A DNA stretch of 39,272 nucleotides, taken from IMG/VR virus record IMGVR_UViG_3300045303_000216, positions 1 through 39,272 of that record. The stretch is one strand, 5' to 3'. Position 1 is the first letter of the stretch; each line of letters opens with the position of its first letter. This DNA comes from a virus. The translations under genes and the position numbers were made by a program. Below are positions 1 through 39,272 of this stretch, in pieces. The notes below the pieces were generated by a model, which searched no databases, had not been told where the DNA came from, and worked only from the letters and a program-made list of their open reading frames with translations.

Positions 1-127
1 CGCGACGCCCGGTGCCTCGAACAAAGGTCCGATCGTCGGTGCCTTTAAGCTCGGCGGTGCCGTGTTTTATCGCAACGGCCTGGCGATCGAATCAACGAAT
101 ACCGATCAAGACGACTTCATCATGAAT
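1..127. repeat. Terminal direct repeat, left copy
   Basis: These 127 bases are identical to the last 127 bases of the window (39146-39272). They lie inside the major capsid coding sequence, not at a packaging or regulatory site. Such an exact overlap is what an assembler leaves when it walks around a circle. An overlap of 127 also equals a commonly used maximum k-mer length. I infer a circular or circularly assembled genome rather than biological terminal repeats. Confidence 0.9.
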
Positions 128-211
128 TTAACTACCATCCGCGTCGAGCAGCGATTAACGCTGGCGGTCTATCGCCCGAAGGCATTCTGCCGCGTGATCA
201 ACGCGTCGTAA
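1..211 (+). CDS. Major capsid protein, C-terminal end (continues from 37452-39272)
   Basis: The frame beginning at base 2 is open to a TAA at 209-211 and reads as the last 69 residues of an HK97-type capsid protein. It contains the usual closing pattern of a hydrophobic strand, IESTNTDQDDFIMN, then TIRVEQRLTLAVYRPKAFCR. The same sequence begins at 39147 in the same frame as the gene that runs off the right end, so the two parts are one gene cut by linearisation of a circle. The full product is 634 residues. The next gene follows after 13 bases with an AGGAG site. Confidence 0.9.
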   Translation, partial: ATPGASNKGPIVGAFKLGGAVFYRNGLAIESTNTDQDDFIMNLTTIRVEQRLTLAVYRPKAFCRVINAS

Positions 212-224
212 TTACAGGAGTTTG

Positions 225-539
225 ATGATCCCGGATCGAGATTATTACGAGGACGCTCACGGCAAGCTGACGACTGACGCTAAGAAAGCTGTCGCACAGG
301 TTGCCGTCAAAGGTCACTTCCTCGATGAGCGGATAGCTCACCGATTCGGGATCACCGACACACTCGTTTCAGTTGACGAGCCAAACGCCCCGCGACGGGT
401 AACAGGTCGTAATGAATCCTCTGTTCAGATCCGAAAGGCTGACGAGGAAAAACAAGAACCGCAGGAACCGGCGGAAGCTGCCGAGCCCAAAGCTGAAGAG
501 CCGAAGTCAGCAGCTAAAAAAGGAGACAAAAAGAAATGA
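225..539 (+). CDS. Small protein after capsid, gpFI-like position
   Basis: A 104-residue protein whose ATG lies just after AGGAG (216-220). An in-frame TTG three bases earlier is too close to that site. The N-terminal half (DYYEDAHGKLT, then a stretch ending in LDERIAHRFGIT) resembles short proteins often coded right after phage capsid genes. The C-terminal third is charged and low-complexity (E/K/P/A) and ends in KKGDKKK. Its place between capsid and head-tail joining genes suggests a head completion or packaging accessory role like lambda gpFI. This rests on position and weak likeness. The stop overlaps the next start (ATGA). Confidence 0.65.
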   Translation: MIPDRDYYEDAHGKLTTDAKKAVAQVAVKGHFLDERIAHRFGITDTLVSVDEPNAPRRVTGRNESSVQIRKADEEKQEPQEPAEAAEPKAEEPKSAAKKGDKKK

Positions 540-955
540 GCAAATGGGTACCACAGGAGACGCCGGGAACGACGTCGATCGCCACTACCAGCAACACCGA
601 CGAGTACTTGCTCGTCAAGAAGACCGGCAAGATTACTAGCGTCGGTTTATCTTCGCTATCGGGGTTGGCAACGGACAACACCAACTACTTGACGTTCTCA
701 GTCACGAATCTCGGCCAGGCCAATGCGGGCACAGCGGCATTACTTGCCGCGACCGATGCGAACACGACCAAGACAACCGGCGGATCCGCGTTGACAGCAA
801 ATGTCACGCGGGCACTAACGCTTACCTCGACGGCCGCAGACCTGAACGTGACCGAGGGCGATCTTCTCCGGTGCCGTGCAGCATCCGCTGCCACGCTCGG
901 CGGTGCGGTTACCCGTCCGATCTGGAAGATCATCATCAAGTCGACGCAAAGGTAA
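536..955 (+). CDS. Putative head decoration or virion surface protein
   Basis: A 139-residue, Thr/Ala/Ser-rich, probably beta-structured protein starting at the ATGA overlap with the gene before it. It shows repeated short strands and a closing segment AATLGGAVTRPIWKIIIKS. It has no signal peptide or membrane segment. It sits between the capsid and the gpFII-like joiner, where lambdoid genomes carry head stabilising or decoration proteins. I do not recognise a named family, so the role is an inference from position and composition. Confidence 0.5.
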   Translation: MSKWVPQETPGTTSIATTSNTDEYLLVKKTGKITSVGLSSLSGLATDNTNYLTFSVTNLGQANAGTAALLAATDANTTKTTGGSALTANVTRALTLTSTAADLNVTEGDLLRCRAASAATLGGAVTRPIWKIIIKSTQR

Positions 956-958
956 CGA

Positions 959-1249
959 ATGATCGGTGATGGCGATGTTGCGGCGATCATGGGGAGCGGC
1001 GATTTCGATGAGGAAGCGGTGTTCAACGGCTCGATCACGGTTCGCGGATGGTTCACCGATGAAAGCGATGCGACAAACCTGTATGGCCAGGTAGATATCG
1101 AGGCCCAGAAGCCGAGCATGATCTTTAACACCGACGACCTCGGCTCCGTCACAAACCGCATGAGCGTCGTCGTCAGATCGAGGACGTTCACTGTGGAGCG
1201 AATCGAGAAAAACGGCACAGGCTTGTCGGTTGTCTGGCTGAAAACGTAA
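959..1249 (+). CDS. Head-tail joining protein, lambda gpFII-like
   Basis: A 96-residue protein that lines up with lambda gpFII over most of its length as I remember that family. The shared layout is: a strand ending VRGWFTDESD, a polar segment with an Ile/Val-rich turn, KPSMIFNTDDLGSV, then strands ending in VERIEKNGTG and VVWL. gpFII-type proteins close the head-tail interface at the portal end. The location, downstream of the capsid gene and upstream of the tail terminator and tube genes, agrees. It starts four bases after the previous stop with little room for a separate ribosome site, suggesting coupled translation. Confidence 0.75.
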   Translation: MIGDGDVAAIMGSGDFDEEAVFNGSITVRGWFTDESDATNLYGQVDIEAQKPSMIFNTDDLGSVTNRMSVVVRSRTFTVERIEKNGTGLSVVWLKT

Positions 1250-1259
1250 AGAGGGAAAG

Positions 1260-1469
1260 ATGAGAGTAAAGATCGACAATCCAACGCATTGGGACGGAAA
1301 ACGTCGCGAGGCCGGTTCGGTGATCGAGGTTCCGGCCGAGACGCAAGAGCTCAACTCTTCGTGGATGAAACCGACTGACGAAGACCTTAAGGATGCAACG
1401 GCACCGCCTCCTGAGAAAGCCGCCGCACCAAAGGCAGCGGATAAACCGGCCGACACGTCGGCGAATTGA
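1260..1469 (+). CDS. Small hypothetical structural-region protein
   Basis: A 69-residue protein preceded by a purine-rich GAGGG site. Residues 1-45 hold a compact segment (VKIDNPTHWDGKRREAGSVIEVP) of the kind seen in short phage proteins that carry a small beta-barrel. The rest is an Ala/Pro/Lys/Asp-rich tail. It lies between the head-tail joiner and the tail terminator, so a minor head or neck role is possible. I do not recognise a specific family. Confidence 0.5.
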   Translation: MRVKIDNPTHWDGKRREAGSVIEVPAETQELNSSWMKPTDEDLKDATAPPPEKAAAPKAADKPADTSAN

Positions 1470-1476
1470 TATTTGA

Positions 1477-1941
1477 ATGCCCGATTCGAAACGCCAGCGG
1501 ATAGTTGCGGCGGCCGTCGAGCGAATGAAGCTCATCAACGGCACCGGCGATTATGTAACAGATCTTAATGATCAGGTTGCGGACTCGCGGACAAACTGGC
1601 AGCAGGACGAATTGCCCGCGGTCAGTGTGTTTGACATGAACGCTGAGGCGACGATGACATCGGCCGGCGGACAGAAGGGGGCGGTTCACGCGATGGGTTT
1701 GAGCTTTCGGGCTTTTGTCGTACGCGGTTCTGACGCCTCAGCGGTTCGGCAGCTGTTAGCCGATATACAGACCGCCATTCGCCAGGACGAAACGTGGACA
1801 GACGGCAGCGGACCGATAGCGATGCAGACACGCCAGATCGGCGACAGCATCATTCGAATGCCTGAGAGTTTTGAGATCGACGGCGGAACCGTAGATACCG
1901 AGGTCCAATTTATAACCAAAAAATTCGATGCAGTTACTTAG
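1477..1941 (+). CDS. Tail terminator / tail completion protein (gpU/gpZ-like)
   Basis: A 154-residue protein with an N-terminal helix (RQRIVAAAVERMKLI), a central beta region (ELPAVSVFDMNAEA), a segment with a conserved-looking FRAFVVRGSDAS, a helix (RQLLADIQTAIRQD) and a final strand pair ending VDTEVQFITKK. This order is typical of phage proteins that cap the tail tube or join it to the head. It directly precedes the tail tube gene, the lambda U/Z position. The family is assigned from layout and position, not from a diagnostic motif. Confidence 0.65.
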   Translation: MPDSKRQRIVAAAVERMKLINGTGDYVTDLNDQVADSRTNWQQDELPAVSVFDMNAEATMTSAGGQKGAVHAMGLSFRAFVVRGSDASAVRQLLADIQTAIRQDETWTDGSGPIAMQTRQIGDSIIRMPESFEIDGGTVDTEVQFITKKFDAVT

Positions 1942-1953
1942 GAGCGAAAAACG

Positions 1954-2718
1954 ATGATTCCCGAAACAACCACTCATGCTTATGGACACGGCGAGCTCTG
2001 GCTTGCCGATGCTGTCGCGGGTAGCTTCCCGACGAGCTTTCCGCTTTCGCTCTCTGACATAGACAATCTGGAACTGACGCATGCCGCCGACAATATCGAG
2101 CACGTCAACAAACAAGGCCCGATCGCGGAAAAGGATTTTAAGGCGACCCGCATGGTCACCAAGACGGGAAAGATCACGTGTGCCCAGGACGATATCGATA
2201 TGCTCGTCCTGTATCTTTATGCGACCAAGGCAACGGTAGCAGGCGGATCGGTTTCGGCAACTGCTTTTGACAAAAATCCGGCCGCTGTCGGCGACACGCT
2301 TCCGCTGCCTGGCCGCAAAACAAAAGCCTCATCTCTCATCATTACCGACTCTGCAGGTTCGCCCGCGACGCTCGTACTCGGAACTGACTATTATGCCGAC
2401 GCAGACGCGGGCATGGTCAAGATCCTGAACCTCGGCTCGTACACACAGCCCTTCAAGGCAGCCTATACCGAAGCCGCCGGATTCTCGCTCGATCTCTTTA
2501 CAACCGCTCCGCCGATCAAGGCGATGCGATTCAAGCAGATCAACGTCGCCAACAATGCCGCCGTCCGTGTTCTCGATTTTCCAAAGATCTTCATCAGCCC
2601 CGCTGCGAGCTGGGCACTGATCAATGACGGCAATGACGTCAACAAATACGAGATCGATTTCGAGGTCCTGAAAGACGCAGCCGCCACCACGTTCCAGGTC
2701 GGCAAGTGGAGACAGTAA
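1954..2718 (+). CDS. Major tail protein (tail tube)
   Basis: A 254-residue, beta-rich protein with no membrane segments. The gene lies just before the G/GT chaperone pair and the tape measure gene, the standard place for the tube protein in siphophages. The sequence has alternating strands with loops rich in Asp/Gly/Ala, such as GTDYYADADAGMVKIL, and a C-terminal strand YEIDFEVLKD. An AGGAG-like site (AGGAGCGAAAAACG) precedes the ATG. I read it as the tube subunit that polymerises around the tape measure. Confidence 0.7.
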   Translation: MIPETTTHAYGHGELWLADAVAGSFPTSFPLSLSDIDNLELTHAADNIEHVNKQGPIAEKDFKATRMVTKTGKITCAQDDIDMLVLYLYATKATVAGGSVSATAFDKNPAAVGDTLPLPGRKTKASSLIITDSAGSPATLVLGTDYYADADAGMVKILNLGSYTQPFKAAYTEAAGFSLDLFTTAPPIKAMRFKQINVANNAAVRVLDFPKIFISPAASWALINDGNDVNKYEIDFEVLKDAAATTFQVGKWRQ

Positions 2719-2733
2719 AAAGCTAAATAATTT

Positions 2734-3093
2734 ATGACCATTGATCCATTAAAAAGGGTGGTGCGGGAAACCACAGCACCCTTCGAATTTACGAATGACG
2801 CGGGCAAGGTCGAAACGACCGACATCCGCGTCCAGTATTTTTCGCTCACGGTCAAAGAAGCAAAGGACCGGCACGCCAAGCTCGAGGCGATGGGCGAAAA
2901 AGAAATGTACTGGATGAGCGAGCAGCTTATCGATATCGGGCTTTGCGGACTACCGGACCTGCTCGATCCAAAGACCAAGAAGCCGTGCAAGATCACGGTC
3001 GAAATGCTTGATAACTTCTCAGCCAAAAATTTGCGGGAGATCAAGAAAGCGATCGACGACGACATAACCCCAAAAGCTCAGCCCGTGACATAG
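2734..3093 (+). CDS. Tail assembly chaperone G (zero-frame product)
   Basis: A 119-residue acidic, helix-rich protein between the tail tube and tape measure genes, matching the place and size of lambda gpG-type chaperones. These bind tape measure and tube protein during tail assembly and are absent from virions. Near its 3' end the codons CCA AAA at 3070-3075, preceded by C, form a CCCAAAA slippery heptamer. Ribosomes that do not slip end at TAG 3091-3093. Those that slip back one base make the longer GT product. Confidence 0.8.
   Translation: MTIDPLKRVVRETTAPFEFTNDAGKVETTDIRVQYFSLTVKEAKDRHAKLEAMGEKEMYWMSEQLIDIGLCGLPDLLDPKTKKPCKITVEMLDNFSAKNLREIKKAIDDDITPKAQPVT
3069..3075 (+). promoter_or_regulatory. 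-1 ribosomal frameshift site, CCCAAAA
   Basis: In the zero frame the bases are read as C CCA AAA, a canonical X-XXY-YYZ heptamer. Slippage by one base gives CCC AAA, after which the -1 frame stays open for 76 codons. It lies six codons before the zero-frame stop, as in many G/GT genes. This is strong sequence evidence for programmed frameshifting. The efficiency cannot be told from sequence. Confidence 0.85.
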
Positions 3094-3305
3094 CCGCGTG
3101 GCTACAATCGGGCGGCAAACTAAAGTGGGGAAGCCCTGATGGATATCTAATCTTATTGCTCGCGAAAGAGTATGGCCAATCGCCGGCCGATGTTGAAAAC
3201 TGGCCCGTTTATTGGTTCGACAGAGCCGTTGCATGGCTGCATGGACAGAGCCTAGAGGACGCGAGACAGGCCAAGGAAAGGCAAAAGAAAATGACCCGGC
3301 GATAA
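3075..3305 (+). CDS. T domain of the GT tail chaperone (reached by -1 frameshift)
   Basis: After slippage at 3069-3075 the -1 frame reads 76 residues, beginning SSARDIAAWLQSGGKLKW and ending at TAA 3303-3305. The frame has no useful start codon of its own, the only late ATG being four codons from the stop. Expression therefore needs the frameshift and yields a fusion of about 190 residues. The extension is helix-rich with an aromatic segment (NWPVYWFDRAVAWLHG) and a basic tail. Such T domains bind the tube protein and bring it to the tape measure. A hairpin overlaps its end. Confidence 0.82.
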   Translation, partial: SSARDIAAWLQSGGKLKWGSPDGYLILLLAKEYGQSPADVENWPVYWFDRAVAWLHGQSLEDARQAKERQKKMTRR

Positions 3306-3322
3306 ACGTTCGGGTCTTTTTT
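3293..3322 (+). terminator. Possible terminator or attenuator before the tape measure gene
   Basis: The 6-bp stem GACCCG/CGGGTC (3293-3298 with 3311-3316) has a 12-base loop and is followed at once by six T (3317-3322). It overlaps the end of the GT reading frame. The stem is short, so termination would be partial. It could lower the amount of tape measure mRNA relative to tube and chaperone mRNA. Confidence 0.45.
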
Positions 3323-3330
3323 GTAAACAA

Positions 3331-6138
3331 ATGGCACTCGGAACCGATTACCTCCTGAAGTACAAAATCGTCGCAGACGCATTCTCGGCAAAGGCGGAGA
3401 TCAAGAGTCTTGATGACGCCCTTGGAGCTGTAGGTAAAAAGGCTGCTACGTCGCTCGGTTCGCTTGCCGCTCCCGCGGGTGTCGCTATCGCTGCCATCAC
3501 CGGCGTCGGCGGAGCCCTCTTTGGCCTTTCAAAACAAGCCGCAGAATACGGTTCGATCATTCACGACGCCGCAGATCAAACAGGGCTTCAAACCGAGACG
3601 CTGACGGCGATGGACCTCGCCGCAAAGCAAAGCAACACGACATTCGAGCAAGTCACCAAAGCCGTTTCGAAATTCACGATCACGGTCGACGCCGCCACGC
3701 AGGGAAACAAGGAAGCGATCAAAACCCTTGAGCGTTTGGGCGTCACGCCAACAGAAGCGGCCAAGAGTCTTGACGATGCCCTAGGGAAAGTTTTCCAAAA
3801 GATCGTTAACGCCAAAAACCCGATCGAGCAAGCCGGTCTCGCCGCCGCTGCGTTCGGCAAGAAGATGGGGGCTCAGTTGCTTCCATTCATTCAGCAATTT
3901 AACGGGAATCTGCCTGGGCTGATCGCCAAAGCGAAAGAGCTCGGTTTAACGCTCAGCAGGGAAGACGTGAACGCCGCCGATGCTTTTGGCGACGAGATGG
4001 ACCAGTTGCAAATGCAGATCGGTGCGGCCGGTCGAGCTATCGGCAAGGAGTTCATGCCCGCCTTCACCAAGATGGCGGAAGACGTTAGCAGTTGGCTGGC
4101 TGAAAATAAGGGCGAGACAAAGACCTGGGCAGACAGCTTTGCGGATTATCTGACCGATATTGCTTTTAAGTTCAAAACCCTCGGCATCGATGTCCGCGAG
4201 GCCGCTGAAGAGATCAGTGCTCTTTTCAGCATGGATCAAAATGCTTTTACGATCTTCGACACCGAACAAAAGATCTATGAAAAGTATCAGAAACAACGTC
4301 AGGACCTGATCTACAGCTCCTCTCATCCCGGTCCCGATTACGGCGAGCCATATCTGCCCGGCGGGAAACGTCCTGGCGGTAAAACCGGTGACACGACGAC
4401 CAGCGGAGCGGGCTCCACGGCAAAGGCCGCAAAGATCGGCGACGCAGCTCCGAGCAAGCGAGCTGTTGAGGTTTTGAAAGCTGTCATCGCTCCGTCCAAA
4501 TTCGATGCGGCGATGAAAGAGGCTGCGTCGCAGGTCTCGAAGGAAACCGGCATCGACGAGGACATTGTTTTCACGATGCTCAAGGCGACGGTCTTTCGTG
4601 AAAGCAGCGGCATCGCCGGCCAGACAAGCTCGGCGGGAGCGAAAGGCCTGACGCAGCAGATGGGCGGGACGGCGAAACGGCTCGGCCCTGGTAATGAATT
4701 TGTCAGAGCGGCCCGATATCTCACACGTGGATTCGGCGGCGAGGGTTACGAGGCAGGCGGTGCGTCCGAGGCTTTTGCAACATATTTCGCTGGCGGATCA
4801 GGAACAGGCCGCGGGGCGAAAACCAAAGACTACGTTCGCGATCAGACCTACGTTTTCAACCGTGCCAAAACCATTCTCGAAGGTCAGCAGAAAGTAAACG
4901 ACAAGCTGAAGGACCTGAACGACGAGCAGATCAAAAACGATCAGGACGCCGCCGATCGTAAATACGAGATCGGCCAGACGAGCACCCAGGTCGCGATCGA
5001 GCTTGCCAAACAGGAATACGATTCCTCGCTGAAATACGGCCAGTTCGATGACGCGTACGCGGCCGCTCAAGAGGTCCACGATAAAACCGTCCAATCGATC
5101 GAGGATGAGATAGCCGTCCTTCATGAAAAGTCCCTCGCGACCAAGGCGGGATCTGATGAAGAGCGTCGAGCGGTCGATGCTGAAACTCAAGCACGCGTCA
5201 AAGGTGATCTTGCCATCGCACAGGCTGACGCCGAGCTCGCTAAAAGCACCGAGGAAGTGCAGGACAAGCAGGCCGATCTATTCATCAAGATCACGCAGAA
5301 CGCCGACAAGGCGAAAGACGCTATCGACAAACTCGGCGTCGGCATGGGCAGTCTCATGGACGACGTTATCAAGTCCACGAACGATCAGGCCGCCCATCAG
5401 ATGGACAACACGGGCCGCGGCTCGTTTCTCGATGCTCTGTTCGGCGGGTTAGGCGTCGACGAGATGCAGAACGACGTCGATCGTCGAAAGGCAATATTGT
5501 CGGATTTCGGTTCTTTTGCCTCGGATATTTTCGGACAGATGGCGAATGCCGTCGGCCAGTCGATCGAGGCCTGGGCGTTGTACGGGGAATCGATCGGTAC
5601 GGCCTTAAAGAAAGCAACTGCCCAGGTACTTGCCCAGATGGCAGCACAGGCCGCCGTTAAAGCGATATTCTACGCCGCCGAGGGTCTCGCGGCTTTGGCG
5701 GTGGGTGACGCAGCGGCCGCGGCTCAATTCTTTGGGGCAGCTGCCGGGATGGGGATTATTGCTGTTGGTGCGGCGGTTGGAGCCAAGCTTGTCGCCGGCG
5801 ACAGTTTCAAAAATCAGGGCGGCTCGAAAGGTACTGCGGGATCCGCAGGCGGCACAGCGAATACATCGACAGGCTCAAATGCCCCGCTCACGCCATATTC
5901 CCGTTCCGGTCCGGATGCGTTTATTTCTGGTCGTCGGCCGATGCAGGATCCGGCGTTGACGGCAACACTCGAGCGGTTCAATAGGGTGATGGATGGAATG
6001 CAGCCGATGTCGCCGGGCGATGTTCTGGTCAAGGGAACGGCCCAACGCCCTGGACACATTACGCAGACGCATATCGCCGAGCTCGGGAGTAATGCGTCGT
6101 ATTCGAAACAGATCTTGCAGCGACACAGAGCGGGTTAA
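3331..6138 (+). CDS. Tape measure protein with embedded lytic transglycosylase domain
   Basis: A 935-residue protein, the longest in the genome, following the G/GT genes as tape measures do. Residues 1-300 are Ala-rich with hydrophobic stretches (about 40-70) and helices typical of tape measures. Residues about 380-500 form an SLT/lysozyme-like domain with the catalytic Glu at 424 in FRESSG, followed by SAGAKGLTQQM and a helix with ASEAFATYFAGG. Residues about 500-650 look like a long coiled coil. Residues 730-830 carry further hydrophobic Ala/Gly segments. It sets tail length, and the domain probably helps the tip cross peptidoglycan during entry. No ribosome site is evident just before ATG 3331. 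Confidence 0.85.
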   Translation: MALGTDYLLKYKIVADAFSAKAEIKSLDDALGAVGKKAATSLGSLAAPAGVAIAAITGVGGALFGLSKQAAEYGSIIHDAADQTGLQTETLTAMDLAAKQSNTTFEQVTKAVSKFTITVDAATQGNKEAIKTLERLGVTPTEAAKSLDDALGKVFQKIVNAKNPIEQAGLAAAAFGKKMGAQLLPFIQQFNGNLPGLIAKAKELGLTLSREDVNAADAFGDEMDQLQMQIGAAGRAIGKEFMPAFTKMAEDVSSWLAENKGETKTWADSFADYLTDIAFKFKTLGIDVREAAEEISALFSMDQNAFTIFDTEQKIYEKYQKQRQDLIYSSSHPGPDYGEPYLPGGKRPGGKTGDTTTSGAGSTAKAAKIGDAAPSKRAVEVLKAVIAPSKFDAAMKEAASQVSKETGIDEDIVFTMLKATVFRESSGIAGQTSSAGAKGLTQQMGGTAKRLGPGNEFVRAARYLTRGFGGEGYEAGGASEAFATYFAGGSGTGRGAKTKDYVRDQTYVFNRAKTILEGQQKVNDKLKDLNDEQIKNDQDAADRKYEIGQTSTQVAIELAKQEYDSSLKYGQFDDAYAAAQEVHDKTVQSIEDEIAVLHEKSLATKAGSDEERRAVDAETQARVKGDLAIAQADAELAKSTEEVQDKQADLFIKITQNADKAKDAIDKLGVGMGSLMDDVIKSTNDQAAHQMDNTGRGSFLDALFGGLGVDEMQNDVDRRKAILSDFGSFASDIFGQMANAVGQSIEAWALYGESIGTALKKATAQVLAQMAAQAAVKAIFYAAEGLAALAVGDAAAAAQFFGAAAGMGIIAVGAAVGAKLVAGDSFKNQGGSKGTAGSAGGTANTSTGSNAPLTPYSRSGPDAFISGRRPMQDPALTATLERFNRVMDGMQPMSPGDVLVKGTAQRPGHITQTHIAELGSNASYSKQILQRHRAG

Positions 6139-6147
6139 TAAAACGTT

Positions 6148-6747
6148 ATGCCATTGGCTGACTATGAAGAGATTGACCTGACCGGCCTCGACATCGACGG
6201 CTGGAAGCGGGGGTTTTCGGTGATCACTCACAAGCTTGGTGAGGGCGTAACCGTTGCCGCTCGCGTCGGCTCGACTCATGGCATGTGGTCGTGGACGCTG
6301 AGCTCGGGAGCCCAGCCGGATCGCGACACAGACCAGATCAATAGCCTGTCGCGGTTCGAATATTACCAGGACTTTATCCAGCGACACACGACCGGCGACA
6401 CCCGCGTTTTCGTGATCGATTTCCGGGGCAAAAAATGGACCGCCGTATTCCCGAACGTCGAGGAAAGCGGCAGCATGCACACCTACGACCTGTTCGATAT
6501 CAGCGACGTCCAGATCGATCAGGAGGTGGTGACGGGTGAGACGTATGCATCGGACGGCTCGATATCTACCCCGGACCCGCCGAGCGTCCCAACTGGATTT
6601 CGCGGAAGCGTTGCAGGGCCGACAGATATTTTACTTGAGTGGGATGCGTCTGTTGACGATGTAACTCCAAGTATCCCGGAAGATTTGACGATAACGGGGT
6701 CGGATGAAACGACCATTAGCCTGTCGTGGAGTCCTTCTATCGATTAA
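6148..6747 (+). CDS. Distal tail protein ending in truncated fibronectin III modules
   Basis: A 199-residue protein. Residues 1-130 form a compact minor tail domain (DYEEIDLTGLDIDGWKRG, then a segment FEYYQDFIQRHTTGDTRVF and IDFRGKKWTAVFPNVE) suggesting a distal tail or tip component. Residues 140-199 contain two successive N-terminal halves of fibronectin III domains (PSVPTGF...LLEWDASVDD and PSIPEDLTI...SLSWSPSID), each stopping where the middle strands should begin. The missing half begins the next gene two bases after the TAA. The stop may come from a 104-bp insertion between two GTTGAC copies (see findings). Confidence 0.7.
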   Translation: MPLADYEEIDLTGLDIDGWKRGFSVITHKLGEGVTVAARVGSTHGMWSWTLSSGAQPDRDTDQINSLSRFEYYQDFIQRHTTGDTRVFVIDFRGKKWTAVFPNVEESGSMHTYDLFDISDVQIDQEVVTGETYASDGSISTPDPPSVPTGFRGSVAGPTDILLEWDASVDDVTPSIPEDLTITGSDETTISLSWSPSID

Positions 6748-6749
6748 GT

Positions 6750-7433
6750 ATGTCAGTTGACCATTACATCTTGAAGCGAGCTACTGACGCCGGGTTTACC
6801 ACTGGCGTGGTGAATACCAATGTCGGGAATGTTACCTCGTACCACGACACCACCATATCAGCCGGAATCCCATATTTCTATAAGGTCGAGGCGGTTGATA
6901 ATGACGGCGAACACTCGGGCTTTTCTGATGTGATCTCGATAGCTACTCCCGTCGATCTAGTTCCTGAGGATCTTGTGAGCATGACCGAATCGCCAACCGG
7001 TACGTGGGTTGCGACTGGTGTAGGCGGACCGGGAAATGTTTGGACATATCACGCCAGTTGCCAGCAAAAACTCCCAGCGGGTGTTAATGGGTATGTTGAG
7101 GTTGAGCCCACGGTTGGCACAACGGCCTTTGGCCTTATGAACGCCGACACCGTTGGCAATTATTCCACGATCGATTATGGGGCCTTCAATTTTTCCGGCA
7201 CTTTTTATCTTCCGACAGTGGTTGATAGCGGTGTCGGCTATTCAGCCGGGGACCTGATCCGCGTTAAGCGTGTGTCGGGAACCGTCAGTGTAGTTCGTGT
7301 AAGGTCAGGCGTCGAAACGATCATCAATACTTACGGCGGAACGCATAACGGCGACTTGTTCATTGGTTTTGTTCTGGAGGATGTTCCTCATACGTTCACG
7401 AATCCATCTGGTTCGGGTGTCATCGATAAATAA
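6750..7433 (+). CDS. Tail fibre segment: C-terminal half of FnIII plus lectin-like domain
   Basis: A 227-residue protein that starts two bases after the stop of the gene before it, with no clear Shine-Dalgarno site, so it is probably made by termination-reinitiation. Residues 1-66 are the missing C-terminal half of a fibronectin III domain (VDHYILKRATDAGF...YFYKVEAVDNDGEHSGFSD). Residues 70-227 resemble the beta-sandwich lectin domains of phage fibres (GLMNADTVGNYSTIDYGAF, a YSAGDLIRVKRVSG strand, VRSGVETI). The first 66 residues are a close duplicate of the start of the next gene. Probable role: receptor or surface sugar binding. Confidence 0.6.
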   Translation: MSVDHYILKRATDAGFTTGVVNTNVGNVTSYHDTTISAGIPYFYKVEAVDNDGEHSGFSDVISIATPVDLVPEDLVSMTESPTGTWVATGVGGPGNVWTYHASCQQKLPAGVNGYVEVEPTVGTTAFGLMNADTVGNYSTIDYGAFNFSGTFYLPTVVDSGVGYSAGDLIRVKRVSGTVSVVRVRSGVETIINTYGGTHNGDLFIGFVLEDVPHTFTNPSGSGVIDK

Positions 7434-8708
7434 ATGTCAGTAGATCATTACATTTTAAGACGGGCAACGGACGCTGGCTTTACTACCGGCGTGACGGACA
7501 TAGATGTTGGCAACGTCACTTCTTATGATGACGATGATGCGGCCCTGGCTTTAGGCGTTAATTATTACTACAAGGTCGAAGCCGTTGACAATATTGCCAA
7601 TCATTCAGGCTTTTCATCGTCTGTTGCAGGAGCGATCACACCTCCCCTGGTTCAACAGGAGGCTGTGGGCCGCTCCTCAGGTGGAACGGTAGCCGGATGG
7701 GCTCAGAATACGATCTTCAGCAACGGTTCACTATTCACATATAGCTCGGGGTCCATCGATCGGACGGGCCTGATCAATTCCGCAACCGATGAGGTTTACT
7801 ACAATCTGCGGTACACGACCACACCGGGAGGGCACTTAGACGGCACGATCACGGGGCTGACGCCTGACACCTCCTATCTGATCCGCTGCCATTATTACGC
7901 CCGAGGCGTTGCTCCGGCAATCGCCGAGATGGTCATGAATTCCGTGCCCGTCGCGGAGATCACCTACAACCCGGACAACCAGGCCCGCATTCAGGAATAC
8001 TACGTCACCTCGGACGGTTCGGGAGAAATTGCGATCTCGCAGACGTATGTATCCGTTAGTTCTTTCATCAACGGACTTCAGGTGTTTCTAGCTGATCCTC
8101 CAGCGGATGCCGTCACCAAACAAGTTGTCTTTGTTGGTGATTCTTTGTTTACGGCTTTTCCGAATTGGGGCGATTCGGTTGCCGAGCAACTAGCAGTTTT
8201 ACGAAGCGGAAACGCTTACAACCAACGAGCTATTTTAAGGTTTGATCCGGCGAATACGATGCGGACGCGATCCGTCGCTTTGCCCGGTGACACAGTGTCG
8301 GGGATGGACGCGAAGGCGTCGAATTTGGATTCGTATTACGACGGTGCTTTGTCGGCGAATGACCTCGTGATACTGATTGGCCACAACGACCTTGCCGCAG
8401 GAACGTCTGCCGCCACGATTGAAGGCGTCCTCGGGCCTTACGTGACCGCCCGGCAGGGAACCGGATGGAGAACATGGATAGCAACGGTTCCACCCGGAAC
8501 CGATATCACCGCAGGAAAGGAAACGGCACGGCTGGCCCTTAATACTTATATCCGCTCCACCTATCCGACGAGATATATCGAGTTTGCACTTAATGCGGCA
8601 CTCGATGACCCGTCGGACATGACCTATTTCTACACTGACGGGGTACACAACACGACCGCAGGAAAGGCAACGATGTCAGCGGCTGTTCATGCTGCCGTGC
8701 CTAGTTAA
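7434..8708 (+). CDS. Tail fibre with SGNH/GDSL hydrolase domain
   Basis: A 424-residue protein whose ATG directly follows the TAA of the previous gene, in the same frame. Residues 1-70 repeat the half-FnIII start of that gene. Residues 75-225 are a beta-rich, carbohydrate-binding-like region. Residues 226-424 form an SGNH hydrolase: block I VVFVGDSL with nucleophile Ser237, block III ILIGHND with Asn318, and block V DGVH with Asp402 and His405. SGNH domains on fibres usually remove acetyl or other ester groups from surface polysaccharide. The oxyanion Gly of block II is not obvious. Specificity is unknown. Confidence 0.75.
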   Translation: MSVDHYILRRATDAGFTTGVTDIDVGNVTSYDDDDAALALGVNYYYKVEAVDNIANHSGFSSSVAGAITPPLVQQEAVGRSSGGTVAGWAQNTIFSNGSLFTYSSGSIDRTGLINSATDEVYYNLRYTTTPGGHLDGTITGLTPDTSYLIRCHYYARGVAPAIAEMVMNSVPVAEITYNPDNQARIQEYYVTSDGSGEIAISQTYVSVSSFINGLQVFLADPPADAVTKQVVFVGDSLFTAFPNWGDSVAEQLAVLRSGNAYNQRAILRFDPANTMRTRSVALPGDTVSGMDAKASNLDSYYDGALSANDLVILIGHNDLAAGTSAATIEGVLGPYVTARQGTGWRTWIATVPPGTDITAGKETARLALNTYIRSTYPTRYIEFALNAALDDPSDMTYFYTDGVHNTTAGKATMSAAVHAAVPS

Positions 8709-8710
8709 AA

Positions 8711-11425
8711 ATGCCTAGTTTCGACACCGACACTCAAGACAAGATCGTGCTGCTTCGCGGGCTCCGAGCTCTCGGCACGCAGCTCGACGTGCACGAGCTG
8801 GTCAAGATCGCTTGGACGTCGGACCCAGATGATGCGGTGTATTACAGCGTCCAGCAAACAGATCAGGTTGCGGACCCGCCGCCGCCCGTGTCGCAGATCG
8901 AGGCAAGGATAATTCCCGATAACCGACCTAACTGGTTTGTGCCAGTGACGATCGACGGCACGATCGGCGACGAATCCATTGACCTGACGCTGTGGGACGG
9001 TGATTTCAACGGCGATGGCGGCGGTGCGATCAGCGATCTGCTGCTGGCGTTTGGCGAGGGCTGTGCGGTCACGCTGCTTTATTGGTTTCCGCAGGTCGAG
9101 CTGCTGCTGCCGATCTGGGACGGCCATCTCGAGTACGGCGGCGACAGCGATCTCTTTGTCGTAAAGATCAAGGCCTCGCAGGGTTTCCAATCGACTGATG
9201 AGGATATGCCGCGTTACGTGCCAGCGAAATACTGCCAGGCGGTTTATGGGGCTTTGCTCGCGACGCAGGAAGAGATCAATGAGGGTTCTTGCCCCTCAAA
9301 TCTTCACATTGGCGGCCACATGGGCATCGTTAACCCTGATACTGGCCTTCCTTGGACATTCTGCGACGTTCTTACCATTCAGAGTTGCATCGACCGCGGC
9401 GTATATGCCCAGGGCGATCCAACAAAGCCCTGGTACCACCTGAGCAATGCGACGCAGCAGGTAACGATCTTCAATAATCAAACCAAAGGCCCGCGGCTGA
9501 GCGTCACTTCGCAGGCAAACGACGGCGACCTTGATGAGGCTCTCCGCGTCGTCATGGGCCGCAGACGGTTTCGCGGGATGAAGGTTGTCAATTATCGCCT
9601 TGATACTAACACCCGCAATCCGGATCAGGGTTTCTTTCAGGCCATTCATCAGGGTCCTCATGGTCCGATCCTGAGTTACGAGCAAACGATGGTGGGCCTC
9701 GGCAGCGGTGACATGATCCCGGTCGTTCCTCTGCATTACGTCGAGCGGCTCGGATCGATTGGCCAGCCGCCCGTAACCGACACGCTTTCGACGCATGCTT
9801 ATTCCGGCACCGCCGTCGCACGCTACACGCACGGGCCCACCGATCCGACGACCGACGATCCCGCCCAGGTCACGATGAGCTCGATCATCAGCGGCCTGCG
9901 TAATGTCCGCGTTTATTACGACGCAGGCAATGGAGTTGTCGGAGACTATTACCGAAGAAACGATTTCGAGGAGCGGCTCACACGCCGGATCTCTCCGACG
10001 ATCGATTTCGCGTCTGTCATGCCGCTGCCCGAGGAAGGTTTGTATTTCGAGGAAGGGTTTTGCATTGAGTTCATCTTTTATATTTCCTTTCAGTACAACG
10101 AGCTATATACATTTACGACAATCCAGGACGATTACGCCTCGCTGTGGATCGAAAACACGGATCTCGGCGACACGCCGATCATTGACAACGCGACATATCC
10201 GGCGACCGGCTCGGGCACGTACACGCCGTCAGCGATCAACACTCCGATCCCGGCACGCCTACGGTTCAAGCAGGCCCCGAACGTCGCACCAAATCCGTGG
10301 GGCATTATTCTGAAATGGCAGTCGGCGTCACGCAGCCTGCAGGTCGTCCCGAACGATCGCCTTTTTCGTGACGCGACCTATCAGCTCGAATTTACTACGA
10401 ACCGCGTCTGGCAGATCGCCCGCATGCTCACCGACAAACGCTGGGGCTTTGGCGAAGATTACGCCGACTTCAACCTCGAGATGTGGAAATACTCGGCCGA
10501 GTGGGTCGATAGGACCGTAGGCTTTACGGATCCTTTCGGAGCCGTTTGGTATCACCGCCGGGCATCGTCCGACGTCGAACTGATCGCCCGCAAGAGCCAG
10601 CAACAGGTCGAGGATATGTGCATCGCCGGATTTCTCTCGCGTCCGTTCAAATTCAATGGCCAACTCTGCATTATGCCGCTCGAGGCGTTGAGTGAGGACG
10701 ATCTCGCCGCTTGCCCGGTTTTTACCGACGAGGGCGACAGCAAAAACATTCTCTGGGAAAAGCAAGGCGACACGCTCGTTTCAACGCTGAAACCGCCCGT
10801 CAAAAAATCGCTCAATGAGATAACGAACGAGGTCAAGGTTAAGTTTGACGACGCTACACAGGACTGGGTTTCTACTCCTCTCCGTCCCGTTCGGGATACG
10901 GGCGTGCAGCTCGCCGGCGGACGTGCGAGAGGAACGACGGCACGCAAGGTTAACTCAAAGGAATATGCACTGCTCGGTGTCACCGTCGAAGGTCATGCGG
11001 TAAAAGCGGCCTGGGGCTTGCTCGATCGCGGCCCGTGTGACGAGGGCGGCCTGCAAAACAATCTCAGCTATCCGCCATTCAAGATATGGTTCGCCGACGC
11101 TCTTGATCTCCATCCTTTCAAGGTGATCAAGATCGTCAATTCGAATTACGCGAAATACGGCTTTACATACTTCCGGATCATGAAGATGGAGCGGAACAAT
11201 GATCTGACCTATTCGCTCACCGTCCAGGCTTACAACGAAACCTACATGGCGTCGTTCGAGACCGAGTACGATCCGGACGATCCGCCCGTCGATTTCCCGG
11301 TGGATACCGACCCGAGCGACCCGCGGCCACCCGATCCTACACCGGAGCCGCTGCCGTGCATTCTGCAGTTCGATACGGTCGAGTACTTGAACGGCACGCT
11401 GAGCGTAAATATCGCGAATTGTTAG
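8711..11425 (+). CDS. Tail tip / baseplate hub protein (J-like) with PA14 domain
   Basis: A 904-residue protein after the fibre genes. N-terminal residues 1-330 and C-terminal residues about 560-860 resemble central tip proteins: RVWQIARMLTDKRWGFGEDY, a segment on cell attachment loops, NEITNEVKVKFDD, and TYFRIMKMERNNDLTYSL followed by ASFETEYDPDDPP. Between them, residues about 390-551 read as a PA14 beta-barrel (SGLRNVRVYYDA, IDF, IEFIFYISFQYNELYTF, DDYASLWIENTDL, LRFKQAP, LKWQSA). PA14 domains bind sugars. A Pro/Asp-rich linker (about 860-885) precedes the end. The call as hub is by domain order and position. Confidence 0.75.
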   Translation: MPSFDTDTQDKIVLLRGLRALGTQLDVHELVKIAWTSDPDDAVYYSVQQTDQVADPPPPVSQIEARIIPDNRPNWFVPVTIDGTIGDESIDLTLWDGDFNGDGGGAISDLLLAFGEGCAVTLLYWFPQVELLLPIWDGHLEYGGDSDLFVVKIKASQGFQSTDEDMPRYVPAKYCQAVYGALLATQEEINEGSCPSNLHIGGHMGIVNPDTGLPWTFCDVLTIQSCIDRGVYAQGDPTKPWYHLSNATQQVTIFNNQTKGPRLSVTSQANDGDLDEALRVVMGRRRFRGMKVVNYRLDTNTRNPDQGFFQAIHQGPHGPILSYEQTMVGLGSGDMIPVVPLHYVERLGSIGQPPVTDTLSTHAYSGTAVARYTHGPTDPTTDDPAQVTMSSIISGLRNVRVYYDAGNGVVGDYYRRNDFEERLTRRISPTIDFASVMPLPEEGLYFEEGFCIEFIFYISFQYNELYTFTTIQDDYASLWIENTDLGDTPIIDNATYPATGSGTYTPSAINTPIPARLRFKQAPNVAPNPWGIILKWQSASRSLQVVPNDRLFRDATYQLEFTTNRVWQIARMLTDKRWGFGEDYADFNLEMWKYSAEWVDRTVGFTDPFGAVWYHRRASSDVELIARKSQQQVEDMCIAGFLSRPFKFNGQLCIMPLEALSEDDLAACPVFTDEGDSKNILWEKQGDTLVSTLKPPVKKSLNEITNEVKVKFDDATQDWVSTPLRPVRDTGVQLAGGRARGTTARKVNSKEYALLGVTVEGHAVKAAWGLLDRGPCDEGGLQNNLSYPPFKIWFADALDLHPFKVIKIVNSNYAKYGFTYFRIMKMERNNDLTYSLTVQAYNETYMASFETEYDPDDPPVDFPVDTDPSDPRPPDPTPEPLPCILQFDTVEYLNGTLSVNIANC

Positions 11426-11432
11426 GAGAATT

Positions 11433-11690
11433 ATGGCAAGCAACTATGGAGCAATGAGGTTCACGTATCAGACGACGATCGGCGTGTCGCTGAGCGTTGG
11501 GCCGGGCATCGATGTCCACGTTTACGATACGCTCGCCGAGGCCGATTCGGCGGACAGCCCGCTGACGACCGATTCTAACGGCGAGATAGCGGCCGGGAGC
11601 CTGTCAGATGTTGCCGCCGGCACGATCGTGCAATTTCGAGTCGAGAATTATAAAGGAATGGCTTTCAGCATTGCCCAAACCACCACATGA
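11433..11690 (+). CDS. Small tail-associated hypothetical protein
   Basis: An 85-residue beta-rich protein with a good AGGAG site ending 8 bases before its ATG. It has repeated strand-turn units (TIGVSLSVGPGIDVHVYDTL, GEIAAGSLSDVAAGTIVQFRVENY) that could be a small prealbumin-like or Ig-like fold. Its last bases overlap the next start (ATGA). Expressed between the tip hub and the fibre protein, it is probably a virion component. No family recognised. Confidence 0.55.
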   Translation: MASNYGAMRFTYQTTIGVSLSVGPGIDVHVYDTLAEADSADSPLTTDSNGEIAAGSLSDVAAGTIVQFRVENYKGMAFSIAQTTT

Positions 11691-12673
11691 TCGAATTCAG
11701 ATTAGATCGCAGGCTCTCCCCTATTTCGGACATCCCGTTCGGCATTCACATGAACGGCGTGCCCGCTCCGGCCGTGCCCTCAGAATCGAACGTCGGCGAG
11801 ATCTACTGGCGTTTTGAGGACGAGACCGACGCACAGCCGCAAAAGCTCGGCGAGGGCGTCGCAGGCTCAAAGGTAAACTTTCCCGTCGATCTGAAAAACC
11901 GACCGATCCGATTGTTTCTCGTCAGCCGTACAAAGAGCGGTGCCCGATCGATCGCCGCCGGCGATATCACCCAGGCCGTGCAATTACTCTTCGATCCCGG
12001 TGCGATCCCGACGACAAGCGAAACAACCGCCGAGGCCGCGGCAAATTTGGCTGTTAATGATCTAGTCTATCTCTACAACGACGGCACTATAAAAGCGGAC
12101 AAATCCGACGCATCCGATGCGACAAAGCCCGTTCAGTGGTTTGTTATTGAGGCGGCCACGACCGGCAATCCGGTGCGTCTATTCGGTCCGGGCAACGTTA
12201 TGACCGGCCTTACGGGTCGATCGCCAGGAGCGAATCAGTATCTATCGACAACGCCTGGCACGATGACTGAAAGCCCGGCGGCCGATCCTGCGACTGACGC
12301 GGGTAAATTAGTGCAAAAGATCGGAGTAGCATTGAGTACGACGAGCGTTGATTTCAATCCGGAAACGGGCACTGTCGTGATCGGCACCGGAGGCTCTGTG
12401 GCTTATCCGCCATCGGCACTCGGGTTGACCGATCTCGGACCGTCTGGCGGCCACGAAAGCGTTCAGCTCGACTGGACCAACAATGGCGGCACCGGCGACA
12501 ACATCATCGAACGCGATTTCAACGGCGGCGGCTTTCTCGCCCATGCGACCGTCGCATTCAACGTCGCCACATACAACGACCTCCCACTCATCTCCCTCGG
12601 CCCGGACGTCACATATCGCGTCCGCAACGCATCCGTCCTCGGCTACAGCAACGCCGAGCTCATTTCTATCTAA
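11687..12673 (+). CDS. Putative tail fibre / virion surface protein with C-terminal FnIII-like domain
   Basis: A 328-residue protein starting in an ATGA overlap. Residues 1-110 are a tail-binding region. Residues 110-235 (AANLAVNDLVYLYNDGTIKAD, then VRLFGPGNVMTGLTG and a segment to VVIGTG) look like the repeat-rich beta module seen in phage fibres and some DUF2190-like proteins. Residues 240-328 (PSALGLTDLG, VQLDWTNNG, VTYRVRNASVLGYSN) read as a degenerate fibronectin III domain. It is the last tail gene and a strong bidirectional terminator follows 35 bases later. Confidence 0.55.
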   Translation: MIEFRLDRRLSPISDIPFGIHMNGVPAPAVPSESNVGEIYWRFEDETDAQPQKLGEGVAGSKVNFPVDLKNRPIRLFLVSRTKSGARSIAAGDITQAVQLLFDPGAIPTTSETTAEAAANLAVNDLVYLYNDGTIKADKSDASDATKPVQWFVIEAATTGNPVRLFGPGNVMTGLTGRSPGANQYLSTTPGTMTESPAADPATDAGKLVQKIGVALSTTSVDFNPETGTVVIGTGGSVAYPPSALGLTDLGPSGGHESVQLDWTNNGGTGDNIIERDFNGGGFLAHATVAFNVATYNDLPLISLGPDVTYRVRNASVLGYSNAELISI

Positions 12674-12708
12674 ATTTCCGACTCATGTGCACTTTCCGTG
12701 CATTGACC

Positions 12709-12750
12709 AAAACAAAAGGACCTGCGACAATGCCGCAAGTCCTTTGTTTT
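12709..12750. terminator. Bidirectional intrinsic terminator after the tail operon
   Basis: The arms AAAACAAAAGGAC (12709-12721) and GTCCTTTGTTTT (12739-12750) pair almost fully, and inner TGCG/CGCA (12723-12726, 12734-12737) pair around a 7-base loop. The descending arm is T-rich on both strands, so it can stop rightward tail transcription and leftward transcription from the other side. It also lies just beyond the CCA end of the tRNA fragment, so it may be the host tRNA terminator carried in attP. Confidence 0.75.
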
Positions 12751-12752
12751 CT

Positions 12753-12802
12753 TGGTAGGCCGTGCAGGGATCGAACCTGCGACCCACGGATTAAGAGTCC
12801 GC
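12753..12802 (-). other. tRNA-Lys(CTT) 3' fragment, integration core
   Basis: On the minus strand this reads as the anticodon stem-loop (GCGGA, loop CTCTTAA, TCCGT), variable region, T arm (GCAGG, TTCGATC, CCTGC), acceptor strand ACGGCCT, discriminator A and encoded CCA. The D arm and 5' acceptor strand (AGGCCGT expected) are absent beyond 12803, so it is not a working tRNA gene. Phages that integrate in tRNA genes carry exactly such a 3' part so that the host gene is restored. Confidence 0.9.
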
Positions 12803-12943
12803 GATGGTTGTCGCGTCTCGTTCGTTTGAGAGCGTACAGCCCGATTTTGACTGCTACTTTGGCGGCATACGTAATTCTCAAGGAATATGTTCTAAACCCT
12901 ATCGGTGCATTAACGGTGCATTCTACACATTTTTTACACCCCC

Positions 12944-12952
12944 TGTTATAAT
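12944..12952 (+). promoter_or_regulatory. Extended -10 promoter for the HNH gene
   Basis: TGTTATAAT is a perfect extended -10 (TG, one base, TATAAT) with no good -35 at the usual distance. Start of transcription would fall at about 12959-12961, so the mRNA would be leaderless or nearly so. The same TGTTATAAT, with similar flanks, lies before the TnpB gene on the other strand. Confidence 0.65.
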
Positions 12953-12960
12953 AGTTAAAC

Positions 12961-13461
12961 ATGAGCATGAAAAATCGTGTGTATCGGGTTAAGAAAGGGG
13001 ATCGTTTCGGCAAGCTGTGCGTGTCATCAATCGAGCCGATCAGAAGAAAAAGCCGTAAATATTGGCCATGCGTTTGCGACTGCGGCAATAAGAAGCCCAT
13101 ATATGAAGCCCACCTTCTAAGCGGAGAGATCACATCCTGTTTTTGCACGAAACCCACCGAAAAAGACCATCTTACATATAACTCCTGGCGGGCAATGAAA
13201 GCTCGTTGTTCACAGCCGACACACAAACAGTTTTACAACTATGGCGGCCGCGGAGTCCGGGTCTGCAGCCGTTGGCAACGGTTTAAGTATTTTCTTGAGG
13301 ATATGGGCAAACGCCCTGGCAAGGAATATTCCATCGACAGGATCAACGGAGACGGACATTACGAGCCAAAAAACTGCAAATGGGCGACAGTTGAAGAGCA
13401 ATTGTCCCACCGTCGCACGGAATGGCGTAACGCACCCAGCATCATAACCGCGTGCCCTTAA
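12961..13461 (+). CDS. HNH-type homing endonuclease with N-terminal zinc ribbon
   Basis: A 166-residue protein. Residues 10-62 match the small N-terminal domain of this family (KKGDRFGKLCV, Cys37/39/41 and Cys60/62 as a metal site). Residues 72-152 carry the nuclease-like part: YNSWRAMKARC, FYNYGGRGVRV, SRWQRFKYFLEDMGKRPG, SIDRINGDGHYEPKNCKWAT. Many phages hold these as free-standing homing endonucleases. It is the only rightward gene in this region, converges with the integrase and overlaps its 3' end by 20 bases. It has its own promoter and no Shine-Dalgarno site, consistent with a mobile gene inserted beside attP. Confidence 0.75.
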   Translation: MSMKNRVYRVKKGDRFGKLCVSSIEPIRRKSRKYWPCVCDCGNKKPIYEAHLLSGEITSCFCTKPTEKDHLTYNSWRAMKARCSQPTHKQFYNYGGRGVRVCSRWQRFKYFLEDMGKRPGKEYSIDRINGDGHYEPKNCKWATVEEQLSHRRTEWRNAPSIITACP

Positions 13462-14554
13462 ATCTCATGACGTTTTCCATTGCGTTTGTAGCGTCAGCCT
13501 GAAGACTGGGCTGCACATGACTATAAGTGTCGAGCGTGAGCACGACGGACGCATGGCCCAAGCGATCTGCGACGATCTTTGCATTGTAGCCCTGGATGAG
13601 CAGAAGCGTTGCACATGAATGCCGCAAGCTATATATCGTAATGTGTTTACCGAGATCGCACGCATCCGCGATGGGGCGGAAATAACGGCGAGTTAAATTG
13701 CTCATTTCTATGGGCCGCCCGATCTCATTGGGGAAAATCAAATCGTGATTAAACCATGTTCCTTTCATCGCCAGGCGATGCTCGTTCTGCTCACGACGGT
13801 GTGTTAGGAGTCGCTTTCGGAGTCCGGCAGATAGAGATATTCGCCGCCGGCTGCGGGCTGTTTTTAATTCCTTGAAATAATACCCGCCACCGCCTGACCG
13901 ATTAAATTGCACTGCTTGCTGGATAAAAATGTCCGTACCATCGTAATCCCTCCATCGCAAAGCGAGATATTCTTCCGGCCGCATTCCTGTTTCAAGAGCC
14001 AACTCGAAGATGATACCGTTTTTCATCGTTCGGCAAGTCTCAGTAAAAAGAAAGGCTTCATCTGGATTTAAGACTTGGATCTCTGTTCGCGATCTCTGCG
14101 GGCGATCGGTGTGTTTACAGGGATTGGATTTGATATCGCCGCGGCGGACGCACCAGGAAAAGAAAGCATTGAGCGAAGCATGCAGATTGCGGATGGTGGT
14201 CGAGGACCGGCCGCAATCGTCATAGACCTTTTGGATGTCGCCGCGTTCGATGCGTCCGAGCTTGACGGTGCGGAGCCGGTCGAGGGCGTAGCGTCTTATT
14301 GATCCGTCGTAGCCGTCGACGGTCCGCGGGGCGAGCTTTGGTTTGATCGCGGCCAGCCAGAGCTCAAAGCATTTCTCGAACCTGACGCCGGCGAGACGGC
14401 CCTTGGCGAGCAGGACCTCCATGTCGCGGGCCTCTTCGCGGGCCTCGGCAAGCGTGCCGTCGAAAACCTTGTTGTCATAAACCCGGTTGCGGCCCGTACC
14501 TTTCGACGCACGGATCAGATATCGCCGCTCACCGAGTTTCTTGATCTGGGCCAT
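13442..14554 (-). CDS. int: Tyrosine-type site-specific integrase
   Basis: A 370-residue integrase. N-terminal arm-binding region about 1-55, core-binding SAM-like domain about 56-150, catalytic domain 155-370. Catalytic residues seen: Arg192 (LETGMRPEEYLALRW), Lys231 in the beta-hairpin, Arg311 in IYSLRHS, His334 in LGHAS, and nucleophile Tyr344 in LDTYSHV. The usual first His of the H-x-x-R box is Tyr308, a known variant. It catalyses recombination between attP (about 640-870 bp away) and the host tRNA-Lys gene. It is the last gene of a leftward operon with overlapping or closely spaced genes. Confidence 0.93.
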   Translation of the reverse strand: MAQIKKLGERRYLIRASKGTGRNRVYDNKVFDGTLAEAREEARDMEVLLAKGRLAGVRFEKCFELWLAAIKPKLAPRTVDGYDGSIRRYALDRLRTVKLGRIERGDIQKVYDDCGRSSTTIRNLHASLNAFFSWCVRRGDIKSNPCKHTDRPQRSRTEIQVLNPDEAFLFTETCRTMKNGIIFELALETGMRPEEYLALRWRDYDGTDIFIQQAVQFNRSGGGGYYFKELKTARSRRRISLSAGLRKRLLTHRREQNEHRLAMKGTWFNHDLIFPNEIGRPIEMSNLTRRYFRPIADACDLGKHITIYSLRHSCATLLLIQGYNAKIVADRLGHASVVLTLDTYSHVQPSLQADATNAMENVMRFKGTRL

Positions 14555-14560
14555 TTGGGA

Positions 14561-14746
14561 TCAATCCGTGCCGCTCGAAAAAGTCGCAATTGTCAGGATC
14601 AATGCCTGAGATCGCAGCATTTTCTTTGTGTCTTCCCACTCCGCCTCGGTCTCTTCGAGACAGGATTTGTGCACGACGAAATCAGGCTGAATGACGACGG
14701 TTTCTTGATCGGCCTCGAGCGGTAGTCCGCAATCTGCACATTCCAT
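14561..14746 (-). CDS. Small zinc-knuckle-like hypothetical protein
   Basis: A 61-residue protein with a CADCG motif at residues 3-7 and later His26 and Cys29 (VVHKSC), which together could bind one zinc ion. A helical acidic C-terminal half follows. Its ATG overlaps the stop of the upstream gene (TAATG), so translation is coupled. It lies between the excisionase-like gene and the integrase in the same leftward operon. Function unknown. Confidence 0.55.
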   Translation of the reverse strand: MECADCGLPLEADQETVVIQPDFVVHKSCLEETEAEWEDTKKMLRSQALILTIATFSSGTD

Positions 14747-14979
14747 TATTCCGCGAGCCCTCCGTTTTTCTTAGTCGCAACGAGGAAGGCATTCATGTGC
14801 TTTGTCGCACTGCTGATTGCCGGAATGAACTGTATTGTCATGGATCTGGCCCATTGTTCAAACCCGATTCGCATGCAGTCCATGTTTATTTCAAAATCGA
14901 AGACACGCAACTCGGTAGCCGTGAGAGTGGGTCGCGAATTATGATCAAACCAAAATAACTGCCAATCTCCGAGACTCAT
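14746..14979 (-). CDS. Hypothetical protein in the integrase operon
   Basis: A 77-residue protein joined to its neighbours by ATGA (upstream) and TAATG (downstream) overlaps. It has aromatic residues near the start (DWQLFWFDHNSRPTL) and no Cys pairs or membrane segment. I do not recognise a family. Overlaps on both sides show it is translated with the excisionase-like and integrase genes. Confidence 0.5.
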   Translation of the reverse strand: MSLGDWQLFWFDHNSRPTLTATELRVFDFEINMDCMRIGFEQWARSMTIQFIPAISSATKHMNAFLVATKKNGGLAE

Positions 14980-15233
14980 TCCGCCAGCCCTCCGGCCTGA
15001 ATCCAGCGGCTCAGGCGTCGTTTATCGATATGAATGATCTTGGTGCCGAGGCGGACGGACGGGAAACTATTCGTGGCCGCGTCTTTCGCCAATCCGTAGA
15101 TCACTGATTTAGAAACGCCGCAGAGCTTTGCCGCTTCGTCGACCGTGATCAGCTCCGGCTCGGCCGGGACCGTGTTCACCCAGCTCGCCAGCTCTTCGCG
15201 TATCAATTGCCGTATCGCCTCGTCTGTAGACAT
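14976..15233 (-). CDS. Excisionase-like helix-turn-helix protein
   Basis: An 85-residue protein beginning MSTDEAIRQLI. Residues 32-83 form a MerR/excisionase-type winged helix (ELITVDEAAKLCGVSKSVIYGLAKD, then VRLGTKIIHIDKRRLSRWIQ), the HTH_17 pattern. Its place at the head of the integrase operon supports a recombination directionality factor or a local regulator. An in-frame TTG 27 bases upstream exists, but it would place translation inside the terminator-like hairpin, so the ATG at 15233 is preferred. The promoter at 15300-15328 drives it. Confidence 0.75.
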   Translation of the reverse strand: MSTDEAIRQLIREELASWVNTVPAEPELITVDEAAKLCGVSKSVIYGLAKDAATNSFPSVRLGTKIIHIDKRRLSRWIQAGGLAE

Positions 15234-15235
15234 AG

Positions 15236-15264
15236 AAAAACCCCTCGGGATGTGTCCCAAGGGG
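15236..15264 (-). terminator. Leader hairpin with T-tract upstream of the excisionase-like gene
   Basis: Read leftward, CCCCTTGGG (15264-15256), a 6-base loop, CCCGAGGGG (15249-15241) and five T (15240-15236) form a strong intrinsic terminator. It lies in the 5' leader of the integrase operon, between its promoter and the ATG at 15233. It could act as an attenuator relieved by antitermination, or block other leftward readthrough. Confidence 0.7.
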
Positions 15265-15294
15265 CTTTCGGATACATGGCGTAATTTGTTGGCA
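15261..15294. repeat. Interspersed 34-bp repeat, copy 1
   Basis: GGGGCTTTCGG, a variable middle, GGCG and TTTGTTGGCA match 17480-17514 with only a few mismatches and two or three single-base gaps. This copy covers the first bases of the leftward integrase-operon transcript. Confidence 0.6.
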
Positions 15295-15299
15295 TGACG

Positions 15300-15328
15300 A
15301 TATTATTCGCGGACGGTTGATTTGTCAA
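15300..15328 (-). promoter_or_regulatory. Leftward sigma70 promoter of the integrase operon
   Basis: Read leftward: a consensus TTGACA at 15328-15323, a 17-base spacer, and TAATAT at 15305-15300 (one position from consensus order). Transcription should start near 15293. The -35 overlaps the end of the upstream small gene. Confidence 0.8.
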
Positions 15329-15472
15329 TCAGGAATTCGAAGCGGCTCCCTCTTCGGCTTCAATACGGGCCTCGATCAATTGGCGGATGCGTTCGCGTTC
15401 TTCGTCGCTGACGAGCTCGGGGTTGCATGTGCCACACGGAGTAAGCGGTTCATAGTTTTCGGGTTCGGTCAT
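15329..15472 (-). CDS. Small acidic protein with Cys pair
   Basis: A 47-residue reading frame starting MTEPENYEPL with a PCGTCN motif at residues 12-17 and an acidic helical tail (SDEERERIRQLIEARIEAEE). The ATG overlaps the stop of the membrane protein gene upstream (ATGA), and its stop abuts the -35 of the integrase promoter. The helix resembles a small oligomerisation helix. Function unknown. Confidence 0.5.
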   Translation of the reverse strand: MTEPENYEPLTPCGTCNPELVSDEERERIRQLIEARIEAEEGAASNS

Positions 15473-16185
15473 AAATTAAACTCCCATGTCTGATGATTGC
15501 CGCTGTTGACCCTTACCTTTGTAAATCCGGCGTTTCTGAGATCGGAAAGAGCAGGGTTTTGCGGCGATTGGAACGAATTTGCGAATGCTTCATCGAGAGT
15601 CTTGCTGGTGATCCACAGCTCGCATTCGTCGGCACCTGCGGTGTAGGCGGCGATATCTTTTGATTTCTTTTTCAGGCCAAGCTCGATGTTTCGGGCAACA
15701 TCACGGCGAACGCTGATCGCCTGTATTTTGGCGGTCTGCTCAGCCTGTTGCTGCGTTGCCGCGGTTCGAATGGCAACGCTTGACCACGTCGAGAGAAAGA
15801 CGATAGCTCCAAGGCCGAGGGCTAAACCTCCGACAGTCAGCAGGGGCTTTTTATTATCCTCGATGAAATATGCTGCCCGCTCGCCAAAGGTCAGATCGGT
15901 GCCGCGGGCGAGCAGCTCCTGACGGCGAAATTCCAACCGCTCGGCATTCCGCTGCTGTTCGCGTTTGCGTAGCTCCGGATCACCCAGATATTGCGGAGCG
16001 TCGGAAAACCCGCAGAACTGGCAATGCCAGTTTGCTTTATAGGTGATCGCCGCGATGATCCAGATCGGCAGCCACAGTCCGCAGAGAAACACCGCAGCTA
16101 AAATGTGCGGCACGTGGTTCATCGTCTCCTGCTTGAAGAGGCGGCTCTGGTTGCATTGTGGACAAAAGAAACTTGCCTGATTCAT
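15469..16185 (-). CDS. Zinc-ribbon membrane protein, possible lysogenic conversion gene
   Basis: A 238-residue protein. CPQC (8-11) and CQFC (55-58) form a likely zinc ribbon into which the first membrane helix (about 28-49) is inserted. A charged helical region (65-110) and second membrane helix (about 114-134) follow, then a helix rich in Gln/Ala and a mixed C-terminal domain (about 190-238). Transcribed with the repressor genes, it should be made in the lysogen. Phage membrane proteins in this position often exclude superinfecting phages, but nothing in the sequence proves that here. Confidence 0.65.
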   Translation of the reverse strand: MNQASFFCPQCNQSRLFKQETMNHVPHILAAVFLCGLWLPIWIIAAITYKANWHCQFCGFSDAPQYLGDPELRKREQQRNAERLEFRRQELLARGTDLTFGERAAYFIEDNKKPLLTVGGLALGLGAIVFLSTWSSVAIRTAATQQQAEQTAKIQAISVRRDVARNIELGLKKKSKDIAAYTAGADECELWITSKTLDEAFANSFQSPQNPALSDLRNAGFTKVRVNSGNHQTWEFNL

Positions 16186-16209
16186 AAACTTAAACCTTGA
16201 GGAGAGGTG

Positions 16210-16635
16210 TTAAGCCGTTGGGTGAATTATGTGAGTAACCGTGCCGACGATCGCATAGTCATCATCTTCTCTGATCTCCCGATCCGGTAGTTTACCATTG
16301 GCCGGAACCAAAAACAGGCCCGGACGCCCCCGTTTGTCGTTAAGCTTCCAGCGTTTCAGTGTGTACCCGCCATTCAGATAGGCCAGGATAATATCACTAG
16401 GCTCGGGCATTCTACCAATCGCCACCATTACCCAATCGCCGCGGGCGACGTCAGGGATCATTGATTCGCCGTCGATCTGAATCAGCAAAGGCTTATAAAC
16501 GCCTCGTGTTAGTAAATAATTCAGGTCCTGATATTCAAATTCGGCACTGAGCTCCATTGGCTCCCCCGCTGGAATTTTACCTATCAGGGCATCGATCAAT
16601 TTATCAGATTCTTGTGTGAGTTCGTGGGCGATCAT
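16210..16635 (-). CDS. UmuD/LexA-like S24 autoprotease without DNA-binding domain
   Basis: A 141-residue protein matching the S24 (LexA/CI C-terminal) fold: cleavage-site segment IPAGEP with Ala23-Gly24, nucleophile Ser58 in IDGESMIPDVARGD, and general base Lys94 in YTLKRWKLND. CI and LexA carry an HTH domain before the cleavage site. This protein has only about 22 residues there, as in UmuD. No umuC-like gene is present. It starts 11 bases after the RHH protein gene in one leftward unit, so it may serve as the DNA-damage sensor of that repressor. RecA-stimulated self-cleavage is expected from family knowledge. Confidence 0.8.
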   Translation of the reverse strand: MIAHELTQESDKLIDALIGKIPAGEPMELSAEFEYQDLNYLLTRGVYKPLLIQIDGESMIPDVARGDWVMVAIGRMPEPSDIILAYLNGGYTLKRWKLNDKRGRPGLFLVPANGKLPDREIREDDDYAIVGTVTHIIHPTA

Positions 16636-16646
16636 TTCTGTTGAGG

Positions 16647-17021
16647 TTAGCCGGTCTTACGTTTTTTTGGTTTTATACGACGCTCTATCTCCTGGATTTC
16701 ATCCTCACCAATAAGCTGCTGGCGAATCATTTCTTTTGAGGAGGGGTGGCTGCTCAATTTTGCCGTGGCCACCTTAGCTCCCGATTTCGGCTCCGGAATA
16801 AAAGCGTTCATCTTTGGTTCACTTTTGAACGCCTCAGGGCTTAATTCTTTCTCTTCTCGGATTGTCTGAACGATAAATTGATGCAAAAGTCCGCTCATAG
16901 ATGCCCCGCGAAGCTCCGCTGCTATCTGTAAGTCTGCCTTTATTTGCTCACTAATTCTGATTTGAATATAGGCTGCCTTTGGCATTTGAAAAGTCACTAC
17001 ATTGTTCATACACGCGTTCAT
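16647..17021 (-). CDS. Ribbon-helix-helix DNA-binding protein, candidate lysogeny repressor
   Basis: From this ATG the product is 124 residues. The ribbon AAYIQIRIS and helices (EQIKADLQIAAELRGASMSGLLHQFIVQTIREEKEL) form an Arc/CopG/MetJ-type RHH domain. The remaining 70 residues are a Lys/Pro/Ser-rich linker and a short helix (EDEIQEIERRIKPKKRK). Starts are uncertain: TTG 17033, ATG 17021, 17009 or 16985, none with a good ribosome site. ATG 16985 would place one operator site in its leader. It is divergent from a second RHH gene and followed by the S24 autoprotease, which is why I propose it as the repressor. Confidence 0.7.
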   Translation of the reverse strand: MNACMNNVVTFQMPKAAYIQIRISEQIKADLQIAAELRGASMSGLLHQFIVQTIREEKELSPEAFKSEPKMNAFIPEPKSGAKVATAKLSSHPSSKEMIRQQLIGEDEIQEIERRIKPKKRKTG

Positions 17022-17095
17022 TGGCTTATTCAAAAAAAGTTTCTAGAAATATATTGACAATGTCATGACATTGTTTTAGAGTGTCACTACATCGT
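16993..17095. promoter_or_regulatory. Operator region with three related 13-bp sites
   Basis: GTCACTACATTGT (16993-17005), GTCATGACATTGT (17062-17074) and GTCACTACATCGT (17083-17095) are near-identical and in the same orientation. The middle one lies within a perfect 18-bp palindrome, ACAATGTCATGACATTGT (17057-17074), sitting between the -35 and -10 of the rightward promoter. RHH proteins bind as dimers of dimers to such short repeats. This looks like the genetic switch. Confidence 0.75.
17054..17082 (+). promoter_or_regulatory. Rightward early promoter inside the switch region
   Basis: TTGACA (17054-17059), a 17-base spacer and TAGAGT (17077-17082). The spacer holds the 18-bp palindrome, so bound repressor would cover the promoter. 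It would drive the second RHH gene and probably the early genes. Confidence 0.7.
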
Positions 17096-17102
17096 CACAA
17101 CG

Positions 17103-17288
17103 ATGTTAGGACTAATGAAAAACGATACGATTCAAATTCGCATTTCCGAGGCTGAGAAAGAAGCCCTGAATGAGATCGCCTTAAAGCTCGACATCCCTGC
17201 ATCGCAAATCGTTCGTGACGCGGTCAGGGCGAGGTTGGCCGAACTAAAGCAGGCTTCGGAGGAAGCAAAGGAAATAGCAATCGCATAG
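17103..17288 (+). CDS. Ribbon-helix-helix protein, Cro-like counterpart
   Basis: A 61-residue RHH protein: ribbon DTIQIRIS, helix EAEKEALNEIALKLD, turn IPASQIV, helix RDAVRARLAELKQ. It is the first rightward gene from the switch promoter, opposite the larger RHH gene, just as cro faces cI. Both would be expected to bind the same type of sites. ATG 17115 is an alternative start (MKNDTIQIRI). Size is typical for Arc/CopG-like single-domain proteins. Confidence 0.75.
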   Translation: MLGLMKNDTIQIRISEAEKEALNEIALKLDIPASQIVRDAVRARLAELKQASEEAKEIAIA

Positions 17289-17479
17289 AACCAAGCGAAA
17301 CGGTGGAGGCACCACGGCGGAAGCGGTCACAAAACGGCATCTCGCAAAGGTTCGGAGCAAGCAGGGAAATACGATCTTTAACAGATTGGCCATGAAATTC
17401 GTGGTCGATAAAGGCAGAGTGAGTGCCGCACTTTCAATCACACGGTTTGAAGCCGGGGAGCTCTGCCCTAATTTTGACA

Positions 17480-17514
17480 GGGGCTTTCGGGATAACAAGG
17501 CGAGTTTGTTGGCA
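17480..17514. repeat. Interspersed 34-bp repeat, copy 2
   Basis: Partner of 15261-15294, same orientation on the plus strand. Here it follows a weak GCCCT/AGGGGC inverted repeat; copy 1 follows a strong hairpin ending in the same GGGG. The shared setting suggests a conserved RNA or protein-binding element. Confidence 0.55.
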
Positions 17515-17585
17515 CACGTTCATCTTGTTTACACAAAGGCCTTTACTTTCGGACGGCTTGATGTGGGTCTTGCCTCCGATAACCG

Positions 17586-17632
17586 AAAGGGCGGCTCTCA
17601 ACTCTTTGGCAAAAGGCGGCCGCCCTTTCTTT
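17586..17632 (+). terminator. Intrinsic terminator upstream of the metallopeptidase gene
   Basis: AAAGGGCGGC (17586-17595) pairs perfectly with GCCGCCCTTT (17619-17628) around a 23-base loop, followed by CTTTC. This should end or attenuate the short transcript starting at the switch promoter, before the early operon. Delayed-early antitermination at this point would resemble lambda tR1. Confidence 0.65.
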
Positions 17633-17651
17633 CACTCTCCAAATAAAATCA

Positions 17652-18521
17652 ATGGCGAACGACAATGGACAAAATGAAGCGACGAAAAGGGCAGTCGCGA
17701 TGCTATCGGACGAAAACCGGAAATGGCTCCAATCTTGGATAGACCAGGGCTGGAATATCACGATCAGCGAGAAATCCTACGACTGGAATGCGGTAAAACT
17801 CTTTGCGGGCGACGCCGAGCCATCCACGCTTTACGGTTTTGGTTCGCTCAACGCGATCCTGAAAGCTGTGGAAACCGAAGAATATCGCCGCAAGCTCGAC
17901 TCCGAATTTGAGCGGGCTCAGACACAGCCGCCAATCGTTCATCAGTTCACGTTTTGTCTTGCATGCGGTGAGCCGGGCAATGTTTTGGACGGGTTTTGCG
18001 AGCCATGTAAGAGTGCGGGCACGGAATTCAAGGTTCCGTCAGAAAGCGAGTTTATCGATAGCACGGCAGAGTTTCTCATCGCTCCGGAGATCGCCAACAT
18101 TGGCCAGCGGCTGATCAGCACGTACGAAGAAGATTTCTGGGTTATCAAGCATGCTCGAATCGATTATCTCTGGAAACGTGCTGGCGGAGAAAAGGCTGGG
18201 CGTGCGACCTTGGGCACGCTCCGAAAAGTGTCGGGCGAGCTTAAATTCTACTCTCAGAAAGACTACATCTGTGCTATCTCGGCAGATCATTGCCACGGGT
18301 TGAATCCTTTCCAGATCACCGCTCTCGTTTTCCACGAGCTTAAACACGGATATTGGGACCACGAGAAGGCGAAATATTCGCTGATCGGCCATGACTTTGA
18401 AGGCTTTAGACGCGAGGTTGAGTTGTTCGGATATTGGAAACCCGATATCAAGGCAATCGCGAAATCGTTTGCCGTCGCGAGCCAACAGAATTTATTCGAA
18501 AGCATGGGGGCACGGTCATGA
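17652..18521 (+). CDS. Putative phage metallopeptidase with zinc ribbon
   Basis: A 289-residue protein. Residues 1-95 are helical and unrecognised. A zinc ribbon (CLACG, CEPCK) lies at about 102-119. Residues 130-289 match the phage metallopeptidase domain (PF18894 type): FWVIKHARIDYLWKRAGG, an Arg/Lys-rich strand, ALVFHELKHGYWD with the HExxH-like zinc site His228-Glu229-x-x-His232, and RREVELFGYW as the downstream helix. Substrate is unknown. Such proteins are frequent in early regions of phages. It starts a chain of ATGA-linked genes. Confidence 0.7.
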   Translation: MANDNGQNEATKRAVAMLSDENRKWLQSWIDQGWNITISEKSYDWNAVKLFAGDAEPSTLYGFGSLNAILKAVETEEYRRKLDSEFERAQTQPPIVHQFTFCLACGEPGNVLDGFCEPCKSAGTEFKVPSESEFIDSTAEFLIAPEIANIGQRLISTYEEDFWVIKHARIDYLWKRAGGEKAGRATLGTLRKVSGELKFYSQKDYICAISADHCHGLNPFQITALVFHELKHGYWDHEKAKYSLIGHDFEGFRREVELFGYWKPDIKAIAKSFAVASQQNLFESMGARS

Positions 18522-18676
18522 CGAGACGCAATGATATCAGCTTTCTTTTTTATCAGGTCATGGGACACGTCGCCCTGTTTCTCTTTGGGATCATCTTCGC
18601 CCTGAGCATGATCGGCGATAACAAAGACGTGACGATGGACACGCTCCGCGGCTGGTGGGAGATCATCTGGCGATGA
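18518..18676 (+). CDS. Small single-pass membrane protein
   Basis: A 52-residue protein whose ATG overlaps the metallopeptidase stop (ATGA). Residues about 10-31 form a hydrophobic helix (FYQVMGHVALFLFGIIFALSM). The C-terminal part is short and ends GWWEIIWR. It also overlaps the next gene by ATGA. Function unknown; coupled expression suggests it works with the neighbouring early proteins at the membrane. Confidence 0.55.
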   Translation: MTRRNDISFLFYQVMGHVALFLFGIIFALSMIGDNKDVTMDTLRGWWEIIWR

Positions 18677-18885
18677 GTCTGGGCCGCTCGAAATCCGAGC
18701 AGGCGGCGACAAACGTTCGGATCTATAACCGCCGATACTGGCGAACGCATAGACACACGATGCCGAGCCGCAAGGAATATTTTGCCAAACACTATCAGGC
18801 AAATCGAGAAAGGAAGCTAGCAGCCGCAAAGGCCCGAAAGGAAATCAATGGCGAGCAAAACATCGATCGAATGGACCGACTATAA
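18673..18885 (+). CDS. Small very basic hypothetical protein
   Basis: A 70-residue protein rich in Arg/Lys/His (RIYNRRYWRTHRHT, YFAKHYQANRERKLAAAKARKE). It could bind nucleic acid. It starts in the ATGA overlap with the membrane protein gene and its 3' end overlaps the next gene by 38 bases. No family recognised. Confidence 0.5.
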   Translation: MSLGRSKSEQAATNVRIYNRRYWRTHRHTMPSRKEYFAKHYQANRERKLAAAKARKEINGEQNIDRMDRL

Positions 18886-19936
18886 CTGGAATTTCCTTCG
18901 CGGCTGTTCGCGGGTGAGCGAGGGCTGCCGGAACTGTTACGCCGAGAAGATCGCCGGACGGTTTTCGGGCGAAGGTATGGCATACGCGGGACTCGCCAAA
19001 ATGGTCAACCACGAAGCCCGCTGGACGGGCGAGATCAAATTCTATGAGGACGTTTTGCTCGAGCCTCTGAAATGGAAAAAGCCGCGGCGTGTCTTTGTCA
19101 ATTCGATGAGCGATCTGTTTCACGAAAAGGTGACGGACGAAATGCTCGACAAGGCGTTCGCGGTCATGGCCCTGACACCTCAGCACACTTATCAGATTCT
19201 GACGAAGCGGCCGGAGCGGATGAAGGAATATTTTCGACCAGGACGACAAAACGATGTCGTGAAAGCCGTTTGTAGCTATCTAGATAGCCGTGACAAGGGC
19301 AAGCGAGGCGGACTCTCGTCAAAAATTCAATGGCTCGCTCAATACGATGGCGAATGGCCGCCGCAAAACGTCTGGCTCGGTGTTTCTTGCGAAGACCAGA
19401 AAACCGCCGACGAACGCATTCCACTCTTACTCGAAACGCCCGCTGCGATCCGCTGGATAAGTGCCGAGCCGCTGCTTGGGCCGATTGATTTAACCCAACT
19501 TCCGACTGGTCATTGGGCCTACGGCAAAGTTGACGTAATGAGCGGCTATCTCTGTGGTGACGAGCCGGATGCGATGACTGATTTCGAGGCCGATCCCGCT
19601 GGATGGATCAGAAAGCCCCCAAGCGAATGGGAACGTGGACCGCACAAGCTCGATTGGGTCGTAGTCGGCGGAGAGTCGGGACCGGGAGCGAGGTCGTGTG
19701 ATATCTCGTGGATTCGCTGGATCGTTGAGCAATGCAAAGCCGCTGGTGTCCCTGCGTTTGTTAAGCAGTTCGGGGCGAGGCCGTTTATGGGCGTGAAGGG
19801 CTTTGGGCCAGTAATAAAGAACCGCAAAGGCGGCGATCCGTCCGAGTGGCCCGAAGATTTGCAGATTCGGGAGTTTCCTGACCGATCGGGTCAACAGGGT
19901 TCTGCGGCATCACCCTTCGAGCCGTGTGTCAATTGA
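18848..19936 (+). CDS. Gp37/Gp68-family protein (DUF5131), radical-SAM-like
   Basis: A 362-residue protein with the family hallmark at the N-terminus: TSIEWTDYNWNFLRGCSRVS and EGCRNCYAEK, giving three Cys (C20, C27, C30) placed as in an iron-sulphur cluster site. Later motifs fit: VFVNSMSDLFHEKV, YQILTKRPERM, NVWLGVSCEDQ, IRWISAEPLLGPI, WVVVGGESGPGAR, VPAFVKQFG. The family is common in phages and mobile elements and probably belongs to the radical SAM superfamily, but its reaction is not established. It is a candidate for nucleotide or nucleic acid modification. Confidence 0.85.
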   Translation: MASKTSIEWTDYNWNFLRGCSRVSEGCRNCYAEKIAGRFSGEGMAYAGLAKMVNHEARWTGEIKFYEDVLLEPLKWKKPRRVFVNSMSDLFHEKVTDEMLDKAFAVMALTPQHTYQILTKRPERMKEYFRPGRQNDVVKAVCSYLDSRDKGKRGGLSSKIQWLAQYDGEWPPQNVWLGVSCEDQKTADERIPLLLETPAAIRWISAEPLLGPIDLTQLPTGHWAYGKVDVMSGYLCGDEPDAMTDFEADPAGWIRKPPSEWERGPHKLDWVVVGGESGPGARSCDISWIRWIVEQCKAAGVPAFVKQFGARPFMGVKGFGPVIKNRKGGDPSEWPEDLQIREFPDRSGQQGSAASPFEPCVN

Positions 19937-20043
19937 GGCTTTTTCCTTTTTGTAGTACTGAGTCAATTGCAAAACAGGGCCGCCGGTGTTGGGAGCTGGT
20001 CACATAGCGTTCCGGCTTAGGCCGACGGTCCTTGATAAAAGCG

Positions 20044-20199
20044 ATGGCATTGAGAAAGGAAAAACTATCGGGCGAATGTAATTGCGACGGATGCCGCCGG
20101 CAGATATGGGACTCGGGATTCATTCTCGGTCTGTGCGTGATCGGCTTCGTGATGCTGATCGTCCTGGCTTACGGTCTGAGGGCCGCGGCGAGTTTATGA
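20044..20199 (+). CDS. Tiny membrane protein with CNCDGC motif
   Basis: A 51-residue protein, MALRKEKLSGECNCDGC then a hydrophobic segment (about residues 26-46: FILGLCVIGFVMLIVLAYGL). An AGAAAGG-type purine stretch lies inside the start region, but no clear upstream ribosome site is seen. Its stop overlaps the next start (ATGA). Probably an inner membrane peptide; function unknown. Confidence 0.5.
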   Translation: MALRKEKLSGECNCDGCRRQIWDSGFILGLCVIGFVMLIVLAYGLRAAASL

Positions 20200-20285
20200 A
20201 ATTACTATTCCGGATCTGTGCGGTCGTTTTCGTCATCGGCGTGCTGCGGGTGATCAAGGCGAACTATGAGGAAAGAAATATATGA
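20196..20285 (+). CDS. Very small membrane peptide
   Basis: A 29-residue frame (MKLLFRICAVVFVIGVLRVI, then a charged tail) linked by ATGA overlaps to genes on both sides. The hydrophobic stretch could cross the membrane once. Support comes only from the tight overlaps and the clean hydrophobic pattern. Confidence 0.45.
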   Translation: MKLLFRICAVVFVIGVLRVIKANYEERNI

Positions 20286-21325
20286 AGAAACTGAGCAAGA
20301 AAAACGCGGTCACGGCATATAAGGTTTTCGATCCGGACTGGACCTGCAAAGGCTTTAAGTTCGCGATCGGCAAGACCTACAAGCATGAGGGTAAAGTGAA
20401 GATCTGCCAGAGCGGTTTTCACGCATGCACCTTCGCCGGCGACTGCTTTTCTTATTACAGTTTCATCCCTACAAACAAGGTCGCCGAGGTCAGGGTCTGG
20501 GGCGAGACGGACGAAAACGATGGCGACACAAAGCTTTGTGGCTCGCAGATCGAGATCGTCCGCGAGATCGCATGGCCAGAACTGCTGACGCTCGCCAATC
20601 TCGGGAAAGATAACACCGGACATTCAAACACGGGCGACAGGAATTCGGGCGACAGTAATTCGGGCGACAGGAATTCGGGCGACAGTAATTCGGGCTCCTG
20701 GAATTCGGGCTCCTGGAATTCGGGCGACAGTAATTCGGGCTCCTGGAATTCGGGCGACAGTAATTCGGGCTACAGGAATTCGGGCGACAGGAATTCGGGC
20801 TCCTGGAATTCGGGCGACAGGAATTCGGGCGACAGTAATTCGGGCGACAGGAATTCGGGCTCCTGGAATTCGGGCTCCTGGAATTCGGGCGACAGGAATT
20901 CGGGCGACAGTAATTCGGGCTCCTGGAATTCGGGCGACAGGAATTCGGGCGACAGTAATTCGGGCTACAGGAATTCGGGAGCATTCTGCACCGACGCAAA
21001 TCCCGAGGTCTGGCTATTCGACCAGCCGAGCGGCATCAAGGTTCAGGACTGGGAGCGACACCCGGCCGTTCGCATCTTAAATAACAATCTCGAAACACAT
21101 CTCTGGATCTACGCAAATTCCATGTCGGACGCTGAGAAAGAGGCGAATCCGAATTGGGAAACACGCGACGGCTATCTCAAGGCGATCACGTTAAAAGAGG
21201 CGTGGGTCAATATGTGGCCGAACCTAGACGAAAAGAGCCGAAAGATCTTTTACATGCTGCCGAACTTCGACCCTCTGAAGTTCATGCAGATCACGGGCAT
21301 CGATGTCAAGGTAAATGCGGAATAA
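20282..21325 (+). CDS. Pentapeptide-repeat protein with DUF7666-like N-terminal domain
   Basis: A 347-residue protein. Residues 1-105 form the domain often joined to such repeats (AYKVFDPDWTCKGFKF, GKTYKHEGKVKICQSGFHAC, DCFSYYSF, VRVWGETDE). Residues 111-235 are 25 perfect-register pentapeptides of the form N-S-G-x-x, where x-x is DS, DR, SW or YR. They should fold as a right-handed beta-helix. Residues 240-347 are a mixed domain (LWIYANSMSDAEKEANPNW). Pentapeptide proteins can mimic DNA or act as rigid scaffolds; no activity can be assigned. The following reading frame continues in register past its TAA. Confidence 0.8.
   Translation: MKKLSKKNAVTAYKVFDPDWTCKGFKFAIGKTYKHEGKVKICQSGFHACTFAGDCFSYYSFIPTNKVAEVRVWGETDENDGDTKLCGSQIEIVREIAWPELLTLANLGKDNTGHSNTGDRNSGDSNSGDRNSGDSNSGSWNSGSWNSGDSNSGSWNSGDSNSGYRNSGDRNSGSWNSGDRNSGDSNSGDRNSGSWNSGSWNSGDRNSGDSNSGSWNSGDRNSGDSNSGYRNSGAFCTDANPEVWLFDQPSGIKVQDWERHPAVRILNNNLETHLWIYANSMSDAEKEANPNWETRDGYLKAITLKEAWVNMWPNLDEKSRKIFYMLPNFDPLKFMQITGIDVKVNAE
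20612..20986 (+). repeat. 25-unit, 15-bp tandem repeat
   Basis: Twenty-five in-frame 15-bp units, mostly built on AATTCGGGC plus GACAG, TCCTG, TACAG and an end base. Because most units are preceded by G, the stretch contains 16 GAATTC sites. It is coding, not a CRISPR array. Such a block can gain or lose units by slippage. Confidence 0.95.
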
Positions 21326-21619
21326 ACCTATATTTCGGGAGCAATTTCAGGACTTGAGACGACCGCAGCGTTTCAGAATTTCGAGCGGGCGGAAGATCTG
21401 CTGCGGGAACGGGGCCATGAGCCGGTCAATCCGATGAAAAAGGTCAGCGAGCAAGACGGCAAATCGTGGGAAGAGTACATGAAAGAAGATATCCCGATCA
21501 TGCTCGAATGCGACGGCATCTTTATGCTCTCGAACTACCACGGCTCACGCGGTGCCCGGTTAGAGCTTTATGTCGCCGAGGCGTTGGGAATGGAAGTGAT
21601 GCATGAGGTGAACGCATGA
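21315..21619 (+). CDS. DUF4406 family protein with disrupted start (one-base frameshift)
   Basis: The frame ending at TGA 21617-21619 reads TYISGAISGLETTAAFQNFERAEDLL, VNPMKKVSEQDGKSWEEYM, ECDGIFMLSNYHGSRGARLELYVAEALGMEV, a clear DUF4406 (nucleoside deoxyribosyltransferase-like) protein of about 98 residues. Upstream of Thr the frame meets the TAA of the pentapeptide gene (21323-21325) with no ATG, GTG or TTG. An ATG at 21315 in the next frame reads MRNK. One extra A in AATAAACC would give MRNKTYISG, the normal family start. So this is either a sequence or assembly error, a real frameshift, or an unusual initiation. Confidence 0.65.
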
Positions 21620-22017
21620 TCGAACAAGACAGGGTCAGACAAGAATATTTAATGGTGCGGCGGACGATGAGCCAGAAGGCGATCGCGTTCGACACTGGAC
21701 TTTCTGCGAGCACGCTTTCGCGGCTGGAAAGAGGAATGACCGCTCTTGATCTCGACAGCCTGGCCACGCTCGCCCGGTATCTCGGAATTCATCTGAGCGA
21801 AGGCACGATCACCCAGCCGGCTGGCGACACGCTTGCGGAGATCGGCAAGGTCATCGACGCGGACGAAACACTTTCGGAAAATGCCCGGCAGGGATTGAAA
21901 GATCTAATGAACGCCGGGTACAGGGAGCTCGCGAAGCCCGAAAGATCGCGAAATCAAACAACAAAGGAAACAAAACACAATGACTACAACGACAGCACTG
22001 CAAATGCCCGATATTGA
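21616..22017 (+). CDS. XRE-family helix-turn-helix regulator
   Basis: A 133-residue protein starting in an ATGA overlap. Residues 5-62 form a Cro/CI-type HTH (RQEYLMVRRTMSQKAIAFDTGLSASTLSRLERGMTALDLDSLATLARYLGI). A short helical segment follows (LSENARQGLKDLMNAGYRELA) and a polar tail overlaps the next gene. It has no S24 domain, so it is not a classic CI. It may regulate early or late transcription. It lies in the middle of the early operon, away from the switch. Confidence 0.75.
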   Translation: MIEQDRVRQEYLMVRRTMSQKAIAFDTGLSASTLSRLERGMTALDLDSLATLARYLGIHLSEGTITQPAGDTLAEIGKVIDADETLSENARQGLKDLMNAGYRELAKPERSRNQTTKETKHNDYNDSTANARY

Positions 22018-22915
22018 TTGGGATTCGATCGAGGGCGGCAATCAGGAATTTACCGACGTTTATCCACGCATTCAATGGATCCACGGAAAGAAGGCCCTCA
22101 AGCAATTGGGCGAGAACAGCCTCGGTTATCGCGGCGGGCTATTTATCCCGGCTGATCAGTTCCCGGGCCTTATCGCCGAGGGATGGACGGAAGCGACCTT
22201 TACGGCTTCAAACGGCAAAGAGATCGACGGCTATCATTCGACCGAGGCAAAAATATCGGTCATCCGGCTCAAAAAGTTTTGGGATGACGACGGCTCGCAT
22301 GTTCATGCGATCTGCTGCCTAAAAGGCGTCGATGCCGTTTTCTCGCTGCAGGTCGGCGGGCTGAGCAAAGGTCAGGCATTCATCAACGCCTTTGCCGGAC
22401 ATCGCAACCAGGTCGTCGCGATGGCGAACCGCAACAAACCGCCCGGAGCGAATTCGCTTGAGCCATGTGCTCTCTGGTTTCTCGTTTCGCCGGGCCCGCA
22501 TTCGCAAGCGTTTTCAAAAGCCAACGCAGATAAATCGAGCGAGGTTACCGAGCCGGTTTTGAATGTGCCGAAAGAGATCACGGTCGATTATGTCCGCGGG
22601 CTCTGGGTTGGTACCGACAGCTACAAACGCTTTATCGAGATATTTAAGGAAACCGAGGCGTGGCAGACGCAGATCCCGAAACGCAGCCTGCAGGCCGACA
22701 GCAATTTCCCTGAGTATGCAGGTTCGGACGGCAGCGGTGAATCGTTTGAGCGAGCTCCGGAGCAACGCCTGCAGCATTTGATCGGGCTGATCCATGCAAA
22801 GAATCAGGACGAAAAACAGACCGCAATGGCATACAGTCTCGGCACGACCGATCGGATATCGAATCTATCGAAAACCGAGACCGAGAATGCCATCGCGGCT
22901 TTGAAATTGCTGTGA
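21980..22915 (+). CDS. Hypothetical early protein, possible replication or ssDNA-binding role
   Basis: A 311-residue protein. Segments include YPRIQWIHGKKALKQLGENS, GYRGGLFIPADQFPGLIAEGW, a strand-rich middle (HVHAICCLKGVDAVFSLQVGG), and a C-terminal helical part ending NLSKTETENAIAALKLL, similar to small helical tails of replication or recombination proteins. It resembles proteins I would place near DUF5895, but this is not certain. Position just upstream of the replisome organizer favours a DNA metabolism role. It overlaps the XRE gene by 38 bases and the next gene by GTGA. Confidence 0.5.
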   Translation: MTTTTALQMPDIDWDSIEGGNQEFTDVYPRIQWIHGKKALKQLGENSLGYRGGLFIPADQFPGLIAEGWTEATFTASNGKEIDGYHSTEAKISVIRLKKFWDDDGSHVHAICCLKGVDAVFSLQVGGLSKGQAFINAFAGHRNQVVAMANRNKPPGANSLEPCALWFLVSPGPHSQAFSKANADKSSEVTEPVLNVPKEITVDYVRGLWVGTDSYKRFIEIFKETEAWQTQIPKRSLQADSNFPEYAGSDGSGESFERAPEQRLQHLIGLIHAKNQDEKQTAMAYSLGTTDRISNLSKTETENAIAALKLL

Positions 22916-23163
22916 GCGTAAACATTCCAGCATCGGGGCGGCTGATGACGGCTGATGAGCGTGAGCGGATGGAAGAGCATCTTCGCATCGGCAATGAGGT
23001 CATCGAATCGGACAGCTTTCAGTTCATGAGCCGCCTCGATCAAAACAGGTTCGTCGCCGAACACGGGGCGATCAAGGCAAGGCTCGAGGAAGATGATCGG
23101 ATGCGTGTCAACCACTCAATCCTGGAATCGGACGACGCGAAGGAAAGGATGATGGAGCTGTGA
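22912..23163 (+). CDS. Small helical hypothetical protein (GTG start)
   Basis: An 83-residue, charged, helical protein starting at GTG in a GTGA overlap with the stop before it. Segments: LMTADERERMEEHLRIGNEVIES and FMSRLDQNRFVAEHGAIKARLEEDDRMR. It has no Cys pairs or membrane segment. Function unknown. Confidence 0.55.
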   Translation: MSVNIPASGRLMTADERERMEEHLRIGNEVIESDSFQFMSRLDQNRFVAEHGAIKARLEEDDRMRVNHSILESDDAKERMMEL

Positions 23164-23166
23164 ATT

Positions 23167-23478
23167 ATGGCTGATCAATTCAAAACTCTATGGGAATGCG
23201 GCGAGTGCTTTGAGATCTATATGTGCTGCGAGGTGGCGAAGGCGACAACATGTCATTTCGATGCACATCCGCTCTATCGCTGCGAGGTCTGCGGCCGAGA
23301 TCGCGACACCGAAGCCGATGCCCGCTCATGCTGCTTTAAGATCGCCAACCCGATACCAGCCGCCAGACGCGAGGTCGAAACACGTCCGCTGCCCGCATAT
23401 CTGTCGGAGCCCGAGCTCGGCGTCAGGAGAAAGATCGAGCAACTTCCCTTAATAAACTTTGATGAGGTGGGAGCGTGA
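23167..23478 (+). CDS. Zinc-ribbon hypothetical protein
   Basis: A 103-residue protein with many Cys (CGECFEIYMCCEV, RCEVCGRD, RSCCFK) suggesting one or two zinc sites in residues 10-57. The C-terminal half is polar. It begins three bases after the previous stop and ends immediately before the replisome organizer start. One of several zinc-ribbon proteins in this early operon. Confidence 0.6.
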   Translation: MADQFKTLWECGECFEIYMCCEVAKATTCHFDAHPLYRCEVCGRDRDTEADARSCCFKIANPIPAARREVETRPLPAYLSEPELGVRRKIEQLPLINFDEVGA

Positions 23479-24231
23479 ATGGCAAAGCTACCGGCGTTGC
23501 AGTTCTATCCCGCCGACTGGCGAAAAGATCCGGGCGTGCAAGCCCTTAACTACTTCGACCGTGGCGTGTGGTTTGAGATTCTCTGTTTTATGCACGAATC
23601 CGAGCAACGCGGCAGGTTATTACTCGCTGGTAGACCACTACCCGATGATGCCTTGGCCCGTCTGCTCGGTTTGGATAAGCAAGCTCTCAAATCAACACTG
23701 TCACGGTTGATCGAATATGGAGTGGCGTCGCGAGATGCAGAGGGGGTTTTGGTCAACAGACGGATGGTTCGGGATGAAGAGATCCGACAAATAAGGGTCG
23801 AGGCTGGCAAAAAGGGCGGAAATCCCGCTTTGCTTAACCAAAATCCAACCACCCAGGTTAACCAAAATTCAACCCCTTCATCTTCTTCTTCATCTTCACC
23901 TTCGAAGAAAGAAACTACTAACGTAGTTTCTAGGCGAGGCGAACGGATTCCGGATGATTTTACAGTCGATCCGGAAATGATCGAATGGGCGAAAGAGAAC
24001 TGCACGGGCGTCAGCTATACCGCTGAGTCCGAGAAGTTCGTGAATTACTACAAAGCCAAGACCGGCAAGGACGCGACCAAACTCGATTGGCCCGCAACCT
24101 GGCGGAACTGGATGCTGAATGCGAGGGACCGATATGGAGCAACCCGAAATGGCACCAACGAAACACGAGAACACCCAAATGCAAAGGCTGCCCGCGAATG
24201 GGCTGAGCTTAAACGACAAGTCGAGGGCTAA
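23479..24231 (+). CDS. Replication initiator / replisome organizer (DnaT-like)
   Basis: A 250-residue protein in the layout of phage replisome organizers. Residues 1-110 are a winged-helix region (LQFYPADWRKDPGVQALNYFDRGVWFEILCFMHES, KSTLSRLIEYGVASRD). Residues 118-146 are a Gln/Asn/Ser-rich linker with eight Ser in a row. Residues 155-220 match the DnaT/DnaB-binding C-terminal domain (IPDDFTVDPEMIEWAKEN, FVNYYKAKTGKDATKLDWPATWRNWMLNA). It should bind the origin and recruit the host helicase. Candidate origin repeats lie in the linker-coding DNA, as in lambda O. Confidence 0.78.
   Translation: MAKLPALQFYPADWRKDPGVQALNYFDRGVWFEILCFMHESEQRGRLLLAGRPLPDDALARLLGLDKQALKSTLSRLIEYGVASRDAEGVLVNRRMVRDEEIRQIRVEAGKKGGNPALLNQNPTTQVNQNSTPSSSSSSSPSKKETTNVVSRRGERIPDDFTVDPEMIEWAKENCTGVSYTAESEKFVNYYKAKTGKDATKLDWPATWRNWMLNARDRYGATRNGTNETREHPNAKAAREWAELKRQVEG
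23834..23930. other. Candidate replication origin inside the replisome organizer gene
   Basis: Two 17-bp direct repeats, TTAACCAAAATYCAACC, start at 23834 and 23858 (period 24 bp). They are followed by a pyrimidine-rich tract of TTC units (about 23876-23903) and a perfect inverted repeat GAAACTAC/GTAGTTTC with a 4-base loop (23911-23930). Iterons, an easily melted tract and a hairpin inside an initiator gene resemble the lambda ori arrangement. Two iterons are few, so this remains a candidate. Confidence 0.45.
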
Positions 24232-24589
24232 GCTGCTACTTCAACTCGGCGGCATCGTGAACAAGATCCGTGTCGTCCAGGGCTGGAACCTGCTGCCTCC
24301 GATGGAAACGGAACCGATCGCATTGATCTGGGCCGAACAATTTGAACGCTTTGGAGTCGAACCAGCGGCCTACAACGAGATCGTCAATCGAGCTATCGAC
24401 CATCGCCTCTGGTTTCTACGAAAAGGCGAGAAACCGCCCGAGCTGACCATCGAACTTCTGGTCATGGTCTATCAGCAATATCGATCCGAACAGCGGGACA
24501 TCGAGGAAAACAAAAAGAGGGAAGACCAATGGAAGGACTACGAGAGATCTGGCAACGCCTCGCCGATGATCTCAACTCCGGCAAGATAA
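24119..24589 (+). CDS. Hypothetical protein, possible helicase-loader position
   Basis: A 156-residue helical protein overlapping the organizer gene by about 110 bases. ATG 24134 and 24179 are alternative starts; no ribosome site separates them. The core (KLLLQLGGIVNKIRVVQGWNL, IALIWAEQFERFGVEPAAYNEIVNRAIDHRL, LTIELLVMVYQQYRSEQRDI) could be a small replication accessory protein such as lambda P analogues, judged by position only. Its 3' end overlaps the next gene by 61 bases. Confidence 0.55.
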   Translation: MRGTDMEQPEMAPTKHENTQMQRLPANGLSLNDKSRAKLLLQLGGIVNKIRVVQGWNLLPPMETEPIALIWAEQFERFGVEPAAYNEIVNRAIDHRLWFLRKGEKPPELTIELLVMVYQQYRSEQRDIEENKKREDQWKDYERSGNASPMISTPAR

Positions 24590-24741
24590 AAATGGCCCAT
24601 TATCGCGAATGCCCAAGCTGTTTTAACACGGGCTGGAAGTTCATCAAACAGAGCGACGAGATGAACCGCATTCATGAGGGCGTGATCAAATGCCAGGATT
24701 GTAATTTCTGGTTCAAGAGCTATGCTGACCGGGCCGCCTAA
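24529..24741 (+). CDS. Small zinc-ribbon protein
   Basis: A 70-residue protein with a CPSC/CQDC zinc ribbon (residues about 28-58) and an N-terminal helix (LREIWQRLADDLNSGKI). A GAGGG site precedes its ATG at about the right distance. It ends just before the first start-associated repeat. Function unknown. Confidence 0.6.
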   Translation: MEGLREIWQRLADDLNSGKIKMAHYRECPSCFNTGWKFIKQSDEMNRIHEGVIKCQDCNFWFKSYADRAA

Positions 24742-24746
24742 CCCCC

Positions 24747-24769
24747 GACAAGGATCAACCATAGGAGAA
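24747..24769 (+). repeat. Start-associated repeat 1
   Basis: GACAAGGATCAACCAT followed by AGGAGAA. It carries the ribosome site of the gene starting at 24773 and is preceded by five C. The same words recur at 24995 and 25460, always at a gene start. Confidence 0.75.
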
Positions 24770-24772
24770 AGT

Positions 24773-25012
24773 ATGGAAACGAAAAAAGCAAAAACTGAAA
24801 CAGCTTGTACCGCTTGCGGGATGTACTCGGCAACGCCCCGCGAATATCATCCGTGGGCGGTGTGTGAGCTATTCAAAGCGACGCGCAATTCAAACTCCGT
24901 TCGAGTCAATATCAAGGCCGTGATCGAGTACGGCATGAAGGCTCAGAAAGCAGGGATATCGGCTGAAGATGCGATGGCAGATTTTAATGCCCCCGACAAG
25001 GATCAACCATGA
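24773..25012 (+). CDS. Small early protein with CTACG motif, ends DKDQP
   Basis: A 79-residue protein from ATG 24773, placed by the AGGAG of the repeat before it. It has CTACGMYSATPREYHPWAVCE near the N-terminus (possible zinc site) and a helical C-terminal part (IKAVIEYGMKAQKAGISAEDAMADF). Its last codons, PDKDQP, are encoded by the second copy of the start-associated repeat. Confidence 0.6.
   Translation: METKKAKTETACTACGMYSATPREYHPWAVCELFKATRNSNSVRVNIKAVIEYGMKAQKAGISAEDAMADFNAPDKDQP
24995..25010 (+). repeat. Start-associated repeat 2 (short form)
   Basis: GACAAGGATCAACCAT, identical to the first 16 bases of the other copies and also preceded by five C. Here the final AT begins the ATGA overlap that starts the next gene, so the AGGAGAA part is missing. 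Confidence 0.7.
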
Positions 25013-25314
25013 CGATAGGGAAGCCGGTCTGGTGGCTCACAAAAGACGGCGATTTGGATTTGCTAAAAGCGTATGAAGGGCATTATTCAGCATACAAATA
25101 TCGAGACGGGCGAAAGCGAACGCAATGTTTCGGCCCCGGCGAATGTATCGTCCTTAGAACGCTCGATGCTCTTGCCTTTTGGGGATGGCGAAAGTTCATT
25201 GATGACTGCATTAACATCGACACCGGAGAGCGACAAACCGGCGTCAATAACAACATCTTCGCCAATCACTCGAAAGGTAAATATCTCTCGTCCGAGCTTG
25301 TGCGACAAGGCTGA
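25009..25314 (+). CDS. Hypothetical early protein, Trp-rich
   Basis: A 101-residue protein starting at an ATGA overlap. It reads as a compact mixed domain (PVWWLTKDGDLDLLKAYEGHYSAYKY, TLDALAFWGWRKFIDDCINI) with no known motif. Its end overlaps the next small frame. Function unknown. Confidence 0.55.
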   Translation: MTIGKPVWWLTKDGDLDLLKAYEGHYSAYKYRDGRKRTQCFGPGECIVLRTLDALAFWGWRKFIDDCINIDTGERQTGVNNNIFANHSKGKYLSSELVRQG

Positions 25315-25477
25315 CCGAATCGCTGATTTCTGCTGGCCTGGTGAAAGGCACTATACCTATATCGATCCGAAAAAGATTAGGTCAACAAACCCTGGATTTT
25401 GTTACATCGTTGCCGGATGGAAGCGATGCGGGCACACAAAAAGCGGACTGATAATTTTAGACAAGGATCAACCATAG
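25298..25477 (+). CDS. Small protein ending DKDQP (TTG start likely)
   Basis: A 59-residue frame overlapping the previous gene by 17 bases, with TTG as the most downstream usable start. It reads CDKADRIADFCWPGERHYTYIDPKKI and FCYIVAGWKRCGHTKSGLIILDKDQP. Four Cys/His positions could bind metal. Its last residues equal those of the gene ending at 25012, again from the start-associated repeat. The start is uncertain; longer in-frame starts lie deep within the previous gene. Confidence 0.5.
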   Translation: MCDKADRIADFCWPGERHYTYIDPKKIRSTNPGFCYIVAGWKRCGHTKSGLIILDKDQP

Positions 25478-25482
25478 GAGAA
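25460..25482 (+). repeat. Start-associated repeat 3
   Basis: GACAAGGATCAACCAT followed by AGGAGAA, identical over all 23 bases to copy 1. It provides the ribosome site for ATG 25486. Confidence 0.75.
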
Positions 25483-25485
25483 CAA

Positions 25486-25788
25486 ATGCCTGACAACTTA
25501 ATCGAACGCGCAAGAGAGTTTTGCCGCGAGATGGGATGGAATGAGAGTAGCTCTTATCTGATGGCCGCCTTTGTCCGCAGTCTCGAACAGTGGACGCCGC
25601 TTCGGAGCGAAGATGATTTGCCGCCAGATGGAAAACAGTATATCTGGGCTTATCGGAATTTGCCCGGCTCTGTTACGGCAATCTATAAACCGCGTCAAGA
25701 CACGTTAGATAGTTGGTGGGTTAATGAATTTTCTGCATATCGAGAAATCGAACCCTATCAACCGCAGGGAGAAGTGACTTGTCCCTAA
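25486..25788 (+). CDS. Hypothetical protein, DUF551-like
   Basis: A 100-residue protein with an excellent AGGAG site from repeat 3. The middle (QWTPLRSEDDLPPDGKQYIWAYRN, then a Trp pair SWWVNEF and REIEPYQPQ) recalls DUF551-type small phage proteins. The last codons (GEVTCP and stop) fall in a sequence able to form a hairpin next to the tnpB gene, so the original 3' end may have been changed by that insertion. Confidence 0.55.
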   Translation: MPDNLIERAREFCREMGWNESSSYLMAAFVRSLEQWTPLRSEDDLPPDGKQYIWAYRNLPGSVTAIYKPRQDTLDSWWVNEFSAYREIEPYQPQGEVTCP

Positions 25789-25800
25789 AAACGGAACTTC

Positions 25801-26910
25801 TCAAGCAACGCTTTCGGTAACCCGATACGTTAACGCTTGATCCCGTAGCCCACGGGCAAGAATAATTTTAGAGGAAACAATATCTCGATGTTCAGACAGA
25901 CCGCAAACCAGACAGTGATGCCAGCGAACGGACAAGTTCTTTTTGACCGGCGCTCCACACGTACAGGTCTGACTGGTGTTTCGTGGGTCTACTTCAATCA
26001 ACTGTCTATCAGCCCTTTCAGCCTTATATTTCAGTTGGAAAAAGAAACTCGACCACGAAGCATCGAGGATTTGTTTAGAGAGAATGCCACGAGACATCCC
26101 CTTGATATTGAGTTTTTCGACTGCGACCAAACCGTAGTGCCGAATCAGCCAAGTCGAGACTTTGTGTTGAAAATCCGAGCGCTTGTTAAGAATCTTGTGG
26201 TGAAGCACACGCAGTTGGGCGACTGCCCTGCGTCTGCGATTCGAGCCTTTCTTTCTTCGGGCCACTCGACGTTGAGCCACGCGAAGTTGTTTTTGTGCCG
26301 TTTCAAAGAATCTCGGATTGTCTACCTGCGTTCCGTCGGACAAGGTAGCGAAGGCTTCAATGCCGACATCAATTCCAATAGCATCTCGCGATGTCGGCAA
26401 TGGATTTGGAGGTATGCCTTCACAGGAAATAATTGCATACCATTTCAAACCCTCGCGTTTAATGGATATCTCTTTAATGTTCCCTTCGATCGGTCGGTGG
26501 AGTTTAATCTTCAAATTACCGATGAGGGACAGATTGAGTTTGCCGTCCTTAAAGCGAAAACCTACTTTATTGTAGAAAAACGAATTAAAGAAGGACTTGC
26601 CCTTAAATCGTGGATACCCCGGCTTCTCGCCATTCTTAATACGACGAAAGAAAGCCTTAAAAGCTTTATCAACCTGGCGCAGGGTTTGCAAGCACACGCG
26701 AGCTTGTACCGCCATATAGTCTGGATTCAATTTTCTGATATCGGGGATCTGCTTGCTCTGGTCAAAGAAAGAGACGCTTTTTCTGTTCAATCGCCATGCA
26801 TCACGTCTTTCTTGCACGGCGGCATTATAGAGATCGCGCAAAAGATGAAGCGAATGTTCCAGTGTATCGGCTTGGTTTTTGGTTGGGAAAATCCGATATT
26901 TATATGACAT
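25801..26910 (-). CDS. tnpB: TnpB-type RNA-guided nuclease (IS200/IS605, IS1341-like)
   Basis: About 370 residues. Numbering from GTG 26916: N-terminal helical and WED-like parts to about 170, then RuvC-like nuclease with Asp183 (IGIDVG), Glu267 (VAVEKLN) and Asp345 (HRDIVSSK). The zinc finger lies between them: C318-x-C320 (TSQTCTCG) and C335-x-x-C338. ATG 26910 is the likelier start. No tnpA is present, so movement would need a transposase in trans. It faces against the early operon, looks less GC-rich than its neighbours, and has its own extended -10. A hairpin-forming 3' flank at 25770-25801 could be the element end and guide RNA region. Confidence 0.85.
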   Translation of the reverse strand: MSYKYRIFPTKNQADTLEHSLHLLRDLYNAAVQERRDAWRLNRKSVSFFDQSKQIPDIRKLNPDYMAVQARVCLQTLRQVDKAFKAFFRRIKNGEKPGYPRFKGKSFFNSFFYNKVGFRFKDGKLNLSLIGNLKIKLHRPIEGNIKEISIKREGLKWYAIISCEGIPPNPLPTSRDAIGIDVGIEAFATLSDGTQVDNPRFFETAQKQLRVAQRRVARRKKGSNRRRRAVAQLRVLHHKILNKRSDFQHKVSTWLIRHYGLVAVEKLNIKGMSRGILSKQILDASWSSFFFQLKYKAERADRQLIEVDPRNTSQTCTCGAPVKKNLSVRWHHCLVCGLSEHRDIVSSKIILARGLRDQALTYRVTESVA

Positions 26911-26922
26911 TCGCACGTACTA

Positions 26923-26931
26923 ATTATAACA
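26923..26931 (-). promoter_or_regulatory. Extended -10 promoter for tnpB
   Basis: Read leftward, TGTTATAAT lies 13 bases before ATG 26910 with no -35. The mRNA would be almost leaderless. The same nine bases precede the HNH gene at 12961. Confidence 0.6.
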
Positions 26932-26993
26932 GAATAAAGGCGGTTAGAGATGATAAATAACAAAAGAATTTTCAAAGGAGATAGGAGGAACCG

Positions 26994-27413
26994 ATGGAAC
27001 AGACGGCGACTGACATCAAACTGCCCAATATTGATTTTGCGGCATTAGACACTGAAATCGAGATTGCCTTTACCGAGGAAGTTGAAAGCTATATTCGCAA
27101 CCTTCCTTGGTCAGAAACGACAGCCGACGAAACTAAAACCCTAGTCGCTGGCAACATCCGTGCTTATGCTCGTCGTGAACGGATCACTGGACCGCTAAAC
27201 GGGTTTATCACAAAACTGGCGGAACGGCTGTCGGCACTTGGCAAAGAAAACGCCACGCTTCTCACGGAGAACGCTGAACTGAAGGCCAAGCTGGCGGAGG
27301 CGGAGAAGGTTATTGCCGCGTTTGCTCAGTATGACGGCACGGCTCTATTTGCTGGCGTTCAGCATCAGTTTATCGACATGGCGAAGAATTATCTCAAGGA
27401 GCGAAACACATGA
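26994..27413 (+). CDS. Coiled-coil hypothetical protein
   Basis: A 139-residue protein with a strong GGAGG site before its ATG. Residues 75-115 form a heptad-rich coiled coil (LAERLSALGKENATLLTENAELKAKLAEAEKVI). The N-terminal part (TDIKLPNIDFAALDTEIEIAF) is acidic and begins with words similar to the start of the 21980 gene (LPNIDF against MPDIDW). The stop overlaps the next start (ATGA). Function unknown. Confidence 0.6.
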   Translation: MEQTATDIKLPNIDFAALDTEIEIAFTEEVESYIRNLPWSETTADETKTLVAGNIRAYARRERITGPLNGFITKLAERLSALGKENATLLTENAELKAKLAEAEKVIAAFAQYDGTALFAGVQHQFIDMAKNYLKERNT

Positions 27414-27706
27414 CCGAACAACTCTGCCAATGTGCCATTCGCCCAATAATTGCGGCTCGTGGATGTTATGACAAATGCCCAAAGTGCGGGAAACCTTATG
27501 ACCCTATTGGTCTCACCCCGCCGGTTGACGAGCGAGAGAAGGCGAAAGCGGAAGCGTGGGAATCGAACCACGAAAACGCCCACATCTATTACGAGAATGG
27601 ATTTAAGCATGGCTTCGACGCTGGCTGGAATGCAAGAGACGCGGAGGTCGAGAGGCTGAAGGGGGCGTTGGAGTCTTACAAGTCGCGGGTCCTTCCCCGG
27701 CCTTGA
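27410..27706 (+). CDS. Zinc-ribbon hypothetical protein
   Basis: A 98-residue protein with CQC, then CYDKCPKCGKPYDP near the N-terminus (zinc ribbon) and a helical second half (YYENGFKHGFDAGWNARDAEVERLKGALESYK). Starts in an ATGA overlap. A similar helix with G-x-x-x-GFDAGW occurs in many small phage proteins of unknown role. Confidence 0.6.
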   Translation: MTEQLCQCAIRPIIAARGCYDKCPKCGKPYDPIGLTPPVDEREKAKAEAWESNHENAHIYYENGFKHGFDAGWNARDAEVERLKGALESYKSRVLPRP

Positions 27707-27788
27707 ATTTTCGAGGGTATCGCACGACTGGATGGGTAGAATAACTGATCAAAAAAATCGCATTTCATCATCGTAGGAATTTTAGAAT

Positions 27789-28733
27789 ATGCCAATTTGC
27801 AGTAAGTGTCGGAAAGAAAAAAGTAGCCGAGATTTTCCTAAAAACAAAGCCCGTCTCAATGGTCTTGATTCATATTGTCTTGAGTGCAATAGGATCCGAC
27901 AGCGGGCGCGATACGCGGCAACCCATCCCGGACGTCAGCCCCGCAAATTAAAGCCCTTTATTAAGATCACTGAGGCCGAATGGGCCATTCGAAAGGCAGC
28001 ATCGAAAGAAAGAGCAAGGCAGAGAGCAAAACAAAAAACATTTGATCCCGACGAGAAGGCGAAAGGACGTATTCGGAAAAACGCTTGGAGAAAGCGGAAC
28101 CTCGAACTAGCAAGAAAACGAGACCGATTACAGGGGATTCGCTCTTATTGGATGGAAAAGGCCAAAAAACTCGGTGGCAATCCGATGGACCTCTACCGTG
28201 CCAACCTCGAATGCCAATTTCGTAGAGAGCAAGAACGCATTCAGCCATCGCCGAAAAAGAAATGCACCAAATGCGGAGAAGTCCGACCTAGAGATCAATT
28301 TCCCGCCAGACCTAAGAGCTCCGATGGCCTTGATAGTAATTGCAAAACCTGCCGTTCGGTAAGAACAAAAAATTGGGCACAACGGAACCGGAAACACCTC
28401 GCAGACCTCGCTCGCCAACGCTACCGCTCCTCCACGACCATTCGTGAAGCATCCCACATGCGGAGCAAGGCCGCTAAATATAAACGCAAGGCCATTCTAA
28501 AAACTGCGAAGTCTGATTTAACTCTCGACCAATGGACGGCCATCAAAGCCGCCTACGGCTACCGCTGTGCCTACTGTCGTCAGCAAAAGCCGCTGACACA
28601 GGATCACGTGATCCCAGTTTCGAAAGGCGGACCGCATACAGCAAGCAACATCGTGCCGGCATGCCGATCTTGCAACAGTTCAAAGGGTGCGAATCCGCCC
28701 AAAGTCGCGTTTCAGCAGCACTTAATAGCATAA
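27789..28733 (+). CDS. HNH endonuclease with two N-terminal zinc-finger repeats
   Basis: A 314-residue protein. Two related zinc fingers: C4/C7/C30/C33 (DFPKNKARLNGLDSYC) and C159/C162/C185/C188 (QFPARPKSSDGLDSNC), separated by a long basic helical stretch. The C-terminal HNH domain has C260/C263, Asp272-His273 (QDHVIPVSKGG), Asn287 and C292/C295. It likely nicks or cuts DNA; the fingers may give target choice. It is the last early gene, set off by an 82-base gap, and looks like a mobile or homing nuclease. Confidence 0.82.
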   Translation: MPICSKCRKEKSSRDFPKNKARLNGLDSYCLECNRIRQRARYAATHPGRQPRKLKPFIKITEAEWAIRKAASKERARQRAKQKTFDPDEKAKGRIRKNAWRKRNLELARKRDRLQGIRSYWMEKAKKLGGNPMDLYRANLECQFRREQERIQPSPKKKCTKCGEVRPRDQFPARPKSSDGLDSNCKTCRSVRTKNWAQRNRKHLADLARQRYRSSTTIREASHMRSKAAKYKRKAILKTAKSDLTLDQWTAIKAAYGYRCAYCRQQKPLTQDHVIPVSKGGPHTASNIVPACRSCNSSKGANPPKVAFQQHLIA

Positions 28734-28746
28734 GAATTCATCATCA

Positions 28747-29124
28747 ATGGCAGGTATCGAGCATGATCAGAGATTAGCTGGTTTCCGGTTTGCAGAGAAA
28801 CTTGACCTGCTCGCCGCCGAGGCCCCCGACGTTCTGACCGAGAAGGCGGTTCACCAGGTCGCCCAGCGGATCCGCAATCGATACGCTTACACTCCGAGGC
28901 TTCGCAAGGCCGAGATCTTCGCACGCATCCGACGCGGAGCGGCTTCGATCGCGGAGCTGGTAGACGAGACGGGTTTTCACAAAGATGAGGTCTACGAATT
29001 AACCAAAGAGCTTGAGGCTGAGGGTCAGGTTCGGTTCGATCGAGCCCCTGCGATAGGCCGCGGCCGTCCGCCGATTCGCATTTTCGCCGCTACGATAGCT
29101 AATTTTTCCCCCCCTAAAACTTAA
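28747..29124 (+). CDS. Winged-helix protein, candidate late regulator
   Basis: A 125-residue protein. Residues 50-115 fit a winged helix (LRKAEIFARIRRGAASIAELVDETGFHKDEVYELTKELEAEGQVRFDRA, then a basic wing GRGRPPIRIF). The N-terminal half is helical (VHQVAQRIRNRYAYTPRL). Its last codons lie within the C7-centred repeat at 29103-29126, which also precedes the capsid gene. That link, and the position at the border of early and lysis genes, make it a candidate late transcription regulator; this is inference. Confidence 0.6.
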   Translation: MAGIEHDQRLAGFRFAEKLDLLAAEAPDVLTEKAVHQVAQRIRNRYAYTPRLRKAEIFARIRRGAASIAELVDETGFHKDEVYELTKELEAEGQVRFDRAPAIGRGRPPIRIFAATIANFSPPKT

Positions 29125-29126
29125 AT
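29103..29126 (+). repeat. C7-centred late element, copy 1
   Basis: T5, C7, TAAAA, one variable base, TTAAAT. It matches 37365-37388 at 23 of 24 positions. It ends 28 bases before the endolysin start. I infer a regulatory element for late genes. Confidence 0.65.
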
Positions 29127-29153
29127 ACAGCAGAAAAATCTTACCCTTTGGGC

Positions 29154-29810
29154 ATGGTGAGCTGGCGGGAATGCAAAAGTTTGTTGAAACTCCGTGATCA
29201 GGTGAACGCACTCTGGCCGAATCGCGACAAAGCATCTGACGGGACGGCCGGGGATCTTGCCCATAGCCAACGTAAATCGGATCACAATCCAAACGCAGCT
29301 GGCGTGGTAACAGCTTGGGATTGCGATCGTGAGCTTGGAGGACAGCCCGAAGGCTCAAATGACGGCCCGACAGTCGCTATCCTCGTCGCCAAGCTACAGG
29401 CCTCGAAAGATCCCCGCATTAAATACCTGATCTGGAATGCTCAGATAACCGTCAAGGGTGACATCTCCAGGTGGAAACCGTATACCGGAGCGAACGCTCA
29501 CAAACATCACTGCCACATATCCGTCTCGGCGGATCCGCATCTCTACGACGATGACAGCGATTGGAATTTAACGGCCTCTCCGCAGCCAACACAGCCCGTC
29601 CAGGCAGTGCCCGTAAATCTTGCGTTGGGTTCTAAAGGTGAGGCCGTTAAATCTCTGCAGGAAGCATTGGCCGGGCATGGTTTTGCCGTCACGATCGACG
29701 GCGACTTCGGCCCGAATACGCAGAAAGCGGTCAAGGCATTTCAGGCCGCGTTTCATCTTCGGCCTGACGGCATCGCCGGTCCGAATACCATGAAGGAACT
29801 AGGACTTTAA
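29154..29810 (+). CDS. Endolysin: M15-like peptidase plus peptidoglycan-binding domain
   Basis: A 218-residue protein. Residues 1-130 match the phage D,D- or L,D-peptidase group of the M15 fold: AHSQRKSDHNPNAAGVVTAWD, with metal ligands likely His44, Asp56 and a late His in NAHKHHCHISV (His118/119/121). Residues about 149-218 are a PG_binding_1 domain (LGSKGEAVKSLQEAL, IDGDFGPNTQKAVKAFQ, DGIAGPNT). There is no signal peptide, so release would need the holin. A TTG two codons upstream is an alternative start. The holin candidate follows. Confidence 0.85.
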   Translation: MVSWRECKSLLKLRDQVNALWPNRDKASDGTAGDLAHSQRKSDHNPNAAGVVTAWDCDRELGGQPEGSNDGPTVAILVAKLQASKDPRIKYLIWNAQITVKGDISRWKPYTGANAHKHHCHISVSADPHLYDDDSDWNLTASPQPTQPVQAVPVNLALGSKGEAVKSLQEALAGHGFAVTIDGDFGPNTQKAVKAFQAAFHLRPDGIAGPNTMKELGL

Positions 29811-29833
29811 CCGAACACAGGAGATAGCCCACG

Positions 29834-30211
29834 ATGCTTTTTGAAGATCCGGTAGTTGTAAAAACCGCCATCTCAGCAACAGCCGCAGCGTATAACGCTC
29901 TCGCGACGGCCATGACCTGCTTTCTGGTAATGCTGGCGACGGCATATCAAAGCTCGCGGACACGGCCGGATGACTTCGAAGTTCTTCAGTGGCTCAAGGC
30001 GAATGTCAGCCGATTCACCGTCGGTGCGATCGTCCTGGCTTTGTTTTCCGGGCTCACATATATGGTTCCCGATGTCTCGAAGCTGCTTTTAATGTTGGGC
30101 TTCAACATGGACAGCAACATACCAGTATCGTTCGGGCTGGCACTCGCGGCATTCCTGCTCGGAGCCACGAAGAAAGACACGCCGCCGGCAGATACGGGGC
30201 AGTCAGGTTAG
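29834..30211 (+). CDS. Holin candidate, three membrane helices
   Basis: A 125-residue protein directly after the endolysin, with a GGAG site before the ATG. Hydrophobic segments fall at about 12-37, 60-78 and 82-110 and the ends are polar (KKDTPPADTGQSG). Size, topology and location match holins, but no family motif is recognised. Confidence 0.65.
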   Translation: MLFEDPVVVKTAISATAAAYNALATAMTCFLVMLATAYQSSRTRPDDFEVLQWLKANVSRFTVGAIVLALFSGLTYMVPDVSKLLLMLGFNMDSNIPVSFGLALAAFLLGATKKDTPPADTGQSG

Positions 30212-30219
30212 GAGATTCT

Positions 30220-30714
30220 ATGAAGAAAATTCTCAGCGTGTTTATTGTTCTCTGGTCGCTCATTATGTGCGGATGCCCAGCTGATTCGCCGACACGTAAG
30301 GCGGCTAAAGCATCCTTCGAGTTGTCAGGCATCACCCTTGATGTTGTGAATGCCACAGCGAAAGCATACGACGCGGGGATCATTTCCCTAGCCGTCAAAG
30401 ATAAGATGGCTGCGGCTGAAAAGAAGATTGCGGAAGGCGGGGCCCACTTCAATGATCTGCTTGCGGGATTTATCAAACAATACCCGAACGGCCAGATCCC
30501 TGCCGACAAACTTGGCTTGCTCAACTCGATCTTTAGCGGCGATATCGTCACTCCGTTCTTGCAAATCCTCGAACAGATCAAGGTCCTAAGCCCGACGCAA
30601 GCGGGTTATTTATCGGCGGCAATCAGTACGCTCCGCACAGCTCTCCTTGTTATCGCAGGGGTTTTTGCAGATGCCGGACTCCCGGATATGCGGTTTACAT
30701 TGGCGTCAGCTTAG
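30220..30714 (+). CDS. Lipoprotein, possible outer spanin analogue
   Basis: A 164-residue protein starting at ATG 30220 after a GGAG site. The N-terminus is a lipoprotein signal: MKKILSVFIVLWSLIM, then CGC with the likely lipidated Cys19 preceded by Gly18. The rest is helical and Ala-rich with a hydrophobic segment near residues 137-153. Beside the endolysin and holin it may help disrupt the outer membrane. A longer spanin-like proline-rich or coiled region is not seen, so the role is tentative. Confidence 0.6.
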   Translation: MKKILSVFIVLWSLIMCGCPADSPTRKAAKASFELSGITLDVVNATAKAYDAGIISLAVKDKMAAAEKKIAEGGAHFNDLLAGFIKQYPNGQIPADKLGLLNSIFSGDIVTPFLQILEQIKVLSPTQAGYLSAAISTLRTALLVIAGVFADAGLPDMRFTLASA

Positions 30715-30724
30715 GAGGAAACAG

Positions 30725-30907
30725 ATGGGAATTGTTAATACAGCCGAGGTTCTTATGGAAATAGGAACCGATCTCATTTATGGGGAACTGAAACGCCGAG
30801 CGGCTTCCCAGGGCATGTCGGTTGATGAGCTCGTTGCGAAAGCTAAAGAGAACTGGCAAAACGCAGAAACGGCGGCCGATGATCTTGCGAACAAAGGCCA
30901 CGAATGA
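30725..30907 (+). CDS. Small helical hypothetical protein
   Basis: A 60-residue acidic helical protein (TAEVLMEIGTDLIYGELKRRAASQG, VDELVAKAKENWQNAETAADDLANK) with a strong GGAGG site ahead of its ATG. It overlaps the next start (ATGA). No membrane segment. Function unknown; lysis-region location. Confidence 0.55.
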   Translation: MGIVNTAEVLMEIGTDLIYGELKRRAASQGMSVDELVAKAKENWQNAETAADDLANKGHE

Positions 30908-31479
30908 ATGTTTTCGGGTGGCTTAGAGGTTTATTTATGGGAGACAGAGATCATCACGTTGACCGGGAATATGAACGCATACATTTCACTTTAGATATCT
31001 CAGAGTTCACGGCGGAAACTCTGAAAGCTATTTTCTCACCGCCTCCTACGCCGCCACCGATGGTCGCGGTCAGCTTTATTTTTAACAAAGTCCGGGACAA
31101 CAAAACCGGCGAATACGTCACAGGAGATATAAAAATGGCAAAGAAAGATTTTGGTTTTAGCACAAGAGTTGAAGCGGTGCCTGTAGGGCCGGCCGGCTCG
31201 GATTATGAGCACGGCTCAGCCGCATGGTCGATCCAGGCCCAGAACTCAGATGGAGCCGACCGCTCGGCAGATTACACATTAACGGTCGATCCGGCAAACG
31301 AATTGGCAGTTGACATTCAGCATTCGGGCACGACCGAAAGCACGGCATTGCTGTCGCTTCACGCTGACGGCGATCCAGACGCAGATGAGACGGCACCGGT
31401 AGTCGGAACGCTTGACTTTGTTGTCGACGCTCCGAACGTTACCGCGTTCACGTTGTCGGAAGTTACACCGACTGTTTAA
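30904..31479 (+). CDS. Lysis-region protein with internal start for an Ig-like domain
   Basis: A 191-residue frame in two parts. Residues 1-77 contain MNVFGWLRGLFMGDRDHH, a helix and a Pro-rich stretch (SPPPTPPP). Residues 78-191 form a separate beta-rich, Ig-like domain starting MAKKDFGFSTRVEAVPVG. An in-frame ATG at 31135 sits 9 bases after an AGGAG (31122-31126), so this 114-residue part may also be made alone. Function unknown; the Ig-like part could be a virion or cell surface protein. A strong terminator follows. Confidence 0.6.
   Translation: MNVFGWLRGLFMGDRDHHVDREYERIHFTLDISEFTAETLKAIFSPPPTPPPMVAVSFIFNKVRDNKTGEYVTGDIKMAKKDFGFSTRVEAVPVGPAGSDYEHGSAAWSIQAQNSDGADRSADYTLTVDPANELAVDIQHSGTTESTALLSLHADGDPDADETAPVVGTLDFVVDAPNVTAFTLSEVTPTV
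31122..31137 (+). promoter_or_regulatory. Internal ribosome site and start within the 30904 gene
   Basis: AGGAG at 31122-31126 and in-frame ATG at 31135, spacing 8 bases. It marks the beginning of the second domain of the surrounding protein. Confidence 0.6.
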
Positions 31480-31487
31480 TTGTTTTC

Positions 31488-31550
31488 GCGGGCGAGTCAG
31501 GACTTGGTTTTTTAGAGCAAATTCGTTTAGGCACTCGCCCGCCTTTTTCT
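31488..31550 (+). terminator. Strong intrinsic terminator after the lysis block
   Basis: GCGGGCGAGT (31488-31497) pairs perfectly with ACTCGCCCGC (31533-31542); a 35-base loop separates them and CTTTTTCTTT follows. It ends the lysis transcript. The gap after it (31551-31622) shows a small hairpin GAAAGT/ACTTTC (31573-31593) and could contain cos. Confidence 0.8.
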
Positions 31551-31622
31551 TTAGATCAGGTGCGGATCGCCTGAAAGTTCTCTCCTCACTTTCAAAAATT
31601 CCGCAAGGCAGGTACTGGATGA

Positions 31623-32024
31623 ATGGACCTTTTAGATGTGACGGAGCCCGCAGAAATATCCACTGATCGGAAACTTCCAATGTGGTATGAAGGCAAAACA
31701 TATAAAAGCCTTATTGCTGTTTTAGCGATCACGCGGTGGCTCGTTGTCGCCGTCGTTTTTGGCTTTGGCGTGTACATCTATCAGCGTGATGTGAATGCCC
31801 AGACGACCGTTAATCTCTCAGACGTTCAGCGGGAATTGACCGAGACCAGGGCTCTCATCAACGAACGCAAGGCTGAACGCGACAGGCAGATCGACGTTTT
31901 GTCCTCGCACATGCTGACCAAAGAGGTTTTTGATGAACGCTCAGCAGCGATCAACCAACGGCTCGACCGCATTGAGCACATGACCGAGCAGATACTTTTG
32001 AAACAAGGCGGCGGCAATCCATGA
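31623..32024 (+). CDS. Membrane-anchored coiled-coil protein, inner spanin-like
   Basis: A 133-residue protein. One membrane helix at about 30-51 (LIAVLAITRWLVVAVVFGFGVYIY) is followed by a coiled coil (LSDVQRELTETRALINERKAERDRQIDVL, NQRLDRIEHMTEQILL). This topology fits inner spanins and also some packaging-region membrane proteins. It is separated from the lipoprotein gene by the terminator, so pairing with it is uncertain. No clear ribosome site. It overlaps the next gene by ATGA. Confidence 0.55.
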   Translation: MDLLDVTEPAEISTDRKLPMWYEGKTYKSLIAVLAITRWLVVAVVFGFGVYIYQRDVNAQTTVNLSDVQRELTETRALINERKAERDRQIDVLSSHMLTKEVFDERSAAINQRLDRIEHMTEQILLKQGGGNP

Positions 32025-32614
32025 TCGGCTTAAAAATCATTCAAACTGCCCGCCCTCCATCGTGGCAAAACATTGTCAAACAGATCGAGTTTGGCACGGC
32101 GGTGGGGCTCACACAGACCGCGAAAGACGGCCAGAAAGCGAGTCAGGATGCCCTTCGGGGCACTTTTATTATCCGTAATAAGTGGCCTGAGATCGGCCCT
32201 TATGCGATCAAGATCAAGCCGGCGACGAAAAATGACCTGGCGAGCGAGGTCCGCACGGCCGCAGATTGGCTCGTGGCACATGAAACAGGCGAGGACAAGA
32301 AAGCAAAGAGCGGCGATGTGGCCGTTCCGACCGACCAGGTCAGGCGAAATAAGCGGCTGATCATTCCTCGCGGCCAGCGTCCGCGGGGTTTAGGCGACAA
32401 GGTTTTCGTGTTGAAAACAAAACACGGCCCGGTGCTTGCCCAGCGGATCAGCCGGGGCAAGCGAAAAGGCCTGATCGTGCTTTACGGCCTCGAAAAGTCA
32501 GTTCGGATACGTAAACAGTCGACATTCTACGCACCGATCCAGGCGGTCGTTAAACGCAACCTCGATCGCAACATCAAGGCAGGAATTGAAAGGGCACTGG
32601 CAACAGCAAAATGA
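32021..32614 (+). CDS. Hypothetical morphogenesis protein (DUF6441-like)
   Basis: A 197-residue basic protein: IVKQIEFGTAVGLTQTAKDGQ, a strand-rich middle (RRNKRLIIPRGQRPRG, KVFVLKTKHGPVLAQRI) and a helical end (FYAPIQAVVKRNLDRNIKAGIERAL). This pattern resembles phage minor tail or head-tail assembly proteins I know as DUF6441. Its position just before the terminase genes is unusual for that role. ATGA overlaps on both sides show coupled translation. Confidence 0.5.
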   Translation: MIGLKIIQTARPPSWQNIVKQIEFGTAVGLTQTAKDGQKASQDALRGTFIIRNKWPEIGPYAIKIKPATKNDLASEVRTAADWLVAHETGEDKKAKSGDVAVPTDQVRRNKRLIIPRGQRPRGLGDKVFVLKTKHGPVLAQRISRGKRKGLIVLYGLEKSVRIRKQSTFYAPIQAVVKRNLDRNIKAGIERALATAK

Positions 32615-33105
32615 GCAGCGTGGCGTTAAAAATTCAACCGAGCGGCGAGTGGCTATCCGAATCCGAGATCGCCAAGCGGTGCAAATTGCATCGTCAGACG
32701 GTTGCGTCGCGGCTTGAGGACCTCGGATACGAGCCTGATCCGGAGCGTTCAAAGACGAAAAACAAGGTCCATTTCTTCGATGATGAGATGGAATTTGCCC
32801 TGAAATCGGCAAAAGACACGGTTTCGGCGATGAAAATTCGCCAATTACGGGCGGATGCACAGCTAAAAGAGCTGAAACTGGCCGAGCAGCGTGCCGAATT
32901 GGTGTCGATCGCCGAGGTCACGGACTTTGCACAGCGTTTCATGAAGACCTTCTATGAAGAGTTTGCCGTCCGCCAGCCAAAACGCATCGCCCTGCAGCTC
33001 GTCAAGGCAAAGACGCAGGCAGCGGTCCGCAAGATCCTGAAAACCGACACCGACCGGACCATGAAGCTCGTGAGGACCAATTTCGAACGATTTATCGATG
33101 GGTAG
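32611..33105 (+). CDS. Terminase small subunit (Nu1/DUF1441-like)
   Basis: A 164-residue protein with an N-terminal winged-helix DNA-binding part (WLSESEIAKRCKLHRQTVASRLEDLGYEP), a coiled stretch (MKIRQLRADAQLKELKLAEQRAELV) and a helical end. It resembles lambda Nu1-type small terminases and lies directly before the large subunit, which starts eight bases inside its 3' end. It should recognise cos and load the large subunit. Confidence 0.75.
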   Translation: MSSVALKIQPSGEWLSESEIAKRCKLHRQTVASRLEDLGYEPDPERSKTKNKVHFFDDEMEFALKSAKDTVSAMKIRQLRADAQLKELKLAEQRAELVSIAEVTDFAQRFMKTFYEEFAVRQPKRIALQLVKAKTQAAVRKILKTDTDRTMKLVRTNFERFIDG

Positions 33106-35071
33106 GTATTCAGCATCAGCAGTAAAGGCTTTTCAGACGGGCATCGAGCTCGCGATACCCGATGAAATGTCGACGCCTTCGTGGGCTGAGACGTATCGCT
33201 TTGTCGATCGCGGATCGCGTAAGGGTAAATGGTCGAACGAGACTGTGCCTTTTCTGACCGAGATCATGGCGTGTGCCGATGATCCTGCTATCCGCGAGAT
33301 CGTGTTCCAAAAATCGTCGCAGGTCGGTGGCTCCGAGATCATAAACAACATTTTCGGCCGCCGGATCGCACTTGCACCGACGGAGATGATCTATTGTGCT
33401 GAAAAAGAGGATAAGGCAAAGGCCTGGACGCAGGAGTCTTTTGATCCGATGGTTCGTGCTACGCCGACGCTTAAACGGCTCATTTCGGACCAGCCCGAGG
33501 ACAATAACCAAAAGGTCAAGCGGTACGCCGGCGGCGGATTGTATATCGTCTGGGCGACCTCGCCCGCCGAGCTGTCATCGCGGCCCGCACAGGTCATTGC
33601 CTTCGATGAAAAGGCCGGTTACAAGCCGACAGCCGAGGGCGACCCGGTCAAGCTCGGGCAGGCACGTCAAAAAACCTATGACGGCGAGGAGCTGACCATT
33701 ATCAACTCGACTCCTCGGCGTTGCGGCTGCGGAAGCGGCGAAACGTGCGGCGATGTCGTCCACGACTTCGAACGCGGCGACCGTCGTGAGTTTTACGTCC
33801 CGTGCCCGCATTGTGACGAGTTTCAGACGCTCAAATTCGGCGGTAAAGATTGCTCTTTCGGCCTGAAATGGGACTCGGAAACACCTGAAACGCCCTGGTA
33901 TCTGTGCGAACACTGCTCTGCGATCATCGAGGAATTTGACCGCGACGAAATGCTTGCCCGGGGCCGCTGGGTTGCTGACGGCCCGTTCAATGGCATCGCG
34001 AGCTTCAAGATAAACCAGCTTTATTCGCCGTTCGTTTCGTGGGGCCGGATGGTGATCGACTGGCTCGAAGCGTGCAAGTCCGTGCCAAAGCTTGAGGTTT
34101 TTACCAACACCGTTCTCGGCGAGGTCTGGAAACCGATCGAGCAGATCCAGTACGAGGACCTTGCGTGGAATCTCGAAGCCTATCCGGTTCAGGTTCCGTC
34201 CGGCGTTCTGCTTTTGACCGCCGGCGTTGACGTCCAGAAAGACCGTCTCGAGTGCGAGGTCGTCGGTTGGGGAAAGGATGATGAGTCGTGGTCAATCGAC
34301 TATCGCGTGTTCGAAGGCATGACCGGCAACGAGCCGCCCGACCCTGAATTTGACGAGGACGAAGATCTCGAACCGCTGAGCAGCGTTTGGGACGATCTTG
34401 CCCTGTTTCTCGCGTCCAGTTTCCGCGGGGAAGGCACGCAGACGTTTCGCGTCCAGTGTGCGGGCATCGATTCGGGATATTTGCCGACTCGCGTCTACCG
34501 ATTCTGCAAGAAATACGCGGCAAAACGCTGGTTTGCGGTCAAGGGCGGCAGCGATCCTTTCCGTCCGCTGCTTTCAAAACCGACGATGTCGGGCCGGAAT
34601 CCAAAGGTCCGGTTGTTCACGATCGGCACCAACGCGGCAAAAGACGAGGTTTTTGCGGCTCTCAAGGTCGAAAAGCCAGGTCCCGGCTACTGTCATTTTC
34701 CCGATCGTCCGCCATACAACGAGGAAGCTCACATGAAGCAGCTCGCCAGCGAGAAAATGGTGACACACGTCCGCGGCGGGCGTTCGTATCGTGTTTATGA
34801 AAAGGTCGGGCCCAATGTCCGCAACGAGGCTCTCGATATCCGCGTCTACGCGACAGCCGCCCGGGCGATCCTCAATCCGAACTATGAGGCCATCGCAAAA
34901 CGTCGCCTGCAGCACACCGAGGCCGCCGATCGTCCGCCGGAAGAGCCGACGGATGACAACACGCCGCCGCCGGAACCGAGCGAGCCGACTCGGTCACCAA
35001 AAGGAAAGGTCGTGCCGTTTCGCGGAGGCAGTTTGACGAAAAACAATCCGTTCGGAGGATACAAGGCTTGA
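33098..35071 (+). CDS. Terminase large subunit, lambda GpA family
   Basis: A 657-residue protein. ATPase: Walker A-like QKSSQVGGSE (71-80) and Walker B VIAFDE (Asp170-Glu171). A zinc-binding insertion (CGCG, CPHC, CEHC) and GRWVADGPFNG follow, as in GpA proteins. The RuvC-like nuclease begins at Asp378 in GVDVQKDRLECEV. Members of this family cut at cos and package a unit-length genome, so cohesive ends are expected. The Pro/Glu-rich C-terminus (about 605-640) probably docks to the portal. Its 3' end contains the ribosome site for the next small gene. Confidence 0.92.
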   Translation: MGRYSASAVKAFQTGIELAIPDEMSTPSWAETYRFVDRGSRKGKWSNETVPFLTEIMACADDPAIREIVFQKSSQVGGSEIINNIFGRRIALAPTEMIYCAEKEDKAKAWTQESFDPMVRATPTLKRLISDQPEDNNQKVKRYAGGGLYIVWATSPAELSSRPAQVIAFDEKAGYKPTAEGDPVKLGQARQKTYDGEELTIINSTPRRCGCGSGETCGDVVHDFERGDRREFYVPCPHCDEFQTLKFGGKDCSFGLKWDSETPETPWYLCEHCSAIIEEFDRDEMLARGRWVADGPFNGIASFKINQLYSPFVSWGRMVIDWLEACKSVPKLEVFTNTVLGEVWKPIEQIQYEDLAWNLEAYPVQVPSGVLLLTAGVDVQKDRLECEVVGWGKDDESWSIDYRVFEGMTGNEPPDPEFDEDEDLEPLSSVWDDLALFLASSFRGEGTQTFRVQCAGIDSGYLPTRVYRFCKKYAAKRWFAVKGGSDPFRPLLSKPTMSGRNPKVRLFTIGTNAAKDEVFAALKVEKPGPGYCHFPDRPPYNEEAHMKQLASEKMVTHVRGGRSYRVYEKVGPNVRNEALDIRVYATAARAILNPNYEAIAKRRLQHTEAADRPPEEPTDDNTPPPEPSEPTRSPKGKVVPFRGGSLTKNNPFGGYKA

Positions 35072-35163
35072 AAAAGGATTCGGCGGACCGGGCCGGGATC
35101 TTTGAACAGAATTCCTTTGCGGGCTTTCTGAGCGAGGAAAATTCACCGGTTCGCCGGATGTAA
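35068..35163 (+). CDS. Very small protein between terminase and connector (TTG start)
   Basis: A 31-residue frame starting at TTG in a TTGA overlap with the terminase stop, with GGAGG (35054-35058) at ideal spacing. It reads KKDSADRAGIFEQNSFAGFL and ends PVRRM. The site and overlap support translation. The role is unknown, though small proteins at this position occur in lambdoid head modules. Confidence 0.45.
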   Translation: MKKDSADRAGIFEQNSFAGFLSEENSPVRRM

Positions 35164-35175
35164 CAAGAGGGAATT

Positions 35176-35772
35176 ATGGCAAGAACAACCGAGCCGACGA
35201 CTATCACGACGCGTGAAGAGGTTCATTGGAAAAAATCCTATCACGATTATCCGGCGACGCTATGGCAGCTGAATTATTACTTCCGCAGCCATCTCGGCGT
35301 CGGTTTTAATGCTGCGTGGTCGACGGAGATCACAGCGGACGGGACGGGCTTTGACATCGTTGTCCCGGCATCGAAGACGGACGACGTGACGGTTGCGGGT
35401 CAATACACGTGGCAGGCGTGGCTGACCGAGATAGCCGATTCGACAAATAAGATCAATATCGAAAACGGTACCGTGCAGATCTGTCTTGGTTTCGATCCGG
35501 CGTCGACAGCCGCCGTGGAGACGCGTTCGCCCGCCAAGATAATGCTCGACACGATCGACGCCGCCTTGCTGGCGTTTGCCACGAGCGATATCGAGGAGTA
35601 CGAGATCACGACGCCCGCCGGGTCTCGTAAAGTTCAGCGATCTAACAAAACGCAGCTTACGGAACAGCGGAAATATTGGGCCGGGATCGTGACAAACGAG
35701 ATCGCCCGCGAAGGTGCCAAAAAAGGAAAGCCGTTGATGAATAACATTTACATGAAGGTTTACGATGCATAA
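35176..35772 (+). CDS. Head-tail connector, gpW-like C-terminus with Ig-like N-domain
   Basis: A 198-residue protein with a GAGGG site before ATG. Residues 15-115 are beta-rich (YTWQAWLTEIADSTNKINIENGTVQI), like Ig/BppU-type N-domains seen in some phages. Residues 120-190 are helical (AKIMLDTIDAALLAFATSDIEEYEI, RSNKTQLTEQRKYWAGIVTNEIAREG) and recall gpW, which fills the connector between terminase and portal genes. Position between terminase and portal agrees. The family call is moderate. Confidence 0.6.
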   Translation: MARTTEPTTITTREEVHWKKSYHDYPATLWQLNYYFRSHLGVGFNAAWSTEITADGTGFDIVVPASKTDDVTVAGQYTWQAWLTEIADSTNKINIENGTVQICLGFDPASTAAVETRSPAKIMLDTIDAALLAFATSDIEEYEITTPAGSRKVQRSNKTQLTEQRKYWAGIVTNEIAREGAKKGKPLMNNIYMKVYDA

Positions 35773-37345
35773 TCAACCTAAAAAGAAACTGGCGGCTCGA
35801 CTGTATGACGCCATATTTCCGCCGAAACAGATGAAACGCAGCTATGCGGCAGCCAAGGCCAGCCGTCTTAATGCGGGCTGGTCGATGCAGCCGACGGGTG
35901 TGAATTGGGAAACACGCGTCTCGCTTCCGGCTCTGATCGCACGCTCGAGGCAAGCGGCCCGCGACGATCTGCACATCGTGAATTATCTGCGGCTGATGCG
36001 TGCGAACGTCATCGGCTGCGAGGGCATCAAGCTTCAATCAAACGCCCGCAGTCCCCGCGGAAAGCTGAACGTGAAACTAAACCAGACGGTCGAGGAAGCC
36101 TGGTGGAAATGGAGCCACGCCGAGACGTGTACGGTTAGCGGAAAGCTCGACTGGAAAGGCGTTCAGGATCTCGCGGTGACACAGATCGAGCGGGACGGTG
36201 CGTTCCTGATCCAGATGATCGAGGCCGACAATGACTTTGGTTTTGCCCTCAAAACATGGGATGTGCTGTGGCTCGATCAAACCTTCAGCCAGATATTAAA
36301 TAACGGCAATCGCATCATCATGTCGGTCGAGATCGACGTCAACGATAAGCCTGTCGCTTATTACATGACGACGCCGCAAACCGAGCTCAATTTCACACGC
36401 GACCGGACCCGTGTACGCATCCCAGCCGAGCAGATCATCCACGGCGTGCTTTACCACGATGACGAGTCGCAGGTCCACGGCATTCCCGGGACGGTGCCGG
36501 CTTTGCTGCCGGCGAAAAACGCTTACAGCTATAACGAGGGCGTCGTGATGCAGGCCCGCGTTTCCGCCAATACATTCGGCGTACTGAAAAATACGATGCC
36601 CGACGGCGAGGCACAGTTCACCGGGTCGGAGGACTCTGAAGGAAACGCCCGGCATCCTTTTATCGAATCGTCACCGCTTGCGATCACACCGCTTTTGCCG
36701 GGGTGGGAGCTGCAGCAGCTCGATCCAAAACAGCCGACGCAAAACCATTCGGCATTTAAGAAAACGCTCGACATGGACATCGCGACGGGTCTCGGCGTGC
36801 CTTATTTTCTGTTGATGGGCGACTGGGAAGCGGTCAATTTCAGTTCGTCACGCGGCGGCCTCGGTGAGTTTCGTGAACGATGCAAAGCCTATCAGGCGTT
36901 CCTCGCCATGACCCTCTCTCGCAGGGTGTTTAATGCGTGGCTGCGGCAAGCGTGGCTGAAGGGTGCTTTAACGCTGACGCCCGCCGAATACGAAGAGGTT
37001 CAAAATCCCGCTTGGCAGCCCCGCGGCTTTGATTACATCGATCCGACAAAAGACATCAATGCCGACGTGACCGCTCTTGAAAACAAGCTCGATACGTACA
37101 CCAATATCCTTGGGCGTCAAGGCATCGACCTCCCCGATCATCTCGCGGTGCTCAAAGCCGAGCAGGAGCTTGCTAAATCAATGGGCATCGATCTCGCACC
37201 TGTTTCCAGCGTCAAGGTGACGGAAAACGCTCCGCCGCCTGCCGATACAACGGGCGGAGCCAATGCCGATGACACATCCGGCGACAACCCGCCAGCCAGT
37301 CGTGCCCTGACGAATGGGCACAATTTCGAGCATATCGAGCAGTGA
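35765..37345 (+). CDS. Portal protein, lambda GpB family
   Basis: A 526-residue protein matching phage_portal_2: WETRVSLPALIARSRQAARDDLHIVNYLRLMRANVIG near the N-terminus, DWKGVQDLAVTQIERDGAFL, IHGVLYHDDESQVHGIPGTVPALL, IATGLGVPYFLLMGDWEAVNFSSSRGGL, and a C-terminal region DYIDPTKDINADVTALENKLDTYT. It forms the dodecameric ring through which DNA enters. The last 60 residues are Ala/Pro/Asp-rich and probably disordered. Starts inside the connector gene end. Confidence 0.92.
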   Translation: MHNQPKKKLAARLYDAIFPPKQMKRSYAAAKASRLNAGWSMQPTGVNWETRVSLPALIARSRQAARDDLHIVNYLRLMRANVIGCEGIKLQSNARSPRGKLNVKLNQTVEEAWWKWSHAETCTVSGKLDWKGVQDLAVTQIERDGAFLIQMIEADNDFGFALKTWDVLWLDQTFSQILNNGNRIIMSVEIDVNDKPVAYYMTTPQTELNFTRDRTRVRIPAEQIIHGVLYHDDESQVHGIPGTVPALLPAKNAYSYNEGVVMQARVSANTFGVLKNTMPDGEAQFTGSEDSEGNARHPFIESSPLAITPLLPGWELQQLDPKQPTQNHSAFKKTLDMDIATGLGVPYFLLMGDWEAVNFSSSRGGLGEFRERCKAYQAFLAMTLSRRVFNAWLRQAWLKGALTLTPAEYEEVQNPAWQPRGFDYIDPTKDINADVTALENKLDTYTNILGRQGIDLPDHLAVLKAEQELAKSMGIDLAPVSSVKVTENAPPPADTTGGANADDTSGDNPPASRALTNGHNFEHIEQ

Positions 37346-37364
37346 GGAGCACAATATAGGGTAT

Positions 37365-37388
37365 TTTTTCCCCCCCTAAAAATTAAAT
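37365..37388 (+). repeat. C7-centred late element, copy 2
   Basis: T5, C7, TAAAA, one variable base, TTAAAT, in the gap between portal and protease-capsid genes. It matches copy 1 (29103-29126) at 23 of 24 positions. It lies 64 bases before the protease start. Confidence 0.65.
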
Positions 37389-37413
37389 CGTTTGTAAATT
37401 TACTAATCTCTTA

Positions 37414-37449
37414 GCCGAACACGGATAGTTCCCGTTTTCGGCCTTTTTT
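37414..37449 (+). terminator. Intrinsic terminator just before the protease-capsid gene
   Basis: GCCGAACACGG (37414-37424) pairs with CCGTTTTCGGC (37432-37442) with one mismatch; CTTTTTTC follows. The T-tract ends two bases before ATG 37452, leaving no room for a ribosome site. It may end the portal transcript or limit expression of the protease. Confidence 0.7.
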
Positions 37450-37451
37450 CT

Positions 37452-39272
37452 ATGCCTGACAACCTGACGCGAGATCAGATCATTCGCAAAGCGACGTCCG
37501 AGTCGCACAAACGGTCATTCACGATCGAGCGTGCGGATGCCGGCGTTGCCGATGATCGTACCGTCGAGATGGCCTTTGCGTCTGATATCCCCTGCGAACA
37601 TTTCTCTTATCGGCTTTGGGATTACGTCGACATAAAGCTCTCGATGGATAAAAAGGCGATGAGGCCCGATCGGCTAATGAATGGAGCCGCATTGCTCGCC
37701 GATCACGACCCGACAGACCAGATCGGCGTCGTCGAAAGTTTCTCGATAGATACCAAGGACGGCAAGGCGAGGGCAAACGTTCGCTTTTCGAAATCCGCCC
37801 GCGGCCAGGAAATTTACCAGGACGTACTTGACGGCATCCGCCGAAACGTCAGTGTCGGATTTTCGATACACAAGCTTGTACTCGAGGAAGAGAACGAAGA
37901 CGGCAACGATCTTTACAGGGCGGACGACTGGGAACCGTTCGAGCTCTCGATAGTATCCATCCCCGCCGACATCAGTGTCGGTGTAGGCCGATCCCTTGAA
38001 ACAGTTTCACAGCCCGAGACACGGGCAATTTCTACAAACGGAGATAACACGATGACACCTGAAGAAATCGCGGCCCAGAAAGCCGCTGAGGCAGCAAAGC
38101 TTGCGGCAGCTCCGGCTGTAGAAACCCGTACGGCCGAAGAGGCCAAGTCGGTCGCGGACGTTCAAAACCAGATCAAGTTCGGAGCCACCTTCGGTTTCGA
38201 AAAGGAAGTTCGCGAAGCTTCCCTGGCCAATCCCGATTTCACGATGGCCGATGCCCGCATGCTCGTCCAGCAGCTGAAAGGCAAAGCTGACGACGTTGCG
38301 AAACGCGTCTCGCCCGTGCGTGCGATAGATACCGAGGCGAGCACACTCGGCAACGCCTTCGTCACGACTGAGGAATACCGAAGCATCGTGCCGAAGTCGA
38401 GACAGAAACGCAGCATCTTCGTTGAAACCAACATTCTGCCAAGCGAGCTGTTCAAGCGGACGACGTACAGCGGCTCGGGCGACAGCCTGACCGGTTACGA
38501 CCGCGTGCCGGGCGTCTTTGAGCTTGGCGTTCAGCCGCCAACGGTCGCCGACCTGTTCATGCAGGCACAGACCGATCAGCCGACAGTTCGCTACATGCGG
38601 GAAGTTTCATACACCAACGCGGCCCTCGCGGTGCTCGAAGGCGATGATAAGCCCGAGGCGTCGTTCGATCTTGAAGAGGTTGACGCAGCAGTCCGCAAGG
38701 TTGCCGTCTGGACCAAGGTCACCGACGAAACGCTCGAGGATTTCTCGCAGATCCGTCCATATCTCGATCAACGCCTCTCACTCATGGTCCGCACCAAGAT
38801 CGACTCCGACCTGCTCAACGGCACGGGCACGGCACCGCAGATAGCGGGACTGCTCGGAACCTCAGGCATTCAGACGTCAGAAATGGCCAGCAACACGGCG
38901 GTCAAGCTCGCCGAGGCGATCATGCACGCGATCACGCTGGTCCGCTCGGTCGGCTTCTTTGAGCCGGACGGGATCGTGATACACCCGAACGATTACGAAA
39001 AGCTCCGCCTTGCGGTTGACGGCAACACGCAGTATTACGGCGGCGGATTCTTCCAGAACCAGTACGGCGTCGGCCCGACGCCTACATCTCCTCCGATCTG
39101 GGGCCTTAACGTTGTGCAGACGACCGCAATCAGCGAGATCGATCTCGCGACGCCCGGTGCCTCGAACAAAGGTCCGATCGTCGGTGCCTTTAAGCTCGGC
39201 GGTGCCGTGTTTTATCGCAACGGCCTGGCGATCGAATCAACGAATACCGATCAAGACGACTTCATCATGAAT
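37452..39272 (+). CDS. Prohead protease - major capsid protein fusion (continues at 1-211)
   Basis: Open from ATG 37452 to the window end and on to 211, 634 residues in all. Residues 15-160 are the HK97-type prohead protease with catalytic His85 (LLADHD) and Ser134 (NVSVGFS). Residues 200-260 form an acidic/Ala-rich delta-like scaffold region (EEIAAQKAAEAAKLAA). Residues 300-634 are the HK97 capsid fold (VTTEEYRSIV, VEGDDKPEASFDLEEV-type segment, TDETLEDFSQIRPYLDQRL, DGIVIHPNDYEKLRL). Most phages code the two separately. An internal AGGAG-type start at 38052 would give capsid alone (434 residues). Confidence 0.9.
   Translation, partial: MPDNLTRDQIIRKATSESHKRSFTIERADAGVADDRTVEMAFASDIPCEHFSYRLWDYVDIKLSMDKKAMRPDRLMNGAALLADHDPTDQIGVVESFSIDTKDGKARANVRFSKSARGQEIYQDVLDGIRRNVSVGFSIHKLVLEEENEDGNDLYRADDWEPFELSIVSIPADISVGVGRSLETVSQPETRAISTNGDNTMTPEEIAAQKAAEAAKLAAAPAVETRTAEEAKSVADVQNQIKFGATFGFEKEVREASLANPDFTMADARMLVQQLKGKADDVAKRVSPVRAIDTEASTLGNAFVTTEEYRSIVPKSRQKRSIFVETNILPSELFKRTTYSGSGDSLTGYDRVPGVFELGVQPPTVADLFMQAQTDQPTVRYMREVSYTNAALAVLEGDDKPEASFDLEEVDAAVRKVAVWTKVTDETLEDFSQIRPYLDQRLSLMVRTKIDSDLLNGTGTAPQIAGLLGTSGIQTSEMASNTAVKLAEAIMHAITLVRSVGFFEPDGIVIHPNDYEKLRLAVDGNTQYYGGGFFQNQYGVGPTPTSPPIWGLNVVQTTAISEIDLATPGASNKGPIVGAFKLGGAVFYRNGLAIESTNTDQDDFIMN
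38040..38054 (+). promoter_or_regulatory. Internal ribosome site and start for the capsid part
   Basis: GGAG at 38040-38043, 8-base spacer, in-frame ATG at 38052-38054 (residue 201 of the fusion, MTPEEIAAQK). It is a better ribosome site than any before ATG 37452. It lies exactly at the border of protease and capsid parts. Confidence 0.75.
39146..39272. repeat. Terminal direct repeat, right copy
   Basis: Identical to bases 1-127, within the capsid gene. See the left copy. Confidence 0.9.

Follow-up and report, generated by a model that had tools for sequence, protein, structure and literature searches.

Divergent ribbon-helix-helix genes and a separate UmuD-like S24 protein as a candidate lysogeny switch in a probable acidobacterial siphophage

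The DNA analysed here, a virus record of 39,272 bp referred to below as the window, has siphophage-like gene content that includes a terminase, a portal, a tape measure and a major tail protein, plus a tyrosine integrase. The host of this phage is probably an acidobacterium, since the terminase is 75% identical to one encoded in an Acidobacteriota metagenome-assembled genome (L019). At the region of interest, two genes on the minus strand, encoding a ribbon-helix-helix (RHH) protein (RHH1) and then an S24 protein, face a gene for a second RHH protein (RHH2) on the plus strand; all three open reading frames were found where the first-pass annotation had placed them. Next on the minus strand beyond S24 are genes for a zinc-ribbon-like protein containing two hydrophobic segments, for an HTH_17/excisionase-like protein and for the integrase, while the early genes lie on the plus strand and RHH2 is the first gene of this divergent operon. 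The features are as follows.

13442 to 14554, minus strand: tyrosine integrase (PF00589, E=1.7e-18; phrog_1, 3.3e-63)
14976 to 15260, minus strand: HTH_17/excisionase-like protein, downstream of RHH1-S24 (PF12728, E=1.7e-7; TIGR01764, 2.7e-6)
16210 to 16635, minus strand: stand-alone S24/UmuD-like protein, 141 aa (PF00717, phrog_811, profiles, predicted fold)
16647 to 17009, minus strand: RHH1, Arc/CopG-like RHH protein, candidate lysogeny repressor (RHH_5, predicted fold, identity to the L099 relative)
16993 to 17006, plus strand: operator-like element GTCACTACATTGTT, at the RHH1 start (motif search)
17054 to 17082, plus strand: predicted sigma-70-like RHH2 promoter, TTGACA-17-TAGAGT (10 of 12 consensus positions)
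17057 to 17074, no strand assigned: perfect 18-bp palindrome ACAATGTCATGACATTGT, candidate operator
17083 to 17096, plus strand: operator-like element GTCACTACATCGTC, 21 bp from the half-site at 17062 (motif search)
17103 to 17288, plus strand: RHH2, small RHH protein (61 aa) in the cro position (RHH_1, 26.9 bits, above cut-off)

Elsewhere in the early region, a putative phage metallopeptidase (PF18894, E=2.9e-21) containing the motif HELKHG is the product of the first of the long genes in the early operon (17652-18521), the 347-aa protein encoded at 20282-21325 contains an extended array of pentapeptide-type repeats (NSGD/NSGSW), and a gene at 25801-26916 on the minus strand encodes a TnpB-like protein (IS200/IS605 family), recognized by eye only.

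The S24 protein matched Peptidase_S24 (PF00717) with E=6.8e-14 and 52 bits against a curated cut-off of 23.3, and its best PHROG family was phrog_811, 'UmuD-like'; the NCBIfam UmuD model PRK10276.1 gave 45.6 bits, below its cut-off of 110. The self-cleavage pair A23-G24 and the catalytic residues S58 and K94 are present in the expected spacing, bearing out the initial observation that the Ala-Gly site and the Ser/Lys dyad are kept. Searching the PDB with a profile of S24 and two relatives returned E. coli UmuD first (1.4e-25), followed by LexA and lambda CI. Likewise, the best Foldseek match of the AlphaFold model, which has a mean pLDDT of 71 with low values in the arm, was UmuD' (1umu), and lambda CI and LexA also matched. 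The first-pass annotation had stressed that only 22 residues precede the cleavage site; this count is correct, but the arm is not truncated, because it has the full UmuD length, and it aligns with UmuD and the LexA C-terminal domain in both sequence profiles and predicted fold. In length and in its short N-terminal arm the protein resembles UmuD, whereas the fused DNA-binding domain of LexA and CI is absent, the 141-aa protein having a 23-residue arm only. The S24 match is the single one in the whole window, with no second S24 domain, and it is separate from RHH1, in agreement with the claim that the immunity region contains no CI-like fusion.

The RHH1 reading frame (16647-17033) opens with TTG at 17033, giving 128 aa, while an ATG at 17009 gives 120 aa; the ATG is more likely the true start, as it fits the relative at L099 better. 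The Pfam RHH_5 match of RHH1 (E=0.0017) is below cut-off, and assignment to the RHH fold comes from the predicted structure (helices 21-34 and 38-56), which matched CopASO, Arc and CopG in Foldseek with weak E-values and a probability near 1 over a domain of ~45 residues. RHH2, in contrast, is assigned by the Pfam cut-off itself. A C-terminal tail of 60 residues ending in KKRKTG completes RHH1, and S24 lies 11 nt downstream, so that the two elements of the original description, a long-tailed RHH protein directly ahead of a separate S24 protein and a small RHH protein facing them at the head of the early operon, were both confirmed. Comparison of the two RHH sequences revealed that the predicted DNA-contacting strand, IQIRIS, is identical in RHH1 and RHH2, which would fit common operators for the two proteins.

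The region between the divergent genes contains candidates for such operators. Among the perfect palindromes of the 39-kb window the 18-bp one is the longest, and it sits within the 17-nt spacer of the predicted RHH2 promoter; no second copy was found in the window at ≤3 mismatches. A search with the motif GTCACTACATYGTY, allowing ≤2 mismatches, placed four of its five matches inside 16993-17096, with 0.42 expected across the whole window. A sibling phage (L003/L013) has the same layout ahead of its RHH2, TTGACA and then a different palindrome, CAACATATGTTG, and at L099 there are 11-bp direct repeats upstream of RHH1. The palindrome and repeats are thus correctly placed for candidate RHH operators, although consensus sites do not prove function.

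The survey for further RHH-S24 gene pairs that had been proposed for this locus recovered the same three-gene arrangement in two other elements, making three cases in all. An S24 search of 396 Acidobacteriota genomes gave matches in 41, the best by far in genome G184, where the S24 protein of locus L099 (5e-27) is 40% identical to the window S24 over residues 2-139. At L099 a homologue 41% identical to RHH1, sharing the block ELRGASMS-LLHQFI---IREE, ends 9 nt ahead of the S24 start, and opposite the pair is a small RHH gene. The element lies at a contig end and carries replication-type genes named by eye as DnaB-like, DUF5131-like and ParB-like; we read it as a probable prophage or prophage-like element, one that may be damaged or plasmid-like. 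Searching IMG/VR with an alignment of the two S24 sequences returned one locus, L134, on a 67-kb viral contig that encodes a serine recombinase. There an RHH protein above the Pfam cut-off overlaps the S24 gene by 4 nt, and the facing protein, which lacks a Pfam match of its own, was called RHH-like from its alignment with the other loci. Single-protein scans detected no relatives of RHH1 or S24 in viral contigs and no S24 relatives in genome contigs. Given that the queries that recovered L099 and L134 were S24 sequences carrying no RHH information, the layout of RHH2 facing RHH1-S24 is more than chance. All three RHH-linked S24 proteins retain the self-cleavage residues despite being only 30-40% identical. 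A single repressor gene that has been broken was considered and rejected, since three divergent loci each have separate genes with their own starts. On sequence evidence, the RHH1-S24 pairing looks like a real variant of lysogeny switch.

The other S24 relatives in these searches belonged mostly to ordinary UmuDC operons or were LexA, and were set aside. Two genomes of 1.2 Mb each encode a 217-228-aa UmuD beside UmuC (L189, 1228-1881; L190, 1198-1884) with an N-terminal extension, GAGRKPGQGPYGE..RVPESQL..LKKYL, that might be a fused DNA-binding domain. In a maximum-likelihood tree of S24 proteins, in which the branch of the window S24 is long and its placement needs care, the window and L099 proteins grouped in a single clade (100/98), distinct from LexA and from the UmuC-linked groups, and L134 fell among UmuDs (97/96). 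A single clade of RHH-linked S24 proteins was mildly rejected (AU p=0.039), and the pairing therefore probably arose twice. A separate S24 gene also accompanies another type of repressor: in a prophage-like Acidobacteriota element with phage-like genes (L255, G160:C10, 4581-5954), a Phage_CI_repr HTH protein that lacks an S24 domain is followed 33 nt on by a separate S24 protein of 144 aa, which may be an HTH version of the same split between repressor and sensor.

Relatives of RHH1 also occur without S24, and RHH1 therefore need not depend on it. Profile searches with RHH1 in Acidobacteriota found mostly antitoxin-like RHH proteins with PIN neighbours, as at L216 and L218, or RHH pairs lacking S24. 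The latter are divergent at L217 (1106-1714), where the pair adjoins an HTH-like gene, and at L220 (1148-1716), and are possibly switches of mobile elements without a damage sensor. In the sibling phage (record G001), whose portal is 76% identical to that of the window, RHH2 is kept (L013, 10278-12122), the integrase match covers only 39 residues, no S24 protein was found, and the reading frame at the RHH1 position has an RHH-like start that runs into signal-peptide-like sequence. This phage may be a derivative that has lost lysogeny. The joint loss of RHH1-S24 and the integrase, seen in this single metagenomic record, would be expected if RHH1-S24 serves lysogeny.

Three lines of observation lend support to the split-repressor reading advanced in the first-pass annotation: the RHH-based anatomy of the switch, the separate S24 gene in one operon with RHH1 and the recurrence of the pair elsewhere. 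In the model that we favour, and to which we give about an even chance, 16210-17288 is the lysogeny switch of a temperate siphophage of Acidobacteriota, built like CI and Cro from RHH1 and RHH2 but with its RecA-responsive S24 component on a protein of its own. RHH1 would be the repressor of the lysogeny side and RHH2 a Cro-like regulator of the early side, both acting on repeated operator elements, one of them the palindrome in the spacer of the early promoter. S24 would be a detached RecA-responsive sensor produced in step with RHH1. In the undamaged cell it probably aids RHH1, for instance by dimerising and thereby linking RHH1 dimers, or through contact with the RHH1 tail. Upon DNA damage, RecA filaments would trigger self-cleavage of S24 at A23-G24, and removal of the 23-residue arm would weaken repression, perhaps by breaking the contact between S24 and RHH1 or by altering S24 dimers that bridge RHH1 dimers. 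Gene content, order and spacing, the catalytic residues, the palindrome in the predicted promoter, the recurrence and the polymerase-free genome G184 (below) are the part of the model that is read from the DNA. Operator binding, S24-RHH1 contact, S24 cleavage and its effect on repression are what we infer from them.

Alternatively, the RHH pair might be the whole switch, and S24 an accessory prophage UmuD-like protein, comparable to HumD of P1 or N15 gp26, that after cleavage serves a host translesion polymerase. The best sequence and fold matches of S24 are indeed to UmuD, and phages N15, P1, HK140 and phiKO2 are known to carry UmuD-like genes of this stand-alone kind. However, no umuC was found in the window or in L134, and searches with a UmuC protein query and PF00817 detected no Y-family polymerase in G184, which is the genome with the closest relative of the pair and not the window phage's own host, and whose completeness is not reported; the same searches were positive in G158, G160 and 11 of 14 control genomes. 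G184 does carry RecA and a LexA-like protein. Its S24 protein is therefore unlikely to serve UmuC, an argument that is strong but not final. Furthermore, GFPSPA follows the cleavage site in 21 of 21 distinct UmuC-linked UmuDs examined and in none of the three RHH-linked S24 proteins, which have GEPMEL, GVPLEV and GPPSPN at this position. Because GFPSPA is absent and the window, L134 and G184 all proved negative for Y-family polymerases, the window S24 is probably not a working UmuD, and the possibility raised in the first-pass annotation, that it acts only as UmuD with host UmuC, is weakened accordingly. The gene neighbourhoods differ as well, N15 gp26 and pAEv1818 adjoining tail fibre genes and the RHH-linked S24 genes lying in the repressor operon at three of three loci. 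We consider the accessory role unlikely. It is similarly improbable that S24 stabilises lysogeny by occupying RecA filaments or damping SOS, so that minor damage would leave the prophage uninduced, while RHH1 is removed by another route. Hex of phage 434, the second protein of a repressor operon, blocks RecA-mediated repressor cleavage (PMC3564112), and the S24 fold is a natural ligand of RecA filaments (PDB 8gmt, 8gms), but a pure decoy would need neither the A-G site nor the Ser/Lys dyad, and yet both are kept at all three loci.

Tight coupling of the genes would also keep an enzyme and its substrate matched, and S24 proteases such as UmuD are able to act between molecules, as would be needed if S24 cut RHH1 in trans after damage. 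Neither an Ala-Gly nor a Cys-Gly pair is present in RHH1 of the window or L134 or in the L099 translation, so that cutting of RHH1 at a standard S24 site is unlikely; this reading was downgraded, and we hold it to be very improbable. That immunity depends on a different repressor, such as the XRE-like protein encoded in the window at 21616-22017, with the RHH and S24 genes forming an antitoxin-like or moron cluster of no relation to it, also appears quite unlikely. The nearest chromosomal relatives of RHH1 are VapB-like antitoxins beside PIN genes, but no toxin adjoins RHH1, the XRE gene lies among the plus-strand early genes, the palindrome is located in the early promoter, and the sibling phage, whose integrase is truncated, has kept RHH2 but neither S24 nor a full RHH1. 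Returning to the split switch, we tentatively generalize it, at somewhat less than even confidence, to the proposal that stand-alone UmuD-like S24 proteins were recruited at least twice as RecA-triggered, self-cleaving co-repressors of RHH repressors, and elsewhere of CI-type HTH repressors, so that S24 would be an exchangeable sensor.

The arrangement shares parts with several known systems. With E. coli UmuD/UmuD', HumD and N15 gp26 the window S24 has in common its length, a 23-24-residue arm, the cleavage site, the Ser-Lys dyad and the fold; unlike them, it has no UmuC partner that we could find and no GFPSPA, and it lies in an operon with an RHH regulator. LexA and lambda-type CI likewise tie an S24 sensor to a DNA-binding function, at the immunity position, but the window divides DNA binding and sensing between two proteins and has an RHH fold in place of HTH. 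Arc and Mnt of P22 are small RHH regulators of a temperate phage, whereas the proposed switch of the window is a divergent RHH pair with one member coupled to S24. In the ImmR-ImmA and DdrO-IrrE systems a separate repressor and protease jointly provide damage-inducible control, the repressor being cut by the metalloprotease ImmA or IrrE. The window, too, encodes its candidate repressor and its protease separately, but the latter is a serine protease predicted to cleave itself, and no site matching it occurs in RHH1. S24/UmuD proteins have also been recruited as damage-responsive regulators in UmuDAb of Acinetobacter and in the non-canonical LexA of Bacteroidetes (PMC8565304), but these have a fused DNA-binding domain of their own and the window S24 has none.

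The closest parallel is gp4 of the Pseudoalteromonas phages ACA1, ACA2 and C5a, an 'SOS sensing protease': the lysogeny module encodes S24 as a protein of its own, and the authors put forward the untested proposal that by associating non-covalently with the repressor it renders the latter SOS-inducible (PMC10612066). As in the window, ACA1 and ACA2 combine an S24 protein lacking a DNA-binding domain with a separate, S24-free repressor in the lysogeny module. Their repressor, however, is a P2-type immunity repressor and not an RHH protein, the S24 gene lies ~2.3 kb from it and not in one tight operon, and an IrrE-like antirepressor is also present. The initial designation of the locus as a candidate for an undescribed system therefore holds for the RHH-S24 pair itself and not for a detached LexA-like domain acting on a separate repressor, already proposed for ACA1/ACA2. 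Full-text searches, which left most subscription journals outside their scope, found no description of the RHH-S24 pair. The RHH version of a detached S24 sensor thus appears to be new and recurrent, and the general idea has already been published as a proposal.

If the model is true, SOS induction of a prophage would not require a single CI-type protein, and the damage sensor would be a separate subunit working on an unrelated repressor fold. The ACA1/ACA2 proposal becomes testable in a second, tightly coupled form. Sequence-based prediction of prophage inducibility would be widened, because stand-alone 'UmuD-like' genes are currently filed as DNA repair, and the pair would offer a simple model for the evolutionary addition of damage sensing to regulators.
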